A stretch of 63,675 nucleotides of DNA from Halanaerobium congolense. Lineage in GTDB: Bacteria > Bacillota > Halanaerobiia > Halanaerobiales > Halanaerobiaceae. The stretch is taken from contig NZ_SOEF01000016.1 of NCBI RefSeq assembly GCF_004366375.1, forward strand, positions 1 through 63,675. The letters run 5' to 3'. The translations under genes and the position numbers were made by a program. The notes below the pieces were generated by a model. That model saw only the letters and a list, made by a program, of their open reading frames with translations, was not told the origin of the DNA and did not search any database. Below are positions 1 to 63,675 of the stretch, one piece after another (the stretch's first letter is position 1; every line of letters begins with the position of its first letter).

Positions 1-96
1 TTTTTGGATGATTTTTTGATTTATTTTTGCTCATAATATTTTTATCTTTCTACAAAGTTATCCACATTCCTGCAAAAGCATAGTTTCCTATATAAC
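1..96. other. window edge, no gene called
   Basis: No gene can be supported here. An ATG on the minus strand at position 34 could open a reading frame that leaves the window after 11 codons (Lys/Asn rich), but only a weak AGAAAG lies upstream of it. A TTATCCACA word at 58-66 matches the DnaA box, but it stands alone. Confidence 0.3.
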
Positions 97-147
97 AAAA
101 AAACCTCGGCCGGCTTCAAAAAAATTTAATTCCAAAGCTAGCCGAGG
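97..147 (-). terminator. Rho-independent terminator of the metal ATPase gene
   Basis: A GC-rich inverted repeat has arms at 104-115 and 136-147. On the minus strand the stem is 12 bp with one A-C mismatch and one G-U pair, and it is followed by seven U residues. It lies 80 bp past the stop codon of the metal ATPase at 228-2162. Confidence 0.9.
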
Positions 148-227
148 ATATAATCAATAAATATTTAATTTTTGATTATCTTCGTCTGAAAACAACTAAT
201 AAATTTATCATAATATTTAAATCAAAT

Positions 228-2162
228 TTAAAACTTTAACATTTTGGCATTGATTGCTACAATCACTGTACTCATCGACATCAGTACTGCACCTACTGCT
301 GGAGAAATCATAATTCCAACACCTGCCAGCACACCGGCTGCCAGTGGGATTGCAAAAGCATTATAACCTGTAGCCCAGAATAAATTCTGAATCATCTTCT
401 TAAATGTTAAACTGCCAAATTCGATCAACTTGAGTACATCAAGCGGATCACTTTCTACCAGAATAATATCTGCAGTTTCTGCAGCTACATCAGTACCGGA
501 ACCGATGGCAATCCCGATATCAGCTTTTGCCAGAGCTGGAGCATCATTTACTCCATCACCGGTCATCGCTACAAAATCACCTGCAGCCTGAAGTTCTTCA
601 ACTTTTTTCTGCTTCTCATCGGGTAGTACTTCGGCAAAATAATCAGTTAAACCAAGTTCATTACTTACATATTCTGCAGTTTTCTGATTATCTCCGGTCA
701 ACATAGTAACTTTTATTCCTCTATCTTTTAGTTTTTGTACTGCCTCATAAGAACTTTCTCTAATCTGATCTCCCAGTCTGATCATACCGATTAAGTTTCC
801 AGCTTCTAAAATAAAGATTTCAGTAAATGGTCCTTCTTTTAAAGCACTATCTGGTATTTCAATCTCCATTTCTTTCAGGTAACCTGGAGAAACTGCTTTG
901 AAATCTCTGCCGTCAATTTTTCCGATAACACCCTTACCTTTAATTATTTCAAAATCATCGACTTTAATTAGTTCTACTTCGTCTTCTTCTGCTCTTTTTA
1001 CAATTCCAGCTGCAATTGGATGTTCTGATTCCTGTTCTAAAGAAGCTGCTTTTTGCAGAATATCCTGCTCATTATAATCATCTACAAATGTTTCTACTGT
1101 TTCAACTCCAAATTCTCCTTCAGTCAGAGTACCTGTTTTATCAAATAAAACAGTATCAATCTTGCGGGCATTCTCAAAAGCTGTACGGTTGCGGATTAAA
1201 AGCCCGTTTTTGGCAGATAAAGTGGTAGAAACCGCAACTACCAGTGGAATCGCCAGTCCAAGAGCATGAGGACAGGTGATAACCATCACTGTAGCCATTC
1301 TTTCAATTGCAAAAGCCAGATCTCCGGTGATATAAAACCAACTGCCGAAAGTCACTGTACCTGCTGTAATTGCAATAATAGTCAGCCAGAAGGCTGCTCG
1401 ATCAGCAAAATTTTGAGTTTTTGATTTTGCTGCCTGAGATTCTTTTACCATTTCAATAACCTGAGACAGGTAACTGTCCTCCCCAGCTTTTTCAATTTTT
1501 ATCTTGATCGAACTATCTCCATTAACCGAACCACCGATTACTTCTTCATCTTTTCCTCTTTCTACTGGTTCTGACTCACCTGTCAGCATTGATTCATCTA
1601 TATAAGAATCTCCTTCATAAATTACACCATCAGCAGGAACTTTTTCTCCCGGTTTTACCAGAACTTGATCACCTTTTTTAAGCTCTTTTATTTTAATTTC
1701 TTTAACTTCTCCATCAACAATTTTATGGGCCTCATCTGGCATCAATTTTGCCAGTTCTTCTAAAGCATTAGATGCACCCATAACTGATCTCATCTCAATC
1801 CAGTGGCCTAAGAGCATAATTACAATTAGGGTTGCCAGTTCCCAGAAGAAAAATCTCCCTTCCAGACCAAAAACAACTGCTGAACTGTAAAAGTAGGCGA
1901 CAGAAATTGCAAGAGCAATTAAAGTCATCATACCCGGATTTTTATCAGCTAACTCATTTTTAAGGCCTGATAAAAATGGCCAGCCACCATAGAAAAATAT
2001 TATAGTGGAAAGTAAAAACAGCAGATATTTACTGCCTGCAAACTCAAGTGTATAACCAAAAAAGCTCTGAATCATAGGTGAGAGCACTAAAATTGGAACA
2101 GTAATCACTAAAGAAATCTTAAACCGTTTTTTAAAGTCTTCTAACATTTTCTGATGATCCAT
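228..2162 (-). CDS. copB: CopB-type (P1B-3) heavy-metal translocating ATPase
   Basis: This 644-residue P-type ATPase should export copper or a similar soft metal from the cytoplasm using ATP. The actuator TGES is at residues 194-197, the transmembrane metal site reads CPH at 297-299, the phosphorylation motif DKTGT is at 341-345, the P1B-specific His-Pro pair is at 381-382, and the hinge motif TGDGVNDAP is at 534-542. The CPH motif, rather than CPC, is the mark of the CopB branch. There is no N-terminal HMA domain and no long His-rich head, only MDHQKM before the first helix. The gene has its own promoter and terminator and no chaperone or regulator beside it. The metal (Cu+, Cu2+ or Ag+) cannot be read from the sequence. 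Confidence 0.92.
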   Translation of the reverse strand: MDHQKMLEDFKKRFKISLVITVPILVLSPMIQSFFGYTLEFAGSKYLLFLLSTIIFFYGGWPFLSGLKNELADKNPGMMTLIALAISVAYFYSSAVVFGLEGRFFFWELATLIVIMLLGHWIEMRSVMGASNALEELAKLMPDEAHKIVDGEVKEIKIKELKKGDQVLVKPGEKVPADGVIYEGDSYIDESMLTGESEPVERGKDEEVIGGSVNGDSSIKIKIEKAGEDSYLSQVIEMVKESQAAKSKTQNFADRAAFWLTIIAITAGTVTFGSWFYITGDLAFAIERMATVMVITCPHALGLAIPLVVAVSTTLSAKNGLLIRNRTAFENARKIDTVLFDKTGTLTEGEFGVETVETFVDDYNEQDILQKAASLEQESEHPIAAGIVKRAEEDEVELIKVDDFEIIKGKGVIGKIDGRDFKAVSPGYLKEMEIEIPDSALKEGPFTEIFILEAGNLIGMIRLGDQIRESSYEAVQKLKDRGIKVTMLTGDNQKTAEYVSNELGLTDYFAEVLPDEKQKKVEELQAAGDFVAMTGDGVNDAPALAKADIGIAIGSGTDVAAETADIILVESDPLDVLKLIEFGSLTFKKMIQNLFWATGYNAFAIPLAAGVLAGVGIMISPAVGAVLMSMSTVIVAINAKMLKF

Positions 2163-2210
2163 TTTAATACCTCCTCAATTTACTATACCCCTGTAATGTA
2201 TCTTAAGAAT

Positions 2211-2239
2211 AGTATAGCACTCAAGATTATTTAAGTCAA
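2211..2239 (-). promoter_or_regulatory. promoter of the copB-type ATPase gene
   Basis: On the minus strand a TTGACT -35 (2234-2239) and a TATACT -10 (2211-2216) are separated by 17 bp. Between the -10 and the GAGGAGG ribosome site lies ACAGGGGTATAG, a G-rich half-site that could be a metal-responsive operator. That last point is an inference only. Confidence 0.7.
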
Positions 2240-2267
2240 ATTAAATATAATACATATACCCTTTTCC

Positions 2268-2381
2268 CTACTCCTTTCTCACTTCTTCTGTCCTCATTTT
2301 TAGGTCAGCCAGACTTATTTCCTCAAATGGCTGATTTAATAAAGCTCTAACTCCATATCTTCCCTGAGTTGAAATTTCCAT
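2268..2381 (-). pseudogene. Rrf2-family regulator with internal deletion
   Basis: A 37-codon frame starts at ATG 2381 behind GAGGTG. Its first 15 residues, MEISTQGRYGVRALL, are the hallmark N-terminus of Rrf2/IscR regulators (MKxSTKGRYGLRALL). The text then jumps to NQPFEEISLADL, which resembles the PEEITLADIL segment found about 75 residues into full-length Rrf2 proteins. The winged helix and cysteine region are missing, and the frame stops ten residues later. Full-length family members have about 130-150 residues. It is therefore most likely a dead gene that lost its middle. Expression as a short peptide is possible but unsupported. Confidence 0.7.
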
Positions 2382-2586
2382 TTTTATCAACACCTCATTA
2401 TTATTTATTATATAAAGAGAGAATCAGACTTTTATGTAAACTTTTTTACTACTAAAATTTTACTACAGCAGAAAATCAAAAGCAAATTTGACTTGACAAA
2501 ATAATATGAGCTGTAATAATTCAAGCAGTATATATGTTAATTGCTATAGACTTACCGGTCAGGTAATGCTCAAAAATAAAATAATT

Positions 2587-2925
2587 AAAAATGTTCAGCC
2601 TGTTTTAATTAAAGCTGCTAAAATTATGGAAGTTAACAAGATTTAACTTTTCTGGAAGGTGATTTTACCGGCAGCTGTCCCTCATTTAATAACTGGAATG
2701 CGTCTCTCCTAGGCTTTTTACTGAAGGGCTCTAATAACCGGAGAACTTATTGGAAGTGGTGATGGTCTAGGACAGATTTTAATGTGAGGTAGGGATATGA
2801 GTAATATAAGTCTGGTAATTACAGTTATTTTACTTATTGGATCAATCGGGTATCTGACAGACAATTTTTTATTTAAAAAGGCAGAAACAGTAGTTCTCAA
2901 TCGCTGGCAACTAAATAGTAAATAA
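2587..2925 (+). pseudogene. decayed ABC transporter permease, SsuC/TauC type (C-terminal part)
   Basis: Frame 1 reads KNVQPVLIKAAKIME, then LFWKVILPAAVPHLITGMRLS, then LITGELIGSGDGLGQILM, then SLVITVILLIGSIGYLTDN and finally ETVVLNRW. This is the order of the C-terminal half of nitrate/sulfonate/taurine-type permeases, including the EAA-loop region. The frame is broken by TAA 2644, TAG 2710, TGA 2722 and TGA 2785, yet no frameshift is seen. The N-terminal half, the ATPase and the binding protein are absent. The real substrate is unknown. Decay by point mutation only suggests fairly recent loss. Confidence 0.85.
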
Positions 2926-2963
2926 ATCCTGATTAATATTTATTTAGCCGGTATTATATAATT

Positions 2964-3011
2964 AAATCGAGTAGGAAAGAATAATTAGTTTATTCTCCTC
3001 CTACTCGATTT
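2964..3011 (-). terminator. terminator after ridA
   Basis: A long hairpin has arms 2964-2984 and 2990-3011, roughly 20 bp with a small mismatch, followed on the minus strand by the T-rich run ATTTAATTATAT. It lies 17 bp past the stop of ridA and closes the threonine operon. It could also stop transcripts reading from the plus-strand permease remnant. Confidence 0.7.
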
Positions 3012-3027
3012 GTATTATTTCTATATT

Positions 3028-3408
3028 TTATTTTACTGCAACAAGTGAAATTTCAACAGCAACACCTTTTGGTAAACTGCCTACTTCAACACATGCTCTT
3101 GCAGGTGGTTCTTCTTGAAAATATTCTGCATAAATATCATTTACTGCGGAAAAATCATTGATATTATCAAGGAAAATCTCCGATTTAACTACATCTTTAA
3201 ATGTGCAGTCTGCTGCTGCTAAAACTGCTTTAAGATTTTCTAAGACTCTTTTAGCCTGCTTTTCAACTCCACCCTCTATGATTTCTTGAGTTTCTGGATC
3301 AATAGCAATCTGTCCAGATAAGTAAACTGTATTTCCTGTTTTAACCGCTTGTGAATAAGCACCTACTGCTGCTGGTGCCTGATCTGTATGAATTATTTCT
3401 TTTGCCAC
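3028..3408 (-). CDS. ridA: RidA family enamine/imine deaminase
   Basis: A 126-residue RidA/YjgF protein that hydrolyses reactive 2-aminoacrylate and 2-aminocrotonate, the imine/enamine intermediates released by PLP dehydratases such as the enzyme encoded just upstream. The full family length is present. The substrate-binding Arg104 lies in PPARACVEVG and Glu119 in the final strand GVAVEISLVAV. The gene is last in an operon with threonine ammonia-lyase 41 bp upstream, which is the classical pairing (compare tdcB and tdcF in enterobacteria). A trimer in the cytoplasm is expected from the family. Confidence 0.96.
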   Translation of the reverse strand: MAKEIIHTDQAPAAVGAYSQAVKTGNTVYLSGQIAIDPETQEIIEGGVEKQAKRVLENLKAVLAAADCTFKDVVKSEIFLDNINDFSAVNDIYAEYFQEEPPARACVEVGSLPKGVAVEISLVAVK

Positions 3409-3449
3409 TTTATATTCTCCTCCTATTATTTATAGTTTATTTTTTTGAA

Positions 3450-4664
3450 TTATTGAATACGTTTTATCAGATAATTATTTCTTTTTAATGTTTCCGTAAT
3501 CTCTTTAACATGTTTTTCATTTTTAGTTTCTAAAGCAACCTGAACCTGAGCATGTTTTAAGGCAATATTTGGAGCTAATCTATCATGTGCAACCGAAATC
3601 ACATTTGCTCCTGTTTTACTAATTACATCGAGTAAATCTCTTAAAGCACCAGGTTTATCAAAGAGCGAGGTTTCAAAACTAATCCTTCTTCCGGCTTTAA
3701 TCATACCTCGATCAATAATTGTTGAAATCATATCTAAATCAATATTCCCACCACTTAAAACAATAGCAATTTTTTTACCTTGAATATTAATTTTATCATT
3801 CAAGACTGCTGCTAAAGTTGTAGCTCCTGCTCCCTCAACAATTAGCTTAGCTCTTTCCATAAGTAATGATATTGCATGTGCAATTTCTTCTTCTTCAACT
3901 GTTACAATATGATCAACATATTCAGAAATTATCTTATATGTTATCTCACCAGGACATTTTACTGCAATTCCATCAGCAATTGTATCAACCTTATCTAAAT
4001 TAGCAAGGCATCCCTGCTTCATAGATTCAGCCATGCAGGCTGCATTTGCAGCTTCAACACCTATAACCTCTATATTAGGGTTAGATTCTTTTAGAGCAAT
4101 TGCTACTCCAGAAAGTAATCCTCCTCCACCCACAGGGGTTATAACAACATCCACATCTGGTAAATCTTCTAATATTTCAAGACCGATGGTACCCTGACCG
4201 GCAATTACATCCAGATCATTAAATGCAGGCACAATTGTAGCTCCATGTTCTTCAGCAAATCTTTCTTCTTCTGCATGGGCTTCATCATAGCTCTCTCCAC
4301 TTAAAATTACGTCTGCACCATAACCTTGAGTTGCATTTATTTTGCCAATCGGTGCGCCTTCAGGCATGACAATGGTAGATTTTATACCCATCTGGGTTGC
4401 CGCTAAAGCAACACCCTGAGCATGGTTTCCTGCTGAAGCAGCAACTACACCATTTTTCCTTTCATCTTCAGTTAAATTACTTATTTTATTATATGCACCA
4501 CGAATTTTAAAGGAGCCAGTCCTTTGTAAATTTTCCAGTTTTAAATAAACTTCATTACCACTCATTTTGCTAAATGTTCTTGACCAGTCTAAATCGGTTT
4601 TTATAGCAGTGTTTTCAATCTTTTTACGAGCTTTTTTTATATCATCCAAAGTAACTACAGCCAT
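3450..4664 (-). CDS. tdcB: threonine ammonia-lyase (threonine dehydratase) with ACT domain
   Basis: A 404-residue fold-type II PLP enzyme that converts L-threonine to 2-oxobutyrate and ammonia, probably also L-serine to pyruvate. Lys53 in SFKIRGAYNK is the PLP lysine, and the phosphate-binding glycine loop GGGG is at 179-182. A single C-terminal ACT domain (about residues 325-404, FETSLFDKPGALRDLL) follows. One ACT domain at 404 residues is the common clostridial layout, shorter than biosynthetic E. coli IlvA (514, two ACT-like repeats). Its neighbours are a symporter, a YheO-like regulator and RidA, with no branched-chain genes, so a catabolic role is favoured. The ATG start sits behind AGGAGG. 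Confidence 0.93.
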   Translation of the reverse strand: MAVVTLDDIKKARKKIENTAIKTDLDWSRTFSKMSGNEVYLKLENLQRTGSFKIRGAYNKISNLTEDERKNGVVAASAGNHAQGVALAATQMGIKSTIVMPEGAPIGKINATQGYGADVILSGESYDEAHAEEERFAEEHGATIVPAFNDLDVIAGQGTIGLEILEDLPDVDVVITPVGGGGLLSGVAIALKESNPNIEVIGVEAANAACMAESMKQGCLANLDKVDTIADGIAVKCPGEITYKIISEYVDHIVTVEEEEIAHAISLLMERAKLIVEGAGATTLAAVLNDKINIQGKKIAIVLSGGNIDLDMISTIIDRGMIKAGRRISFETSLFDKPGALRDLLDVISKTGANVISVAHDRLAPNIALKHAQVQVALETKNEKHVKEITETLKRNNYLIKRIQ

Positions 4665-4743
4665 AATTTTCCTCCTTATTAATTATCATAAATTGTTGAT
4701 AAACTTATGATTGAAGCTTTTAATAAACGGGTTTCTCATCCTA

Positions 4744-5421
4744 CTATTTATTTTTTTCTACCTCTTTTAAATAGTTGTAAATAGTATAACGAGAAACGTT
4801 TAATTTTTCAGCTGCATGATCTACAGCACCTTTAATCATAAATGCTCCTTTTTGATCTAAATATTTAATGACTTCTATTTTGTCATCTTTCTCCATATAA
4901 GGAATTGGCTTCTCTACTTCTCGAATTGCATTGTTTAGCATTGTTTCCATTACATCATGTATGTCATCAGCAAAAATTTCAGTTTGAGTTTCTGAGCTTT
5001 CAGAACTGGACTTTTTATTATCTAAAGAACAGAAGTTTTTGATAGTATTTTCTACCATATATAGATCAGTAATATTGTAATTTACGCAGAGACACCCTAA
5101 TACCTGACCTTCATCATCTGTTACAAACATGGTAGAAGATTTCAAAATTCTTCCATCTTTTAACTCATTTTTATAATTCAAGACGTCATTAGGATTATTT
5201 TTATTTCTTAATCTTTTTAAAGCCACATCTGTAATAGGGCCTCCAATTTCTCTTTCAGTTAATTCACCAGCAATAAAAATAATTGAGCTTTCCGGCTGAC
5301 TTAAATCATGAAGTACTACCTCGGCCTCTTTACCCAGAAACCTAAATATACCTTCTGCAACTGATTTCATATTTTCTAGATATGGATGTAATTTTCGCTT
5401 TTCATCTACTAAAATTCTCAT
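4744..5421 (-). CDS. YheO-like PAS/HTH transcriptional regulator
   Basis: A 225-residue regulator with a YheO-type PAS domain (about residues 15-130) and a C-terminal helix-turn-helix (about 170-223, ending AEKLNVSRYTIYNYLKEVEKN). Family relatives such as DauR control amino-acid catabolic genes in response to small ligands. It lies between the symporter gene (17 bp away) and the threonine ammonia-lyase gene, so it probably senses threonine, serine or a derived oxo acid and controls this operon. Ligand and operator are unknown. The PAS domain shows the expected FVTDDEGQVLGCLCVNYNIT strand pair. Confidence 0.85.
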   Translation of the reverse strand: MRILVDEKRKLHPYLENMKSVAEGIFRFLGKEAEVVLHDLSQPESSIIFIAGELTEREIGGPITDVALKRLRNKNNPNDVLNYKNELKDGRILKSSTMFVTDDEGQVLGCLCVNYNITDLYMVENTIKNFCSLDNKKSSSESSETQTEIFADDIHDVMETMLNNAIREVEKPIPYMEKDDKIEVIKYLDQKGAFMIKGAVDHAAEKLNVSRYTIYNYLKEVEKNK

Positions 5422-5437
5422 TGATTAGCCTCCACTG

Positions 5438-6625
5438 TTATGCAGCTTCTTCTTTAATAGCTCCACTTTGCTTTCCAATTGCATCAACTATGATAGCAAT
5501 TGCTCCATCACCTGTTACATTAGTATCAGTACCAAAACTATCCTGGGCAAGATATAGTCCAATCATTAAAGCAGTTGCACCTTCGCCAAATCCTAAGATA
5601 GATGTTAATAAACCTAAAGCTGCCATAACTGCTCCACCTGGAACTCCTGGTGCTGCAATCATTGTTACACCAAGCATTAAAATGAAATGTAGAAAAAGAC
5701 CAAACTCAGGTGTTCCACCCTGGATTAATACTACGGCAATAGCACAAGTTGTTAAAGTAATTGTACTACCAGCAAGGTGAACAGTCGCACATAAAGGAAT
5801 TACGAAGTCAAGAATTTTTTCTGTAATATTATTTTTTCTAGCACTTTTTAGTGTTACAGGAATTGTTGCCGCACTTGACATGGTACCAATAGCAGTAGTA
5901 TAAGCAGGAATCATATTTTTAAGACTTTTAAATGGATTTTTACCGGACACACTACCAGCAATAGTATAAAGGATTACTAAATATCCAAGATGCATAGCAA
6001 TAATTAAAGCAAATACTCTTCCAAATACATTTAATGTTTCAAATGCTGTTCCGGAAAAAGCCATATTTGCAAAAACACCAGCAATATGGAGTGGTAAGAA
6101 TGGAATAATAACATTTTCAATAACAAGTACAATAATATCTCTAAATTCTGTCATAAATCCATACAGATTCTGTTGATCACCATTATGTCTAATATGGTTA
6201 ATACCCATACCAATTACAAATGCTGTAACAAGTGCTGTCATAACTCCAAGTAGTGGTGGAATTTCAAGAGTTAAGAACGGTTCTAATCCACCTTCTTCTG
6301 GATTTGCTACATTAGCTGCCTTTACAATAGCAGGTACAATTCTACTTGCAATTAAATAAGCAGCTGTTCCAGCTGTAATTGTAGAAACATAAGCAATTAA
6401 AACAGTAGATCCTAAAAGTCTACCGGCTTTATTACCAAGTTCTGCAATACCAGGAATAATAAAAGCAAGAATTACAAATGGGACTATGTAATTTAAAAAC
6501 TCGCCAAAAATATGTGTAAATGTATAAAGTAATCTTGAAACTGTTTCAGGAAGAAACATTCCAATTAAAATACCAGAAATAATACCCAATAATAGCCGTG
6601 GAACTAATCCTATTTTTTTTAACAT
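5438..6625 (-). CDS. DAACS family sodium:dicarboxylate/amino acid symporter
   Basis: A 395-residue membrane carrier of the dicarboxylate/amino acid:cation symporter family (GltP, SstT, GltPh). About eight hydrophobic segments are visible. The serine-rich reentrant loop appears as TAIGTMSSAATIPVTLKSA, and the second loop region carries APGVPGGAVMAALGLL and a DTNVTGDGAIAIIVD segment that supplies substrate and Na+ ligands. It is first in the operon with the threonine ammonia-lyase, so serine/threonine uptake (SstT-like role) is the best guess. Glutamate or dicarboxylates cannot be excluded. Confidence 0.88.
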   Translation of the reverse strand: MLKKIGLVPRLLLGIISGILIGMFLPETVSRLLYTFTHIFGEFLNYIVPFVILAFIIPGIAELGNKAGRLLGSTVLIAYVSTITAGTAAYLIASRIVPAIVKAANVANPEEGGLEPFLTLEIPPLLGVMTALVTAFVIGMGINHIRHNGDQQNLYGFMTEFRDIIVLVIENVIIPFLPLHIAGVFANMAFSGTAFETLNVFGRVFALIIAMHLGYLVILYTIAGSVSGKNPFKSLKNMIPAYTTAIGTMSSAATIPVTLKSARKNNITEKILDFVIPLCATVHLAGSTITLTTCAIAVVLIQGGTPEFGLFLHFILMLGVTMIAAPGVPGGAVMAALGLLTSILGFGEGATALMIGLYLAQDSFGTDTNVTGDGAIAIIVDAIGKQSGAIKEEAA

Positions 6626-6891
6626 TTAATAACACTCCCTAGATTTTTGTTTTTTAATTTTTGTAAATCTTTATTAAGTAATAGATTTAATAATTTCCCT
6701 GTTCTGCTGATTTTATCATTTTTTTAATAATAAACTTATGTACTTATGATTTTAATTTTCACACCCCCTAATTTTTTTGATTAATCAGCTTTTCCCGACC
6801 TTATATAGCTTATATTTTTGCAATAAAAATTATCACAAAAATTTATTATACAATATTAATATTAAGATTTGATTAAATAATCCACATTTAT

Positions 6892-6920
6892 ATTTTAAAA
6901 CTATTTCAACATTTTGTCAA
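6892..6920 (-). promoter_or_regulatory. promoter of the threonine catabolic operon
   Basis: On the minus strand TTGACA (6915-6920) and TAAAAT (6892-6897) are 17 bp apart. Transcription would start near 6885, leaving a leader of about 260 nt before the symporter ATG at 6625. The leader holds distant complementary GCTGATT and AATCAGC words but no riboswitch class that I recognise. Confidence 0.6.
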
Positions 6921-7146
6921 GCTATTATTAAAAATTTTTAATAAATACATAAAATAATATTCAAACATTATAAAGATGTCTGGTTATCTAAAAATGATAT
7001 GGAAAAGCCGATGAGTTTATTTGACATTCACAAAAAGTTAGCTTTAAGCTTTCAAGAATCATCGTTCGTGAGTTTGCGAACGAGCGGGGAGTATGTAAAT
7101 ATATGAACTTTATTAATCAGAATAATTTACAGAGCACACAACCCAA
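6921..7146. other. gene-free stretch with a possible remnant ORF
   Basis: The 6626-7215 gap holds the operon promoter and leader (6626-6920) and this stretch. A 35-codon plus-strand frame (ATG 6999 to TGA 7106, ending SFVSLRTSGEYVNI) has no ribosome site. Its 3' part is richer in G+C than its surroundings and contains a CGTTCG/CGAACG hairpin at 7063-7082. It may be the tail of a lost gene. I do not recognise it. Confidence 0.3.
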
Positions 7147-7174
7147 AAGAGAGCAGCTGAAAATAGCTGCTCTT
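7147..7174 (-). terminator. probable terminator of the cvfB-like gene
   Basis: GAGCAGCT (7151-7158) and AGCTGCTC (7165-7172) form an 8-bp stem. On the minus strand it is followed by TCTTTTGG, a short U run. It lies 42 bp past the stop of the cvfB-like gene. Confidence 0.6.
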
Positions 7175-7215
7175 AATAATTTGAATCTTGGTTATTAAGC
7201 TAATTTATTTTATAA

Positions 7216-7680
7216 TTATTTTTTTAATTTAATGCCTTTAGATGTTATATCAATAATTTGCTCCTTATATAAACCACCAATAGCCTTTTTAAAACTTCCC
7301 TTACTAATTTCTAAGCTTTTTTTAATTTTTTCTGGTGAACTATCATCATTTAATGGTAGAGAACCATTCTTTTCTTTAAGTTTAGCCAGAATTTTTTCTT
7401 TTGCATCTTCTATTCTCCCATAACCAATTTTACGTAAACTTACATCAATTTTATTATCTTCTCTAATTTTTTTGATATAACCATCTAATTGATCTCCAAT
7501 AGTTATATCTTTATAAATATCATTTTCATAAACTAAACCAAAATATTTATCATTGATAATTACTGTTGCCCCCAAATTGGTAAACTTATAAACTAAAATA
7601 TTAACTTTGTCACCTTCTCTAAACTCTACTTTTTCCGGTGCTTCTTCAATTCCTGTTGTATCAATATCACTACTTCTCAT
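7216..7680 (-). CDS. half-length CvfB-like S1/winged-helix RNA-binding protein
   Basis: The 154 residues match the C-terminal half of CvfB/YitL. An S1-like barrel covers about residues 22-85 (GATVIINDKYFGLVYENDI, then GDQLDGYIKKIREDNKIDVSLRKIGY), and a winged helix covers about 90-154 (SPEKIKKSLEISKGSFKKAIGGLYKEQIIDI). Full CvfB has about 280-300 residues with extra S1 domains in front. Nothing upstream restores them, and a good ATG with GGTGAG precedes this short form, so it looks like a compact paralogue and not a frameshift. CvfB relatives bind RNA and influence virulence or envelope gene expression. The role here is unknown. Confidence 0.8.
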   Translation of the reverse strand: MRSSDIDTTGIEEAPEKVEFREGDKVNILVYKFTNLGATVIINDKYFGLVYENDIYKDITIGDQLDGYIKKIREDNKIDVSLRKIGYGRIEDAKEKILAKLKEKNGSLPLNDDSSPEKIKKSLEISKGSFKKAIGGLYKEQIIDITSKGIKLKK

Positions 7681-7790
7681 TATCTCACCAATACCTTTCT
7701 TAAATTAAAATCAATACTCAATCTCAGAGTAATCTAATCATAAAAACATTGTACCATAATTTAACTTTATTTAAAATGCTAGTCTATCTT

Positions 7791-8192
7791 TTAAATTTCA
7801 CCATTTCTTATTTTTTTAATTAAGTTTTTAACTTTTTCATCAATAATTTCTCTTGTTTCTCTAAAGACTGCCATAGGCTGACCAGCAGGATCATCTAAAC
7901 CCCAATCTTCTCTAAATTTACAGGGAATATATGGACACTCAACTCCACAACCCATAGTAATTAAAACATCTAATTCTGAAGGTATTTCCTCTAATAATTT
8001 CGGGTACTGATCACTAATATCAATTTCCTTTTCCTTCATTGCTTTTACAGCATTAGGTTTAACTTCTGGAGAAGGATCAGTCCCAGCACTATAGACATCA
8101 AGCATATCTCCTGCATATTTTCGTGCAAAACCTTCTGCCATTTGACTGCGGCAGGAATTACCAACACAAACAAAAGCTACTTTATATTTCAT
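7791..8192 (-). CDS. arsC: thioredoxin-type arsenate reductase
   Basis: A 133-residue ArsC of the low-molecular-weight phosphatase fold, which reduces arsenate to arsenite with thioredoxin as electron donor. The P-loop CVGNSCRS is at residues 9-16 with nucleophile Cys9. Cys82, Cys86 and Cys91 (CGVECPYIPC) supply the redox cascade, which in the B. subtilis enzyme uses Cys82 and Cys89. The DDPAG loop carrying the catalytic Asp follows. No arsR, arsB or acr3 gene is adjacent, so arsenite efflux must be encoded elsewhere or is missing. Confidence 0.93.
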   Translation of the reverse strand: MKYKVAFVCVGNSCRSQMAEGFARKYAGDMLDVYSAGTDPSPEVKPNAVKAMKEKEIDISDQYPKLLEEIPSELDVLITMGCGVECPYIPCKFREDWGLDDPAGQPMAVFRETREIIDEKVKNLIKKIRNGEI

Positions 8193-8334
8193 TAATTATC
8201 TCTCCCTTTTTAATAAATTTATTTCTTTTAATTGTTAATTCCCAAAATCTAAAATTAATTTCTTTATAATTTTATTATTTTTAAGTCAAAAAATACAACT
8301 AATTTTAACAATAATTTTACATTAAAATCCAAAA

Positions 8335-9255
8335 TTAAATTATAACAGAAATTTTTTTATCTGAAATTTCAAAACTGGCGTCACAGAATCCAACAGATTC
8401 ACCGTCTAATTCTAACTTTACTTCCTCTGTTGTGATAATTTTAATTTCTTTAGCCTGGTGTGATTCGACTAAAGTATGTGAAAGATGATTTCCTTGATAA
8501 CCCTTAATCATGTTTAATATTATCCCTAATTTAGAAAAGTCTTTAAGCAATACTAAATTTAAACTGCTGCCATATAAATCTGCTTCTGGTGCAACTTTAA
8601 TTCCTCCCCCAAAATAATTACCATGGGCTATGACTGCAGTATTTGTTTTCCCCTGATAAATCAACTTGTTATCAGCTTCGATTTTCATCTCTTTATTTTG
8701 ATAATTAAATAAAACTGAAAAAATTTTTATAAGATAATTTAAACTTCCCGAAATCATCTTATTATCTTCATTTAATTTTTTAGCAACTTCAGCTCCCATA
8801 CCACAGTCAGCCACATTAAAAAAATATCTATTTTCTTTTTCCTGTTCTGAATTTGAAAATTCTGCTTCAATCACTTTGATCTTTCTGCTTTTTCCTCTTT
8901 TTATTAATTCTATAAATTTGCTAATTTCTTTAGGAAGATTTAAAGTCCTACTTAAATCTGATCCAGTTCCCTGGGCATAAATAATTAACTTTGCTTTAAG
9001 ATTTTTAGTTTTTGCTAAAAGCATACCATTAACTATCTCATTAACAGTCCCATCTCCCCCCACTGCTAGCAAATAATCATAATCTTTTTCTACAGCTTCT
9101 TTTGCAATTTTAACAGCATCACCAGGTTTTGTGGTAAATTTTTCGGTAAAATTTGCAAATTCATCTTTAAAATATTTGTTAATTTTTGGCCATCTTTTAG
9201 CAGTTTTACCTCCAGATGAAACTGGATTGATTACTGCCATTATTTTTTTCCCCAT
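8335..9255 (-). CDS. diacylglycerol kinase family lipid kinase
   Basis: A 306-residue member of the DagK/YegS family, soluble ATP-dependent lipid kinases that phosphorylate diacylglycerol or related lipids at the membrane. The nucleotide-binding GGDGT lies at residues 66-70 with the family context AVGGDGTVNEIVNGML, and NPVSSGGK near the N-terminus is the other conserved motif. The C-terminal beta-sandwich carries KVAPEADLYG and ELDGE. The usual length is about 300. A role in recycling diacylglycerol during lipid turnover is the family default. The true lipid cannot be deduced. Confidence 0.88.
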   Translation of the reverse strand: MGKKIMAVINPVSSGGKTAKRWPKINKYFKDEFANFTEKFTTKPGDAVKIAKEAVEKDYDYLLAVGGDGTVNEIVNGMLLAKTKNLKAKLIIYAQGTGSDLSRTLNLPKEISKFIELIKRGKSRKIKVIEAEFSNSEQEKENRYFFNVADCGMGAEVAKKLNEDNKMISGSLNYLIKIFSVLFNYQNKEMKIEADNKLIYQGKTNTAVIAHGNYFGGGIKVAPEADLYGSSLNLVLLKDFSKLGIILNMIKGYQGNHLSHTLVESHQAKEIKIITTEEVKLELDGESVGFCDASFEISDKKISVII

Positions 9256-9418
9256 AGTTTTCTCCTTAAATTATAAGATTAAGATTTTAGTAAGTTCTTT
9301 TGATAAAGCTAAGTATTTTTGTTATGATTATTTTAATTATAATTGTTGTAGTTAACAAATTCAAGTTTTAAATAACTAAGAGGCAAAATGAAAAAAGAAA
9401 ATTCGAATTCAATAATTG

Positions 9419-9460
9419 AAAATAAAAAGAGAAGCCTTATTAAATTTGAATTAAGGCTCC
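9419..9460 (-). terminator. terminator of the exonuclease III gene
   Basis: On the minus strand a 9-bp stem with one G-U pair (9452-9460 with 9431-9439) is followed by TCTTTTTATTTT. It lies 20 bp past the xth stop codon. Confidence 0.85.
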
Positions 9461-9479
9461 TCGTCTATTTTTATCTATT

Positions 9480-10253
9480 TTATTCCAGATCTAGAGTAAT
9501 TGTTACCGGACAGTGATCAGATCCCATTACATCAGTTAAAATATCTGCATTTTGCAGTTTATCTTCAAGTCCTTCCGAAATAAAGTGATAATCTATTCTC
9601 CAGCCTGCATCTCTCTCACGAGCTCGGGTTCTATAACTCCACCAAGAATAAGTTTCTTTATCTGGATGAAAATATCGATAGGTATCAATATAACCATGCT
9701 CTTCTAACTTATCAAGCCATTCTCTTTCAATCGGCATAAAACCAGATGTTTTAGTATTGGAATCCGGATCATGTAGATCAATTGGATGATGAGCAGTATT
9801 ATAGTCACCACAGACAACAATTTCTTTTCCATTTTTTCTTAAATCTTCACAGTACTCTAAAGCAGCATCATAAAAATCTAATTTATAGTTCAATCTTTCT
9901 TTACTTCGCTTCCCATTAGGAAAATATATGTTTAGAAGATAAAAATCTTCATATTCTGCTGCTATAACTCTACCTTCCCGATCAAATCTTTTAATACCAA
10001 GACCATGCCAAACATCAAGTGGCTTTTTCTTAGTATATAATGCTACACCACTATATCCCTTTTTTTCACCAAAGGTAAAATAGGAATGATAGCCTTTAAT
10101 CTCTCTCAACTTATCTTTTAACTGATGATCCTGAATTCTAATTTCCTGAAGCCCCAAAACATCTGGCTGCTCTTCTTCAATCCAATCTAAAAAACCTTTT
10201 CTTTTCACAGCTCTAATTCCATTAACATTCCATGAATAAATTCTCATCAACAT
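9480..10253 (-). CDS. xth: exodeoxyribonuclease III / AP endonuclease
   Basis: A 257-residue Mg2+-dependent exonuclease III family enzyme that incises abasic sites and trims 3' ends in base excision repair. The metal ligand Glu lies in LQEIRI, the catalytic Asp-Asn pair in GDYNTAHHPIDL, and the terminal motif is GSDHCP. I start at ATG 10253 (MLMRIYSWN) because GGAG lies 9 nt upstream. ATG 10247 is equally possible, and a TTG frame extends to 10268 but would overlap the ribosome site. The gene is monocistronic with its own terminator. Confidence 0.92.
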   Translation of the reverse strand: MLMRIYSWNVNGIRAVKRKGFLDWIEEEQPDVLGLQEIRIQDHQLKDKLREIKGYHSYFTFGEKKGYSGVALYTKKKPLDVWHGLGIKRFDREGRVIAAEYEDFYLLNIYFPNGKRSKERLNYKLDFYDAALEYCEDLRKNGKEIVVCGDYNTAHHPIDLHDPDSNTKTSGFMPIEREWLDKLEEHGYIDTYRYFHPDKETYSWWSYRTRARERDAGWRIDYHFISEGLEDKLQNADILTDVMGSDHCPVTITLDLE

Positions 10254-10332
10254 CCATCCTTTCTCCAATTATCAATCACAATTCTTTCTATCTTAAATAA
10301 ATTCTTTAATAAGTATTTTAAGATACTAACTA

Positions 10333-11787
10333 CTAGATGTCTCTTTCATAAATTCTTTGAACTTCATCAAATTCAGCTAGTACCTCTTTATTTTTTTGAG
10401 TATATATTTTATTACCAATCATAATTACAATTACATTAACCAAAAATCCTGGCACTATCTCATATAAAGTACTGCCTAAACCACTTTCTTTCCAATAAAT
10501 TAAAGTGATAGTTCCTAAAAGCATTCCCGTTAAAACAGATCGCCAGGATGTTTTTCTTGAAAATAAAGCAAATAAAACAACCGGACCAAAAGCAGCACCT
10601 AAACCTGCCCAAGCGTAAGATACAAGACCTAAAACACTATTATTAGGGTTTAAGGCGAGTATAAAGGCAATTACTGCAATTATAATCACAAAAGCTCTAC
10701 CCGCCCACATTTTTTCGGATTCACTGGCTTCTCTGGATACAATTTTATTATAAAAATCTTCAGTTAAAGTTGAAGAAGAAACTAAAAGCTGTGAATCGAT
10801 AGTGGACATAATTGCAGATAAAATAGCAGCTAATAAAATTCCGCCTATCCAGGGATTAAATATTTCTGCTATCATTTCTATAAAAACTTTTTCACTATCT
10901 GCTATATTGGGAAACATAGGTACTGCAATAATACCAACAAAAACTGCAGCAGTTAAAGAAATAGCTACCCAAATAACGGCAATTTTGCGAGCAGAGGCTA
11001 CCTTTTTGATAGTATCAATCCCCATAAAACGAGCTAAAATATGAGGCTGACCAAAATAACCAAGCCCCCAGGCTGCTGCAGAAATAACAGCTGCAAATGT
11101 AAAACCTTCCGGCATTAATGATAAAGAAACACCGTTTTCTGCTGTCATTTCAATTATAGAACCCATTCCTCCGATCTCACCATAAGCGATTGTAGGAACT
11201 ATAGTAATTGCAAAAAACATTAAAATCCCCTGGAAAAAATCTGTCCAGGATACAGCCATGAACCCTCCTAAAAAAGTATATGAAACAATTGCCAGGCCGC
11301 CAAATATAACAGCTAATTTATATTCTATATTAAATAATGATTCAAATAACTTACCTGAAGCCACCAGGCCTGAAGCAGAATAAATAGTAAAAAATAATAA
11401 AATTATTGCTGCAGAAATAATTCTCAGCAGACCTGTTGAATCTCCAAATCTTTTTTCAAAAAATGATGGCAAAGTCATTGAGTTAGTTTTTTCTGTATAT
11501 ACTCTTAAACGGGCAGCTACATATTTCCAGTTCAAAACTGTCCCGATAAAAAGACCAATAGCAATCCAAGCCTGACTTATTCCTCCCAGGTAAACAGCTC
11601 CTGGTAATCCCATCAAAAGCCATCCGCTCATATCACTGGCCTGCGCAGAGAGTGCAGTAACCCAGCTTCCCATTGCTCTACCACCAATTAGATAATCTTC
11701 TAAACTGGCAGTTTTCTTATAAAAATAAACTCCTATTCCCATCAAAAAAACTAAATAAACTGAAAAAGACGTTATTGTTGCTGACAT
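10333..11787 (-). CDS. putP: PutP-type sodium/proline symporter (SSS family)
   Basis: A 484-residue carrier of the sodium:solute symporter family, close to PutP in length and pattern with about 13 hydrophobic segments. The N-terminal YKKTASLEDYLIGGRAMGSWVTALSAQASDMSGWLLMGLPG is the classical PutP Na+/substrate region, and ILSAIMSTIDSQLLVSSSTLTEDFY in the second half matches the helix 8-9 region of PutP. It probably imports proline as nutrient or osmolyte. Upstream on the same strand lies a 126-bp element shared with the transporter operon at 29.9 kb. Confidence 0.92.
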   Translation of the reverse strand: MSATITSFSVYLVFLMGIGVYFYKKTASLEDYLIGGRAMGSWVTALSAQASDMSGWLLMGLPGAVYLGGISQAWIAIGLFIGTVLNWKYVAARLRVYTEKTNSMTLPSFFEKRFGDSTGLLRIISAAIILLFFTIYSASGLVASGKLFESLFNIEYKLAVIFGGLAIVSYTFLGGFMAVSWTDFFQGILMFFAITIVPTIAYGEIGGMGSIIEMTAENGVSLSLMPEGFTFAAVISAAAWGLGYFGQPHILARFMGIDTIKKVASARKIAVIWVAISLTAAVFVGIIAVPMFPNIADSEKVFIEMIAEIFNPWIGGILLAAILSAIMSTIDSQLLVSSSTLTEDFYNKIVSREASESEKMWAGRAFVIIIAVIAFILALNPNNSVLGLVSYAWAGLGAAFGPVVLFALFSRKTSWRSVLTGMLLGTITLIYWKESGLGSTLYEIVPGFLVNVIVIMIGNKIYTQKNKEVLAEFDEVQRIYERDI

Positions 11788-11812
11788 TAATACTTCACTC
11801 CTATTTTCTTTT

Positions 11813-11938
11813 GAACAAAATGTCCTTCGGACAATCTGTAATATAGTAAGGTTAAATTTTGTTGATAGCGAAAATTATGAAACTATAAATATTATCCACA
11901 ACAAACCATCAGGTATAATTTCCTGGCTAATAAAAAAA
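11813..11938 (-). repeat. 126-bp dispersed element, copy A, upstream of putP
   Basis: Read on the minus strand, this stretch matches 29755-29880 at all but 2 of 126 positions. It begins with the U tract of the preceding terminator and ends 26 bp before the putP start. It holds a TTATCCACA word (11892-11900), an AATTTT/AAAATT stem, and a TGTCC-TTC-GGACA hairpin next to the gene. There are no target duplications and no open frame. It could be a shared promoter or leader element or a small mobile repeat. Confidence 0.9.
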
Positions 11939-11957
11939 TCAGCCTCAAAGCGGCTAA
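11932..11957 (-). terminator. terminator after pcm
   Basis: On the minus strand TTAGCC and GGCTGA form a 6-bp stem with one G-U pair, followed by ATTTTTTT. It is 12 bp past the pcm stop, and its T tract overlaps the start of the 126-bp element. Confidence 0.7.
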
Positions 11958-11968
11958 TTAAATAATTA

Positions 11969-12619
11969 TTATCTCCAGCTGTCTTTCCCAATTAGCGGTA
12001 CAAATCTAACATACTCAAGTTCTTTTGCTTTGATTTTTCCATTAAATTTCTTAGTTATAACTTTCAAACGTTGAACCTTATTTCTTTCACCAACAGGGAT
12101 AACTATTTTTCCACCAACTGACAGCTGGTCAATTAACTTTTGAGGAACATAGGGAGCAGCAGCTGAAACTAAAATTGAATCATATGGAGCAAATTCTTCC
12201 CAGCCTAAACTGCCATCTCCTAATTTAACTTTTATATTTTGATATCCTAATTTTTTTAATAACTCTTCAGCCTGTACAGCTAATTCTTCGATTCTTTCAA
12301 TAGTGTATACCTCAGCTGCTATTTCTGCCAGTAAAGCTGCAGCATAACCTGAGCCTGTACCAATTTCTAAAACACTATCAGTTTTTTCTATCTCTAATGC
12401 TTCAAGCATTACCGCCACAATATAAGGCTGACTAATTGTTTGACCAGCAGCAATCAGCTGTGCACCATCTGCATAAGCATATTTTTTATTGTTTTCGGGA
12501 AGAAATTTTTCCCTTTTTACTTTTTTAAAAGCTTCTAAAACTAGCTCATCATCTATGCCTCTTTTAACTAACTGTTCTTCAACCATCTGCTTGCGAAGTT
12601 GTTCAAAATCAATTCCCAT
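11969..12619 (-). CDS. pcm: protein-L-isoaspartate O-methyltransferase
   Basis: A 216-residue SAM-dependent methyltransferase that methylates isoaspartyl residues in damaged proteins so they can return to aspartate. SAM motif I is VLEIGTGSGYAAALLA. The PCMT hallmark AAGQTISQPYIVAVMLEAL precedes it, and a motif II/III region, APYDSILVSAAAPYVPQKLIDQL, follows. The length is normal for the family. It is followed by the terminator at 11932-11957, and the acyl-CoA ligase gene ends 33 bp upstream, so the two are probably cotranscribed. Confidence 0.95.
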   Translation of the reverse strand: MGIDFEQLRKQMVEEQLVKRGIDDELVLEAFKKVKREKFLPENNKKYAYADGAQLIAAGQTISQPYIVAVMLEALEIEKTDSVLEIGTGSGYAAALLAEIAAEVYTIERIEELAVQAEELLKKLGYQNIKVKLGDGSLGWEEFAPYDSILVSAAAPYVPQKLIDQLSVGGKIVIPVGERNKVQRLKVITKKFNGKIKAKELEYVRFVPLIGKDSWR

Positions 12620-12652
12620 AAACTTTCACCTCCGCTTTTGACTTCCCACTTG

Positions 12653-14158
12653 TTAATCTGAAAGATCACTTAAGGATTTTTTGTCAATTTTACCGGTAGC
12701 ATTTTTAGGCAGTTCATCTAAAAAATCTACCAATTTAGGCACTTTATAATTTGCAAAATACTTCATGCAGTATTTTTGAATTTCTCTTTCGGTAGCACTT
12801 TCACCATCTCTTAATACAATCACAGCCTTTGGTATTTCACCCCGAAGTTCATCCTTAGTTGCTACAACTGCAGCTTCTCTAATTTTCGGATGTTTGTAAA
12901 GTTGTTCTTCAATTTCCCGAGGATAAACATTCATTCCCCCAACATTTATCATATCTTTTTTACGATCAACTATATAGACATAACCATCTTCATCCATTTT
13001 ACCTAAATCACCAGTATGCAGCCAGCCGCCGCGTAATGCTTTTTTTGTAGCTTCAGGCATTTTGTAATAACCTTTCATTACATTTTCTCCCTTTACTGTA
13101 ATCTCACCAATTTCACCAATTGGTACTTCATTATCATTTTCATCAACAATTTTAACCTCTGTTTTTGGTATTGGAAGTCCTACTGATCCAGACTTTCTTG
13201 CTCCATCCACAGGATTTACATAAGCTACAGGTGAAGTTTCTGTAGGACCATTTCCTTCCAAAATTTTAACATTAAAAGTTTTTTCGAAATCTTCCATTGT
13301 CTGCTTCGGCATTGCTGCTCCACCAGATATACATAAATTAAGATGTGATAAATCGTAATTATCTTTATTTTTTACATTTAAAAGAGCAGAATACATAGTT
13401 GGAACTCCAGCAAAAAATGTCACATTTTGCTCCTGGATTATTTTTAATACAGTTTCAGGTAAAAACTTATCGATAATAACAATTTCCGCACCTAAAAATA
13501 ACGGCATTAAAATACAGACAGTTTCAGCAAAAGCATGAAACATCGGCAGTACACAAATATATCGGTCACTGTCATCTACTTTTAAATATTCAATTGTTTT
13601 TTGAGTATCAAAAATTAAATTGTGATGGGTCAACATTGCTCCTTTTGGTTGGCCTGTAGTGCCTGAAGTATATAAACAGGCTGCTGTATATTCCTGATCT
13701 ATATTTTTTAGTTTAGGTAGACTTGTTTTTTTGTTTTTAAATTCTGACAGGAGTAAATAATTGTCTGATTTTTCTCCATCAACTAGAATTATATTTTCTA
13801 AATGATCTAAATCGCATTTTTGAATTAAAGGCAAAAACTTTTTGGAAGTAATTACAGCTTTAGCTTCAGAATTATTTAAAATATATTCTACTGCTGGTGT
13901 TTTAAAACTTATATTCAGAGGAACCATAGTAGCTCCCGATTTAATAACACCTACATAAGAAATTAAAAATTCAATGCTGTTTGACAGCATAATACTTACC
14001 ATATCTGATGTCTTTATACCTAAGTCAATTAAACCATGTGCTAGCTGATTACTTTCCTTCTCAAGCTGAATGTAAGTAATTTTTTGATCATCTAATACGG
14101 CTGCCAGCTTTTCTTGTTTTTCATTTGCAGTTTTAGAAATTATATCGCCTAATAACAA
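12653..14158 (-). CDS. acyl-CoA synthetase (AMP-forming), fatty-acid CoA ligase type
   Basis: A 501-residue member of the ANL superfamily that activates a carboxylic acid with ATP and then transfers it to CoA. The AMP-binding P-loop is YTSGTTGQPKGAM, followed by the adenylate motif GNGPTETSPV, the GWLHTGDLG motif, the hinge IVDRKKDMI, and the C-terminal lysine region LPKNATGKIDKKSL. The pattern resembles long- or medium-chain fatty acid ligases, but chain length cannot be read. The start is TTG behind GGAGG at 8-nt spacing. Confidence 0.88.
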   Translation of the reverse strand: MLLGDIISKTANEKQEKLAAVLDDQKITYIQLEKESNQLAHGLIDLGIKTSDMVSIMLSNSIEFLISYVGVIKSGATMVPLNISFKTPAVEYILNNSEAKAVITSKKFLPLIQKCDLDHLENIILVDGEKSDNYLLLSEFKNKKTSLPKLKNIDQEYTAACLYTSGTTGQPKGAMLTHHNLIFDTQKTIEYLKVDDSDRYICVLPMFHAFAETVCILMPLFLGAEIVIIDKFLPETVLKIIQEQNVTFFAGVPTMYSALLNVKNKDNYDLSHLNLCISGGAAMPKQTMEDFEKTFNVKILEGNGPTETSPVAYVNPVDGARKSGSVGLPIPKTEVKIVDENDNEVPIGEIGEITVKGENVMKGYYKMPEATKKALRGGWLHTGDLGKMDEDGYVYIVDRKKDMINVGGMNVYPREIEEQLYKHPKIREAAVVATKDELRGEIPKAVIVLRDGESATEREIQKYCMKYFANYKVPKLVDFLDELPKNATGKIDKKSLSDLSD

Positions 14159-14222
14159 TTAAATTACCTCCTAATATTTTAAGTCTTTGCTTGATTCTAT
14201 TTTTAATTAATAAATAATTAAA

Positions 14223-15179
14223 TTACCAGGTAACATGAAACCCTCTGCTGTCAATGTGTAAAAAAGGACCTCTTACACCATTGCCCTTATAGCTGCTTAG
14301 TCCACCCTGCAGCTGAGAAAACTTTTCATTTTGATCAAATTTAACAGCTAATTCAAAAAGTATATTTGAGTCATAAATATTTGATTTTCCATCTTCGTTT
14401 AAGTCATCCATCCACTGATTCCCAGTGTTATCAATATAAATATCTGCCGCATCTCCAAATAAATGGCGGCTGAAATTAGTGTTATTACCTAATTTTTTAT
14501 TAAAATATGGACTGCGGTAAACACTTACAATACCAAAGGTATCTGCCTTATAACCGGCTTTATTTACTTCCTCTAAAAAGTACTCTAGTTTTAAAAGCAG
14601 AGATTCCTGCAGTACTATGTATTGAGGAAATTTAGTACTCTGTCTAGTTACAAATTGCTCCATTGTAAAATGTGGTGTTAGATTAAGATTTAAAAGTGAT
14701 TCTTCGATTTTTAAAAATCCAACTGGTTTTGAATAATATTTCTGTTTATCAGCTGTAATTTTTGGATAATAGCCAATTTTAAAACCATCTAAATATTGAC
14801 CATTCTTTTTTTCAGCTGGATGAAGAACAAAAACATTTAAATTGATTTCTGATCCAGATCCTCTGCTTCCTTTTTTCTTTATTTTTACTGGATAATGACC
14901 GCTTTTAGCGGGAGCCTGCCATTTAAATGATTTTGTATTTTCAAATTTTTTACCACTTAGTTCAATTATATATTTTTGACCTCTATCTTTTTCAGCTATA
15001 TAAATTTCAATTCCTTCCCGTGGCATAACAAAAATGCTAAATGTTTTTAAAGGAATTTCGAAATCATCATAGACTATTGAAAAATCTGCATGTTCTTTAG
15101 TAAAAGCAGCTGCATTAAGTGAAAAACTACTAATTAAAATTAAAACTACAAGTGTTGCTAAAGCTAATTTTTTTTCCAT
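14223..15179 (-). CDS. secreted M15-like zinc peptidase
   Basis: A 318-residue protein with a signal peptide (about residues 1-25, ending LNAAA), a beta-rich region of about 100 residues, and a C-terminal domain of the M15/D-Ala-D-Ala carboxypeptidase fold. Likely zinc ligands are the His and Asp of NFSRHLFGDAADIYID and the His of FLHIDSRGFH. VSVYRSPYFNKKLG carries the usual Arg. A DLNEDGKSNIYDSN segment looks like a calcium-binding loop of dockerin/EF-hand type. It lies next to an L,D-transpeptidase gene, so a role in peptidoglycan trimming is likely. The exact bond cut is unknown. Confidence 0.78.
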   Translation of the reverse strand: MEKKLALATLVVLILISSFSLNAAAFTKEHADFSIVYDDFEIPLKTFSIFVMPREGIEIYIAEKDRGQKYIIELSGKKFENTKSFKWQAPAKSGHYPVKIKKKGSRGSGSEINLNVFVLHPAEKKNGQYLDGFKIGYYPKITADKQKYYSKPVGFLKIEESLLNLNLTPHFTMEQFVTRQSTKFPQYIVLQESLLLKLEYFLEEVNKAGYKADTFGIVSVYRSPYFNKKLGNNTNFSRHLFGDAADIYIDNTGNQWMDDLNEDGKSNIYDSNILFELAVKFDQNEKFSQLQGGLSSYKGNGVRGPFLHIDSRGFHVTW

Positions 15180-15275
15180 TATTTATAATTTTACTCCTTA
15201 AAATTAGTATTTAAACTATTAATATATATTTTATTCTATCAAAGATTCAAATTTAAAATCAAAGCACAAATCTAC

Positions 15276-16907
15276 TTAAAAATATTCTTCAATTATTTTT
15301 TGATCTCTTTTATAAATATCTTCTCTGAAATTTAACCTTCCAAAAGAATCTATCCAGGCAGTATTGTACTGGAGATAAATTTTAATCGGGTTTTTCAGAT
15401 AAACAGTTTTTTCCTTGTCATTTTCCATTTCTTCTTCTATATTTTCTCGGTTCCACTTTTCCTGATCATTTAATAAATATTCAGCTAAATCTATTGGCTT
15501 TTCTATTCTAATACAGCCAGAACTAAAGCCTCTTTCGTTTTCAGAAAATAAATAACGACCTGGAGTGTCATGTAAATAAATACTAAATTTATTCGGAAAC
15601 ATAAATTTTATTCTTCCTAAAGCATTATTATCACCTGGGTTTTGCCGCAGTAGATAATTAAAATTATCTTCATCAATTTTTGGCCAGTTAACTTCTGCCG
15701 GATCAATTTCTTCTAATTTGTTATTACCTGTATACTGAAATAAAGAATAATTGTTTTCTTTAAGATAACTATAATCTTCTTTAATTAAAGGCAGTTTATC
15801 TTCTACAGCAATCGATTTAGGTACATACCAGTAGGGATTTATTACAAGATATTTTATAGTATCACTAAAAACAGGTGTGCTTCGCTGTTCTTTACCAACA
15901 ATTGTTTTCATCTGCATAATAACCTGATTATCTTCATACAATTTCAAATTGTAATCTGCAATATTTACATAAATATAGCGGCTTCCTAAATTCTCAGGCA
16001 GCCAGCGCCAGCGCTCCATATTAATAATTAATTGCTTTATTCTATACTCTAATGGTATATTTAGTGCTGTAAAAGTTTTCTTACCAACAACCCCATCACT
16101 TTTCAAACCATTATCAAGTTGAAATTGCTGCACTGCCCATTTTACATTCTGATTAAATTGGTCTTTATATTTTAACCCTTCTATATTTAAATAGTTCCTT
16201 GCATCTAAATTTTTAATTAACTGTGAAACTCTAATCCCTGCTGCACCAATTCCCAGAGATTCTCCTAGTTCAATTTTGGGCCAAGCTTCTATTTTACCAG
16301 AATCTCTATAATAAGCTAATTTCTCTTTTAATTGCTCATAATTATCTGTTTTTGGTAGTTGATTATTTATAGCTTTAGATATTTCAATTTTTTCGTTTGT
16401 TAAATAGCTAAGAAGTTTTTGAGCCTCCAAACTTTCAGCCTGATAATTGTAATCATCAATTATAATTTCAGCATCAATTTTTCCATTTAAATAATCGGAG
16501 GCAAGACTTAAATAAGCATTAGTTAATAAAATATCCATCAATGCCCTTTTATCAAGGTGTTCCTCAGAAAATAAAGAATCTTCATTAATACAGCTTTCAA
16601 TTATAGCTAAATGATAATCAGAAGGATTTAAGCCTTCAAAATAGCTATTTTTTATCTCTTTAATTAAAGATTTGGGATCATTTTTTAATTTTTCTTCTCC
16701 AAACCAAATTGATCGGTGATGTCTTTGATCATAAAATTCAATTAGCTCCTGATAAAAGCCGACATTTTCACCTTCAGGAAAATGACCTTCATATTCCTCA
16801 ATTACAAGCAAATGATTTCTAATTGACATAGCTAGCTCACTTTGAGCTGCTGCATTTAAATTAAAAATTAAAACCATAAATAAAAAAACTAATAATATTT
16901 TTTTCAA
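15276..16907 (-). CDS. YcbB-type L,D-transpeptidase
   Basis: A 543-residue exported murein L,D-transpeptidase that would form 3-3 cross-links in peptidoglycan. It has a signal peptide (about 1-21), a scaffold region with YFEGLNPSDYHL typical of YcbB, a peptidoglycan-binding domain (about 225-280, VRQ/VKWAVQQFQLDNGLKSDGVVGKKTF-like) and a YkuD catalytic domain (about 300-480). The active site reads HDTPGRYLF, then RGFSSGCIRI with the nucleophilic Cys. The length fits YcbB relatives. It starts at TTG behind AGGTGG. The MarR gene lies 22 bp upstream and the M15-like peptidase gene follows. Confidence 0.88.
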   Translation of the reverse strand: MKKILLVFLFMVLIFNLNAAAQSELAMSIRNHLLVIEEYEGHFPEGENVGFYQELIEFYDQRHHRSIWFGEEKLKNDPKSLIKEIKNSYFEGLNPSDYHLAIIESCINEDSLFSEEHLDKRALMDILLTNAYLSLASDYLNGKIDAEIIIDDYNYQAESLEAQKLLSYLTNEKIEISKAINNQLPKTDNYEQLKEKLAYYRDSGKIEAWPKIELGESLGIGAAGIRVSQLIKNLDARNYLNIEGLKYKDQFNQNVKWAVQQFQLDNGLKSDGVVGKKTFTALNIPLEYRIKQLIINMERWRWLPENLGSRYIYVNIADYNLKLYEDNQVIMQMKTIVGKEQRSTPVFSDTIKYLVINPYWYVPKSIAVEDKLPLIKEDYSYLKENNYSLFQYTGNNKLEEIDPAEVNWPKIDEDNFNYLLRQNPGDNNALGRIKFMFPNKFSIYLHDTPGRYLFSENERGFSSGCIRIEKPIDLAEYLLNDQEKWNRENIEEEMENDKEKTVYLKNPIKIYLQYNTAWIDSFGRLNFREDIYKRDQKIIEEYF

Positions 16908-16929
16908 ATTTTTCCACCTGCTCCTTTAT

Positions 16930-17361
16930 TTAATAAATCTCTTCTATTTTATTTAATAGATTTTCTAAAAGAGAAGCTAATTCGACTGCTGAATCCTCCA
17001 TCCCAGCCAGAGCCTGCTTCATAAAATCCTGTCTCTGTTTTAATAAATCTTTCATTATTTTGTTACCGTCATCAGTAATTTCCAACAAAACAACTCTTCT
17101 GTCATTAGCATCTCGTCTTCTTTTAACAAGACCAGCCTCATAAAGATAATCAACAATTACTGTGACAGTACTATTTGCCATATGTAATTCTTCATGGATA
17201 TCTCCCATGCTTACTGGCTCAGATTCTAAAATTACTCTTAAAACATGAAACCTACCTAATGTTAAATTGTAACATTTTAAATGATCTTTAGTATATTCAT
17301 TTAAATATTTAGCTATATTCCTTATTTTTGCTTCTATTTTATTATTTATTTCATTTCCCAT
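16930..17361 (-). CDS. MarR family transcriptional regulator
   Basis: A 143-residue winged-helix dimeric regulator. The recognition region is MGDIHEELHMANSTVTVIVDYLYEAGLVKRRRDANDRRVVLLEITDDGNKIM, with the conserved DxRxxR wing (DANDRR). The length is normal. It is the first gene ahead of the cell-wall genes and lies next to the ORP-like cluster transcribed toward it. Which of the two groups it controls is not settled. The pseudo-palindromes near the cluster promoters fit a MarR site. Confidence 0.9.
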   Translation of the reverse strand: MGNEINNKIEAKIRNIAKYLNEYTKDHLKCYNLTLGRFHVLRVILESEPVSMGDIHEELHMANSTVTVIVDYLYEAGLVKRRRDANDRRVVLLEITDDGNKIMKDLLKQRQDFMKQALAGMEDSAVELASLLENLLNKIEEIY

Positions 17362-17483
17362 ATCAATAACCTCACCTATTATCTAGTTTTGAAAAATCAA
17401 TCCAATAGTTACTGATATTATATAATAATTTAGCTCTAAAAACAAGAATTTCAGTTAACCCCAAAACTTATTTTACACTAACA

Positions 17484-17517
17484 GTGAACCTCACCATCCA
17501 AATAAAACATTTGGATG
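17484..17517 (-). repeat. solitary IS605-type right-end sequence
   Basis: Read on the minus strand, a perfect 9-bp hairpin (17495-17503 with 17509-17517) is followed directly by GGTGAGGTTCAC. The same last 12 bases end the tnpB element at 63139-63150. No transposase gene is here, so it is a relic or a stand-alone right end. Confidence 0.6.
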
Positions 17518-17539
17518 CAGTTTTCTTGCCACCTTACAT

Positions 17540-17567
17540 AAAAAAGAGCTTCCATTAGGAAGCCCTT
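17540..17567 (-). terminator. terminator after the DUF5320 gene
   Basis: On the minus strand GGGCTTCC (17558-17565) and GGAAGCTC (17546-17553) form an 8-bp stem with a TAAT loop, followed by TTTTTT. It ends the ORP-like cluster transcript. Confidence 0.9.
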
Positions 17568-17578
17568 AGTCTCATGTT

Positions 17579-17968
17579 TTATTTATTTTTCAATTCATCA
17601 ATTTGTTTTTTTGCTATTTCCAATTCATTAGCAAGAATATTAGCTAAATTTTCTAATCTAGTTATTTCGCGCTCTTTACTTTCTTCACTATTAAATTCCT
17701 CTGTATCATCTGCAGCAGCAGGCACATATGCACCCCCTCTACCGCGAGCTGCGAAAAAAGATCTCCTCCCATAACTCATTCCTCTGCCTCTACCATAACC
17801 CCGACCGAATCCTAGACCACGACCATTACCATTTCTAAAACCTCTACCAGCACCCTGAGGGGCTGCATCAGCTGTAAAACCGGGCTGATCATTACCTGCA
17901 CAATAACCTAGTGCTCTTCCAGTCATTGGACCTGCACCTTCTGGACCTCTTTTATCTCCTCTTGGCAT
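17579..17968 (-). CDS. DUF5320 family Gly/Arg-rich protein
   Basis: A 129-residue protein of unknown function. The N-terminus MPRGDKRGPEGAGPMTGRALGYC is the DUF5320 signature. The middle (about 45-80) is a run of GRG and GFGR repeats. The C-terminal third is a predicted coiled coil (about 95-129, ITRLENLANILANELEIAKKQIDELK). Such genes are typically found beside NifX-like and MinD-ferredoxin genes in anaerobes, as here. I start at ATG 17968 because AAGGAG lies 9 nt upstream. A GTG two codons earlier is too close to it. It has its own consensus promoter. Confidence 0.82.
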   Translation of the reverse strand: MPRGDKRGPEGAGPMTGRALGYCAGNDQPGFTADAAPQGAGRGFRNGNGRGLGFGRGYGRGRGMSYGRRSFFAARGRGGAYVPAAADDTEEFNSEESKEREITRLENLANILANELEIAKKQIDELKNK

Positions 17969-17997
17969 AATCACTCACTCCTTATTATTATTGTTAA

Positions 17998-18055
17998 TGA
18001 ACATATGCTCTTTATCTTGTGTCTTTATTATAACTCTATTTTGAACATATGTCAA
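17998..18055 (-). promoter_or_regulatory. consensus promoter with paired operator-like words
   Basis: On the minus strand TTGACA (18050-18055) and TATAAT (18027-18032) are exactly 17 bp apart. TGAACATATG occurs twice (plus-strand reading 17998-18007 and 18042-18051), once over the -35/spacer and once downstream of the start site. The first copy extends to a near-palindrome, TGAACATATGTCA. A related word overlaps the mrp promoter region at 21594-21607. This arrangement suits repression by a dimeric regulator. Confidence 0.75.
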
Positions 18056-18081
18056 GAATTAGACAAAAAAATTTCTTTTTT

Positions 18082-18109
18082 TACCAGGCACTTAATTAAG
18101 TGCCTGGTA
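18082..18109. repeat. 28-bp perfect palindrome
   Basis: Two 14-bp arms (TACCAGGCACTTAA and its complement) meet without a spacer. The element lies between the NifX-like gene and the promoter of the DUF5320 gene. No U run follows on the minus strand, so it is a poor terminator. It shares TACCAGG with the larger inverted repeat at 20641-20702. Confidence 0.8.
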
Positions 18110-18139
18110 TTAAATTGTTTTTTTATCTATAAAGATAGC

Positions 18140-18526
18140 TTAATGTTTGTGACTGCCATGATCGTGATTGTGATGATGATCATGATTTTGATCGCCGTGA
18201 GAACAAGCATTTGCTGATATATTTAAATCACCATTAAGATAATCAAGCACAGCAGATTTTGCTTCACCTGAGGCACCACAAACTACCTCGATATTATTTT
18301 TTTCAAAAATTGCTATTGCTTTCTGTCCCATACCTGATGCAATAACCAGATTGGCTCCAGCTTCATTTAAAAGCTTTGGTAAAAGACCAGGCTGATGGCC
18401 CGGATTTTCCAGACTATTTTCTTCCACAATATTATTGTTTTCAACACTGAAAATCTTAAAATAAGGTGCATGTCCGAAATGTGCAGATACATTTTCTCCC
18501 TGAACTGGTACAGCTATTTTTTTCAT
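18140..18526 (-). CDS. NifX/ORP-like protein with His-rich tail
   Basis: A 128-residue protein of the dinitrogenase iron-molybdenum cofactor family (NifX, NafY, NifB C-terminus, and the orange protein ORP). The core MKKIAVPVQGENVSAHFGHAPYFKIFSVE and GANLVIASGMGQKAIAIFEKNNIEVV is typical. The last 20 residues are almost all His, Asp, Asn and Gly (HDHHHNHDHGSHKH), a likely metal-binding tail. Family members bind Mo-Fe or Mo-Cu clusters. No nif genes are seen here, so an ORP-type role is more likely than nitrogenase assembly. It is 4 bp downstream of a MinD-ferredoxin gene, behind GGAGG. Confidence 0.85.
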   Translation of the reverse strand: MKKIAVPVQGENVSAHFGHAPYFKIFSVENNNIVEENSLENPGHQPGLLPKLLNEAGANLVIASGMGQKAIAIFEKNNIEVVCGASGEAKSAVLDYLNGDLNISANACSHGDQNHDHHHNHDHGSHKH

Positions 18527-18530
18527 ATTA

Positions 18531-19394
18531 TTATACCTCCAACTTTTTTATCAATTTTGATTTAACGCTAATCATTCTTTTTCTTAAATCTTGATTATTA
18601 TCAACAAAAATTTCTCCTCTTTTTAAAGATTCAACAATTACTCTGCTGTAAGGAAGCTTAGTAAAAAGTTCAATGTTTTCCTGTTTACAATAAGTTTCGA
18701 TTTGATCACTAATTTCTTCATTTAAGTCATATTTATTAATTACAAGACCAGCAGGAATATTAAAATGATGAACTACTTCAATAACTCTTTTTAGGTCAGA
18801 AAAACCTGATTTTGTTGGTTCAGTAACCAAAATTGCCATATCTGAGCCAGTTAAAGAGGCAATGACAGGACAACCAATACCTGGTGATCCATCAATTAAT
18901 ATCCAATCTTTATTTTTTTTCTTAGCAACTTCAGATGCTTTTTTCTTAACCTCACTGACTAATTTGCCAGAATTATCAGCTCCAGGAATTAAACGGGCAT
19001 GAATCATGTCTCCAAACTTGCTCTCAGCTTCATATAAACTGCCTGTTTCAATGGCTTCCATTCTTAAAGCTTTAGTTGGACAAACTTCTACACAAACACC
19101 ACAGCCTTCACATTTTAAATTTTTAATTTGAAAATCATCAGCTGTAATAGCATTAAACCTACAGTTATCATAACATAAACCACAGTCAATACATCTAGCT
19201 TGATTTTTTACCGCTAACTTAGCGCCTTTATGAATAATCTCATTTTTATTGACAGGATTTAATAAAAGATGCAGATTTGGTGCATCAACATCACAATCAC
19301 CAACCACCAAATCTTCTAATAAAGAGGCCAGATTAGCTGTAAAGGTTGTTTTTCCCGTTCCACCTTTACCGCTAATTACTGTTATTTCTTTCAT
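18531..19394 (-). CDS. MinD-superfamily ATPase with inserted ferredoxin domain (copy 1)
   Basis: A 287-residue deviant-Walker ATPase. The P-loop SGKGGTGKTTF is at about residues 8-18. Two 4Fe-4S ferredoxin motifs sit at about 63-105 (CIDCGLCYDNC and CEGCGVCVEVCPTKAL), and the ATPase switch motif DGSPGIGCPV follows. In Desulfovibrio the ORP complex contains two ATPases of this layout. I start at ATG 19394 because GAGGAGG lies 9 nt before it. A longer frame to 19499 has no ribosome site and would run far into the upstream gene. The true start overlaps that gene by 23 bp, suggesting translational coupling. Confidence 0.9.
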   Translation of the reverse strand: MKEITVISGKGGTGKTTFTANLASLLEDLVVGDCDVDAPNLHLLLNPVNKNEIIHKGAKLAVKNQARCIDCGLCYDNCRFNAITADDFQIKNLKCEGCGVCVEVCPTKALRMEAIETGSLYEAESKFGDMIHARLIPGADNSGKLVSEVKKKASEVAKKKNKDWILIDGSPGIGCPVIASLTGSDMAILVTEPTKSGFSDLKRVIEVVHHFNIPAGLVINKYDLNEEISDQIETYCKQENIELFTKLPYSRVIVESLKRGEIFVDNNQDLRKRMISVKSKLIKKLEV

Positions 19395-20250
19395 ATTTAC
19401 CGGCCTCCTCAAGAATTTTTTGATATAATCCTTTGAATTTTGATTCCCATCCCTCAATTTGATTAACAAAAGGAATTCCATTAGAATATAATTCTGCAAT
19501 TTTTCGAGAAAAAGGTATTTTAAGCAAAACTTTTATTTCTTTTTGCTGACAGTATTTTTCAATTAAATAATCTGAATCAGCTTCGGCTCTATTAATAATC
19601 ACTGCAAAAGGCTGATCAATCTGCTTAAGCATCTCAACAACCATCTTTAAATCGTGCAAACCAAAAGCAGATGGCTCAGTTACAACTACGGTGAAATTCG
19701 TATCTGTAATTGCTTCAATTGTAGGGCAGGTTGTACCTGGTGGTGAATCAATTATAGTCTTTTTACTGTGATCAATTTTTGATTTCAATTTCTCAATTAC
19801 TGGTACAGCTTTTTCTTCCCCTGTATTTAATTCACCCTGCCAGAAATCAAGATTATCAAGCTGATGATGTCGTATTTTACCCAGTTCCTTTTCTTTCTCA
19901 GTAATAGCATTTTCAGGACAAACTATTTTACAGCCTCCACAGCTGTGACAAACTTCCTCAAAAACTAAAACATTATCCAGCATCATTGCAAGTGCATTAT
20001 ATTCACAAAAGTCAACACATTTTCGGCAGGCAGTACATAAATCATCATTAACTTCTGGAATTAAACGCATAACTGATTCTACTTCTCTTTTTTCTATTTC
20101 TGGTGAAATAAAAATATAGTCATTAGGTTCTTCGACATCTGCATCAAGCAGCTGAACATTCTCCAGAGCAAGTGCTAGATTAACAGCAAGAGTTGTTTTA
20201 CCAGTTCCTCCCTTTCCACTAAGGATTGAAAGTGAAATTTCCTTATTCAC
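19372..20250 (-). CDS. MinD-superfamily ATPase with inserted ferredoxin domain (copy 2)
   Basis: A 292-residue paralogue of the next gene with the same order: P-loop SGKGGTGKTTL near residue 10, ferredoxin motifs CTACRKCVDFCEYNAL and CHSCGGCKIVCPENAI (about 72-115), and switch motif DSPPGTTCPTIEA. It starts at GTG one base after the stop of the ORP-like gene, with GGAGG inside that gene. The paired paralogues probably act as a heterodimer that couples ATP hydrolysis to Fe-S electron or cluster transfer. The partner and biological output are not established outside the Desulfovibrio ORP system. Confidence 0.9.
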   Translation of the reverse strand: MNKEISLSILSGKGGTGKTTLAVNLALALENVQLLDADVEEPNDYIFISPEIEKREVESVMRLIPEVNDDLCTACRKCVDFCEYNALAMMLDNVLVFEEVCHSCGGCKIVCPENAITEKEKELGKIRHHQLDNLDFWQGELNTGEEKAVPVIEKLKSKIDHSKKTIIDSPPGTTCPTIEAITDTNFTVVVTEPSAFGLHDLKMVVEMLKQIDQPFAVIINRAEADSDYLIEKYCQQKEIKVLLKIPFSRKIAELYSNGIPFVNQIEGWESKFKGLYQKILEEAGKYERNNSN

Positions 20251-20251
20251 T

Positions 20252-20611
20252 TTAATGATGTCCTCCAGGGCCAGCTTCAGCCTCAGCTAATTTACCTGCC
20301 TGATAATCATTATATGCTTCTTGAATTAATTTTTGATCAGTTAAATCTAAAATTTTTATTCCAGCTGCTGTTAGAGCTTTATATGCTTTGGGTCCAAAGT
20401 GATAAGCAGCAACAATATCTGCTTCGTTATCAGCACATAACTGTGCTGCGCCAACTCCAGCTCCACTGCTTTGATCAGCAGCACTATTATCAATAAATTC
20501 AATTTCATCATTTGCAGTGTCTACTAAAGCAAAATAATTAGCTCTACCAAAATTTTCGTGAATTTCTGTCTCAAAACTACCAATCTCAACTGCAGGAATA
20601 ACTATTTTCAT
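20252..20611 (-). CDS. NifX/ORP-like metal-cofactor protein
   Basis: A 119-residue member of the dinitrogenase iron-molybdenum cofactor family (ORP/NifX type). Conserved parts are MKIVIPAVEIGSFETEIHENFGRANYFALVD and ADIVAAYHFGPKAYKALTAAGIKIL. The tail ends AGPGGHH. Start at ATG 20611 behind GGGGG. An upstream frame extension to 20674 would translate the large inverted repeat and is rejected. It is followed one base later by the MinD-ferredoxin gene. It is the best candidate for the orange-protein counterpart of the cluster, but the cofactor is not visible in sequence. Confidence 0.85.
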   Translation of the reverse strand: MKIVIPAVEIGSFETEIHENFGRANYFALVDTANDEIEFIDNSAADQSSGAGVGAAQLCADNEADIVAAYHFGPKAYKALTAAGIKILDLTDQKLIQEAYNDYQAGKLAEAEAGPGGHH

Positions 20612-20640
20612 TTTAATAACCCCCAATTTTTTATTAGTAC

Positions 20641-20702
20641 TTCCATTGGTACCTTCCATTGGTACCTGGTACAAATAAGATTATTTGTACCAGGTACCAA
20701 TG
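20641..20702. repeat. 22-bp inverted repeat plus 13-bp tandem duplication
   Basis: Arms 20657-20678 and 20681-20702 are perfect complements around a 2-nt spacer. A 13-bp unit TTCCATTGGTACC is duplicated at 20641-20653 and 20654-20666, so the left arm grew out of a tandem copy. It lies between mrp and the ORP-like gene. No U run follows. It could be an operator, an mRNA-processing hairpin or a REP-like element. Confidence 0.9.
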
Positions 20703-20722
20703 ATGTTTTAATCATGTTTTCA

Positions 20723-21568
20723 CTACTTATTAACGTCCATATTTAACTTTAGTGGTTCAATTTCTTCGTCAAAACCGGCTTCTCTTTCAGCAATAATTTT
20801 AGCAATTTTAATAAACTCCTGTGAAATTTCAGAATCTGGTTTATCAAAAACAATTGGATTACCTGAATCACTGCGGCGTCGAACTTCAGAAATTAAAGGT
20901 AACTGACCTAATAATTCAGTTCCCATAAAGTCTGCTAAATCTTTTCCACCATCTTTACCAAAAATATAATCCTTATGACCGCATTCTTCACATCTATAAT
21001 AGGCCATATTCTCTACAACACCCAAAATTTCATGGTCCATTTTTTCAGCCATAGCACCAATTCTACCAGCTACCTTAGTTGCAGTTACCTGTGGGGTTGT
21101 AACAACTAAAGTTTCAGCATGAGGAACTTTCTGCATAATATTTAAAGGCATGTCTCCTGTTCCGGGAGGTAAATCAATTAACATATAGTCTAATTTTCCC
21201 CAGCGGATGTCTTTAAAAAACTGCTCTAAAGCTCCAGTTAATAATGGTGCTCTCCAAATAACCGGTTCATTTTCACCAACAAAAGAACCCATCGAAATAG
21301 CTTTAATTCCTCTGACTTCTGGTGGAATGATTTCTTTTTCACTCACTGCTTTCGGTTTATCAACAACACCTAAAATCCTAGGTACACTAAAACCTCTTAC
21401 ATCAGCATCAATAATCCCAACTTTATATCCTAATTTGGCTAATGCCGTAGCTAGATTTACAGTAACAGTAGATTTACCTACCCCACCCTTACCGCTAGCA
21501 ACTGCAATTATTCCTTTATTGATTGAACCATGTTCTAAGATAACCTTCTTATCTTTAACTTCATACAT
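20723..21568 (-). CDS. mrp: Mrp/ApbC family Fe-S carrier ATPase
   Basis: A 281-residue Mrp/NBP35 P-loop ATPase that carries and transfers Fe-S clusters. The deviant Walker A ASGKGGVGKSTV is at about residues 24-35, with DADVRGFSVPRILG, switch motif DLPPGTGDMPL, and CEEC near residue 195 (YYRCEECGHKDYIFG), where Mrp proteins bind the bridging cluster. The usual length is about 280. In the Desulfovibrio ORP region a related ATPase sits at the end of the cluster. Here it is the first gene, behind its own promoter. Confidence 0.93.
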   Translation of the reverse strand: MYEVKDKKVILEHGSINKGIIAVASGKGGVGKSTVTVNLATALAKLGYKVGIIDADVRGFSVPRILGVVDKPKAVSEKEIIPPEVRGIKAISMGSFVGENEPVIWRAPLLTGALEQFFKDIRWGKLDYMLIDLPPGTGDMPLNIMQKVPHAETLVVTTPQVTATKVAGRIGAMAEKMDHEILGVVENMAYYRCEECGHKDYIFGKDGGKDLADFMGTELLGQLPLISEVRRRSDSGNPIVFDKPDSEISQEFIKIAKIIAEREAGFDEEIEPLKLNMDVNK

Positions 21569-21593
21569 TAAATAATCACCTCATTATATATTA

Positions 21594-21649
21594 TGGTCAT
21601 TTGTTCATTTAACTGTTTTAACTATAACACTTTTTTATTTTCAATTCAA
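21594..21649 (-). promoter_or_regulatory. mrp promoter with operator-like word
   Basis: On the minus strand TTGAAT (21644-21649) and TATAGT (21621-21626) are 17 bp apart. Just downstream, the plus strand reads TGGTCATTTGTTCA (21594-21607), which matches 11 of 14 positions of the palindrome TGAACATATGTTCA suggested by the sites at 17998 and 18042. Confidence 0.65.
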
Positions 21650-21825
21650 GTACTCAAATCACTAAACAAAAAATTATTTTAGCTATATATTTTCATTTTA
21701 CTCTCATTTAAGATAAAATATTAAATAAGCTATAAATTCATAATTTTTACTATTAAAATTATGATTTAATTTTATAAATATTAAATAAACTGATTAAGAA
21801 TATTTTATTTAAAGGGTGTAATTAA

Positions 21826-22887
21826 ATGAGAAGAGAAAGATTCATAAGTTATAAAGAAAGTTTGGATTTAAAAAACAGCATTTATATTGATGCAAGAACA
21901 AAAGAAGAATATTTAGAGGCAACTATTCCTGGTGCCGTTAATATAGAGTTGTTAAACTACAATGAAAGAAAAATCATTGGGACAATTTATAAACAGGAAA
22001 GTCCCAAAAAGGCAAAATTAAAAGGTGTTGAGTTAGTGTCGCCAAAAATTCCTGATTTGATTGCAGAAGTTAATCAGCTTAACCAAAAATATGATAATTT
22101 AATTATTTTTTGCTCGCGAGGCGGATTAAGGAGTAAAAGTCTGGCTGAGTTTTCAGATTTAGCAGGGATTGAAGTTTATAGATTGGAAAGTGGTTATAAA
22201 GGCTACAGACATTATATTATAGATAAATTGGAAAACTACAAATTTAAGGGTAAAATTTCAGTTCTACACGGCAATACTGGAGTTGGTAAAACTTATATTT
22301 TAAAAGAGATGGAAAAACTAGGTGCAAATATTATTGATTTAGAGCAGATAGCAAATCACAGAGGATCAGCTTTCGGAAGCATTGGTCTTGCCAAACCATA
22401 TAATCAAAAATATTTTGAGTCACTGCTCTGGCAGGAATTAGAATCTAAAGATAAGAAAAATGAAATAATATTTGTTGAAGCTGAAAGCAGAAGAGTGGGG
22501 CATTCGGTCATTCCAGATTTTTTTAATCAAGCAATGAAAGCTGGCGACAATTTATTAATAACTGCTTCAATGGAAAAAAGGATAGAAAATATTTATCTAG
22601 AATATATAAAAGATATAAAAAACAATCAAGAAAATTTTATTGAAAGAGTTATAGAATCATTAACAGCAATCAAAAAATATATTATAAAAAAAGCGGGGAA
22701 AGATTCTTATTTTAAACTTTTAGAATTAGCAAAAAAAGCAGAATTCAAAGAACTAACCAAAATATTATTAGAAGAATATTATGACCCCATGTATGAACAT
22801 TCCCAGAATAAAATTAATACCTATAGGGCTGAAATTAACGCAGAAAATATCAAGAATGCTGCCCAAAAGATTATAAATCTTTATTAA
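21826..22887 (+). CDS. selU: tRNA 2-selenouridine synthase
   Basis: A 353-residue SelU (MnmH) that replaces sulfur by selenium in 2-thiouridine at the wobble position of certain tRNAs, by way of a geranylated intermediate. The N-terminal rhodanese domain carries catalytic Cys96 (FCSRGGLRS). A P-loop follows (LHGNTGVGKTYIL, about 145-157) with GSAFGSIG and VEAESRRVG motifs of the family. The length is normal. It is divergent from mrp and stands alone. Selenophosphate from a selD gene elsewhere is required. Confidence 0.93.
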   Translation: MRRERFISYKESLDLKNSIYIDARTKEEYLEATIPGAVNIELLNYNERKIIGTIYKQESPKKAKLKGVELVSPKIPDLIAEVNQLNQKYDNLIIFCSRGGLRSKSLAEFSDLAGIEVYRLESGYKGYRHYIIDKLENYKFKGKISVLHGNTGVGKTYILKEMEKLGANIIDLEQIANHRGSAFGSIGLAKPYNQKYFESLLWQELESKDKKNEIIFVEAESRRVGHSVIPDFFNQAMKAGDNLLITASMEKRIENIYLEYIKDIKNNQENFIERVIESLTAIKKYIIKKAGKDSYFKLLELAKKAEFKELTKILLEEYYDPMYEHSQNKINTYRAEINAENIKNAAQKIINLY

Positions 22888-22903
22888 CTTTAAACCTGAT
22901 ATT

Positions 22904-23056
22904 CTATTTCAGACTAATTTTTCCTGCTTGAATTAAATTATAGTTTCCATTTTTTAATAAATTAAACAGCTCAGTCATTGTCAATGGTAATTTTTCTAAA
23001 ACTATGCCACCTAAGACCAGTTTTTCATATTTATTAAAATACGAGTCAGAAAACAC
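22904..23056 (-). CDS. small ORF of unknown function, possibly a remnant
   Basis: A 50-codon frame runs from GTG 23056 to TAG 22904 directly after the nitroreductase stop. It includes YEKLVLGGIVLEKLPLTMTELFNLLKNGNYNLIQAGKI in pieces. The composition looks protein-like, with amphipathic helices, but there is no clear ribosome site and I recognise no family. It may be the tail of a lost gene that once followed the nitroreductase, or a short cotranslated protein. Confidence 0.3.
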   Translation of the reverse strand: MFSDSYFNKYEKLVLGGIVLEKLPLTMTELFNLLKNGNYNLIQAGKISLK

Positions 23057-23065
23057 CTCTGATTT

Positions 23066-23566
23066 TTACCATTTATCATAATGAACTATCTCATTACTTA
23101 AACGATCTGTTTCCCTTTTTTCCTCAGCTGGATAACCAATAGAGATTAAAGATACAGTTTTTATGTTTTCAGGAACGCCTAAAGTTTCACTCACTACTTT
23201 TTCACGTTTTTCGTTGGGATAAGCACCAATCCAGACCGCTCCCAAATCTAAAGCAACAGCCTCCAATAAAATATTCTGGGTAGCCGCTGCACAATCCTGC
23301 ACCCAGAATCCTTCATGTCTTTGCTTATTTAAGTCTCCACAAACTGCTACTGCCAAAGGAGCATCTTTCAACATTTTTGCATAAGGATGTACCTCAGCTA
23401 AATGATTTAGTATGTTTCGGTCTCTAATCACTACAAAATGCCAGGGTTGTTCATTACCTGCTGAAGGTGCTGCGACAGCTGCCTTCAGCAATTTTTCTAT
23501 TTTTTCTTTTTCAACTTTTTTATCTTTATATTTTCTAATACTTCTGCGTTTAAATATCTCTTTCAT
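23066..23566 (-). CDS. nitroreductase family protein
   Basis: A 166-residue FMN-dependent oxidoreductase of the NfsB/BluB-like nitroreductase fold. The N-terminal RRSIRKYKDKKVEKEKIEKLL and AAPSAGNEQPWHFVVI carry the FMN phosphate-binding residues. GAVWIGAYPNEKREKVVSETLGVPENIKTVSLISIGYPAEEK is the typical C-terminal half. At 166 residues it is in the short single-domain class, and the natural substrate is unknown. It is probably a cytoplasmic dimer. Confidence 0.88.
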   Translation of the reverse strand: MKEIFKRRSIRKYKDKKVEKEKIEKLLKAAVAAPSAGNEQPWHFVVIRDRNILNHLAEVHPYAKMLKDAPLAVAVCGDLNKQRHEGFWVQDCAAATQNILLEAVALDLGAVWIGAYPNEKREKVVSETLGVPENIKTVSLISIGYPAEEKRETDRLSNEIVHYDKW

Positions 23567-23620
23567 TACCTATCATCTCCTTCCAGTAACATTATATAAT
23601 CTTTTATTAAAAGAAGTCAA

Positions 23621-23650
23621 AAAACCTCTGGTAATATTACCAGAGGTTTT
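23621..23650 (-). terminator. terminator of the NSS transporter gene
   Basis: A perfect 30-bp palindrome (15-bp arms starting AAAACCTCTGG) lies 27 bp past the stop of the transporter at 23678. The A/T ends provide U runs in both directions, so it can also insulate the nitroreductase gene. Confidence 0.88.
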
Positions 23651-23677
23651 TAAATCAATTTATTAAATTAAGTCAAA

Positions 23678-25153
23678 CTATATTCTCTTTTGACTTTTTC
23701 TTGCAATTGTAACTGCAAATACAACCAATAATGCTACAACTACCCAACCAAAAACAATAAGTTCACTTACTGGATAACCACCATAAGCAGCAGACAATTC
23801 AGAGAATGTATTTTGAACAAATCCGATACCAATAAAGATTGGTGCAACAAATTTAATTAATACTTTCCAACCATTACCCATATGCAGATCAGAACTTTCA
23901 TTCATATTATCTTTTATTGTATCTAAGTCAAATGCATAGCTTAATACAAGCATTTCTACTAAACCTACAAGTAACAAACCAAAGATATTTACAAAGTGAT
24001 CAACAATATCTAAAATAGCTAAACCACCCTGAGTAACCATTGGAACACCAAGTGCAAAACCAGCAATTGACACTAAAGTAACAGCCTTTTTACGGCTTAA
24101 ACTAAAGTTATCAATTAGTGATGAAACCACTGACTCAATTAATGAAATACTTGATGATAGTCCAGCAATAGTTAATGATAAGAAAAAGGCAAAACCAAAT
24201 AGTTGTGGTGCTCCTGGAAGTAGGTTAATGGCCTTTGGAAAAGCAATAAAAGCAAGTCCAATACCAGATGTTGCAACATCAGCTATTCCTACACCCTGCT
24301 GCTGTGCCATATATCCCAATACTCCAAATACACCAAAACCAACAACTATACTAAATACACTGTTTGCTACCCCAGCAATGATACCATTTTTTACTACATC
24401 CGATTTCTTCGGCAGATAACTAGAATATGCTATCATAATCCCAAAACCTAAACTTAGGGTAAAGAATATCTGTCCATAAGCTCCAACCCAGATATTAAAA
24501 TCTAATATCTTAGAAAAATCTGGTGTGATAAAAGCTTTAACACCTTGCATTGCACCTGGAAGTGTTACACCTCTAATTACAATCACTAAGACCATTAATG
24601 CTAAAAGCGGCATAAAAATTTTACTGGCTTTCTCAATTCCCTTTTCTACTCCACCAGCAATAATGAAATAGTTTATCAGCCAAACAGCTAATAAAGAAAA
24701 GAAAATTTGCCACTGAATTCCCCCAAGAGTAAATGCACTACCACTAAATCCTAAGAACTCTCCAAAGAAAAAGCCTTCAGGATCTGCAGTCCAACCCAAA
24801 GAAAATGATTCAAAAACAAATAATAAACTCCAAGCAATAATTACAATATAATAGACAGTTACTACAAAAGCTACTAATACTGACCACCAGCCAATCCACT
24901 CAAACTTTTCTTTGACTTTTCTAAAAGAACTAGGAGCAGAATTTCTGGTAAAAAATCCAAATCCCATTTCAAGCAATAACAGAGGTAAACCAGCAGTTAA
25001 AAGAGCAAATATATATGGGAATAAAAATGCTCCACCACCATTTTCATATGCCTGATAGGAAAAACGCCAAATATTACCTAATCCTACAGCTGAACCAATT
25101 GTTGCTAAAATGAATCCAAGCCTACTTCCCCATTGATCACGATTCTCTTCCAT
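23678..25153 (-). CDS. NSS/SNF sodium-dependent transporter (12 TM)
   Basis: A 491-residue neurotransmitter:sodium symporter of the LeuT fold with about 12 hydrophobic segments. The N-terminal WGSRLGFILATIGSAVGLGNIWRFSYQAYENGGGAF is the Na1/Na2 and substrate region of TM1, and SLGFGIMIAYSSYLPKKSD corresponds to TM6. Bacterial members import amino acids such as tryptophan, tyrosine, leucine or alanine with Na+. It is monocistronic with its own terminator, and a second NSS gene diverges from it. The substrate is not deducible. Confidence 0.92.
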   Translation of the reverse strand: MEENRDQWGSRLGFILATIGSAVGLGNIWRFSYQAYENGGGAFLFPYIFALLTAGLPLLLLEMGFGFFTRNSAPSSFRKVKEKFEWIGWWSVLVAFVVTVYYIVIIAWSLLFVFESFSLGWTADPEGFFFGEFLGFSGSAFTLGGIQWQIFFSLLAVWLINYFIIAGGVEKGIEKASKIFMPLLALMVLVIVIRGVTLPGAMQGVKAFITPDFSKILDFNIWVGAYGQIFFTLSLGFGIMIAYSSYLPKKSDVVKNGIIAGVANSVFSIVVGFGVFGVLGYMAQQQGVGIADVATSGIGLAFIAFPKAINLLPGAPQLFGFAFFLSLTIAGLSSSISLIESVVSSLIDNFSLSRKKAVTLVSIAGFALGVPMVTQGGLAILDIVDHFVNIFGLLLVGLVEMLVLSYAFDLDTIKDNMNESSDLHMGNGWKVLIKFVAPIFIGIGFVQNTFSELSAAYGGYPVSELIVFGWVVVALLVVFAVTIARKSQKRI

Positions 25154-25583
25154 TTTACTTTCCTCCTTATCTTCTTTCTACTCATTTTATTTTAACCTGA
25201 TCTATCTGGCTCAGCTCAGCTAAAAATTAAAATACTTAAAATACCAAAATCTAAACTAATTATCACAATCTTAAATTTACTGCTTGATATTTTTTTACTG
25301 CTTACAATATAAGATTGTATCCTTATCTCAACTATTCTAATCAGGTTGAATGTATTATAACAAATAAATTCAACAATTTCCAGCTTTTAATACAAAAATC
25401 AAATAAATGTATTTGAATTTACTAATATATTCAGGTTAAACACTGAAATTTAGCAATTGATGCCTGGAGCTGAATATGATAAAATTAAAAAGTAAATATA
25501 AAATTAAAAGAAACAAGCAAATTTATATTTAAATTAGTGATAAAATTCAATATCACTAACTATATTATACGGGGGGATTAATT
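25154..25583. other. 430-bp divergent control region between two NSS genes
   Basis: No gene is found. It must carry both promoters. A plausible plus-strand pair is TTGATG and TAAAAT, 17 bp apart near 25457-25485. A 9-bp inverted repeat, TTAGTGATA/TATCACTAA, with an 8-nt spacer lies at 25534-25559, 25 bp before the plus-strand start, and looks like an operator or a leader hairpin. The minus-strand promoter is not obvious. Confidence 0.5.
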
Positions 25584-26909
25584 ATGGAAAGAGAAAATTG
25601 GACTTCCAGATTAGGTTTTATTCTTGCCGCTTCTGGGTCCGCAATTGGTTTAGGTAATATTTGGCGTTTTCCTTTTGTAACTGGTACAAATGGAGGCGCA
25701 ATTTTTATTTTAATTTATTTAGCTGCAATTTTATTTATTGGTTATCCTATTTTAGTATCTGAAATGTCTTTAGGGAGAAAAACTGCTAAAAATCCTATTG
25801 GAGCTTTTAAAAGTCTGGCTCCTAACACATCTTGGTATCTTGTTGGAGCTTTAGGAGTTTTATCTGGCTTTGTTATTTTAAGCTATTATTCTGTTGTAGC
25901 AGGTTGGGGGATGTCTTATATTTTCAAATCTTTAACATTTAATGTTGACAGCAACTTTCCTCAAATTTTTAGTTCCCATATTAGTAGTTTAACCGAACCG
26001 ATTTTATGGCACGGAGTTTTTATGTTCCTGACTATTGCCGTAATTGGTGCTGGTATAGTTAATGGAATTCAAAAAATAGTTAAAATTTTAATGCCAATTT
26101 TATTTGGGATTATATTCTTACTGATCATCCGCTCTGTAACACTTGAGGGTTCTGCTGCTGGACTAATTTTTTATTTAAAACCAGATTTTTCAGCAATTAG
26201 TTTCCAGACTTTTACTGATGCTATTTCACAGGCATTTTTCACCTTAAGTTTAGGAATGGGAGCAATTATCACTTATGGTAGTTATTTGAGTGATAAGGAA
26301 AGTATTAATGAAAGTGCTGCCTATGTTTTGGTTTTTGATACAGCCGTTGCATTGCTGGCAGGATTTGCTATTTTCCCTGCAGTTTTTGCCTTTGGACTTG
26401 ATCCAGCTTCTGGACCTGGACTAACCTTCATTACCTTACCAGCTGTTTTTACTCAAATGCCATTTGGGACATTTTTTTCTTTGATATTTTTTCTGCTGCT
26501 GACAATTGCTGCTCTAACGTCTTCAATTTCTATGTTGGAAGTTGTGGTTGCATTTTTAGTTGATGAACATAATTGGAATAGAAAAAAAGCCTCTTATTTA
26601 ATAGGTTTTCTCATCTTTTTAGTTGGTATTCCTCCATTATTGGGATATAGTTCTTTTTCTAATTTTAGCTTTTTAGGAATGAATGTACTTGATACCTATG
26701 ATTGGTTTTCCAATTCGATTTTCTTACCAACAGGTGGCATTTTAACATCTATTTTTGTCGGCCACATTTGGGGAAGCAGTAATGCCATTAAAGAAGCCAA
26801 TAAAAATAGCCGCTTTCATATTGGCAGTATTTATTCTTTATTATTAAAATATATAGTTCCAGCAGCTGTATTATTTATTATGCTTTTTACAATTTATCAA
26901 ACAATCTAA
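25584..26909 (+). CDS. NSS/SNF sodium-dependent transporter (short form)
   Basis: A 441-residue LeuT-fold Na+ symporter, about 50 residues shorter than the divergent paralogue and probably with 11 membrane helices, as in many bacterial NSS proteins. TM1 reads SRLGFILAASGSAIGLGNIWRFPFVTGTNGGAIF and TM6 reads SLGMGAIITYGSYLSDKES. The ribosome site is an unusually strong GGGGGG. The RlmD-type gene starts about 40 bp downstream and may be cotranscribed. Amino-acid uptake is the family role. Confidence 0.92.
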   Translation: MERENWTSRLGFILAASGSAIGLGNIWRFPFVTGTNGGAIFILIYLAAILFIGYPILVSEMSLGRKTAKNPIGAFKSLAPNTSWYLVGALGVLSGFVILSYYSVVAGWGMSYIFKSLTFNVDSNFPQIFSSHISSLTEPILWHGVFMFLTIAVIGAGIVNGIQKIVKILMPILFGIIFLLIIRSVTLEGSAAGLIFYLKPDFSAISFQTFTDAISQAFFTLSLGMGAIITYGSYLSDKESINESAAYVLVFDTAVALLAGFAIFPAVFAFGLDPASGPGLTFITLPAVFTQMPFGTFFSLIFFLLLTIAALTSSISMLEVVVAFLVDEHNWNRKKASYLIGFLIFLVGIPPLLGYSSFSNFSFLGMNVLDTYDWFSNSIFLPTGGILTSIFVGHIWGSSNAIKEANKNSRFHIGSIYSLLLKYIVPAAVLFIMLFTIYQTI

Positions 26910-26948
26910 TTAATTTTTATGAAAGTAAAATCTATAGGAGGTTCAATT

Positions 26949-28115
26949 TTGCAGATGACTGAAGAAATATGTGTTCATTATGATCGTTGCGGGGGTTGTT
27001 CAACTCAAAAAATCCTTTATCCGAAACAGCTAAAAGACAAAAAAGAAATGTTAATAGAAGTTTTTAATGAAAAAAAAGTAAAGACTGATGATTTTGAAGG
27101 TATTTTAGCAAGTCCAGAAATTTATGAATATCGAAATAATATGGAGTTCAGTTTTGGCGATTTAAAAAAAGATGGAAAACTGCAGTTAGGAATGCATCCT
27201 CGCGGCAGAAGATTTGACGTGATAACTGTAGATCAATGCCAACTTGTTGACCAGGATTTTAGAAAAATTTTGAGTACTATTTTGAAATATTGTCGGAAAA
27301 ATCAATTCAAGAAATATCATATTAAATTAAGAGAAGGTTTTTTACGAAACCTAGTTATTCGCAAAGGAATTAATACCGGGGAAGTTATTGCTAATCTAAT
27401 TACAACAAGCCAGGTTGACCATGACTTTACTCCTTTAGCTAATCAATTAAAAAACTTGAGCCTAAAAGGAGAACTAGTAGGATTTATCCAAACAATTAAT
27501 GATGATTTTTCAGATCAGGTAAGCTGTGATGAAATGAAAATTTATCACGGCAGAAATTATTTTTATGATCAGCTTTTAGATTATAAATTTAAAATAGATT
27601 CTCTCTCATTTTTCCAAACTAACACTAAGGGAGCGGAATTGTTGTATTCTGAAGCTAAAAAATATATAGGTAGTGCCAAAAACAAGATAGTTTATGATCT
27701 CTATTGTGGTGCAGGTACTATTTCACAAAGTATTGCTAATAATGCTGATCAAATATATGGAATTGAAATTGATAAAGAAGCTGCTGAAAGAGCAGCTGAA
27801 AATGCTGAGCTAAATAATGTAAAAAACACAAAATATATAGCTGGAGACGTGTTAGAGGAAATCCAAAATATTGACGAAAAAGCTAATTTAATAATTATAG
27901 ATCCACCTCGTCCAGGAATTAACCCTAAAGCTCTAGCAAAAATAGCTTCTGTCAACGCAAATGAGATTCTATATATTTCCTGTAATCCTAAAAGTTTAGC
28001 CAGAGATTTAAAAGAACTCAAAATCCACAATTATCAATTAGAAAAATTCAAGGCTATTGACATGTTTCCTCATACTAAACATTTAGAGGTTATAACATTA
28101 TTAAAAAAAGTTTGA
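26949..28115 (+). CDS. rlmD: 23S rRNA (uracil-5-)-methyltransferase, RlmD/RumA type
   Basis: A 388-residue TrmA/RumA-family enzyme that makes 5-methyluridine in RNA. The N-terminal Cys cluster (CVHYDRCGGCSTQ) is the 4Fe-4S site of RumA-type enzymes. The SAM motif is VYDLYCGAGTISQSIA, and the catalytic region is IDPPRPGINPKAL followed by YISCNPKSLARDL with the nucleophilic Cys. There is no TRAM domain, which suits the short Firmicute form. I start at TTG 26949, 7 nt after GGAGG. ATG 26955 is an alternative, and the ATG at 26919 lies before the ribosome site. Confidence 0.88.
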   Translation: MQMTEEICVHYDRCGGCSTQKILYPKQLKDKKEMLIEVFNEKKVKTDDFEGILASPEIYEYRNNMEFSFGDLKKDGKLQLGMHPRGRRFDVITVDQCQLVDQDFRKILSTILKYCRKNQFKKYHIKLREGFLRNLVIRKGINTGEVIANLITTSQVDHDFTPLANQLKNLSLKGELVGFIQTINDDFSDQVSCDEMKIYHGRNYFYDQLLDYKFKIDSLSFFQTNTKGAELLYSEAKKYIGSAKNKIVYDLYCGAGTISQSIANNADQIYGIEIDKEAAERAAENAELNNVKNTKYIAGDVLEEIQNIDEKANLIIIDPPRPGINPKALAKIASVNANEILYISCNPKSLARDLKELKIHNYQLEKFKAIDMFPHTKHLEVITLLKKV

Positions 28116-28189
28116 TATTCAAATCAAAATTGCTCAAAATATAGTTAGTATATAAAATAATCTTTAAACAACTTACTAAGAGTTAAAAG

Positions 28190-28227
28190 CTAGCCCTGTA
28201 TTTATTTAAAAACAACTGCAGGGCTAG
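28190..28227 (-). terminator. terminator of mntP
   Basis: CTAGCCCTG (28190-28198) and CAGGGCTAG (28219-28227) form a 9-bp stem. On the minus strand it is followed by CTTTTAAC. It lies 26 bp past the mntP stop, between convergent rlmD and mntP. Confidence 0.7.
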
Positions 28228-28252
28228 TTCATTAATTTTTTATTATTTAATC

Positions 28253-28798
28253 TCACATAAAAATAGTATTAACACCCAAAATTAGTAAAATTGCTCCACC
28301 TATATAATTAGAATACTTTTCTACTAAAGCAATATGTTTAATATAATTAATAATGATAAAAGCAAATACAGTCATAAGAGAGGCTACTAAACCAATTATT
28401 ATAGAATCTTGAAAAATTAATAATAATTTTAAATTAAAAAGCAGTGAAAAACCAGCTCCCAGTGCATCAATACTCACACTAACACCTAAAACAATAACAC
28501 CCCATAAATTTAAATTTGTATAGATACACTCCTCTTCATTTTTATATCCCTCACGAATCAGAAAAATTCCCAGAATAAAAATTACAGCACCACTAAAATA
28601 ATTAGAAATAGTAAAAAAATATTGATCAATAAAATTACCACCTAAGCCTCCAATTAAAGCAAATAAGAATTGAAAAAATCCAAAAGAAAAAATAACTTTA
28701 GATTTTTCTATTAAATTTGTTGGTTTACCGCACCCAACTGCCATTGTTACTCCTGCAGCATCTAAGCCCAGAGCAAAAGCAACTAATAAAATATTTAT
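28253..28798 (-). CDS. mntP: MntP/YtaF-type manganese efflux protein with non-canonical start
   Basis: About 181 residues with six hydrophobic segments. The two halves each carry the family motif: LGLDAAGVTMAVG in the first and VSVSIDALGAGFS in the second. MntP exports Mn2+, while YtaF relatives are sporulation-linked. The first ATG (28744) would delete helix 1 and the LDAAGV motif. The frame is open upstream, and a strong GGAGGGG (28805-28811) sits 6 nt before an ATA codon at 28796-28798. No ATG, GTG or TTG is available, so an ATA start (or ATT at 28790) is inferred. Confidence 0.75.
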   Translation of the reverse strand: MNILLVAFALGLDAAGVTMAVGCGKPTNLIEKSKVIFSFGFFQFLFALIGGLGGNFIDQYFFTISNYFSGAVIFILGIFLIREGYKNEEECIYTNLNLWGVIVLGVSVSIDALGAGFSLLFNLKLLLIFQDSIIIGLVASLMTVFAFIIINYIKHIALVEKYSNYIGGAILLILGVNTIFM

Positions 28799-28900
28799 TT
28801 TAAACCCCTCCAGTATTACAATATTTATTTTTAATAATTAAGTATCTTTTTTTAGTTTTTTATTTAAAACTGCCAAGAATATCCCACTCAAGTTATGCAT
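28799..28900. other. start of the mntP-hutP divergent region
   Basis: The 28799-29108 gap is about 310 bp. This part holds the mntP ribosome site and AT-rich sequence in which the mntP promoter must lie, but no convincing -35/-10 pair was found. The rest of the gap holds an IS605-type end (28901-28917), a 38-bp palindrome (29000-29037) and the hutP promoter. Confidence 0.5.
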
Positions 28901-28917
28901 TGGATGGTAAGGTTCAC
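28901..28917 (+). repeat. solitary IS605-type right-end sequence
   Basis: TGGATGGTAAGGTTCAC matches the minus-strand reading at 17484 (TGGATGGTGAGGTTCAC) at 16 of 17 positions, and its last 12 bases match the tnpB element end at 63139-63150 at 11 of 12. No transposase gene is near. Confidence 0.55.
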
Positions 28918-28999
28918 TAGATTTATTAATATTATAAAATATATAGCTTTGATATGCAATGATATGCAGTCAAATATAAATGCTTTAAATAGTCAAAAC

Positions 29000-29037
29000 T
29001 TTTATAACCAACTTAATGCATTAAGTTGGTTATAAAA
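29000..29037. repeat. 38-bp perfect palindrome upstream of hutP
   Basis: The arms are 19 bp each (TTTTATAACCAACTTAATG and its complement) with no spacer, centred between 29018 and 29019. AAATAG and CTATTT outside the arms extend the symmetry. It ends 13 bp before the hutP -35 box. It is a candidate operator in the divergent mntP-hutP region. Confidence 0.9.
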
Positions 29038-29049
29038 CTATTTAGTTAT

Positions 29050-29078
29050 TTCACTTTACTAAAAATCTCTGCTATAAT
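29050..29078 (+). promoter_or_regulatory. hutP promoter
   Basis: A TATAAT -10 (29073-29078) lies 17 bp downstream of TTCACT (29050-29055), a weak -35. Transcription would start near 29085, 24 bp before ATG. Confidence 0.6.
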
Positions 29079-29108
29079 TAAAATATAAATTCCAGAGGAG
29101 GAATAATT

Positions 29109-29534
29109 ATGGAACATAACAGTCTTGAAACTGCTAAAGCAGCTATTAAAATGTCTATTTCTAGCAGAAGTGAAGAAAAGGTATTAAAGAAAGAATTTGC
29201 AGCTAATGAAATAAATACTGCTGCTGTTGATTTTGGTGGTGAATTTAATAAATCAGTTCCTGAAATTATAGAAAGAGCAGTAATTGCAGCAAAACGCGAA
29301 AATATAATCGACAATTCTCATGTGGCCCAAGGAGCAGTTGCTGGAGCAGCACATGATGCCTTAGCTCAAATAATGCCCAGAACTATGGGGTTAAACGTTG
29401 GTGGAAAAATTGGAGTTGCTAGAAGTGGTGAACACATAGTTGTCGCTGTCTTTTTTGGTGTTGGTATGTTCAATTTAAATGAGGTAACTGTTGGCTTAAG
29501 CCATCGATCTTTATTGGATAATCAAAAAAGCTAA
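29109..29534 (+). CDS. hutP: HutP family RNA-binding antiterminator
   Basis: A 141-residue HutP-family protein. In Bacillus subtilis HutP is a hexamer that binds leader RNA in the presence of L-histidine and Mg2+ and prevents termination ahead of the hut genes. The clostridial-type core is clear: AAVDFGGEFNKSVPEIIERAV, then GAVAGAAHDALAQIMPRTMGLNVGGKIGVAR, then VAVFFGVGMFNLNEVTVGLSHRSL. The terminal His aligns with the B. subtilis metal ligand His138, while the two upstream His ligands are not clearly kept. No hutH/U/I genes are here. The next transcription unit begins with an attenuator. Confidence 0.85.
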   Translation: MEHNSLETAKAAIKMSISSRSEEKVLKKEFAANEINTAAVDFGGEFNKSVPEIIERAVIAAKRENIIDNSHVAQGAVAGAAHDALAQIMPRTMGLNVGGKIGVARSGEHIVVAVFFGVGMFNLNEVTVGLSHRSLLDNQKS

Positions 29535-29583
29535 CTTAATTTATAATCTTCAACTTCACTATTTTTACCTTATCCAAATAAAG

Positions 29584-29613
29584 TTGACAAAGGGATAATT
29601 ATAATAGTATAAT
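29584..29613 (+). promoter_or_regulatory. promoter of the TrpX-type transporter operon
   Basis: TTGACA (29584-29589) and TATAAT (29608-29613) are separated by 18 bp. It lies 50 bp after the hutP stop. Transcription starting near 29620 gives a leader of about 300 nt before the first gene. Confidence 0.85.
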
Positions 29614-29631
29614 AAAGAAAATCGAATAACT

Positions 29632-29731
29632 GGTAGCATGGTAATACGGTAGGAGAAATTTGTAGGAAAGCTTAAGCTTTTGTTTAAACAAGGGATTTTT
29701 ATATCTAATTTTAAACAAAAAAGCTTTAAGC
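29632..29731 (+). promoter_or_regulatory. structured leader RNA with GGTA repeats and a long hairpin
   Basis: Three GGTA words at 29632, 29640 and 29648 are spaced exactly 8 nt apart, and a further TGTAGG follows at 29661. A long stem-loop with arms 29670-29688 and 29710-29731 comes next, then an intrinsic terminator. The T-box signature GGTGGNACCGCG is absent. With a HutP gene immediately upstream, regulated antitermination is the natural reading, but this is inferred. Confidence 0.6.
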
Positions 29732-29738
29732 ATTTTAA

Positions 29739-29761
29739 CACTCCAGCTGGAGTGTTTTTTT
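29739..29761 (+). terminator. intrinsic terminator inside the transporter leader
   Basis: CACTCCAGCTGGAGTG (29739-29754) is a perfect palindrome followed by seven T. It lies about 120 nt downstream of the promoter at 29584 and about 155 bp before the first transporter gene, the position expected of an attenuator. Confidence 0.92.
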
Positions 29762-29880
29762 ATTAGCTAGGAAATTATACCTGATGGTTTGTTGTGGATA
29801 ATATTTATAGTTTCATAATTTCCGCTATCAACAAAATTTAACCTTACTATATTACAGATTGTCCGAAGGACATTTTGTTC
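29755..29880 (+). repeat. 126-bp dispersed element, copy B, upstream of the TrpX-type operon
   Basis: This copy differs from the inverted copy at 11813-11938 at only two positions. It begins in the terminator T tract and ends 36 bp before the transporter ATG, so both copies sit between a terminator and a transporter gene in the same relative direction. It contains TGTGGATAA (29793-29801) and the TGTCC/GGACA hairpin. Confidence 0.9.
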
Positions 29881-29916
29881 TTATTCCCACTACCAGTTAG
29901 AAAGGGGAATAAAATA

Positions 29917-30897
29917 ATGAAAAATAACTTTTTAGTTTTATTTATTTTAACGTTGGTGTTTATTTTGACTGCTGGTTTGACTGTTGGAGCTCAAGAATAT
30001 AAAATAGGTATTTCACAATTTGTTGAGCATCCCGCTTTAGATTCAGCTAGAGAAGGTTTTATTCAGGGCTTAGTAGAAGCTGGTTTTAATGAAGAAAAAA
30101 TTGAGTTTATTGAACAAAACGCACAGGCTGATTTTGCTACTGCTCAATCAATTGCTCAACAGTTTAGAAGTAATGATCTTGATCTGATCTTAGCGATTGC
30201 AACACCAAATGCTCAGGCAGCTGCAAATGTTATTACAGAAACTCCTGTCTTATTTACAGCTGTTACCGATCCAGTTGAAGCTGGAATTGTTGACAGCATG
30301 GAAAAACCAGGCGGTAATTTAACTGGAACCACAGATATGAATCCTGTGGCTCAGCAGATTGAATTGATTAAAGAATTCATTCCAGAAATCAAAGACTTAG
30401 GTGTTCTTTATAATCCAGGAGAGGTTAATTCTGTTGTTCAGGTAGATATCGTTAAAGAAACAGCTAAAGCAATGGGAATTAAATTACACGAAGCAACTGT
30501 AAGCAACAGCAGTGAAGTAAGTCTTGCAGCTTCTTCTTTAGTTGGAGATATAGATGCAGTTTATGTACCTACAGATAATATTATAGTTTCAGCTTTGCCC
30601 TCTGTCCTACAAATTACTAATCAAAATAAAATACCTGTATTCGCTTCAGAAAACGGTCAGGTTAGACAGGGAGCAGTTGCTACTTTAGGAATAGATTATA
30701 AGCTGCTTGGTATTCAAACTGGTAAAATGGCAGCAAGAGTCTTAAATGGGGCTGACCCTTCAGAAATGCCTGTGGAATCTTCAAAAGAATTAAAACTGTA
30801 TCTTAATACAAAAGCTGCGGATAATTTAGATTTAGAAATTCCAGCAGCTGTTTTAGATAGAGCAAATGTTATTTATGAAGAAATAACCCAAGAGTAG
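29917..30897 (+). CDS. TrpX-type ABC transporter substrate-binding protein
   Basis: A 326-residue exported binding protein of the ABC_sub_bind (TrpX) family, with a signal peptide at about 1-26. Typical parts are YKIGISQFVEHPALDSAREGF, AIATPNAQAAANV, PVLFTAVTDPVEAGIV and GTTDMNPVAQQIELIKEF. Streptococcal relatives serve tryptophan uptake, and others are predicted for aromatic or other amino acids. The start is ATG 29917 behind AAAGGGG. A TTG frame to 29875 runs into the repeat element and is rejected. It is first of three genes with a permease and an ATPase. Confidence 0.9.
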   Translation: MKNNFLVLFILTLVFILTAGLTVGAQEYKIGISQFVEHPALDSAREGFIQGLVEAGFNEEKIEFIEQNAQADFATAQSIAQQFRSNDLDLILAIATPNAQAAANVITETPVLFTAVTDPVEAGIVDSMEKPGGNLTGTTDMNPVAQQIELIKEFIPEIKDLGVLYNPGEVNSVVQVDIVKETAKAMGIKLHEATVSNSSEVSLAASSLVGDIDAVYVPTDNIIVSALPSVLQITNQNKIPVFASENGQVRQGAVATLGIDYKLLGIQTGKMAARVLNGADPSEMPVESSKELKLYLNTKAADNLDLEIPAAVLDRANVIYEEITQE

Positions 30898-30950
30898 ATT
30901 TTTTAACAATTTAATAAAATATTTAGTTTAGAAATGGTGTGAGGTGTGTT

Positions 30951-31817
30951 ATGAATCTAAGTTTTGCAATTACGTCGTTAGAACAGGGCCTTGCCTTTGG
31001 TATTATGGCATTAGGTGTCTTTATATCTTTTAGAATCCTCGATTTTGCTGATCTGACAGTCGACGGCAGTTTACCTTTAGGTGCTGCTGTTTCAGCAAGA
31101 TTGTTAGTAGCAGGGGTTAATCCTTTTGTCACATTAGCTGCAGCGGTTGCAGCTGGAGGAATGGCAGGAGCAATTACCGGTTTTTTAAATACTAAATTAA
31201 AAATTGCTCCTCTTTTATCAGGAATATTGACAATGACTTCACTTTACTCAATTAATTTAAGAGTTATGGGTAGACCCAATATTCCACTTATCGGGAAGGG
31301 AACAATTTTCTCTTTTATTAGAGATTTAGGAGTTCCATATCCCTGGAATAATTTACTTTTATTAATTTTAGTAATAGTTGCTGTCAAATTAATCTTAGAT
31401 GCTTTTTTAAACACTCAAATTGGATTTGCTCTAAGAGCTACTGGAGATAATCCACAAATGATAAGAAGTATGGGAATCAGCACAAATTCAATGAAAATGT
31501 TAGGATTAATTCTTTCTAATGCATTAGTCTCACTGTCAGGTGCACTTGTTGGACAATATCAAGGATTTGCAGATGTTAATATGGGGGTTGGTACAATTGT
31601 AGCTGGATTAGCTTCAGTAATTATTGGTGAAGTTGTCATCGGAGATAGTTCAATTATAATTGCCACTCTTGGTGTAATTATAGGTTCTATTCTTTACAGA
31701 TTTAGTATTTCAATAGCATTAAATTTAGGGCTTGCTGCTTCAGATTTAAAATTACTGACAGCTATATTAGTTATAATTTTCTTATCAACTCCAAGAATAA
31801 AAAAAGCATTGAGGTGA
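30951..31817 (+). CDS. TrpY-type ABC transporter permease
   Basis: A 288-residue permease of the branched-chain/ribose-like BPD_transp_2 family with about 8-9 hydrophobic segments. The segment GFALRATGDNPQMIRSMGIS is the cytoplasmic coupling loop of this family, and ILDFADLTVDGSLPLGAAV near the N-terminus is typical of TrpY-like permeases. Start ATG 30951 lies behind GTGAGGTG. The GTG at 30939 overlaps the ribosome site. It is 53 bp after the binding-protein gene and 7 bp before the ATPase gene. Confidence 0.9.
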   Translation: MNLSFAITSLEQGLAFGIMALGVFISFRILDFADLTVDGSLPLGAAVSARLLVAGVNPFVTLAAAVAAGGMAGAITGFLNTKLKIAPLLSGILTMTSLYSINLRVMGRPNIPLIGKGTIFSFIRDLGVPYPWNNLLLLILVIVAVKLILDAFLNTQIGFALRATGDNPQMIRSMGISTNSMKMLGLILSNALVSLSGALVGQYQGFADVNMGVGTIVAGLASVIIGEVVIGDSSIIIATLGVIIGSILYRFSISIALNLGLAASDLKLLTAILVIIFLSTPRIKKALR

Positions 31818-31824
31818 TAAATAA

Positions 31825-32622
31825 ATGCTGAAAGTCAAAAATTTAGAAAAAATTTTTTATAAAGGTACTCCAAACGAGAATGTAGCCATTGATAAAATTG
31901 ATTTAACAGTTAACGAAGGTGATTTCATCACAATAGTAGGTAGTAATGGAGCAGGTAAATCCACTCTTTTAAATTCTATCGCTGGAGTTTTTCCAGTTGA
32001 AAACGGAAGTGTTATTTTAGATAATGAAAATATTACAAAAAAATCTGAATATAAATGTGCTCAAAAAATAGGAAGAGTTTTTCAGAATCCTTTAGCGGGA
32101 ACTTCGCCTGAAATGACTATTGAAGAAAATCTTTCGCTAGCAATTTCTAAATCTAGAAATCTCTCTTTAAGATGGGGACTAAGTAAACATAAAAGAGAAA
32201 TAATGCGTAAACATCTTGAAAAAATTGATTTAGGCTTAGAAAAAAGATTAACTACCAAAGTTAAGCTTCTATCTGGAGGTCAGAGACAAGCTTTAACACT
32301 TTTAATGGCAACGGTTGCTAATCCTCGACTGCTGCTTTTAGATGAGCATACAGCAGCTTTAGACCCTGCCACAGCTATTAAAATTAAGAATCTTACAGTA
32401 GAATTAGTTAATGAGAATAATATAACAACTCTAATGATTACTCATAATATGGAAGATGCAATCAAAATGGGTAACCGTTTAATAATGATGGATGGTGGTC
32501 AAATCATTTATGATATAAAAGCAGAAGAAAAGAAAGATCTTACTATTGAAAAACTGCTTAAAATGTTTGAAATTAAGCATGGTGGCCAATTTAATAATGA
32601 CCGCATGTTGTTATCTGTTTAA
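31825..32622 (+). CDS. TrpZ-type ABC transporter ATPase
   Basis: A 265-residue ABC ATPase that energises the transporter. Walker A is GSNGAGKST (about residues 39-47), the signature LSGGQRQAL, Walker B LLLLDEHTAALDP, and the switch His in MITHNM. The DEHTAALDP form of Walker B is characteristic of the ATPases that accompany TrpX-type binding proteins. It completes the operon and is followed by a terminator 11 bp past the stop. Confidence 0.93.
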   Translation: MLKVKNLEKIFYKGTPNENVAIDKIDLTVNEGDFITIVGSNGAGKSTLLNSIAGVFPVENGSVILDNENITKKSEYKCAQKIGRVFQNPLAGTSPEMTIEENLSLAISKSRNLSLRWGLSKHKREIMRKHLEKIDLGLEKRLTTKVKLLSGGQRQALTLLMATVANPRLLLLDEHTAALDPATAIKIKNLTVELVNENNITTLMITHNMEDAIKMGNRLIMMDGGQIIYDIKAEEKKDLTIEKLLKMFEIKHGGQFNNDRMLLSV

Positions 32623-32633
32623 TAAGCTACTAA

Positions 32634-32661
32634 AGCTCCCTATTTTTATAGGGAGCTTTTT
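32634..32661 (+). terminator. terminator of the TrpX-type transporter operon
   Basis: AGCTCCCTAT (32634-32643) and ATAGGGAGCT (32648-32657) form a 10-bp stem followed by TTTT. Confidence 0.92.
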
Positions 32662-32705
32662 CTATGCTTAATAATTATTATGAAATTCTATTCACAGCCA
32701 ATTAT

Positions 32706-35012
32706 TTATAATTTTATTTTTACTTCTGCAGCAGCATCCAAAAAATATTCTTTTTCAAAAACACTAAATTTTAGTGCTTCACTATTATCTGCAGCTGTTT
32801 TTAACTGAAACTCATTTTGATTTAATCTAATTTCAAATTTTTTATTCTGATAGTTCAGCTTGAATTGAATTTCTTCCCATTCCTGACAGAGAACTGGCTT
32901 AAATGAAAGACCTGCTTTATCAATTTTCATACCAGCAAAACCATTAATTATCAACTGCCAAATTCCTCCGGCAGCAGCTGTATGAATACCACCAATAAAA
33001 GTTCCTCCGCTAACTGCTTTATTGGTACTCATTAAATCAATAAAGGCTGATTTTTTAAAATAATCATAAGCTTCTTCTGCTCTTCCCAGTCTGGCAGCGA
33101 CAACTGCATATTGGGAAGGACTTAAAGAAGAACCATGCTGGGTTCTAGGCTCATAATAATCATAATTGGCTGTAAGTACTTCCTCAGAAAAAATATCATG
33201 TAAAGTAAATAACTGAATTACATCAGCCTGTTTAATTACCTGAGTGAAAACAGCGACTCCATTCGGCCAGCCCCAATATTCAGCTTTATCAATTAATCTA
33301 TCATTCAGTACTTTTGCTGTGGTATCTTCAAGCTCAAAATAACCATCAAACTGTTCAATTAAATTACTCCGATCTGGCTGTGGTAAATAAATTTTTTCTG
33401 ATATCTCCTGCCAAGCTGTAATTTCAGATTCATTTAAGTTAATTTTATCTTTAATTTCCTCCAGCTTTTCGGGATATTCATTTTCCATTTTAAAATAAAA
33501 ATAAAGTGCCTTTTTTAGAGCAAACTGTGTCTGATAATTAGTAAAGGCATTATTATCTACATTTTCATGATATTCATCCGGACCTAATAGTCGAATGATC
33601 TCATACTGATCTTTGAATTGATTATAGTGTACTCTGGAGTTTAGAAATCGTGCAACCTCAAATAAAATTTCTGAGCCATAGTTAACAACAAAATCTATAT
33701 CTTCTGTTGCTAAATAATATTTCCAAATAGCATAGCTTATATCAGGAGAAACATGAATCTGCCAATCATTAAAATGATTTCTAATTTTACGACCACTAAT
33801 TACATCTTTAAAGAAAAATGATGGACATAATTCCTTTCCACTTTTTCCAGATATCCAGGCATAAAATGCACCAGCATATCCTAAATCTTCAGCCTTTTGA
33901 CGAGCTCCATCTAAAGTATGATATCTATATTTTAAAATATTTTTCGCTGTTTCTGTTTCTGTAAATAAAAACATAGGTAAATTAAATATTTCTTGATCCC
34001 AAAAAGCTGATCCTTGATATGCTTGACATGACAAACCACGCGCACCAATTGGTAGACGTTCACTATGAGCTGGGGTTGCAATAATATTATGATAAAGATT
34101 AAATCTGACTGCAAGCTGATCTAAAAGATTTCCTTTAATTTGGATATCCATCAGTTTCCATTTTTTATCCCAAACTGCTTGATGTTTTTCTTTTAGCTCA
34201 TCATAACCTATTTTTAATGCTGACTCAGCATCATTTAAGGCAGCTTTTAGTGGACCATTTAGATCATTACTAGAATAGACAATCATGTTTCTTTCCATTT
34301 CTATTTTTTCTGATTCAGCTTCAGCCTTAATCAATAAATAAATCGACTTTTCTTCATTTTCAACTTTCAAATTTTTAATTTTACCTTTTTTAAATTCAAA
34401 GGATAAAGCTGTAACTAAGGTAATTTTACTCTCTACTGTATTTGCTTTTAAATATACAATATTTTTATTAGAATCATACTCCCCAGTAAAGTTTTCAAGA
34501 TGACATCCATTTAAATCCCAGATGTCGCCATTGATTCCAATTTTTAGTTTTATTTCTTTTTTGTCTAAATTATTTATTTGATATTTATTTGCTATTAAAT
34601 GTAGATTATCATAAGAAGCAAATCTTTCTGAAACTATTTCAAAATCACTTTCTAATTTAGACTGTGATATTCTTTTGAAAATTCCATATTTATAATTAAA
34701 ATCCAATTCTGTAGTTATTCTATCTTCTTTAGGATAATCTCCAAAATCTTTCCCATTAACCGTAACTTTTGTTGTCAGTGCATTTGGTGAATTAGACAAT
34801 TCTCTCCATTTACCATCTGCCATATCATAAGTATCAGTTATAACACAGGCCTGGTACTGTTCCTTACCCCATTCTTCTAAGGTTCCACGATAACCAAGAT
34901 ATCCGTTACCACATAATAAATTACTACCGTAATGAACTAACTGATCTTCTTTTAATTCTTTTATTTGTAAATTCCACCCATCTTTAATTTCAAAAAAATT
35001 ATTATAATTCAA
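32706..35012 (-). CDS. glycoside hydrolase family 65 disaccharide phosphorylase
   Basis: A 768-residue GH65 enzyme. Family members split an alpha-glucobiose (maltose, trehalose, kojibiose, nigerose) with phosphate to beta-glucose 1-phosphate and glucose. The catalytic acid Glu lies in LLGPDEYHENVDNNAFTNYQ. The phosphate-site region is HGSSLSPSQYAVVAARLG, and SERLPIGARGLSCQAYQGSAFWDQEIF precedes the barrel. The N-terminal beta-sandwich covers about 1-270. GPDEYH rather than GPNEY leans toward kojibiose or trehalose over maltose phosphorylase, which is a weak hint. It starts at TTG behind GGGAGG, last in the sugar operon. No beta-phosphoglucomutase gene is adjacent. Confidence 0.9.
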   Translation of the reverse strand: MNYNNFFEIKDGWNLQIKELKEDQLVHYGSNLLCGNGYLGYRGTLEEWGKEQYQACVITDTYDMADGKWRELSNSPNALTTKVTVNGKDFGDYPKEDRITTELDFNYKYGIFKRISQSKLESDFEIVSERFASYDNLHLIANKYQINNLDKKEIKLKIGINGDIWDLNGCHLENFTGEYDSNKNIVYLKANTVESKITLVTALSFEFKKGKIKNLKVENEEKSIYLLIKAEAESEKIEMERNMIVYSSNDLNGPLKAALNDAESALKIGYDELKEKHQAVWDKKWKLMDIQIKGNLLDQLAVRFNLYHNIIATPAHSERLPIGARGLSCQAYQGSAFWDQEIFNLPMFLFTETETAKNILKYRYHTLDGARQKAEDLGYAGAFYAWISGKSGKELCPSFFFKDVISGRKIRNHFNDWQIHVSPDISYAIWKYYLATEDIDFVVNYGSEILFEVARFLNSRVHYNQFKDQYEIIRLLGPDEYHENVDNNAFTNYQTQFALKKALYFYFKMENEYPEKLEEIKDKINLNESEITAWQEISEKIYLPQPDRSNLIEQFDGYFELEDTTAKVLNDRLIDKAEYWGWPNGVAVFTQVIKQADVIQLFTLHDIFSEEVLTANYDYYEPRTQHGSSLSPSQYAVVAARLGRAEEAYDYFKKSAFIDLMSTNKAVSGGTFIGGIHTAAAGGIWQLIINGFAGMKIDKAGLSFKPVLCQEWEEIQFKLNYQNKKFEIRLNQNEFQLKTAADNSEALKFSVFEKEYFLDAAAEVKIKL

Positions 35013-35052
35013 ATTTATACCTCCCTCAAGTTAATCTAAAATTTACATAAAG

Positions 35053-35102
35053 AAATTAGGCCACCCAATTATAGTTTCACTATAATCCTGATGGCCTGAT
35101 TT
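35053..35102 (-). terminator. hairpin between the MalG-type permease and GH65 genes
   Basis: The outer stem is 35053-35063 with 35092-35102, with an inner ATTATAG/CTATAAT stem. On the minus strand it is followed by TTTCTTTATG. It may partly terminate or process the transcript so that GH65 is made at a different level from the transporter. Confidence 0.6.
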
Positions 35103-35181
35103 TCTCTATTATCTAATCAGTTTATTATTTTATATAGTTATATTTAATTTCAATTAGACTAATTAAACCTTAAATCTAAAC

Positions 35182-36048
35182 TTATCCTTTTACAGCTCCA
35201 GCAGTCAATCCAGCTACAATACGTTTCTGGAATATTAAAACTAAAACTACAATTGGAATTGTAACCATAACTGCAGCTGCCATAATTTCTCCAAATGGTT
35301 CCTGACGGGCAAATTCCCCTGAGAAAAATTGAATAGCTACCGGTACAGTCCTAGAACTTGGATCAATTGATGTAAATGTTAAAGCAAAAAGGTATTCATT
35401 CCAGGCCTGAATAAATGAAAGTAGACCTGTTGTAACTAAAGCAGGTGCAGTAAGCGGCAGCAGTATCATATGGAAAGTCTGAAATGGAGTTGCACCATCC
35501 ACCTGAGCTGACTGCATAATCTCATCTGGTAAATCTCTAAAGAAAGAGGTCAGGACCCAGGTTGTAAATGGCAGAGTAAATAATAGATATGTAAAAATCA
35601 TACTTACCCTGGCACTTAAATTTAAAGCATTGATTACTGCATATAATCCGGATAAAACTGTGACCTGAGGAAACATTGTCATTGCTAAAATTGTGTATAA
35701 TGCGGGCGTTTTACCTTTAAATCGCAGTTTTCCTAAGGCAAAAGCTGCAAATGATCCTGTTAAAAGAGCTAAGATTGTAGTTGAAGTTGCTACTATAGTA
35801 CTGTTAATTAAACCTCTAACAAAACCACCATTAGAAAATATAGCTCTATAATTTCTAGTAAAAAATGAAATTTCACCTGTATCAGGGTCTCTAGGAATTA
35901 AAGTTGCTGGAGTCATGCTTAACTGTGCTTCTGACTTTAAAGAAGAAGAAATTGCCCAGTAAAATGGAAATAACAAGTATATAACAATTACTGCCAGCAC
36001 AAGATAGAATAAGATCTTTTTAAATATTTTTTTCTGATCTCTTGTCAT
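35182..36048 (-). CDS. MalG-type ABC sugar permease
   Basis: A 288-residue inner-membrane permease of the carbohydrate uptake CUT1 family with six predicted helices. The EAA loop appears as EIMQSAQVDGATPFQTFHMILLPLTAPAL. The length matches MalG (about 280-296). Its ATG overlaps the stop of the MalF-type gene by 4 bp (ATGA), so the two permeases are translationally coupled. The usual MsmK/MalK ATPase is not in the operon and must come from elsewhere. Confidence 0.93.
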   Translation of the reverse strand: MTRDQKKIFKKILFYLVLAVIVIYLLFPFYWAISSSLKSEAQLSMTPATLIPRDPDTGEISFFTRNYRAIFSNGGFVRGLINSTIVATSTTILALLTGSFAAFALGKLRFKGKTPALYTILAMTMFPQVTVLSGLYAVINALNLSARVSMIFTYLLFTLPFTTWVLTSFFRDLPDEIMQSAQVDGATPFQTFHMILLPLTAPALVTTGLLSFIQAWNEYLFALTFTSIDPSSRTVPVAIQFFSGEFARQEPFGEIMAAAVMVTIPIVVLVLIFQKRIVAGLTAGAVKG

Positions 36049-37115
36049 TCTGTATCAACTCCTAAGGATTTCATATAAAGGACAGCAAAACCAAAGATTA
36101 TAATGAAAATTATAACTCCAATTGCTGATGCCATTCCCATCTGCCTGGCCTGAATTAATTGAAAATAGTTAAAACTGGCCATTGAATATCTTTTCTGTGA
36201 CAGCATCACCTGGAACACATCAAATACTCTTAAAGCATCTAATGTTCTAAAAATCAAAGCAACTGCCAGTGATGGTTTCAATAATGGTAAAGTAATATTA
36301 AAAAACTGTCTAAATTTACTAGCTCCATCCATTTCTGCTGCTTCATATAATTCATTTGGAATCAGCTGTAACCCAGCAAGAATTAAAAGAGCCATGAATG
36401 GTGTAGTTTTCCAAACATCAACCGCTATAATTGCTGGAAGCTGTAAAGAATTATTACTTAAAAATGAATAACTGGTTTCAATTAAACCAAACCTGTCTCC
36501 TAACATATTAAATAAACCTGCCCTTGTTGGCTCAAACATCCATTCCCACATTCTGGCAGAAACAACTGTGATTACGGCCCAGGGAACTAACATTACAGCC
36601 CTCATAGCACCTCTACCTTTAAACTCACTATTAACAACCAATGCAACTATTAAACCAAGGACTGTCTCAAAAAACACCGAAAATAGTGTGAAGATTAACG
36701 TATTCCAGACAGATCTAATAAAATCTGGAGTCCGGGCACCCACCACATATCGATTACCAAAAAAACTGAACTCAAATGATGGTCGATATAAATAAGGGTC
36801 TCTTGGTAAAACTCTTATCGGTCTTTGAAATTGCTTTTCTCCGGTTCTCTCATCAACTACCTGCTCACCAGTTTCTTCATCAATTATAGGTTCTAATTCT
36901 TTAACAGAAACTGATAAAAGTGCTTTATAGTTATCTAAACCAACAAAACTAGTCTCTTTGCTTGAAGCAAATTCTTTATCAGTAAAACTGGTATAAAATA
37001 CTTGACCCAGAGGATATAAAGCAATTATGATTAAAATTAAGAATGCTGGTATTAATAATTTAAAAGCCAATTTTTGTTCTTCTTTTGCCAGATTTGATGA
37101 ATTACTATTTGACAT
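36045..37115 (-). CDS. MalF-type ABC sugar permease
   Basis: A 356-residue permease, longer than usual for CUT1 family MalF-like proteins (about 300) because of an insertion at about residues 60-110 (EPIIDEETGEQVVDERTGEKQFQRPIRVLPRDP) on the outer side after helix 1. The EAA loop is ELYEAAEMDGASKFRQFFNITLPLLKPSL. Start ATG 37115 lies behind GGGGGG. An upstream frame to 37157 would run into the intercistronic hairpin and is rejected. It forms the transmembrane pair with the MalG-type protein. Confidence 0.92.
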   Translation of the reverse strand: MSNSNSSNLAKEEQKLAFKLLIPAFLILIIIALYPLGQVFYTSFTDKEFASSKETSFVGLDNYKALLSVSVKELEPIIDEETGEQVVDERTGEKQFQRPIRVLPRDPYLYRPSFEFSFFGNRYVVGARTPDFIRSVWNTLIFTLFSVFFETVLGLIVALVVNSEFKGRGAMRAVMLVPWAVITVVSARMWEWMFEPTRAGLFNMLGDRFGLIETSYSFLSNNSLQLPAIIAVDVWKTTPFMALLILAGLQLIPNELYEAAEMDGASKFRQFFNITLPLLKPSLAVALIFRTLDALRVFDVFQVMLSQKRYSMASFNYFQLIQARQMGMASAIGVIIFIIIFGFAVLYMKSLGVDTE

Positions 37116-37140
37116 TAAGTTTCCCCCCTTTTTTTCAGAG

Positions 37141-37170
37141 AATCTGGAGAGGTACAATCCTCTCCAGATT
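37141..37170 (-). promoter_or_regulatory. intercistronic hairpin after the MalE-type gene
   Basis: AATCTGGAGAGG (37141-37152) and its complement (37159-37170) form a perfect 12-bp stem with a 6-nt loop, 24 bp past the binding-protein stop. The bases after it on the minus strand are CTCTGAAAAAAA, so it is not a strong terminator. It probably stabilises the upstream mRNA and raises the yield of binding protein. Confidence 0.7.
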
Positions 37171-37194
37171 ATTACTAATTTAAAAAAACTTTAC

Positions 37195-38502
37195 TTATGG
37201 TTGTAATGGCTCACCAGTTTCAAATCCTGTAGTATCCATTAAGTTTAATTCTAAATACTCAACCGCTGTTTGAGCATCGCTTCCACCAGTTAGTACTGAA
37301 TGAACTGCCTGGAAGAATAACTCTGATACCTTGTTATATTGGGGAGCAGTTACAGTAGAAGGACGAGCTACAGCATTTGTAAATACATCATAAAGGCTGC
37401 CAAAGAAAGGAACTGCCTCTAGTACATCTTCATCTTGATATAATGATTTAATTGTAGGATTGAAGGCTCCTTCAACAGCACGCATTTTTTGTACTTCTTC
37501 TCCAGCTAAGAACATAGCTAATTTAGCTGCTTCTTCAGGGTGATTACTATACTTACTAACTCCTAAGTTCCAGCCGCCTAAAGTTGCTGCTGATTTACCA
37601 CTATCTCCAGCAGGCAAAGGTGAAACGTCAAAGTTTCCAGCAGTAGGCTTACCTTCTTGATTTCCTAAAGCATAAGCATAAGGCCAGTTACGCATAAATA
37701 ATGCATTACCAGCTTCCCACATTGAACGAGCATCTTCTTCGCCCATACCTGTTACACCAGTTGGAGAAATAGTTCCGACCCAACCTGCAGCTTGCCTAAT
37801 AATTTCAATTGCTTTATCATTATTAATTGTAATTTTTTGATCAGGACTAACTATCTGTCCACCACCATTAGAATAAGTCCATTCTAGAGCGTCACAGGTT
37901 AAACCTTCATAAGCATCTCCCTGCCAGACATAACCATAAAAATCTTGATTACCGGCTTCTCTTTCTTTTTCCATAATATATCTTGCTGTTTCCTCTAATT
38001 CATCCCAGGTTTCTGGTACTTCACGATCATATTTTTCCAAGAGATCTGTTCTGTAATATAAAAGACCTGCATCTGTAAACCAAGGCATAGCTACTAAACG
38101 ACCATCAGTTGTTGTGTTGTTCTCAATGATTGCCTGGAAATGCTTATCAGCAACTTTTTCAGCACCATAGTCATAAAAATCAATAAAGTGCTCTGCTAAA
38201 TCACCTGGCCAGATTACATCAATTTGATAAACATCTACTTCAGGGCTCTCAGCTTCTAAAAACTGTAAATAAAGACCTAATCTATCATTAGCTAAGTCAG
38301 GTGTCTCTAAAACTTCTACTGTTACATTAGGATTTCTTTCCATATACATTTCTGCAGCTTTAATAGTTAGTTCTTTCTCCTGACCAACAGCACCACCAGC
38401 AACAGTCAAAGAAATCTTTTCACCATGGCTATCAGCAAAAGCTAGACCACTAAAGGTAATAACAAAAACTAAGGCTAAAACTAAAAATAAATTTTTTTTC
38501 AT
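37195..38502 (-). CDS. MalE-type ABC sugar-binding protein
   Basis: A 435-residue exported solute-binding protein of family 1 with a signal peptide (about 1-23, ending GLAFA). Typical parts are LTVAGGAVGQEKELTIKAAEMYMERNPNVTVEVLETP, VYQIDVIWPGDLAEHF, AMPWFTDAGLLYYRTDLLEKY, and GGWNLGVSKYSNHPEEAAKLAMFL. Relatives of this cluster bind trehalose, maltose or other alpha-glucosides, which fits the GH65 phosphorylase in the operon. No lipobox Cys is seen, so anchoring is unclear. Confidence 0.92.
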   Translation of the reverse strand: MKKNLFLVLALVFVITFSGLAFADSHGEKISLTVAGGAVGQEKELTIKAAEMYMERNPNVTVEVLETPDLANDRLGLYLQFLEAESPEVDVYQIDVIWPGDLAEHFIDFYDYGAEKVADKHFQAIIENNTTTDGRLVAMPWFTDAGLLYYRTDLLEKYDREVPETWDELEETARYIMEKEREAGNQDFYGYVWQGDAYEGLTCDALEWTYSNGGGQIVSPDQKITINNDKAIEIIRQAAGWVGTISPTGVTGMGEEDARSMWEAGNALFMRNWPYAYALGNQEGKPTAGNFDVSPLPAGDSGKSAATLGGWNLGVSKYSNHPEEAAKLAMFLAGEEVQKMRAVEGAFNPTIKSLYQDEDVLEAVPFFGSLYDVFTNAVARPSTVTAPQYNKVSELFFQAVHSVLTGGSDAQTAVEYLELNLMDTTGFETGEPLQP

Positions 38503-38567
38503 TAATAATTCTCCTCCTCAAATTGATTGATAAATTTAAATATATTAAGAATATAATATAATCTTAA

Positions 38568-39617
38568 CTATATATTATTGTTAATAATCACCTCCTGATT
38601 AGTAGTAAGTTCATTTAATTTATTTGTGCTTTCTCTAACCACAAGTTCATGTGGAATAAAGACTTTGTTATCTTCTATCTTACCTTCTTTAATAATTTTA
38701 TTCAGAATTTCTATACTCTTTAAACCCAAATGATAACCCGATTGTTTAATAGTTGTTAAAGCAGGACTTGTATATTTCCCTAAGTCAATACCATCAAAAC
38801 CAACTACTGAGATATCTTCAGGTATACTAATTCCCTGTTCTTTTAAATATCTAATTGCTCCTACTGCCATTTCATCATTAAATGCAAAAATTGCTGTTAC
38901 ATCTGGAAATTTATTTAGAATCTTTTGGGCTGCTGAATACCCACTCTCATATGTGAAATCACCTTCAATTATTCGAGCTGATTCATATTTTATATTGCTT
39001 AATCTTAAAGCAAGTTTTACTCCTCTTAACCTTTCTTGGCTTGCAAGCATGTCAAGGTCTGGTCCTTTAATAAAAGCAATATCTCTATGTCCGGCCTGAC
39101 AAAGAAATTCTACCATATCATAAGCAGCCGCTACATTATCAACTGTAACACAGCTGATTTCTGGATCACTTATATAACCAGAAGCAAAAACAACTGGAAT
39201 ATTATAGTTTTTAACTATCGAAAGAAGATCATTATAATAATTAGTAGTTATTAAAATGATTCCATCAATTTTTTTCTGCTTCATGATGTTTAAATAATTC
39301 TGTTCTTTTTCAAACTCACCATCTGAATCTCCATAAATCAGAGCAAAACCCCGCTCTCTAGCTTCAGCCTCAATCCCCTTTAACAAATTTGCCAAAAAAG
39401 GCCTTTCCATCCCAGCACCAATGACTCCAATTAAATTGCTGGTATTGGTTCTTAATATTCGAGCAGAATCATTAATTTGATAGTCCAACTTTTCTACAGC
39501 TTTTTCTACTTTTTTTGCTGTCTCTTCTCTAACAAGTGAACTATCATTTAAAACACGAGAAACTGTGCTTAATGAAACTCCTGCTAATTTTGCTACATCT
39601 TTCATGGTTACATCCAT
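38568..39617 (-). CDS. LacI family transcriptional regulator
   Basis: A 349-residue LacI/GalR regulator. The N-terminal headpiece MKDVAKLAGVSLSTVSRVLNDSSLV binds DNA, and NTSNLIGVIGAGMERPFLANLL begins the periplasmic-binding-like sugar domain. It is first in the operon ahead of the sugar transporter and GH65 genes, and an operator-like palindrome lies 23 bp upstream of its start, so it probably represses the operon and itself until the inducer disaccharide appears. Start ATG 39617 lies behind GGGAGAG. The TTG frame at 39632 overlaps that site. Confidence 0.93.
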   Translation of the reverse strand: MDVTMKDVAKLAGVSLSTVSRVLNDSSLVREETAKKVEKAVEKLDYQINDSARILRTNTSNLIGVIGAGMERPFLANLLKGIEAEARERGFALIYGDSDGEFEKEQNYLNIMKQKKIDGIILITTNYYNDLLSIVKNYNIPVVFASGYISDPEISCVTVDNVAAAYDMVEFLCQAGHRDIAFIKGPDLDMLASQERLRGVKLALRLSNIKYESARIIEGDFTYESGYSAAQKILNKFPDVTAIFAFNDEMAVGAIRYLKEQGISIPEDISVVGFDGIDLGKYTSPALTTIKQSGYHLGLKSIEILNKIIKEGKIEDNKVFIPHELVVRESTNKLNELTTNQEVIINNNI

Positions 39618-39639
39618 AATTTTCTCTCCCAAATTATAA

Positions 39640-39653
39640 TGAAATCCATTTCA
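39640..39653. promoter_or_regulatory. LacI-type operator candidate 1
   Basis: TGAAATCCATTTCA, with 6-bp arms around a 2-bp centre, sits 23 bp upstream of the lacI-type start. A near copy occurs at 39857. Confidence 0.6.
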
Positions 39654-39856
39654 CTATTTATTATATTCAATACAAAATATATAATTCCTGCAAAAATCAC
39701 AGATTTTTTTGATAATTTATTTTTTTAATTTTAGTGATATTACGGCCTAAATAGCCAAATTTTCGTTTTTATTTATAATATATTAATTGTAAAACTTAAG
39801 ATTCTAAATATTAATTATTTTTTATTGTTGATTTTGCAAAAGTCTTCTGAAATAAA

Positions 39857-39870
39857 TGAAATGGTTTTCA
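39857..39870. promoter_or_regulatory. LacI-type operator candidate 2
   Basis: TGAAATGGTTTTCA matches the reverse complement of candidate 1 (TGAAATGGATTTCA) at 13 of 14 positions. It lies 204 bp further upstream, a distance that allows DNA looping. The AT-rich stretch between the two holds no gene. Confidence 0.55.
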
Positions 39871-39893
39871 TTCAACTTAAACTAATTAGAATT

Positions 39894-41483
39894 TTATTCA
39901 AAATAAAATAATTCCAGTTTGTCTTTTGTATGAATATTATCTAATATCTTTTGATTTGATAATTTTTCAGATATTAAAAAAAGATCAACACCTTTAAAAA
40001 TAACAAGATATGGATTATCATGAAATAAAATTTCTTCCATAATAGTATAAGCTATATTTTGATTTTCCATATTTTTCGTTAATTTTATATAATCAATTAA
40101 ATTATCAATTCTTCTATTTTCATAGTTAAAATAATTTTTTTCTGACTTAGAATAAAAATTATCAGCAATAAATTCAAATTTATTTTCATAACTATATGAC
40201 ATCATAAAAAGATCTCTTTGAGAATTGCTTTTTAATAATTCTAAATATTTACTCCAATTATAATTTTTTACTTCAAGCTTAACGTTAAATTTATTCAGTT
40301 TAGTTTTCAATAATTCACTAATTTGTAAGCTTAAATTAGAATTGTTGCTGATCATTTTTAGCTTTAAATTATCACTAAAATTCACTTCATTTTCTGAATT
40401 TGCTTCGGTTTTAGCAGATATTTTGTTTAAAAAATTAAAACCATCACTCATATTTTCATTATGAATATAATTATTTAGTTTGATAGCTTGATTAAATTTA
40501 TCATTATTTAAACTCGACTTAATTTGATATTTAATTACTTTATATTTACTTTCTTTAATATCATTATCTCTGCAGTCAAAAGCAACAAAATATAAATTGT
40601 TATTTATAATTGTTTTAAGATTATAATTTTCATCTCTTTGATTATTATGATAATAATTAATTAATTGATCATAACTAAGCTGGTATAAATCAAATTCTTG
40701 ATAATTTTTATTCAGATTTTTACTATTATCAAAATAATATTCAATTTGTTCTAAATAAGGTAATTTATTTTGTTGTTCTGTCTTTTTCCAGTAATTTTGA
40801 TTTTTGGTTAATTTAATTCTATTATTGGCAAAGTTTTTAAATTTAAAAGGGCCGGTACCAATTGGATTTAAAGAAAATTTTTGACCTGATTCTAAAACTG
40901 CTTTTTTTGGTATTACTACAGCTGCTTCTTTAGCTAAATTATAAATAAATGGTGCATATGAATCTTTTAGACTAATTTGAAGCTGATAATCATCTATAAC
41001 TTTAATCCCGGTTATTTCATTTGATTTCTGTTCTTGATAATCATCATATCCTACCACTTTTTTAAATATACCTGCATAAGGAGATTTATTTTTGGGATCA
41101 GCCAAATATTCAAACGACCACTTCCAATCAGCTGCAGTAACTTTTCTCTGCTCAATTTTTATCTCTTTTCCATTAAGCTTATAAGGGTGAAAATATACAT
41201 TTTCTTTTAACTTAAATTTAAAAACAGTTGACTCAGCATTACTTTCCCAAAACTCAGTCAAATTATTACTTAATTCACCCTGACTATTTAAAATCAGTAA
41301 TTTATCAAAAACCTGCTTATTTATGTTTTTTTCAGTTTGATTTGCTGAAAATATTGGATTTAAAGTTAATGGCCTTTTATTCATTTTAATTTTTAAATTC
41401 CCACCATAATTTTCTGCATTTACATTAAAGGTAATTGAAACAATAATAAATAAGATTAATAAATATATTTTTTTATTTGTCAT
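39894..41483 (-). CDS. divergent family 5 extracellular solute-binding protein
   Basis: A 529-residue exported protein with a signal peptide (about 1-23) that resembles peptide-binding OppA/DppA proteins. Recognisable parts are LTLNPIFSANQTEKNINKQVFDKLL, VTAADWKWSFEYLADPKNKSPYAGIF and NPIGTGPFKFKNF. The second half is weakly conserved and very rich in Asn and Lys. It follows oppF after a terminator, so it may be read separately. Peptide binding is likely but the ligand is unknown. An alternative is a decaying duplicate of the oppA at 45682, although the frame is intact. Confidence 0.8.
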   Translation of the reverse strand: MTNKKIYLLILFIIVSITFNVNAENYGGNLKIKMNKRPLTLNPIFSANQTEKNINKQVFDKLLILNSQGELSNNLTEFWESNAESTVFKFKLKENVYFHPYKLNGKEIKIEQRKVTAADWKWSFEYLADPKNKSPYAGIFKKVVGYDDYQEQKSNEITGIKVIDDYQLQISLKDSYAPFIYNLAKEAAVVIPKKAVLESGQKFSLNPIGTGPFKFKNFANNRIKLTKNQNYWKKTEQQNKLPYLEQIEYYFDNSKNLNKNYQEFDLYQLSYDQLINYYHNNQRDENYNLKTIINNNLYFVAFDCRDNDIKESKYKVIKYQIKSSLNNDKFNQAIKLNNYIHNENMSDGFNFLNKISAKTEANSENEVNFSDNLKLKMISNNSNLSLQISELLKTKLNKFNVKLEVKNYNWSKYLELLKSNSQRDLFMMSYSYENKFEFIADNFYSKSEKNYFNYENRRIDNLIDYIKLTKNMENQNIAYTIMEEILFHDNPYLVIFKGVDLFLISEKLSNQKILDNIHTKDKLELFYFE

Positions 41484-41550
41484 TTAGATTCCTCCAGCTT
41501 AGATTACATATTTCTTTCCACCTTAATTATCTTATTCTCCAAAAATATAA

Positions 41551-41590
41551 AAATCCCTGTTTGGAATTTAAATATCCAAATCAGGGATTT
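41551..41590 (-). terminator. terminator of the oppABCDF operon
   Basis: AAATCCCTG-TTTGGA (41551-41565) pairs with 41575-41590. On the minus strand the hairpin is followed by TTTTTATATTTTTGG. It lies 22 bp past the oppF stop. Confidence 0.85.
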
Positions 41591-41612
41591 AAAATTTAAA
41601 CTTGATCTATAT

Positions 41613-42587
41613 TTATTTATCTAATAAGTGACAGGCAGCAAAATGTCCATCTCCATACTCTTTAAACTCAGGTTCTTTTACAGAACAGGGTTCAAAAGCT
41701 TTTGGACAGCGGGGATGGAATCTACAGCCTGAAGGTGGATCTACCGGTGATGGTACATCTCCTTCTAAGACAATTCTATTCTTTTTCTTTTTAGGATCAG
41801 CCTCTGGAATTGCAGATAATAAAGACTGAGTATATGGGTGTTTAGGATTACTATATAACTCGTGCTTATCAGTTAATTCTACTATCTTACCTAAATACAT
41901 AACTGCAACCCGGTCACTTATGTGCTTAACTACACTTAAATCATGAGCGATAAAAAGGTAAGTTAAACCATACTCTTTCTGTAAATCCTGAAGTAGGTTT
42001 ACAACCTGTGCCTGGACTGAAACATCAAGAGCAGACACTGGCTCATCAGCTATAATTAACTTTGGATCTACTGCCAATGCTCTTGCTACACCAATACGCT
42101 GACGCTGTCCACCACTGAATTCATGTGGATAACGATGCATATATTCTGCACCAAGTCCTACATTTTCAAGTATTTCTCTTACTTTTTCATTACGCTCTTT
42201 TTTATTTTTAGCTAATTTATGAATATCAAGAGGCTCTCCAACAATATCAGCAACTGTCATCCTTGGATTTAGAGAAGCATAGGGATCCTGAAAAATAATC
42301 TGCATATCACGTCGTATTGCCCGCATTGCTTTTTTGTCGAGATCCATTACACTTTTTCCTTCAAATATTACTTCCCCAGCTGTTGCTTCTAAAAGTCTTA
42401 ATATTGTTCTACCAGTTGTTGATTTACCACAACCAGATTCACCTACCAGACCCAGGGTTTCTCCTTCTTTTACTGCAAAAGAAATATCATCAACAGCTTT
42501 TACATGAGCAACAGTCTTTTTGAATATTCCAGCTTTAACCGGAAAATATTTTTTTAGATTCTTAACTTCGAGTAAATTTTCAGCCAT
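41613..42587 (-). CDS. oppF: oligopeptide ABC transporter ATPase OppF
   Basis: A 324-residue ABC ATPase. Walker A is [15 protein letters not shown] (about 49-63), the signature is [15 protein letters not shown], and Walker B is [14 protein letters not shown]. The C-terminal oligo_HPY zone ([26 protein letters not shown]) carries the cysteine cluster known to bind Fe-S in Opp/Dpp ATPases. The start codon overlaps the oppD stop (TAATG). It pairs with OppD to drive peptide uptake. Confidence 0.95.
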
Positions 42588-43627
42588 TATTTCTGAACAC
42601 CTCGATCCTCATAGATTCTTTCGCCACGTTTTTTAATCTCTTCTAAATCTTTATATCTCCAACAGCGAACCTTATGTCCTGCTGCAGCTTCTTCTAAAGG
42701 TGGTTCTTCATCATAACATTTACCTTCAGCTAACGGACAGCGGGTATTAAATTTACAGCCTTTTGGAAAATTAAGTGGAGAAGGTACACTACCAGGAATA
42801 GCTTCTAAACGATCAACATCTTTATCTAATTTGGGGATTGAATTCATTAATCCCCAAGTATATGGATGTTTAGGATCATCAAATAATGTATCAACATCTG
42901 TGTATTCCACTACCTTACCTGCATACATTACTGCTACCCGATCAGATACTTCAGCAATTACTCCCAAATCGTGAGTAATCATCATAATTGACATACCATA
43001 ACTTTCTTTTAATGAATTCATTAATTCTAAAATTTGAGCCTGAATAGTTACATCAAGTGCTGTTGTCGGCTCATCAGCAATTAGAAGCTTGGGATCACAA
43101 CTTAAAGCCATTGCAATCATTACACGCTGTCTCATACCACCAGATAATTGATGAGGGTATTCGTCTACACGCTGTTCTGGCAGTGGAATACCTACTTTTT
43201 TCAGCATATCTATTGCCTGTTTTCTAGCTTCTTTTCTATTTACATCTTTATGCAGCATAATTGCTTCAATAATTTGATCTCCAACAGTATAAACTGGATT
43301 TAGAGAAGTCATTGGCTCCTGAAAAATCATGGAAATATCATTTCCACGAATTTTACGCATTTCTTTCTCAGAAATTTTTGTTAAATCTTTTCCTTGAAAA
43401 TTAATTTCACCAGCCTCAATTCGGCCTGGAGGAGATTCTACTAATCTCATAATTGACAAAGAAGTAACACTTTTACCACAGCCAGACTCACCTACAATAC
43501 CCAAAGTCTCACCAGGATAAATTTCATAATCCACTCCATCTACAGCTTTTACTATTCCTTCTTCGGTATAAAAATATGTTTTTAAATTTTTAACTTCTAC
43601 TAAAGCTTGTTTATTCAAGAAATTCAC
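42587..43627 (-). CDS. oppD: oligopeptide ABC transporter ATPase OppD
   Basis: A 346-residue ABC ATPase with Walker [16 protein letters not shown], signature [15 protein letters not shown] and Walker [15 protein letters not shown]. The C-terminal [26 protein letters not shown] carries the Cys cluster of the family. The listed start is GTG 43627. TTG 43618, 6 nt after AGGTG, is an equally good start. It is 31 bp downstream of oppC. Confidence 0.95.
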
Positions 43628-43658
43628 CTACCTTTTTGTTGTCTAAAAAATAACCATC

Positions 43659-44534
43659 TTAGTTAAGTTTCGGATCTAAAATATCACGGAAAGCGTCACC
43701 AATTAAATTCCATGATAAACAGAATAATGTAATTGCAACACCAGGAATAATAAGAGTATACCAGTAATTTAATGGGTTGCCTTCAACACCCAAGATCCAA
43801 TTACGAGCAAAGGAAATCATCTGCCCCCAATCAGCATAACCTTCCGGTGTACCTACACCTAAAAAACTAAGAGTAGATGCTGTAATAACCATCGATCCCA
43901 TTCTCATTGAAGCTTGAATAACCACCGGGAAAATAGTATTTAAAATTATATGTCTAAAAATAATTCTAAAATCATTAGCACCTAAGGCAAGTGCTGCCTG
44001 TACAAATTCATCTTCTTTGACCGATAAAACCTGTGAACGCATTAGTCTGGCAGTACTCATCCAGCTAAAGGTAATTAAGGCGATCATAACATTAGTCAAG
44101 CCCTGACCTAAAATTGTCACCAAAACAATAGTTGCTATTATAAAAGGAATTGACATAAAAATATCAGTAATCCGCATTAATATTTCATCAATCCAGCCCC
44201 CATAATAAGCGGCTATGGTTCCTAAAACTATTCCAATCGAAGTACTAATTCCAACAACAATTAATCCTATTCTAAAAGCAGTTCTCGTTCCCCACACAAT
44301 CCCATAAAAAATATCATACTGACCTTCAGTAGTTCCAAAAATATATTCATCGCTTGGTGGTTGGGGTTCAATAGACCAACCAGCTCTTGGAATTAAATAC
44401 GGATCATCTGGATCTCTAGGCGGTGCTATCCAGGGTGCAAAAACTGCAACTATAATAAAAAATAAAATTATTAAAATACCAAGTAATGATATTTTATTCT
44501 GTAACAACCTTTTAACAACTTCTTGCCATTCCAC
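43659..44534 (-). CDS. oppC: oligopeptide ABC transporter permease OppC
   Basis: A 291-residue permease with six predicted helices and the EAA loop VQAALALGANDFRIIFRHIILNTIFPVVIQ. I prefer GTG 44534 (VEWQEVVKRLL) because GGAG lies 10 nt upstream. A TTG frame extends to 44567 and would overlap oppB by 26 bp without a ribosome site. The N-terminal helix QNKISLLGILIILFFIIVAVFAPWIAP is the standard OppC start. Confidence 0.92.
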   Translation of the reverse strand: MEWQEVVKRLLQNKISLLGILIILFFIIVAVFAPWIAPPRDPDDPYLIPRAGWSIEPQPPSDEYIFGTTEGQYDIFYGIVWGTRTAFRIGLIVVGISTSIGIVLGTIAAYYGGWIDEILMRITDIFMSIPFIIATIVLVTILGQGLTNVMIALITFSWMSTARLMRSQVLSVKEDEFVQAALALGANDFRIIFRHIILNTIFPVVIQASMRMGSMVITASTLSFLGVGTPEGYADWGQMISFARNWILGVEGNPLNYWYTLIIPGVAITLFCLSWNLIGDAFRDILDPKLN

Positions 44535-44541
44535 TAAACCA

Positions 44542-45576
44542 TCACTCCAATCTAATTCTTGGGTCAATTACAGCATATGATACATCCACAAATAGGTTAA
44601 TTAATATTAGAAGGAAACCAAAATATAAAGCTCCACCCAATACACCTGGATAATCAAGCTGCTGTGCTGCATTTGCCATAAACTGTCCTAATCCTCTTAT
44701 ATTAAAAATACTTTCTACGATAACAAGTCCACCTGCTAACCCTAATACCATCTGCCCGGCAACTGTGACTACCGGTATTAAAGCATTACGAACTGCATGT
44801 TTGTAAACTACAATATTATCTGCAAGCCCTTTAGCTCTAGCAGTACGAATATAATCTTTTTTTAATGTCTCCAACATATTCGAACGTGTTATTCTTAATA
44901 TAAAAGCCCACCATAGTATCGATATAGTTATTACCGGAGCAATTAAATGCCTAATAGCATCTAAAACAATAGAAAAATTAAAGTTTAAAATTCCATCAAG
45001 AATATACATGCCTGTATAACTAACAAAATCTGCTGAGCGAACTATCTCTGTAGCCCAGTTTGATAATCTTCCTGGAGGCAGCCAGCCTAAAACACCATAG
45101 AAAATCATCAAAACAATTAATCCAAAAACAAATGATGGAAATGACCATCCAATTACTGCAAAAATCCTAATCGTATGGTCTAAGGCTTTGTTATGATGAA
45201 CCGCCGAAAGCACCCCTAATATTATACCACCAAATATTACTGGAACTAAAGATAATAATGCCAGTTCTAAAGTGGCAGGAAATCTATCAGCTATAGCTTT
45301 TGTAACAGGAGCGCCGGCCGATTCTGACCAGCCGAAATCACCTTTTAACACACCACCAATCCAGCGTCCATATTGTTCATACCAGGGATCGTTTAATCCA
45401 TATTTAGATACTAATTGATCGATATCTTCAGCTCCCTTTAACTGGGCTGGGTCATTGATATAAGTACTAAGTCTTTGATAAGGTCCTAACATCATAATCA
45501 TAGAAAAAATTAACATACTTACTCCAAAGAGGATTATCGGTAATATAAGTAAGCGTCTTGCAATGTAAGCTATCAT
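44542..45576 (-). CDS. oppB: oligopeptide ABC transporter permease OppB
   Basis: A 344-residue permease beginning MIAYIARRLLILPIILFGVSMLIFSMIMM, the standard OppB/DppB entry helix. The EAA loop is YIRTARAKGLADNIVVYKHAVRNALIPVVT. It is somewhat longer than E. coli OppB (306) because of an extra segment at about 160-210. It is the first transporter gene after oppA, separated by 105 bp that hold a strong hairpin. Confidence 0.93.
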   Translation of the reverse strand: MIAYIARRLLILPIILFGVSMLIFSMIMMLGPYQRLSTYINDPAQLKGAEDIDQLVSKYGLNDPWYEQYGRWIGGVLKGDFGWSESAGAPVTKAIADRFPATLELALLSLVPVIFGGIILGVLSAVHHNKALDHTIRIFAVIGWSFPSFVFGLIVLMIFYGVLGWLPPGRLSNWATEIVRSADFVSYTGMYILDGILNFNFSIVLDAIRHLIAPVITISILWWAFILRITRSNMLETLKKDYIRTARAKGLADNIVVYKHAVRNALIPVVTVAGQMVLGLAGGLVIVESIFNIRGLGQFMANAAQQLDYPGVLGGALYFGFLLILINLFVDVSYAVIDPRIRLE

Positions 45577-45621
45577 CCTCTATATTCATCCTTTCCAACT
45601 TTTAATTATCTAAACAATAAT

Positions 45622-45651
45622 ATATCTGGGGGTAAATATCCCCCCAGATAT
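45622..45651 (-). promoter_or_regulatory. strong hairpin between oppA and oppB
   Basis: ATATCTGGGGG (45622-45632) pairs with CCCCCAGATAT (45641-45651). It lies 31 bp past the oppA stop, and no U run follows on the minus strand. Such hairpins typically protect binding-protein mRNA and let only some polymerases go on, giving more OppA than OppBCDF. Confidence 0.7.
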
Positions 45652-45681
45652 TTATTGAAAATATTTTTTATTAAATATATT

Positions 45682-47493
45682 CTACTTATCTAATGAATAG
45701 AAGTACTGACCTGGATCTCTAATTGGATCATAATACCATCCTTCAACCCAGTCTCTCATAACAACCTGAGCTGTTGGCTGATACAGGTAGAAATCAGTTG
45801 CATTTTCATAAGATATTTGCTGAATTTCACGATAAATTTCTTCACGTGCTTCAGGATCAGTTAGAGAAATTGCTTCTTCAATTAAAGGATCAATATTCTC
45901 TTTTGCAAATTCTGCATAATCTTCCCCTTTAAATCCACCATAAGTTCCTGTGCTGCTTACAAATGGAACTACAAAGTTGTGTGGATCAGCGTAATCAGCA
46001 CCCCAGGCAATAAACCCTAGTGTGAATTTTTGTGCAATTAGCTTATCAAGATAAGATGCCCACTGAATTCCACGAACATTAATGTTAAACTTAGGATTAA
46101 TTCTTTCAACATAGTACTTAAGCATGTCAGCAGCACTCTTACGAACATCGTTACCAGAGTTATAAAGAATTGTTATTTCAAAACCTTTTTCCCATAACTC
46201 ACCATTAAATGCCTGCTTGAAGTGCTCTTCTGCTTTATCTAAGTTTAATTCATAAGTTGGAGAGTCTTCATCATATCCTAACAGCGGTTCTGGAATTGGA
46301 CCTCTACCCTGCTGGCCATCTCCCTCTAACACATCATTAACAAATGCTTCATAATTCATGGAATATAAGAAGCCTTTTCTAACATCTATGTCACTAAAAA
46401 AGTTAGATGGCACACCATTTCCGTCAAGTTTACCACTATGAACATCTGGGTTACCTTCAGTAACTATATTATAGTTCATTAACCCAGCACCCATGTAAAT
46501 ATTAGGTAAACCAGTTATAACTTCTACTCCGTTCATGTTTTCGATCTGACTCATATACTGCTTATCTACATAAACAATATCAGCATCTCCACGCTGAAGC
46601 ATTAGTTTTCTAGTTGACCATTCATCAATCATTTTAATAATTACTTTTTTGATTGAAGCTGGTTCACGCCAATAATTTTCATGTCTATCTAATACTATTT
46701 CTTCACCATTAACCCACTCTACAAATTTATAAGGACCGGTGCCATTCATAGCTCCAAATAATGGATCTTCTTCTTTAGTTGGGTTAGTATATTCAGCTAT
46801 TGTTTCAGGCTGACCATCCCAATCTCCCTGCTCAATTGTCCATTCTTTATCAACAATTGCTCCCAGACCATTACCCTGAGCTATGATACTTAAAAAAGGT
46901 GGAAATGGTTGAGGCAGATGGAAAATTACACTATTTCCATTAATTTCAATAGCTTTTTCTAAATATGCATATACTTCAGCAGATTCCTCTGCAGTTAAGT
47001 CTTTAGCATTTTTTTCTTCTTCTAAAACTTCAAAAATAACGTCCGATAAAGAACTTTTTTGGAATAATGGTTCATAAATCATCCAAACTGGCCCACCATC
47101 ACGATCCTGAATTAGAGCTCTTAAAAAGCTATATTTAACATCTTCTGGAGTCAATTTATTACCATTATGAAATACTACATCATTTCTAATTGGGAATTCA
47201 TAGGTAGTGTTATTATCCCTAATTAATCCATTTTCTACAGTTGGAACCTCTGTAGCAAGATGTGGTAGAAATGTTGTTATATCACCTTGATCAAATTTAA
47301 TTAAATTTTCATACACATTATCAATAATCTCTGCACTTGCAGAATCATATTGAAAGTGAGGATCAAGACTATCAATTGTCCCCATATTAACTTCTACAAA
47401 AGTACCAGGATTTTTAACTTCCTGAGCTCCTGCCATTGACGTCATTGTTATAAATAAAAATACAGTTAAGATAACTATTAATCTTTTTTGCAT
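45682..47493 (-). CDS. oppA: oligopeptide ABC transporter substrate-binding protein OppA
   Basis: A 603-residue exported family 5 binding protein with a signal peptide (about 1-23, ending AGA). Typical parts are NMGTIDSLDPHFQYDSASAEIIDNVYENL, LTPEDVKYSFLRAL, GTGPYKFVEWVNGEEIVLDRHENYWR and DIRKGFLYSMNYEAFVNDVL (in the source DVRKGF). It delivers peptides to OppBCDF. It is first in the operon behind a good promoter. The length is at the long end of the family. Confidence 0.93.
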   Translation of the reverse strand: MQKRLIVILTVFLFITMTSMAGAQEVKNPGTFVEVNMGTIDSLDPHFQYDSASAEIIDNVYENLIKFDQGDITTFLPHLATEVPTVENGLIRDNNTTYEFPIRNDVVFHNGNKLTPEDVKYSFLRALIQDRDGGPVWMIYEPLFQKSSLSDVIFEVLEEEKNAKDLTAEESAEVYAYLEKAIEINGNSVIFHLPQPFPPFLSIIAQGNGLGAIVDKEWTIEQGDWDGQPETIAEYTNPTKEEDPLFGAMNGTGPYKFVEWVNGEEIVLDRHENYWREPASIKKVIIKMIDEWSTRKLMLQRGDADIVYVDKQYMSQIENMNGVEVITGLPNIYMGAGLMNYNIVTEGNPDVHSGKLDGNGVPSNFFSDIDVRKGFLYSMNYEAFVNDVLEGDGQQGRGPIPEPLLGYDEDSPTYELNLDKAEEHFKQAFNGELWEKGFEITILYNSGNDVRKSAADMLKYYVERINPKFNINVRGIQWASYLDKLIAQKFTLGFIAWGADYADPHNFVVPFVSSTGTYGGFKGEDYAEFAKENIDPLIEEAISLTDPEAREEIYREIQQISYENATDFYLYQPTAQVVMRDWVEGWYYDPIRDPGQYFYSLDK

Positions 47494-47647
47494 ACTTGAA
47501 ATTTCCTCCTAAATAATTGTTTAAAACAAAAAAAGTTAATCCCTAATCAATTCTTTATCTTATCCCTCCTTCTAGAAAATATGAATTTAGATAAGAATCC
47601 AAATTTCATAATAAGATTCTTTTGCTATTAAATTTTCACTAACTTAA

Positions 47648-47676
47648 ATTATATAATTATTTAATGAAAAAATCAA
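47648..47676 (-). promoter_or_regulatory. oppA promoter
   Basis: On the minus strand TTGATT (47671-47676) and TATAAT (47648-47653) are 17 bp apart. The leader would be about 148 nt. It contains AAGGAGGG near 47568-47575, a second ribosome-site-like word without a following ORF. Confidence 0.7.
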
Positions 47677-47737
47677 ATTTGGCAGGTTTAAGATCCTTTA
47701 TCTTAATGTTAAATAAATTTTTTCTAATATAGAAATT

Positions 47738-48343
47738 CTAATCAGCCAATCTAAATAACGATAAGTTTATCGCTGGATAATTATAAAATTCAGGTTTATT
47801 TTCTTTATAATACTTTTTAGTTGAAATTACTCTCCTCACAAAATTATCTGTTTCTGCAAAAGGTAATTTTTCATTAATATTTCCCTGCCAGCCGTTATTA
47901 ACCCAGATTCTAACATTATTTTCACCTGCATTATAGGCTGCAATTGTCTTAATCAAATCTCGATCAAACTTCTCATATAAATAAGAAAAATACCAGCAGC
48001 CAAATTTAATATTAATTTCAGGTTCATTCAAATCTGTTAATTGAAAATCATCATATCCAAGTTCTTCTGCTATCCAAATTGCTGTAGATGGCATTAACTG
48101 CATCAAACCAACTGCCCCTTTGGGAGATTGAGAATATTTATTAAATCTACTTTCCACATAAATTAAAGCTGCAAGCAGTTCTTCCTCAATCGCAAATTTC
48201 TCAGCATATTTTTGAATTTCTGCTTGATATTTTATTTCTTCAAAGTTTCGTCTAATTGTCCACAAATCAAAATCACCCACAGCAAAAACAAATACAACTA
48301 TTAAAACTAAAACTATTATTTTCCTTGAATATTCTTTGAACAA
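47738..48343 (-). CDS. SLT-type lytic transglycosylase
   Basis: A 201-residue membrane-anchored lytic transglycosylase that cleaves the glycan strand of peptidoglycan with formation of 1,6-anhydromuramate. One N-terminal helix (about 9-25) anchors it. The SLT domain shows catalytic Glu in LLAALIYVESRFN, then SPKGAVGLMQLMPSTA and IKTIAAYNAGENNVRIWV. It starts at TTG behind GGGGGGAG. In many Firmicutes such a gene follows coaE, as here. Confidence 0.9.
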   Translation of the reverse strand: MFKEYSRKIIVLVLIVVFVFAVGDFDLWTIRRNFEEIKYQAEIQKYAEKFAIEEELLAALIYVESRFNKYSQSPKGAVGLMQLMPSTAIWIAEELGYDDFQLTDLNEPEINIKFGCWYFSYLYEKFDRDLIKTIAAYNAGENNVRIWVNNGWQGNINEKLPFAETDNFVRRVISTKKYYKENKPEFYNYPAINLSLFRLAD

Positions 48344-48359
48344 CTTGACTCCCCCCTGG

Positions 48360-49340
48360 CTAAGCTCTATTTTTTTCTGCGAGGGAGTGAATAATCATTT
48401 CTGCAGTTGTTAAATTTGTTGCTAAAGGAATTTCATGAACATCACAGAGTCTTAAAAGAGCACTCACATCTGGCTCATGTGGCTGAGCAGTTAAAGGATC
48501 TCTTAGAAAAATAACACCATCTAATCTATTTTTAGCAATTTCTGCACCAATCATTTGGTCTCCACCAATTGGACCGGACACCATCCTCTCAACATCAAGA
48601 CCAGTTGCATCAATTAATCTCTGTCCGGTTGTGCCGGTTGCAATTAATCTCATATTTGCCAAAACTTCTCGGTGTCTTTTTGCAAATTTTATCATATCAT
48701 CTTTTTTTTCATCATGAGCTATCAGAGCAATTCTAATCAAGGTCTCATCTTCTCCCTTCAATACTTTTTCCCACTGCTGATCTAACTTTTTTGTTAATTC
48801 TTTAACCGTTGAATCATTTTCTATAACTACATCAGCTCTAGCTGACTTTCTTTTGATAGACATTTGAGATTCTATTCTATTTAAAGCTGCCTCACGGTTC
48901 AAACCATTTCTTTTCTTCAATCTTTTTATCTGAGTTGATTTTGAACTAGAAATCACCCAAACTTGATCACAAAAACGCTCTAAACCAGCTTCATATAAAA
49001 GTGGTGCCATAAAAATTACAATTTTATCATTTTTTAAATATTCATGAGCTTCTTCTTTCATTTCATAAATAATTAACGGATGAAGAAGAGATTCTAATTT
49101 TTTTCTTTTAGCAGAATCTGAAAAAACCATTTCTCCCAATTTCTCTCGATCAAGTTCTCCATTCGCTTTTAATATATCTTTTCCAAATTCCTTGACGATC
49201 AGCTGCCAACCTTTTTCCTCTTTTTTAGTAATTTTATGAGAAATTTGATCAGCATCAATAATTTCTGCACCTTTTTTTTCTAAATAATCTGCAGCTGTTG
49301 ATTTTCCGGTTGCAATCCCACCTGTTAAACCTATGATCAT
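48360..49340 (-). CDS. coaE: CoaE-MgsA fusion: dephospho-CoA kinase and methylglyoxal synthase
   Basis: A single 326-residue frame holds two complete enzymes. Residues 1-198 are dephospho-CoA kinase, the last step of CoA synthesis: P-loop [12 protein letters not shown] at 4-15, DADQISH at 29-35, and HPLI at 87-90. Residues 203-322 are methylglyoxal synthase, which turns dihydroxyacetone phosphate into methylglyoxal and phosphate. Catalytic-site residues of E. coli MgsA have counterparts His209 and Asp210 (IAHD), Asp261 ([11 protein letters not shown]), His288 and Asp291 (QPHEPDV). The linker is short and charged. No frameshift separates the halves. It lies between mutM and the transglycosylase gene. 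Confidence 0.92.
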
Positions 49341-49361
49341 ATTATCCCCCCTTCTATGTCT

Positions 49362-50192
49362 TTATTTTTGACACTTAGGACAAAAATAAGTTGAACGTCC
49401 ACTGACTTTAATTTTATTAATTTTAGTCCCACATGAATAACATTCTTCTCCCTCTCGCTGATGAACCTTTAGTTCTTCTTGAAATGAGCCTTTTTCCCCA
49501 AATGCATTAACATAGTCACTAAAGCTTGTACCACCATAAATTATTCCTTTTTTTAAAATATGACGCATATTGTGGTATATTTTTTCTTTTTCATCTTCTG
49601 TCAAGGTATCCGCTGTTCTGTCAGGTCTAACTCCAGACAAAAATAGAATTTCATCTGCATAAATATTACCAATACCAGCTACAAAATGTTGATTTAAAAG
49701 CAGAGACTTCATTAAAGCCCTTCTATTTTTAAATAACTTTTTAAAATCGGTCAGAGTCAAATCCTCACTTAAAGGCTCAGGACCCAAATCTGAAAGTCCC
49801 CCCGCCTGTTCCGGATGATTTTTATCGATTAAATAAACTCGACCAAATTTACGGATGTTGTTAAACCTTATTTCTTGACCATCATTAAGGCTAAAAATAA
49901 CATGAGTATGTTTGTCTCTGAATTCTTCAACTTCTTTTACCAACAGTTTACCTGTCATCCTCAAATGAATAACCATATTTTTCTCGTTATTTAATTCAAT
50001 AATTATATATTTGCCACGGCGGTTAATTGCCTCAATTTTAGATCCGATTAAAGATTCTTTAAATTCATCAATATTATTTTCAGGATAAGCTATCATATTT
50101 TTTTCTCTGATCTCAACTGCTGTTACTCTTCTATCTTTAATTAAAGGCCTTAACCCCTTAACTACTGTTTCAACTTCTGGCAGCTCAGGCAT
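49362..50192 (-). CDS. mutM: formamidopyrimidine-DNA glycosylase
   Basis: A 276-residue Fpg/MutM that removes 8-oxoguanine and formamidopyrimidines and cuts the strand. The N-terminal PELPEVETV supplies catalytic Pro2 and Glu3, and RRGKYI provides the conserved Lys. The helix-two-turn-helix GIGNIYADEILF follows, and the zinc finger CYSCGTKI...YFCPKCQK closes the protein. The start overlaps the polA end by 8 bp, the common polA-mutM coupling. Confidence 0.96.
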   Translation of the reverse strand: MPELPEVETVVKGLRPLIKDRRVTAVEIREKNMIAYPENNIDEFKESLIGSKIEAINRRGKYIIIELNNEKNMVIHLRMTGKLLVKEVEEFRDKHTHVIFSLNDGQEIRFNNIRKFGRVYLIDKNHPEQAGGLSDLGPEPLSEDLTLTDFKKLFKNRRALMKSLLLNQHFVAGIGNIYADEILFLSGVRPDRTADTLTEDEKEKIYHNMRHILKKGIIYGGTSFSDYVNAFGEKGSFQEELKVHQREGEECYSCGTKINKIKVSGRSTYFCPKCQK

Positions 50193-52824
50193 TTTCCTTC
50201 ACCTCATAATCTTCTTTATCTCTCCAATTTTTTCCTATTTGAAGATCAACTAGTAAAGGCACATCAAGCTCTGCAGTATTTTCCATCTTTTCTTTGATTA
50301 ATTTTGCTGCTTCATCTAAATCAGATTTATTTACTTCAAATACCAGCTCATCATGGACTTGTAGTAAAATATTTAAATCAAAATCAGTCTCTTTTAGGGC
50401 ATCATAAACATCAAGCATTGATTTTTTCATTATATCTGCAGCTGTTCCCTGAATTGGTGTGTTAACAGCTGTTCTTTCAGCAAAAGAACGACGGTGATAA
50501 TTGCTGCTGTTAATTTCTGGAATATAACGGCGGCGTCCAAACATAGTTTCTGCATAACCACATTCTTTAACTTTTTTTATAATCTGATCCATATACTCTT
50601 TTACACCAGAAAATCTTTCAAAGTATTTGTCGATATATGCCTGTGCTTCTTCAACTGGAATATCTAAATCCTGACTCAAGCCATAAGAACTCATTCCATA
50701 AGCAATACCAAAATTAATTACCTTGGCATGGCGTCTTAAATTTGGTGAAACTTCGTCTGGGCCAACTTCGAAAACTTCTGCTGCAGTTTCAGTATGAATA
50801 TCAGCTCCAGAATTAAATGCTTCTTGTAATTTCTCATCACCACTAAGATGAGCAAACACTCTAAGCTCGATTTGGGAATAGTCAACAGCCAATAAAAGCA
50901 TATCTTCACTGGAAGGAATAAAAGCTTTTCTTATTTCCCGTCCTTCTTCAGTTCTAATTGGTATGTTTTGTAAATTTGGATTCGTACTGCTTAGACGTCC
51001 AGTTGCTGTTACCATTTGATTAAAAGAAGTATGGATTTTGCCACTTTCGTCATTAATTAAAGGTGGTAGAGAATCAATATAAGTTGACTTTAGTTTTGCA
51101 AGTTCTCTATATTCTGAGATCAAAGGAATAATTTCATGTTTTCCTTCTAGCTTTTCTAGAACATTTGCATTTGTTGAATACCCGGTTTTAGTTCTTTTAA
51201 TAACAGGTAAACCTAATTTTTCAAATAATATTTCTCCCAGCTGTTTGGGAGAATTTAGATTAAATTTTTCTCCGGCCAGAGCATGAACTTTATCTACTAT
51301 AATATCCAATCTTTTGCCAAGACGCTCCGACAGTAAATTAAGCCATTCTTTATCAACTTTAACCCCATTAAATTCCATTCTAGCTAAAACCTTAATTAAG
51401 GGTAGTTCTATTTCTTGATATAATTTTAATAAATCATCTTTTTTTAATTTAGATATCAGTTTATCTTGTAATTCAAATAACCTGGACAGCATTACTGCCT
51501 TTTTATTATCTTCTGCTAACTGTTCAAAAGATATAGTTAATTCCTGACTAAAAACTTCTTCTAATTCTGGTAGTGAGGAAGATGGCTGCAGTAAATAAAA
51601 GGCAAGTAGTGGTTCAAATTTAATATTGATAAGCTCAATTTGATGATTTAATAAAGCTAAAGCTGTTTCTTTACCACTAATTATAAGCTTTTCGATTTTT
51701 TCTGATTCAAAAATTTCTTTAACTACTGCATCAATTTTGTGTGCTGGTTGATATGAATATATATTATTTTCATCTTTTATAGAAAATAATATGGTCTGAA
51801 TTTCACCATCGATTGCTTTAGTTTTTTCTTTTAATTTTATCGAGATACCGATTTTTCCAACTTTAACTGCTTTTTCTTTAAATTCTTCTAAGCTTTCACT
51901 TAATTCCACTATCTCTAAATCATCAAAACTAAGCTCTTTTTTAAAATCAAAGCGGTCCAAAAGCGAAGTGAAACCAAGTTTTTTAAACTGCTCTGCTGCT
52001 TCTTGATCATCATAAAGATCAAGTCGACATTTATCAAAATCAATATCTACAGGAACATCCCGTTTAATTTTACCTAATTTATAACTCATTCTTGCCTGAT
52101 CAGCATATTTATGAAGATTTTCTTTTCTTTTCTTACCAGAAACCTGATCAATATTGGCCAAAATTTCTTCCATAGATCCAAATTCTTTTAATAGTTTCAG
52201 GGCAGTCTTTTTGCCAATTCCAGGTACACCAGGAATATTATCAGAGCTGTCACCCATCAAACCCTTGCGGTCAATTAATTTTTCAGGAGTAAGTTCATAT
52301 TTCTCCATTACCTTATCTAAATCAAATTTTACTAGATCAGATATTCCTTTGCGGGTATATAAAACATTGACATCTTCTGAAACTAACTGCAGCGCATCTC
52401 TATCTCCAGTTACTATATAAACTTTATAACCTTTTTCTTCCGCTTTTTTGGAAAGAGTTCCCAATAAATCATCAGCCTCATAACCTTCTTGAGCCAGCAT
52501 CGGTATTTTCAATTTTTCTATTGTCTGCTGCAGCAGCGGTATTTGGGGAACCAGTTCTTCGGGCATTTTTTTTCTGTTTCCTTTGTAATCTTCATATTCT
52601 TCATGCCTAAAGGTCGGTGCTTTTTTATCAAAAGTTATAATCATTCGGTCTGGATTCCATTCATCATTAAGACTAAAAAGCATTCTGATAAATCCAAAGA
52701 CTGCATTTGTATATTCTCCCTCATCATTTGTCAGTAGTGGTAAAGCATAAAATGCACGATGAGTTAAACTATGCCCGTCTAGTAGAAAAAGTGTTTTTTT
52801 CTCCTCGGTTTCTGTTTTTGACAA
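50185..52824 (-). CDS. polA: DNA polymerase I
   Basis: An 879-residue Pol I with an N-terminal 5' nuclease (about 1-290, LFLLDGHSLTHRAFYALP, GYEADDLLG, GDSSDNIPGVPGIGKKTA) and a C-terminal polymerase. Motif A is DYSQIELRVFAHLSG, motif B is RRHAKVINFGIAYG, and motif C is QVHDELVFEV. The middle 3'-5' exonuclease domain (about 300-465) is degenerate: the metal-binding DxE motif is replaced by GISIKLKEKT. Proofreading is therefore probably absent, as in B. subtilis and Thermus Pol I. It acts in repair and Okazaki fragment processing. Confidence 0.96.
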   Translation of the reverse strand: MSKTETEEKKTLFLLDGHSLTHRAFYALPLLTNDEGEYTNAVFGFIRMLFSLNDEWNPDRMIITFDKKAPTFRHEEYEDYKGNRKKMPEELVPQIPLLQQTIEKLKIPMLAQEGYEADDLLGTLSKKAEEKGYKVYIVTGDRDALQLVSEDVNVLYTRKGISDLVKFDLDKVMEKYELTPEKLIDRKGLMGDSSDNIPGVPGIGKKTALKLLKEFGSMEEILANIDQVSGKKRKENLHKYADQARMSYKLGKIKRDVPVDIDFDKCRLDLYDDQEAAEQFKKLGFTSLLDRFDFKKELSFDDLEIVELSESLEEFKEKAVKVGKIGISIKLKEKTKAIDGEIQTILFSIKDENNIYSYQPAHKIDAVVKEIFESEKIEKLIISGKETALALLNHQIELINIKFEPLLAFYLLQPSSSLPELEEVFSQELTISFEQLAEDNKKAVMLSRLFELQDKLISKLKKDDLLKLYQEIELPLIKVLARMEFNGVKVDKEWLNLLSERLGKRLDIIVDKVHALAGEKFNLNSPKQLGEILFEKLGLPVIKRTKTGYSTNANVLEKLEGKHEIIPLISEYRELAKLKSTYIDSLPPLINDESGKIHTSFNQMVTATGRLSSTNPNLQNIPIRTEEGREIRKAFIPSSEDMLLLAVDYSQIELRVFAHLSGDEKLQEAFNSGADIHTETAAEVFEVGPDEVSPNLRRHAKVINFGIAYGMSSYGLSQDLDIPVEEAQAYIDKYFERFSGVKEYMDQIIKKVKECGYAETMFGRRRYIPEINSSNYHRRSFAERTAVNTPIQGTAADIMKKSMLDVYDALKETDFDLNILLQVHDELVFEVNKSDLDEAAKLIKEKMENTAELDVPLLVDLQIGKNWRDKEDYEVKENA

Positions 52825-52875
52825 AATAAATCATCTCCCATGAAATTTATTCGTGTTATCTAAAATTAATTATAT

Positions 52876-54261
52876 TTATTTTTCTTTTAGCGGTAATTTA
52901 ACAATAAATTTCGTTCCTTCTTTTTCGCTGCTTTCAATCTCTATGGTGCCATTATAGCTATCGATAATTTGTTTAGCAATAGCTAAACCAAGACCAGAAC
53001 CTTTGTTGCTTTTTCTGGATCTAGATTTATCAGCCTGATAAAAACGGTCAAATATAAAAGGTAAATCTGACTGGGAAATTCCTGGGCCATCATCTGCAAT
53101 AGAGAAAAAAAAGTTTTCTTTATCCAGTCTACCCAATTTTATCTTAATCTTCCCATTTTTAGCTGTAAATTTAACAGCATTATCCAAGAAAATTCTAAAA
53201 AGCTGTTTAAATAAATTAGGGTCACCATAAAATTCTATTTCAGCATCATCTTCAAAAATTAAAGTTATATCTGACTCCATGACTTTAAATTCTTTTATTA
53301 TTTCCTCAACTAAATTATTGAAATCAAAAAGATTTTCTTCTTTTTTTAGTTCACTATCATCACCACGAGCTAAAAGAAGTAAGTTTTCCATTAATTTTTT
53401 CATGTTATCAGTTTCTTTTTTTATCGCATCTATTGCCTCATCTCTTACATCTTCTTTCTCTTTACCCCAGCGATCAAGCAGATCAACATAACCTTTAATA
53501 ACTGAAATAGGGGTTCTTAACTCATGTGAAGCGTCAGATACGAATTGTTTCTGTCTTTTAAAAGATTTTTCCAGTCTATCTAACATAGAATTAAATGTTA
53601 AGGCCAATTTTTTTAATTCATCATCAGGACCACTTACTTCAAGCCTTCGTCCTAAATCACTTGAACTAATTTTTCTTGCTGCCTCAGTCACTTTATTAAT
53701 TGGGGAAAGCATCTTCCTAGTAGTAAAATACCCTAAAAAAACTGAAATTAATGCCCCAATTCCAGCAGCAAAAGTTAATACTATTATTAAAAAATCAAGA
53801 AAATTCTTTTCAAAAGTAATGTCCCTTACGACCTGCAGATAACCCCGAGAAAAAACAAATTTATTAACAGGTATTGTTTTTACAGCCATGATTTTATTTC
53901 CGGATCTGAATTCTTCTATCTCAAGACTAAATGGAATATCCATATTCTCTAAATACTTTGACTGGGCATTTACTTTTCCATCCTTGTCTAATACTCGAAA
54001 AAATATATTTTCTTCACTTCGACTTATCTGCTGTAATATATCTGTTTCAAAAAAATTAACAGGGTCTCCTATCCCGGAAAATTGAGATAAAACCAATTCA
54101 CTAGTATTATTTATGCTTTTTTGAATATTATCATCTATAAAACTAGAAAGAAAAAAATAAATTGATAGATTAACTAAAAACAGGAGCATCATAAACATAA
54201 AAGCATAAAGTATAGTTATCTTCCAGGATATTTTGCTCTTTTTACTGAAAAAATCAAACAT
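52876..54261 (-). CDS. membrane sensor histidine kinase
   Basis: A 461-residue HPK1-type kinase. Two membrane helices (about 17-37 and 155-178) flank an extracytoplasmic sensor of about 115 residues. A HAMP domain (about 180-235), the H-box FVSDASHELRTPISVIKGYVDLL, the N-box FRIFLDNAVKFTAKNG and the G-boxes IADDGPGIS and GSGLGLAIAKQII follow. The gene overlaps the response regulator gene by 8 bp. The layout resembles CssS/ArlS/YkoH-type kinases. The signal is unknown, but htrA just upstream hints at envelope or protein stress. Confidence 0.93.
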   Translation of the reverse strand: MFDFFSKKSKISWKITILYAFMFMMLLFLVNLSIYFFLSSFIDDNIQKSINNTSELVLSQFSGIGDPVNFFETDILQQISRSEENIFFRVLDKDGKVNAQSKYLENMDIPFSLEIEEFRSGNKIMAVKTIPVNKFVFSRGYLQVVRDITFEKNFLDFLIIVLTFAAGIGALISVFLGYFTTRKMLSPINKVTEAARKISSSDLGRRLEVSGPDDELKKLALTFNSMLDRLEKSFKRQKQFVSDASHELRTPISVIKGYVDLLDRWGKEKEDVRDEAIDAIKKETDNMKKLMENLLLLARGDDSELKKEENLFDFNNLVEEIIKEFKVMESDITLIFEDDAEIEFYGDPNLFKQLFRIFLDNAVKFTAKNGKIKIKLGRLDKENFFFSIADDGPGISQSDLPFIFDRFYQADKSRSRKSNKGSGLGLAIAKQIIDSYNGTIEIESSEKEGTKFIVKLPLKEK

Positions 54262-54943
54262 GTTTATCTGACCTCAATACATAGCCAACCCCTCTTACAG
54301 TATGTATTAATTTTTGTTCATATGGATCATCAATTTTACTGCGTAAATAACGGATATAGACATCAACTATATTTGTTTCTCCTGTATAATCATAACCCCA
54401 GACATTATTTAATAACTTATCCCTGGTTACAACTATACCTTCATTTCTAATCAAATATACTAAAAGATCATATTCCTTTTTGGTTAGTTCAATTTCTTCT
54501 CCAGCCCTTTTTACAATATGGGCATCCAGATTAACTTCTACATCAGCTGTTTTTAAAATATTATCTGATTCTACATTACCCTCATCTCTTCTCAAATGAG
54601 CTCTGATTCTAGCTAATAATTCTTCAATTTCAAACGGCTTAGTTAAATAATCATCAGCCCCGGTATCTAAACCTTCCACCTTATCTTCTAACTCAGATTT
54701 TGCAGTTAACATAATAATTGGTATATCTGAAAATTTTCTGATTCTTTTACAGACTTCTAAACCATTCTGGCCCGGAAGCATTATATCTAATAATAATAAA
54801 TCAAATTTTTTTTCTTTTAAAATATTTATACCATCATATCCGTTGTCAAATTTTTTAACTTGATAACCTTCATGTTCAAGCTCTAATTCCACAAACCTTG
54901 CAATTTGTGAATCATCTTCTATCAATAATATTTTTTTATCCAA
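54254..54943 (-). CDS. OmpR/PhoB family response regulator
   Basis: A 229-residue response regulator with a receiver domain (IEDDSQIAR acidic pocket, phospho-acceptor Asp in LLLLDIMLPGQNG, Lys in LTKPFEIEELLARI) and a winged-helix DNA-binding domain (LTKKEYDLLVYLIRNEGIVVTRDKLLNNVWGYDY, then VDVYIRYLRSKID). I start at TTG 54943 (LDKKILLIEDD), 8 nt after GAGGGG. The ATG at 54961 lies upstream of that ribosome site. It probably acts with the following kinase gene and may regulate htrA. Confidence 0.93.
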   Translation of the reverse strand: MDKKILLIEDDSQIARFVELELEHEGYQVKKFDNGYDGINILKEKKFDLLLLDIMLPGQNGLEVCKRIRKFSDIPIIMLTAKSELEDKVEGLDTGADDYLTKPFEIEELLARIRAHLRRDEGNVESDNILKTADVEVNLDAHIVKRAGEEIELTKKEYDLLVYLIRNEGIVVTRDKLLNNVWGYDYTGETNIVDVYIRYLRSKIDDPYEQKLIHTVRGVGYVLRSDKHV

Positions 54944-54992
54944 TTTAGTCACCCCTCTCATTATATCAAGAATTTACTAAAAATTAAACATT

Positions 54993-55020
54993 AAAACCGG
55001 GCTTTTAAAAGCCCGGTTTT
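54993..55020 (-). terminator. terminator of htrA
   Basis: A perfect 28-bp palindrome (AAAACCGGGCTTTT and its complement) lies 18 bp past the htrA stop. U runs occur on both sides. The response regulator gene begins 50 bp downstream and so needs its own promoter or read-through. Confidence 0.9.
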
Positions 55021-55038
55021 ATAAAACTGTATTTTTAT

Positions 55039-56190
55039 TTAAAGATCATTTGGTTTATCTCCAATTCGACCGAATATCATCCTACTTTGTCCGTTTCTTA
55101 TAACTTTAAACATTATTTTGTCTCCAACTTCTTTATTTTTAATTAATTCACTTACATCAGAAGTAGATTTAACGGTTTTTTGATCAATCTCTTTAATTAT
55201 ATCATATGCTTTAAGTCCCGCCTTTTCAGCTGGACTATCTTTATAAACTTCAATAATTACTACACCTTTTTGATCATTTAAATTAAAATATTCCTGTACT
55301 TCTTTTGTTATTTCACTAAAAGCAATTCCAAGCCAAGGTCTAGTAACTTTTCCAGTGTTTTGAAGTTCAGTAACAATACCCTTTATCTCATTAATTGGTA
55401 TTGCAAAACCAATTCCTTGACCTGCTCTTGACACAGCGGTATTGATACCAATAACCGCTCCTTTGTTATTAAGCAGGGGCCCACCGCTGTTTCCAGGATT
55501 TATTGCTGCATCAAGCTGTATCAAATTTTGATAGGTCCTAACCTGTCTATTCTCTGTTGGAATCTGAATTGGTCGCCCGAGAGCACTAATAACTCCTACT
55601 GTAACAGTGTGTTCAAAGCCTAACGGATTTCCAATTGCAATTGCCCAATCTCCAGGTCTAATTTTATCAGAATTACCCATTTTTAAAGGACTAAGTTTTT
55701 GATCTATTTTTTCAGTATTTATTTTTAAAATTGCCAAATCAAGGCTGAAATCTGACCAGGAAACTTCCGCTGAAACTGCTTCTTCAACACCATTAATTGA
55801 AACTTCTATTTTATCCGCACCATCAATAACATGTTGATTAGTAACTATATATCCATCTTTGGAAACTATAAAACCAGAACCAAAGCCCTTTCTTTCTCGA
55901 GGCTGCTGTTCTGGCATTTGAAACTGATCCCCAAAAAAGAATCTGAAATATGGATCATTAAACATCTCTGGCATCTGCTGACCGCCGGAGGTCTTTACTG
56001 TAGAAGTAACTTTTACAACACCATTATCAACTTTTTCGGCAATATCTGCAAAATGATTTGTTTGATAAATATTCTGAGATGAATTTTTCTGAGCAAATAC
56101 TGTAGGAACTATAGTCATCATTAAAGAAATCACAATTAAAACTAATAATGTTTTTTTAAATAAATTTTTATTTTTCTTCACCTTTAACAC
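55039..56190 (-). CDS. htrA: HtrA/DegP-type serine protease
   Basis: A 383-residue envelope protease and chaperone with an N-terminal membrane anchor or signal (about 13-34). The trypsin-like domain has His in VTNQHVI, Asp in DFSLDLAILKI and Ser in NPGNSGGPLLN. One C-terminal PDZ domain (about 290-375, GVVIIEVYKDSPAEKAGLKAYDIIKEI) follows. The surface loop SGGQQMPEMFNDPYFRFFFGDQ is the usual LA-loop region. It degrades misfolded exported proteins. Position next to a two-component system recalls CssRS-controlled htrA in Bacillus. Confidence 0.95.
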   Translation of the reverse strand: MLKVKKNKNLFKKTLLVLIVISLMMTIVPTVFAQKNSSQNIYQTNHFADIAEKVDNGVVKVTSTVKTSGGQQMPEMFNDPYFRFFFGDQFQMPEQQPRERKGFGSGFIVSKDGYIVTNQHVIDGADKIEVSINGVEEAVSAEVSWSDFSLDLAILKINTEKIDQKLSPLKMGNSDKIRPGDWAIAIGNPLGFEHTVTVGVISALGRPIQIPTENRQVRTYQNLIQLDAAINPGNSGGPLLNNKGAVIGINTAVSRAGQGIGFAIPINEIKGIVTELQNTGKVTRPWLGIAFSEITKEVQEYFNLNDQKGVVIIEVYKDSPAEKAGLKAYDIIKEIDQKTVKSTSDVSELIKNKEVGDKIMFKVIRNGQSRMIFGRIGDKPNDL

Positions 56191-56442
56191 CCTCTTTTTA
56201 GATTTTTATTAAGTTTAAATTACTCAAAACAATTATTATTCCCCATTGCAATGGGGAATAATTTAAATATCTCAAGGAGGAAATTTTTCTCTATTTTGAG
56301 TTACGGCTTTTATAAAAGCTCAAAAATAACTGCAGTATTAACCAAAATTATTTAATTACAATATATCTTATTTCAGGCTACATTTAAAATATAACAGAAA
56401 AAAATTAAAGAATAATTAAGCAAAAATTAAATTTAGATTAAA
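56191..56442. other. 252-bp gap with a 28-bp palindrome
   Basis: The gap between gpmA and htrA holds a perfect palindrome, ATTATTCCCCATTG and its complement, at 56235-56262, and a partly paired TTTTGAG/CTCAAAA hairpin near 56296-56327 that may end gpmA transcription. AAGGAGG at 56274-56280 is not followed by a gene. The htrA promoter must lie here, and the palindrome could be its operator. Confidence 0.5.
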
Positions 56443-57183
56443 TTACTTTTTTGCTTGATTTTTAACTTTATTCATCTCTTTTTCAATTTCTTCTTGATCT
56501 CCCAAATAATATTTATTTTGAACATTCATTTTTTCATCAAACTCATAAACTAGTGGTCTTCCAGTCGGAATATTAAGTGAAGAAATATCTTCATCAGAAA
56601 TATTATCTAAATGTTTTACAAGTGCTCTTAAACTATTACCATGAGCAGATACTATTATTTTTTTCCCCTTTTCCATCTGAGGTACAATTTCATTTTCCCA
56701 ATAAGGCATTACTCTTTCAATGGTCATTTTTAAACTTTCGCCAGTTGGAAGTTCTTCCTCGGTTAATTCAGCATATTTTTCCTCATTACCTGGATAACGT
56801 TCATCAGCTTTATCTAAAGCAGGTGGTGGCGTATCAAAACTACGCCTCCAGATATGAACTTGTTCCGCCCCTTCTTTTTCAGCAGTTTCTGATTTGTTTA
56901 AGCCCTGTAAAGCTCCATAATGTCTTTCATTTAATTTCCAGGATTTGATTACTGGTATCCAATGCAAATCCATAATATCTAAAATAATATTCAAGGTTTT
57001 AGTAGCTCTTTTTAAATAGGAAGTATAAGCTAAATCAAAAGTAAATCCTTCTTCTTTGAGTAATTTTCCTGCTTCTTCTGCTTCTTTAAATCCCTGTTCA
57101 CTTAAATCAACATCTGTCCAGCCGGTAAATTTATTAGCTAGATTCCATTCGCTTTCCCCATGTCTGACCAATACGATTTTCAT
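56443..57183 (-). CDS. gpmA: 2,3-bisphosphoglycerate-dependent phosphoglycerate mutase
   Basis: A 246-residue mutase that interconverts 3- and 2-phosphoglycerate in glycolysis. The phosphohistidine lies in [10 protein letters not shown]. Substrate-contact motifs include [28 protein letters not shown] and [15 protein letters not shown]. The length is normal for the bacterial dimeric type. The start is ATG 57183 behind GAGGTGG, with a TTG one codon earlier. It is monocistronic. Confidence 0.96.
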
Positions 57184-57285
57184 CAAACCACCTCTTCATA
57201 TTTTTTGATTTATGTTCATTTTCAAAATTTCTACTCTTTAATTATAACACTTTATATCTAAAATTATATTAATCAATTAACAAGT

Positions 57286-60200
57286 TTAAACATCCATAAA
57301 TTCACTTTCAATTTGCCAGTCTGATGTAATTTCTGCTGCAAGAAGATTTTTATATTTCTCAAGCTGTTTGGAGTTTCTATAACTACCACTTTTGTAATCA
57401 ATTATTTTGATTTTTTTCTGATCTCTATTTACCAGAAGTCTATCAATTCGATAATATTTTTCTTCTTTTTCAATATTCTCTTTTAATAAATATTCATTAA
57501 AAACCTGATAGTTTTCAGAAAATATTTCTGAATTAGTTGTCATAAAGCTTTCTGCTTTTTTGATTACAGCCTTAATTTTTTTCTCTCCCAGTAAGTTACC
57601 ATATTTGCTTTTCAGCAGTTTTTCAGCAGATACTCTCTCCTCTTTAGTATTATACTTAATATTTTCTAGATAATAATGGAGCGCCAATCCTTCCAATTTA
57701 CTTGCTGAAATTTTTAAGCTGCTGCTCTGTTTTTTAAAGTATGAATATTTTTCCTCATTCTTGTCACTTTTAGCTGAGCGTTTTTTCTGTTTTAAGTATT
57801 TATTAAGTGGATGTAATTTAAAACTCTCATCTAATTGTTCCGCTTCAGACTTGAGATGGGTTCCTGAGCTTTCTTTTTCTAAAAGATCTATTAAATTATA
57901 GCCCTTTACAGCATTCAAAAGCATCTTTTCATAATAATCATAGCTGCTGCCAGCCCACATTAAATCCTGATCTGGCTTTATTTTTCGAGGTGCCTTAACA
58001 TATAAATGAAGATCATGTTCTGCTCTGCTTAAAGCCACATAAAGATTATTAATTTCTTCCATTTCTTCTTTTTTTTCAACCTGCTCCTTAAAATCATAGT
58101 CCAGCCAATCTAAAATGGAGAGATACTGATCCTGAATAAATAAATAATTATTTAGCTGCTCATAATTCTGATCAAAGTCAAGGTAAAAATTGATTCCTCC
58201 ACGACTGTTACCACTCCTCCTACCTGGGTTCCAATAGTAATATTCTACAGCAAAGGAAAGTCCTTTTGACTGGTGGATTGTCATCAAACTAACTGCATCC
58301 TTATTTTCCACCTTCTGCTGTTTTAATTCTTCACTATCACGATTTTCAGATAAATAGTTAAGCAGCTCTTGTAAAGAAGAAAATGAATTTAATATTTTAA
58401 AAAATGAGTAGAGATTTTTTAAAGTTAAACTGTTATTCTGGGCAAGCTGCAGAAGCTTAGTTTTTTGGTAAATAAAATTTACTATTTCCTGATAATTTCC
58501 ATTAATTATCATCTTGATTTTTTTAAAGGTTTTAATTAAATTTATTTCATTATTCGTCCGTAGTTGATTATCTAATTCCTGAAGCAGCTCAATATTTTTC
58601 TCAGAATTAATTTCATAGTTTTCACTAAAATATTCTTTGACAATCTGCTGATTTTTTATAATTAATTTCAAGCTCTGATTATCAAGTCTAAACAAATCAC
58701 TGCGCAAAAACTTTAAAAGAGAATAAAAATCTCTGTAAGCAGCAAAATATAAAAAGTTATAAATTGCTCGAGGCAGAGCTGCATCTAGCAGCGAATTCCT
58801 GTTTTCTAAAATGTAGGGTACTCCCGCTGCATCCAGACTTTCTACAATTGTATTCAGCTCACTTGAAGTTCGGGCCAGCACATTTACTTTCCCATAATCA
58901 TCTGCATATTTCTGTTTAATATCAGCAGCTATCTCAGCTGGAAGATCTTCTTTAATTTTGCTGTTCAATACTTTTATGTATTCCTGTTTTTCTTCTTCTA
59001 ACTTTTCAAAGGTTTTAGTATTAGTATTATAAAAAGCAGAACTCCCCCCATAAATAACCTCAGTTAAACCAGACCGACTAGAATTAGCTTTAACAGAATG
59101 ATACTCCCAGTCAGCATCATTTTGGTCAAAGAAATTATTTAAAAAGTTTATTATATTTTGATCACTACGATAACAGCATTCCAGCCTTTCAGTTTCAGCT
59201 CCAATAATCTCCTCTAGAGAGGCAAATAACTTCTTTTCTCCTCCCCTCCAGCCATAAATAGACTGTTTTTCATCTCCAACAGCAATAAACTTTCCAGCCT
59301 TTTTAATCAAAGGTCTCAAAATTTTCCACTGCAGAATACTGGTGTCCTGAAATTCATCAATAAAAAGTGCCTTATATTCTCCCCCCAAGAGATCAAGCAG
59401 ATAAGTGCTTGGCTCTCCATCTTTAAGCAGGCCAATTTCTTCATCTTTTAAGTATTTAAAAGTATAATTGCTGATATCTGAGTGAGTGAATTTAGCTGTT
59501 TTGAATTTCAAGTCTTCATAAATGCTTAAAACCAGTTCAGCAAAATTAATTATTTCTTTTTCAGCCGGAATTACCTCCTGATTGTAAACTGCTGCAGCCA
59601 GTTTTTCTCTAAATAGTTGATACTCATACTCTAATTTTTCCTTTAAGTCAGCAGTTTTTTTAGCCCGCAGTTTATTGCCGCTCCAGTAGCTGTTATTTAA
59701 TAAATAATTTCTTCTCTGATAAATAAACTGTTCTTTTTCCTTGACTGAACTGAGTTCGGGGTACTGTTCAAAAAATGGACGTCCATCTTTAACAAAATAG
59801 GCAGAACTAAATTCCTCACCTCGTAATTCTGCTACTTTTTTTAGAGTTTGATAACCTGCTTCAAATAAAGGAACTATCTCAGCCTGTGGCAGTTCTGACT
59901 TAGTTTCTGCTTTTATAAGCATAAATTTCCAGGCATTATTAACTATATCTTTGATAAAACTTAAGTATGGATCTAAATCCCGAGCACTATTAGACTCCAA
60001 AAATTTCTGCATTCTCAGAAAATAATTTTCATTATTTAAAATTATTTTCAATAACTCTTCAATAATCTCCTGATTCTGACTTTCGTCAATAATTTGATAA
60101 TTGTATAAAGAAAGGTAAGGAGCTATTCCTTTACTGAAAATTTGGTTTGTGAAAGCATCAATAGTATATATTTTTATATCTTCATCGTTTAAAATCATTT

Positions 60201-60474
60201 TTCGGTAAATGAGTTCCAATTTTTGTTTATCAACTTCCAGTTCGGGATAAATATTTTTTAATGAACTAATAATATTTTTCTTTTCGGGATTATTATTAAT
60301 AATTGCTCTTAAATGCTCCAGTATTCTATTTTTAATTTCTGCAGTTGCTTTTTTGGTAAAGGTCATTACTATAATCTCAGAAAAATCTATATCTTTTAAA
60401 AGTGCAGCCAGGTATTCTAAAGATAATCTGTAGGTTTTACCTGTACCTGCACTGGCTTTAATTACCTTCTTCAT
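57286..60474 (-). CDS. addA: AddA-like UvrD-family helicase-nuclease
   Basis: A 1062-residue SF1 helicase with a C-terminal nuclease domain, the AddA-type subunit of a double-strand-break resection complex. Walker A is ASAGTGKTYRLS at about residues 8-19. MTFTKKATAEIKNRI is motif Ia, LFIDEFQDTSILQWKIL is Walker B, and AVGDEKQSIYGWRGG is motif III. The nuclease motif IKIIDYKSGSY lies near the end. It is shorter than B. subtilis AddA (1232) and divergent in the middle. Its start overlaps the end of the AddB-like gene by 17 bp. Confidence 0.88.
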   Translation of the reverse strand: MKKVIKASAGTGKTYRLSLEYLAALLKDIDFSEIIVMTFTKKATAEIKNRILEHLRAIINNNPEKKNIISSLKNIYPELEVDKQKLELIYRKMILNDEDIKIYTIDAFTNQIFSKGIAPYLSLYNYQIIDESQNQEIIEELLKIILNNENYFLRMQKFLESNSARDLDPYLSFIKDIVNNAWKFMLIKAETKSELPQAEIVPLFEAGYQTLKKVAELRGEEFSSAYFVKDGRPFFEQYPELSSVKEKEQFIYQRRNYLLNNSYWSGNKLRAKKTADLKEKLEYEYQLFREKLAAAVYNQEVIPAEKEIINFAELVLSIYEDLKFKTAKFTHSDISNYTFKYLKDEEIGLLKDGEPSTYLLDLLGGEYKALFIDEFQDTSILQWKILRPLIKKAGKFIAVGDEKQSIYGWRGGEKKLFASLEEIIGAETERLECCYRSDQNIINFLNNFFDQNDADWEYHSVKANSSRSGLTEVIYGGSSAFYNTNTKTFEKLEEEKQEYIKVLNSKIKEDLPAEIAADIKQKYADDYGKVNVLARTSSELNTIVESLDAAGVPYILENRNSLLDAALPRAIYNFLYFAAYRDFYSLLKFLRSDLFRLDNQSLKLIIKNQQIVKEYFSENYEINSEKNIELLQELDNQLRTNNEINLIKTFKKIKMIINGNYQEIVNFIYQKTKLLQLAQNNSLTLKNLYSFFKILNSFSSLQELLNYLSENRDSEELKQQKVENKDAVSLMTIHQSKGLSFAVEYYYWNPGRRSGNSRGGINFYLDFDQNYEQLNNYLFIQDQYLSILDWLDYDFKEQVEKKEEMEEINNLYVALSRAEHDLHLYVKAPRKIKPDQDLMWAGSSYDYYEKMLLNAVKGYNLIDLLEKESSGTHLKSEAEQLDESFKLHPLNKYLKQKKRSAKSDKNEEKYSYFKKQSSSLKISASKLEGLALHYYLENIKYNTKEERVSAEKLLKSKYGNLLGEKKIKAVIKKAESFMTTNSEIFSENYQVFNEYLLKENIEKEEKYYRIDRLLVNRDQKKIKIIDYKSGSYRNSKQLEKYKNLLAAEITSDWQIESEFMDV

Positions 60475-63073
60475 TATTTAAAACCTCCACTCGACAAATA
60501 TCTTTGTAGGGACAGCGCTGGCAGCGGCTTTTATAAATTCTATCATATTCTCCAGCTGCCAAAAGTAACTTTATCAGTTCCTGAAGTTCTTGGCCCAAAC
60601 TATCTTCTTTTTCAACTTTATTATATGAATGCTCAAAAGCCTGTTCAAAAACATTATAAATTGCCTTTCTGCTCTCAGATGGCAGCTTTTTTTTATAATT
60701 TTGTCTCAGCATTAGGGAATAAAAATCAAGCTGTTTGTGATCTCCACTTCCAGTTTTAAAATCAATGATAAAGTATTCGGACTGACTTAATAAAAGTAGA
60801 TCTATTCTGCCAGAAAGATAGAAATCTATCTGCTGATTTGAAAAATACTTCTGACGCTGATAGTCCCATTCCGGCCACTCTATCAGTATATTCTGATAGT
60901 CATCAGGTAAATACTTCTGAAGCAGTTCAGTAAAATGAATAAATGAATTTTCCAAACTATTGAATATTACTTTTTGATAATAATTTAAATATTCACGATC
61001 AATCTTTAATTTATTAGCTTTAATATTTTTTTTAATAATATTCTTTCTGTTTTCTGCAGAAATCTCTGCAGGATCAATTTTTTGATCTCTAGCATAAATA
61101 ATCAGCTCTCCAAAAATTTCATGAGTCAAAATTCCAAGTGCCCTTAAAGAAAGTGAAGGTTTAATTTCTAGAGTAGTATCCAGCCGCGCCAGCTCCTCTA
61201 AATAAAACCGGTGATAGCAGTCTTTGAGATATTTATACTTATAATAACTAAAATTAAAGCTGCTCCCGAAATCATCCGCCTCTATTTTTAAATTTTTATT
61301 AAAATCAGCTTTATGATTTACTTCTAATTCCACTTCTGTTTGATAATTAAATAAATTATTTAAAATTTCTTTTTCATTTAGCATATTTAATTTGCACTGA
61401 TTATAATCCAAGTCATACTCTAAAATTAATTCTTCTAAAATAACTGCAGGTGAAATATTTTCATCTTCATTTTCTACTGTAAAAATTATACTTTTTTCTG
61501 CAGTTAAAATATGTCTTAAAAATTTATATTTTTTTAAAAGCTGTTTTTTATGATTCAATTTAAGACCATTATTTTTGAGCTGTTTTTCAGTTAAAAAATA
61601 AAGCCCATCATTTTTATGAACAAAATTTTCCTGAGTTAAATTATTAAGCAGCAGCTTTTCTCGCTTAATTTGAGGTGCATTTTCTAAACTGAAAAATTCA
61701 GCTGCCTCATCATTTACCGCCAGTGAAATCGATTTGAATTTTAAATGATTTAAAAGTAGAGACAACAATCCCGCTCCTCTGTCCGAATAATAGTCCTGCC
61801 AGCTTTTAACTACCCCCATTTCTTCAATACTCTTTAACTCCAGCAGACTATCATTAAATTTTTCTGCTGTTTCCTTAGCCTCAGCTTCCAGAGCAAAGTC
61901 TGAAACTTCAGTAACAAGTTCTATTAGTTCTGAAATATTTTTTATCTTTCTTAAATTTTCAAGCAGCTTATAGAGTGGCTTTAAAACAGACAGCTCAGAC
62001 TTAATTAAATCATAGTTGAGATAATAATAATCATTACGCAGCAGCTCTTTAATTTTTTGCAGGTCTTCAGCTTTAATTTTAAGCCACTGCTTAAATAAAG
62101 ATTGAGTGGATAAATTATAAAGTTCTTTTAATTCTATTAAAATGTGAGAAGATTTTTTTCCTTTTTGATAGAGCTGATAAATTGAATTCAATAATTGATA
62201 AACTTCTGTTTCACTTAGACTTCGATAAGAATTAATATTCAACTGATCACTTAATATCTCAGCCGAATCAATATCACTACCAGCATCTATTAGCTGCAGC
62301 TCAGCTTTAGAGTTTTCATTCTCTTCTAAAAAAGCTGCCAGACTCTTAAGTTTTGAATTTGCTTTTCTAATTTCAATTATAGTTCTTTTTTCTGGTAATG
62401 TCAGCGATTCAATTTCTAATTTTTTTTCATTAAAATCTTCTTTTTTAAGCTGCAGATGGAGATTTATCTCAAATTCAGAACTCATCTGCTGCAGTATTTT
62501 TTTGAAATAAGGAGTGAAATCAACTATATTGAATAAATTTATCTGCTTAAATTCTTTTAAAAACTGCAAATTTAAATTATTATTCTCTTTTAAAACCAGC
62601 TGATCCACATAACCCAGCTGTTTTAACTGTAGTTGATATCTCTTTTTAATACTCAGCAATCTATTAACTCTGTGCTGCTGCCAGTCTGCTAGTCCTTTAA
62701 TTTCAGACAGCTGGTAATCCTGAAGCAGCTTAAAATAACCAAAAAATTGTGCTGAAAATTGATAAATATCTTGATAATTATCAAGCCGCAATTCTTTTTT
62801 CTCTTCAGAAGTTAAAACAGAATACAATAGCAGCGGCAGCTTTTCTTCTTTCAGCAGAATTTGATCACTGCTAAAGAGGCGCTCCTTAAATTCTTTTAAA
62901 CTAAAAAACTGACTCTGCTGACTCAAAGGCTCCGGCTGATAATATTTTAGTGCTTCTTTTAAATCATTGTAATTAGCAAAAACATAGATGTCTGGCTGCC
63001 CAGAGATTGTTTCTTTAAATAAGTCCTGATTGTAGTTATAATATTTAAAATTTAAATTATTTTCCTGCTCCAT
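60458..63073 (-). CDS. addB: AddB-like exonuclease subunit with Fe-S-nuclease domain
   Basis: An 871-residue partner of the AddA-like protein. A Walker A is not apparent in its N-terminal region, so it probably does not use ATP. The C-terminal third is a PD-(D/E)XK nuclease: IDLLLLSQSEYFIIDFKTGSGDHKQLDFYSLML. One Cys before it (YLKDCYHRFYLEEL) and three after (CQRCPYKDIC) form the 4Fe-4S staple known in AddB and Cas4. It is shorter than B. subtilis AddB (1166). I start at ATG 63073 with AAGGA 8 nt upstream. ATG 63082 is too close to that site. Confidence 0.85.
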   Translation of the reverse strand: MEQENNLNFKYYNYNQDLFKETISGQPDIYVFANYNDLKEALKYYQPEPLSQQSQFFSLKEFKERLFSSDQILLKEEKLPLLLYSVLTSEEKKELRLDNYQDIYQFSAQFFGYFKLLQDYQLSEIKGLADWQQHRVNRLLSIKKRYQLQLKQLGYVDQLVLKENNNLNLQFLKEFKQINLFNIVDFTPYFKKILQQMSSEFEINLHLQLKKEDFNEKKLEIESLTLPEKRTIIEIRKANSKLKSLAAFLEENENSKAELQLIDAGSDIDSAEILSDQLNINSYRSLSETEVYQLLNSIYQLYQKGKKSSHILIELKELYNLSTQSLFKQWLKIKAEDLQKIKELLRNDYYYLNYDLIKSELSVLKPLYKLLENLRKIKNISELIELVTEVSDFALEAEAKETAEKFNDSLLELKSIEEMGVVKSWQDYYSDRGAGLLSLLLNHLKFKSISLAVNDEAAEFFSLENAPQIKREKLLLNNLTQENFVHKNDGLYFLTEKQLKNNGLKLNHKKQLLKKYKFLRHILTAEKSIIFTVENEDENISPAVILEELILEYDLDYNQCKLNMLNEKEILNNLFNYQTEVELEVNHKADFNKNLKIEADDFGSSFNFSYYKYKYLKDCYHRFYLEELARLDTTLEIKPSLSLRALGILTHEIFGELIIYARDQKIDPAEISAENRKNIIKKNIKANKLKIDREYLNYYQKVIFNSLENSFIHFTELLQKYLPDDYQNILIEWPEWDYQRQKYFSNQQIDFYLSGRIDLLLLSQSEYFIIDFKTGSGDHKQLDFYSLMLRQNYKKKLPSESRKAIYNVFEQAFEHSYNKVEKEDSLGQELQELIKLLLAAGEYDRIYKSRCQRCPYKDICRVEVLNNEEGN

Positions 63074-63138
63074 ATTTTTCATCCTTAATTTTAGTTTTAA
63101 TTCAATGTCCCTTTTTTGATAAGAGAAAATTAAACTTT

Positions 63139-63289
63139 GTGAACCTCACCACCTAAATCATAGATTTTCATCAAAAATACTAGCTTCGCGTCGGATGGTG
63201 CTTCTAACTACTTCATATAGATTAAAACTCAACCTATATTACTAGGTTAGTTTACAAGATGTTTGGTTTTTAAGTCGCCGCCTAAGTTA
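63139..63289 (-). ncRNA. IS605-type right end, candidate omega-RNA scaffold
   Basis: The 151 bp between the tnpB stop and GGTGAGGTTCAC (63139-63150) form the element right end. Short complementary pairs such as AACCTA/TAGGTT occur. In IS200/IS605 elements this segment overlaps the omega-RNA that guides TnpB, and the bases just outside the end act as guide. Expression is not shown here. The boundary is inferred from the match to the two solitary copies. Confidence 0.45.
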
Positions 63290-63675
63290 TTAGGATACCC
63301 TTAATCTTGAAGGATTGGCCACATATCCATTATCTCTCGCCTGTTTAATAGGTCTGAGAATACATTTGTTTTTTAGGTATTTGCGAAGAATGTTAAGACT
63401 GTCATTCTGATCTGCATTAATTAATAGACCTTGATTAGTTTTAAAGAGACCTCTTTTAATTCTTCTGGATTTATTATAGTTGCTTTTATTTGTTTTTTCT
63501 AGATCTAGTGCACTACAGCCAGAAGTATAGCTTTCATTAATTTTAACAACTTTTATACCATTTAATTTAGCTTTATATTCAATTAGTTCAACTAATCTCT
63601 GAATTGGTATTTGGACAAAAGACTTAAGCTTGCTGCTTTGCTTAATATTTTTTATATCTCCAATTACAATAATAG
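63290..63675 (-). CDS. tnpB: TnpB of an IS200/IS605-type element (3' part, cut by the window edge)
   Basis: The last 127 codons of a TnpB RNA-guided nuclease run into the window from the right. IQRLVELIEYKAKLNGIKVVKINESYTSGCSALDLE precedes NYNKSRRIKRGLFKTNQG, and LINADQNDSLNILRKYL contains the RuvC-III Asp. The zinc-ribbon CxxC pairs of many TnpBs are reduced to a single Cys, as in the TSGTS subgroup. The frame is intact to TAA at 63290, so at least this part is not decayed. Whether tnpA accompanies it cannot be seen. Confidence 0.85.
   Translation of the reverse strand, partial: IIVIGDIKNIKQSSKLKSFVQIPIQRLVELIEYKAKLNGIKVVKINESYTSGCSALDLEKTNKSNYNKSRRIKRGLFKTNQGLLINADQNDSLNILRKYLKNKCILRPIKQARDNGYVANPSRLRVS

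Follow-up and report, generated by a model that had tools for sequence, protein, structure and literature searches.

The 63,675-nucleotide stretch of Halanaerobium congolense DNA analysed here (the window) carries almost the same non-coding sequence in front of two unrelated transporter loci, which raises the question of whether these loci share a regulatory leader or whether the sequence came to them by another route. The two segments, 11813-11938 on the minus strand and 29755-29880 on the plus strand, run in opposite directions and agree at all but two of 126 positions (124 of 126), the mismatches being at position 14 (C/T) and position 68 (T/C). This match is far above chance level, and the pair is the longest inverted repeat within the window, the runner-up being 57 nt at 74%. 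The gene downstream of the first segment encodes a putP-like sodium:solute symporter (SSF), and the one downstream of the second is the ABC substrate-binding gene of a TrpX-type operon. An earlier note, made from the sequence alone, had described this pair, and its description stands: both copies have a terminator hairpin and a T tract in front, end 25-40 nt before the start codon, and contain a TGTCC/GGACA hairpin and the DnaA-box-like TTATCCACA, present as its reverse complement TGTGGATAA.

The reading offered there, a common leader, promoter or RNA regulator co-regulating amino-acid uptake, draws on this near identity, on the position before the ribosome site at both loci and on a conserved RNA-like structure (see below). 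A search of the organism's own genome (2.83 Mb, 93 contigs) argues otherwise, since it listed not two copies but about 30, most of them 96-100% identical, next to unrelated genes and in both orientations. All copies examined are intergenic. For 26 of them both neighbours could be read: 15 have genes co-directional with the element on either side, seven have genes opposite to it on either side, two are flanked by convergent and two by divergent genes; at least one flanking gene is on the opposite strand in 11 of the 30 copies. The genes downstream of same-direction copies include those for FdhD, PgpA (pgpA-type), a family 3 solute-binding protein, a haemolysin-III-like protein, DNA polymerase III alpha, argininosuccinate synthase (argG), Lon, cyclopropane synthase, a PPIC isomerase, an alanine-racemase-like protein, a xanthine/purine/uracil permease, a carbamoyl-phosphate-synthase-type protein and a DUF362 protein, and there is no common functional theme among the genes next to the copies. 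One antisense copy (L009; G000:C2:84544-84662) has entered the A-rich beginning (AAAAAAGGAG, followed by ATG) of an opposite-strand gene, whose translation it may influence. Read with their flanks, the partial copies C7, C19, C29, C4, C3 and C6 of this genome are truncated copies that enclose no gene.

We then compared both loci with 12 genomes of the genus, searched with 1.2 kb around each window copy. Orthologous loci lacking the element and preserving an intact empty site were found in congeners at both putP and trpX. At trpX, GTGTTTTTTTATTATCCCCACTACC in G008 aligns with GTGTTTTTTTA and TTATTCCCACTACC in the window, separated by TTAGC...GTTC; at putP, the empty GATTTTCTTAAAAAGAAG of G008 aligns with GATTTTTTTA and AAAAGAAA, separated by TTAGCC...GTTC, the junction reading GATTTTCTTA/AAAAGAAG when empty and GATTTTTTTA/element/AAAAGAAA when occupied. 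At both loci the insertion is thus exact, 118 bp long (5'-TTAGC...GTTC-3') and placed behind a T6A target, and neither target-site duplication nor base loss was found at the two empty sites compared with the window. The match between the window copies does extend over 126 bp, but its first eight bases, TTTTTTTA, are the insertion site; as they are already present in genomes without the element, the element proper measures 118 bp. The T tract at both loci is older than the element. The coordinates are collected in the table below.

Table. Positions of the element, its target and its predicted hairpins in the window, with the evidence for each
Feature	Position	Strand	Evidence
Element copy 1 (118 bp), upstream of the TrpX-type ABC operon	29763..29880	+	Empty orthologous sites (G008, G007, G005, G004, G001, others); copy comparison
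Element copy 2 (118 bp), upstream of the sodium:solute symporter (putP-like) gene	11813..11930	-	Empty site in G008
Insertion target TTTTTTTA of copy 1, outside the element	29755..29762	+	Seen in empty sites; consensus of 70 copies
Insertion target TTTTTTTA of copy 2, outside the element	11931..11938	-	Empty sites; consensus of 70 copies
Terminator hairpin before copy 1 (AACACTCC-AGCT-GGAGTGTT)	29737..29756	+	Kept in congeners without the element
Terminator hairpin before copy 2 (AATTAGCC...GGCTGATT)	11936..11959	-	Sequence; empty-site comparison
Hairpin 1, copy 1, arms TTAGC-ta-GGAAATTAT and ATAATTTCC-GCTA(T)	29763..29828	+	Covariation, 7/14 pairs changed on both sides
Hairpin 2, copy 1, outer arms AACAAAAT and ATTTTGTT	29830..29879	+	Covariation, 3/8 outer pairs changed on both sides
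Inner hairpin of hairpin 2, GTCC-GAA-GGAC	29861-29871	+	4/4 inner pairs changed on both sides
Hairpin 1, copy 2	11865..11930	-	Covariation analysis
Hairpin 2, copy 2	11814..11863	-	Covariation analysis
TGTGGATAA (reverse complement of DnaA box TTATCCACA), apical part of hairpin 1, copy 1	29793..29801	+	Copy comparison
TGTGGATAA, copy 2	11892..11900	-	Sequence; copy comparison

The element is absent from the orthologous putP or trpX locus of every congener examined. The note had held shared regulation to be unlikely if relatives carried the element at only one of the two loci; in these congeners neither locus has it. Together with the many copies beside unrelated genes, several of them antisense, convergent or divergent to their neighbours, these empty loci already contradict a shared regulator, which we consider highly improbable. 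The recent duplication proposed in the same note holds in the form of recent transposition. We see no inversion between the two copies, 18 kb apart: putP and trpX keep the same order and direction in the congeners that have both loci on one contig (G008, G009, G001, G011, G006, G010). The note's picture of a mobile repeat, many copies with target duplications, thus applies as to copy number and not as to duplications. The same absence of duplication bears on a classic MITE mobilised by a DDE transposase: the element is small, A+T-rich, intergenic and present in many copies, as a MITE would be, but its ends TTAGCTAGG and ACATTTTGTTC are not inverted copies of each other, so that there are no terminal inverted repeats, and with no target-site duplication at the two empty sites this origin is already contradicted and very unlikely. 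We have hardly any doubt that the element is a mobile repeat. No regulatory role is demonstrated at putP or trpX, and the near-identical copies are mobile DNA, not a common switch.

The flanks of 70 distinct copies from several genera define the target. On the left, every position from -7 to -2 is T in 83-91% of copies and position -1 is A in 91%, while T falls to 51% at -8, giving the consensus TTTTTTA a sharp edge at -7. The right end reads GTTC in 53 of the 70 copies; beyond it the sequence is rich in A and T, and G is absent from +1 and +2. The orientation is fixed, the left end of the element lying against the T tract. A terminator-like hairpin stands directly upstream of 41-47% of the 70 copies, a share that is understated since the hairpin cut-offs miss obvious terminators (L151, L033), versus 3.5-6% of the control T6 tracts in the window, a contrast that is overstated since the control takes in T tracts inside genes. 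Seven copies lie directly behind Rfam-scored T-box leaders, that is attenuators, six in Halanaerobiaceae and one in Thermincola; one of these, at valS (L062), amounts to a degenerate left end, and T-box matches at other loci stop before the element begins. As T tracts without a clear terminator are occupied as well (L004, L007, L009, L014, L218, L220), T6A appears to be the basic requirement and a hairpin to be strongly preferred. Regarding the trpX locus itself, a HutP gene (PF09021) lies directly upstream of the TrpX-type ABC operon (window 29109-29760), and the interval between them contains spaced TAG triplets (TGGTAGCATGGTAATACGGTAGGAG) and a terminator, with a similar arrangement in the congener G011 (L122). 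This looks like a putative HutP-type attenuator controlling the TrpX-type transporter, with the mobile element behind it in the read-through leader.

The covariance analysis that the note had called for revealed two hairpins, kept by compensatory changes, that span the whole element end to end with one base between them. In an alignment of 48 diverse copies, 94.6% of the cells are paired and 14 of the 26 pairs show changes on both sides; the covariation score is 0.222 versus 0.104 in shuffles, none of 500 shuffles scoring as high, and pairing drops to 35-54% when the partners are slid. Because the alignment had been fitted to the model, these figures are tilted towards the structure; the changes can, however, also be read by eye. 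At the foot of hairpin 1, AGC/GCT is replaced across genomes by GTC/GAC, GGC/GCC or ATC/GAT, and the arms of hairpin 2 occur as AACAAAAT/ATTTTGTT or AACAAATT/AATTTGTT, as well as AAAAG/CTTTT. Departures from pairing, G-T in 15 columns and A-C in 15, give no pointer to the folding strand or to DNA versus RNA.

Within the otherwise variable loop of hairpin 1, TGTGGATAA is found with at most one mismatch in 43 of the 48 copies. Such conservation, together with the copies located within the read-through leaders of T-box genes, could mean that the repeat also serves its host, for example as a DnaA-binding site or as an RNA structure in leaders behind attenuators. However, the sites occupied differ among species, the motif is missing from part of the G022 copies, and its conservation would be equally expected if it were needed for mobility, which leaves a host function improbable.

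A degenerate pattern retrieved relatives, 94-119 bp long, in Halanaerobium species, Halanaerobiales MAGs, Thermincola ferriacetica MAGs and one Thermoanaerobacteraceae MAG; pattern matches in Acinetobacter, Flavobacterium, Roseivirga and Lachnospiraceae, in which the right half is missing, were judged to be chance. A covariance model built from 18 copies (R1) detected the family, at E below 1e-4, in 7 of 199 genomes sampled across the phylum, with 30 copies in G000 (the own genome), 14 in G013, 8 in G115, 7 each in G186 (Thermincola) and G022, 6 in G007, and few or single copies elsewhere. The distribution is thus patchy. The element has no coding capacity. No match to it was found in plasmids, phages or IMG/VR, no Rfam family matches within the window, so that no known cis-regulatory RNA corresponds to the element, and no description of the family was found in the literature searched, many subscription papers being outside its coverage. 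Minimal mobile DNA of this family, which extends over Halanaerobiales, Thermincola and other Bacillota, appears not to have been described before.

Several copies depart from the common form. Copies from two genera (L018, L021, L023 and L026-L028 in the own genome, L166 and L237 in G013) share a second type of left end, TTTTTTCTTATCTATCAACATTATATAATACCAGG, and two of them (L027, L028) end at nearly the same internal point, after TTAACCT. In G039, a different long hairpin repeat (GCCTTATTTCG.CGGAAATT...) lies beside element halves (L041, L050), apparently through its insertion into element copies. One copy (L037; G002:C46) contains an insert of ~57 bp in its right half, and in Thermincola (L147; G186) the right-end hairpin (AAGTTTCGATAGAAACTTTTGTT) is found in a tandem repeat just past the element.

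Among known small repeats, REP/BIME sequences associated with RAYT consist of a 20-40 bp palindrome with a GTAG/CGTC tag, the RAYT gene being flanked by copies; the present element is 118 bp long and has no copy at the Y1/RAYT-like loci of its own genome, so this class was rejected. The guide sequence of IS200/IS605 elements is located at the 5' foot, outside the hairpin, whereas here the stems begin at the first bases and reach the very ends, apparently leaving no room for a guide, and none is seen at the foot by inspection. The element resembles the IS200/IS605-type elements and the PATEs, which have no terminal inverted repeats, cause no duplication, insert 3' of a short oligonucleotide and carry palindromes at their ends (PMC7290912; PMC3119063). 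It shares the lack of terminal inverted repeats and of duplication, the short target on the left and the palindromes near both termini; like the PATEs of Haloquadratum, it is also too short for a transposase and present in many near-identical copies (PMC3119063). It differs from them in that no parental IS605 was found, the hairpins extend to the very ends, the T6A target commonly lies behind terminators and the family is spread over several orders of Bacillota (PMC3119063). As the model has no match at the ends of Y1 loci, and thus no related tnpA-bearing IS200/IS605 was found there, we call the element PATE-like rather than a proven derivative: the descriptive definition of PATEs applies to the family, which has a fold and a target of its own.

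Other comparisons are more partial. An IS605/PATE-like sequence of Halanaerobium hydrogeniformans belongs to the same host group and single-strand class and causes no duplication, but it is 271 nt long with a recognisable IS605 end and a tnpB remnant, whereas our element has no tnpA or tnpB remnant (PMC7290912). The small mobile repeats (SMR) of Haloquadratum are similar in length (~110 bp), in the absence of duplication, in a strong target preference and in that their mobiliser is unknown, but they are bounded by terminal inverted repeats and insert into other mobile elements (PMC3119063). YPAL/RU-2 of Yersinia is likewise a small intergenic repeat lacking a terminal TA, located next to dyad-symmetry sequences and known from empty and filled sites; it differs by its 168 bp, its target duplications of 3-26 bp and by not being A+T-rich (PMC2229807).

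Evidence on the route of insertion comes from G007, a complete genome with dnaA at the start of its contig (~0.3 kb) and a flip of the GC skew within 1.135-1.2 Mb. All six full copies (117,858 +; 1,142,002 +; 1,336,092 -; 1,489,727 -; 1,736,810 -; 2,186,474 -) point with the replication fork, as does a partial copy at 1,826,505 -, so that the T tract lies on the lagging-strand template. This orientation is as expected for insertion into single-stranded DNA, although genes and terminators have the same bias and confound it. An autonomous element with the same ends was not found among the partial copies and Y1 transposase loci checked: the model returned nothing around Y1 transposases except one copy beside an IS605 with its own, different ends. 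This IS605, in G007, was rejected as a partner, its four copies having their own boundary ~80 bp further on. In G186, with seven copies of the element, Y1_Tnp gave no match, in a draft assembly that can have lost IS copies. A survey of host genomes for Y1 transposase, reverse transcriptase, IS110-type and IS91-type enzymes showed no family common to all hosts that carry the element; the mere presence of an enzyme family in a host was not counted as evidence.

An alternative is that group II intron machinery copies the element via RNA and inserts it behind terminators. What group IIC introns recognise is a stem-loop in the DNA just before their insertion site, and they make use of the lagging strand (PMC10190682); the absence of duplication and the fixed orientation fit as well. 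At one copy (L020; G000:C57), a group II intron (Rfam RF00029) has its 3' end immediately against TTAGC; since the same intron ends in ...CTCTAT elsewhere (L067; G000:C52), intron and element use the same junction. This coincidence is a single case and may only reflect that both prefer terminators. In contrast to group IIC introns (PMC10190682), the element lacks a ribozyme core, domain V and a reverse transcriptase; at 118 bp, non-coding and with no Rfam match in the window, it was rejected as a group II intron itself. Moreover, the model finds nothing in the loci around reverse transcriptases, and G186 and G096 carry the element with no RVT_1 match. We consider this route unlikely. Less probable still is a bacterial analogue of SINEs, a tiny, gene-less structured element that would exploit either the path by which group IIC introns seek terminators or some other enzyme that seeks hairpins, and which would explain why intron and element use the same junction behind terminators.

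Overall, we favour a non-autonomous, PATE-like mobile DNA repeat that would insert as single-stranded DNA with the help of an HUH/Y1-type enzyme, an explanation to which, taken as a whole, we assign a probability of roughly 0.65; for the single-strand, HUH-like route on the lagging-strand template considered separately, the odds appear about even. The element would move as single-stranded DNA folded into its two hairpins, and a trans-acting enzyme, at best guess of the HUH/Y1 type, would join it to T6A, which may be exposed on the lagging-strand template, terminator hairpins helping to present the site. Landing behind terminators and attenuators would leave most insertions harmless. The family joins a conserved two-hairpin fold to a clear rule for insertion, namely T6A, in many cases just downstream of a terminator or T-box attenuator. 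It illustrates that terminators can act as landing sites at which a repeat multiplies while doing little damage. It also serves as a warning that near-identical leaders of unrelated genes need not imply common regulation.
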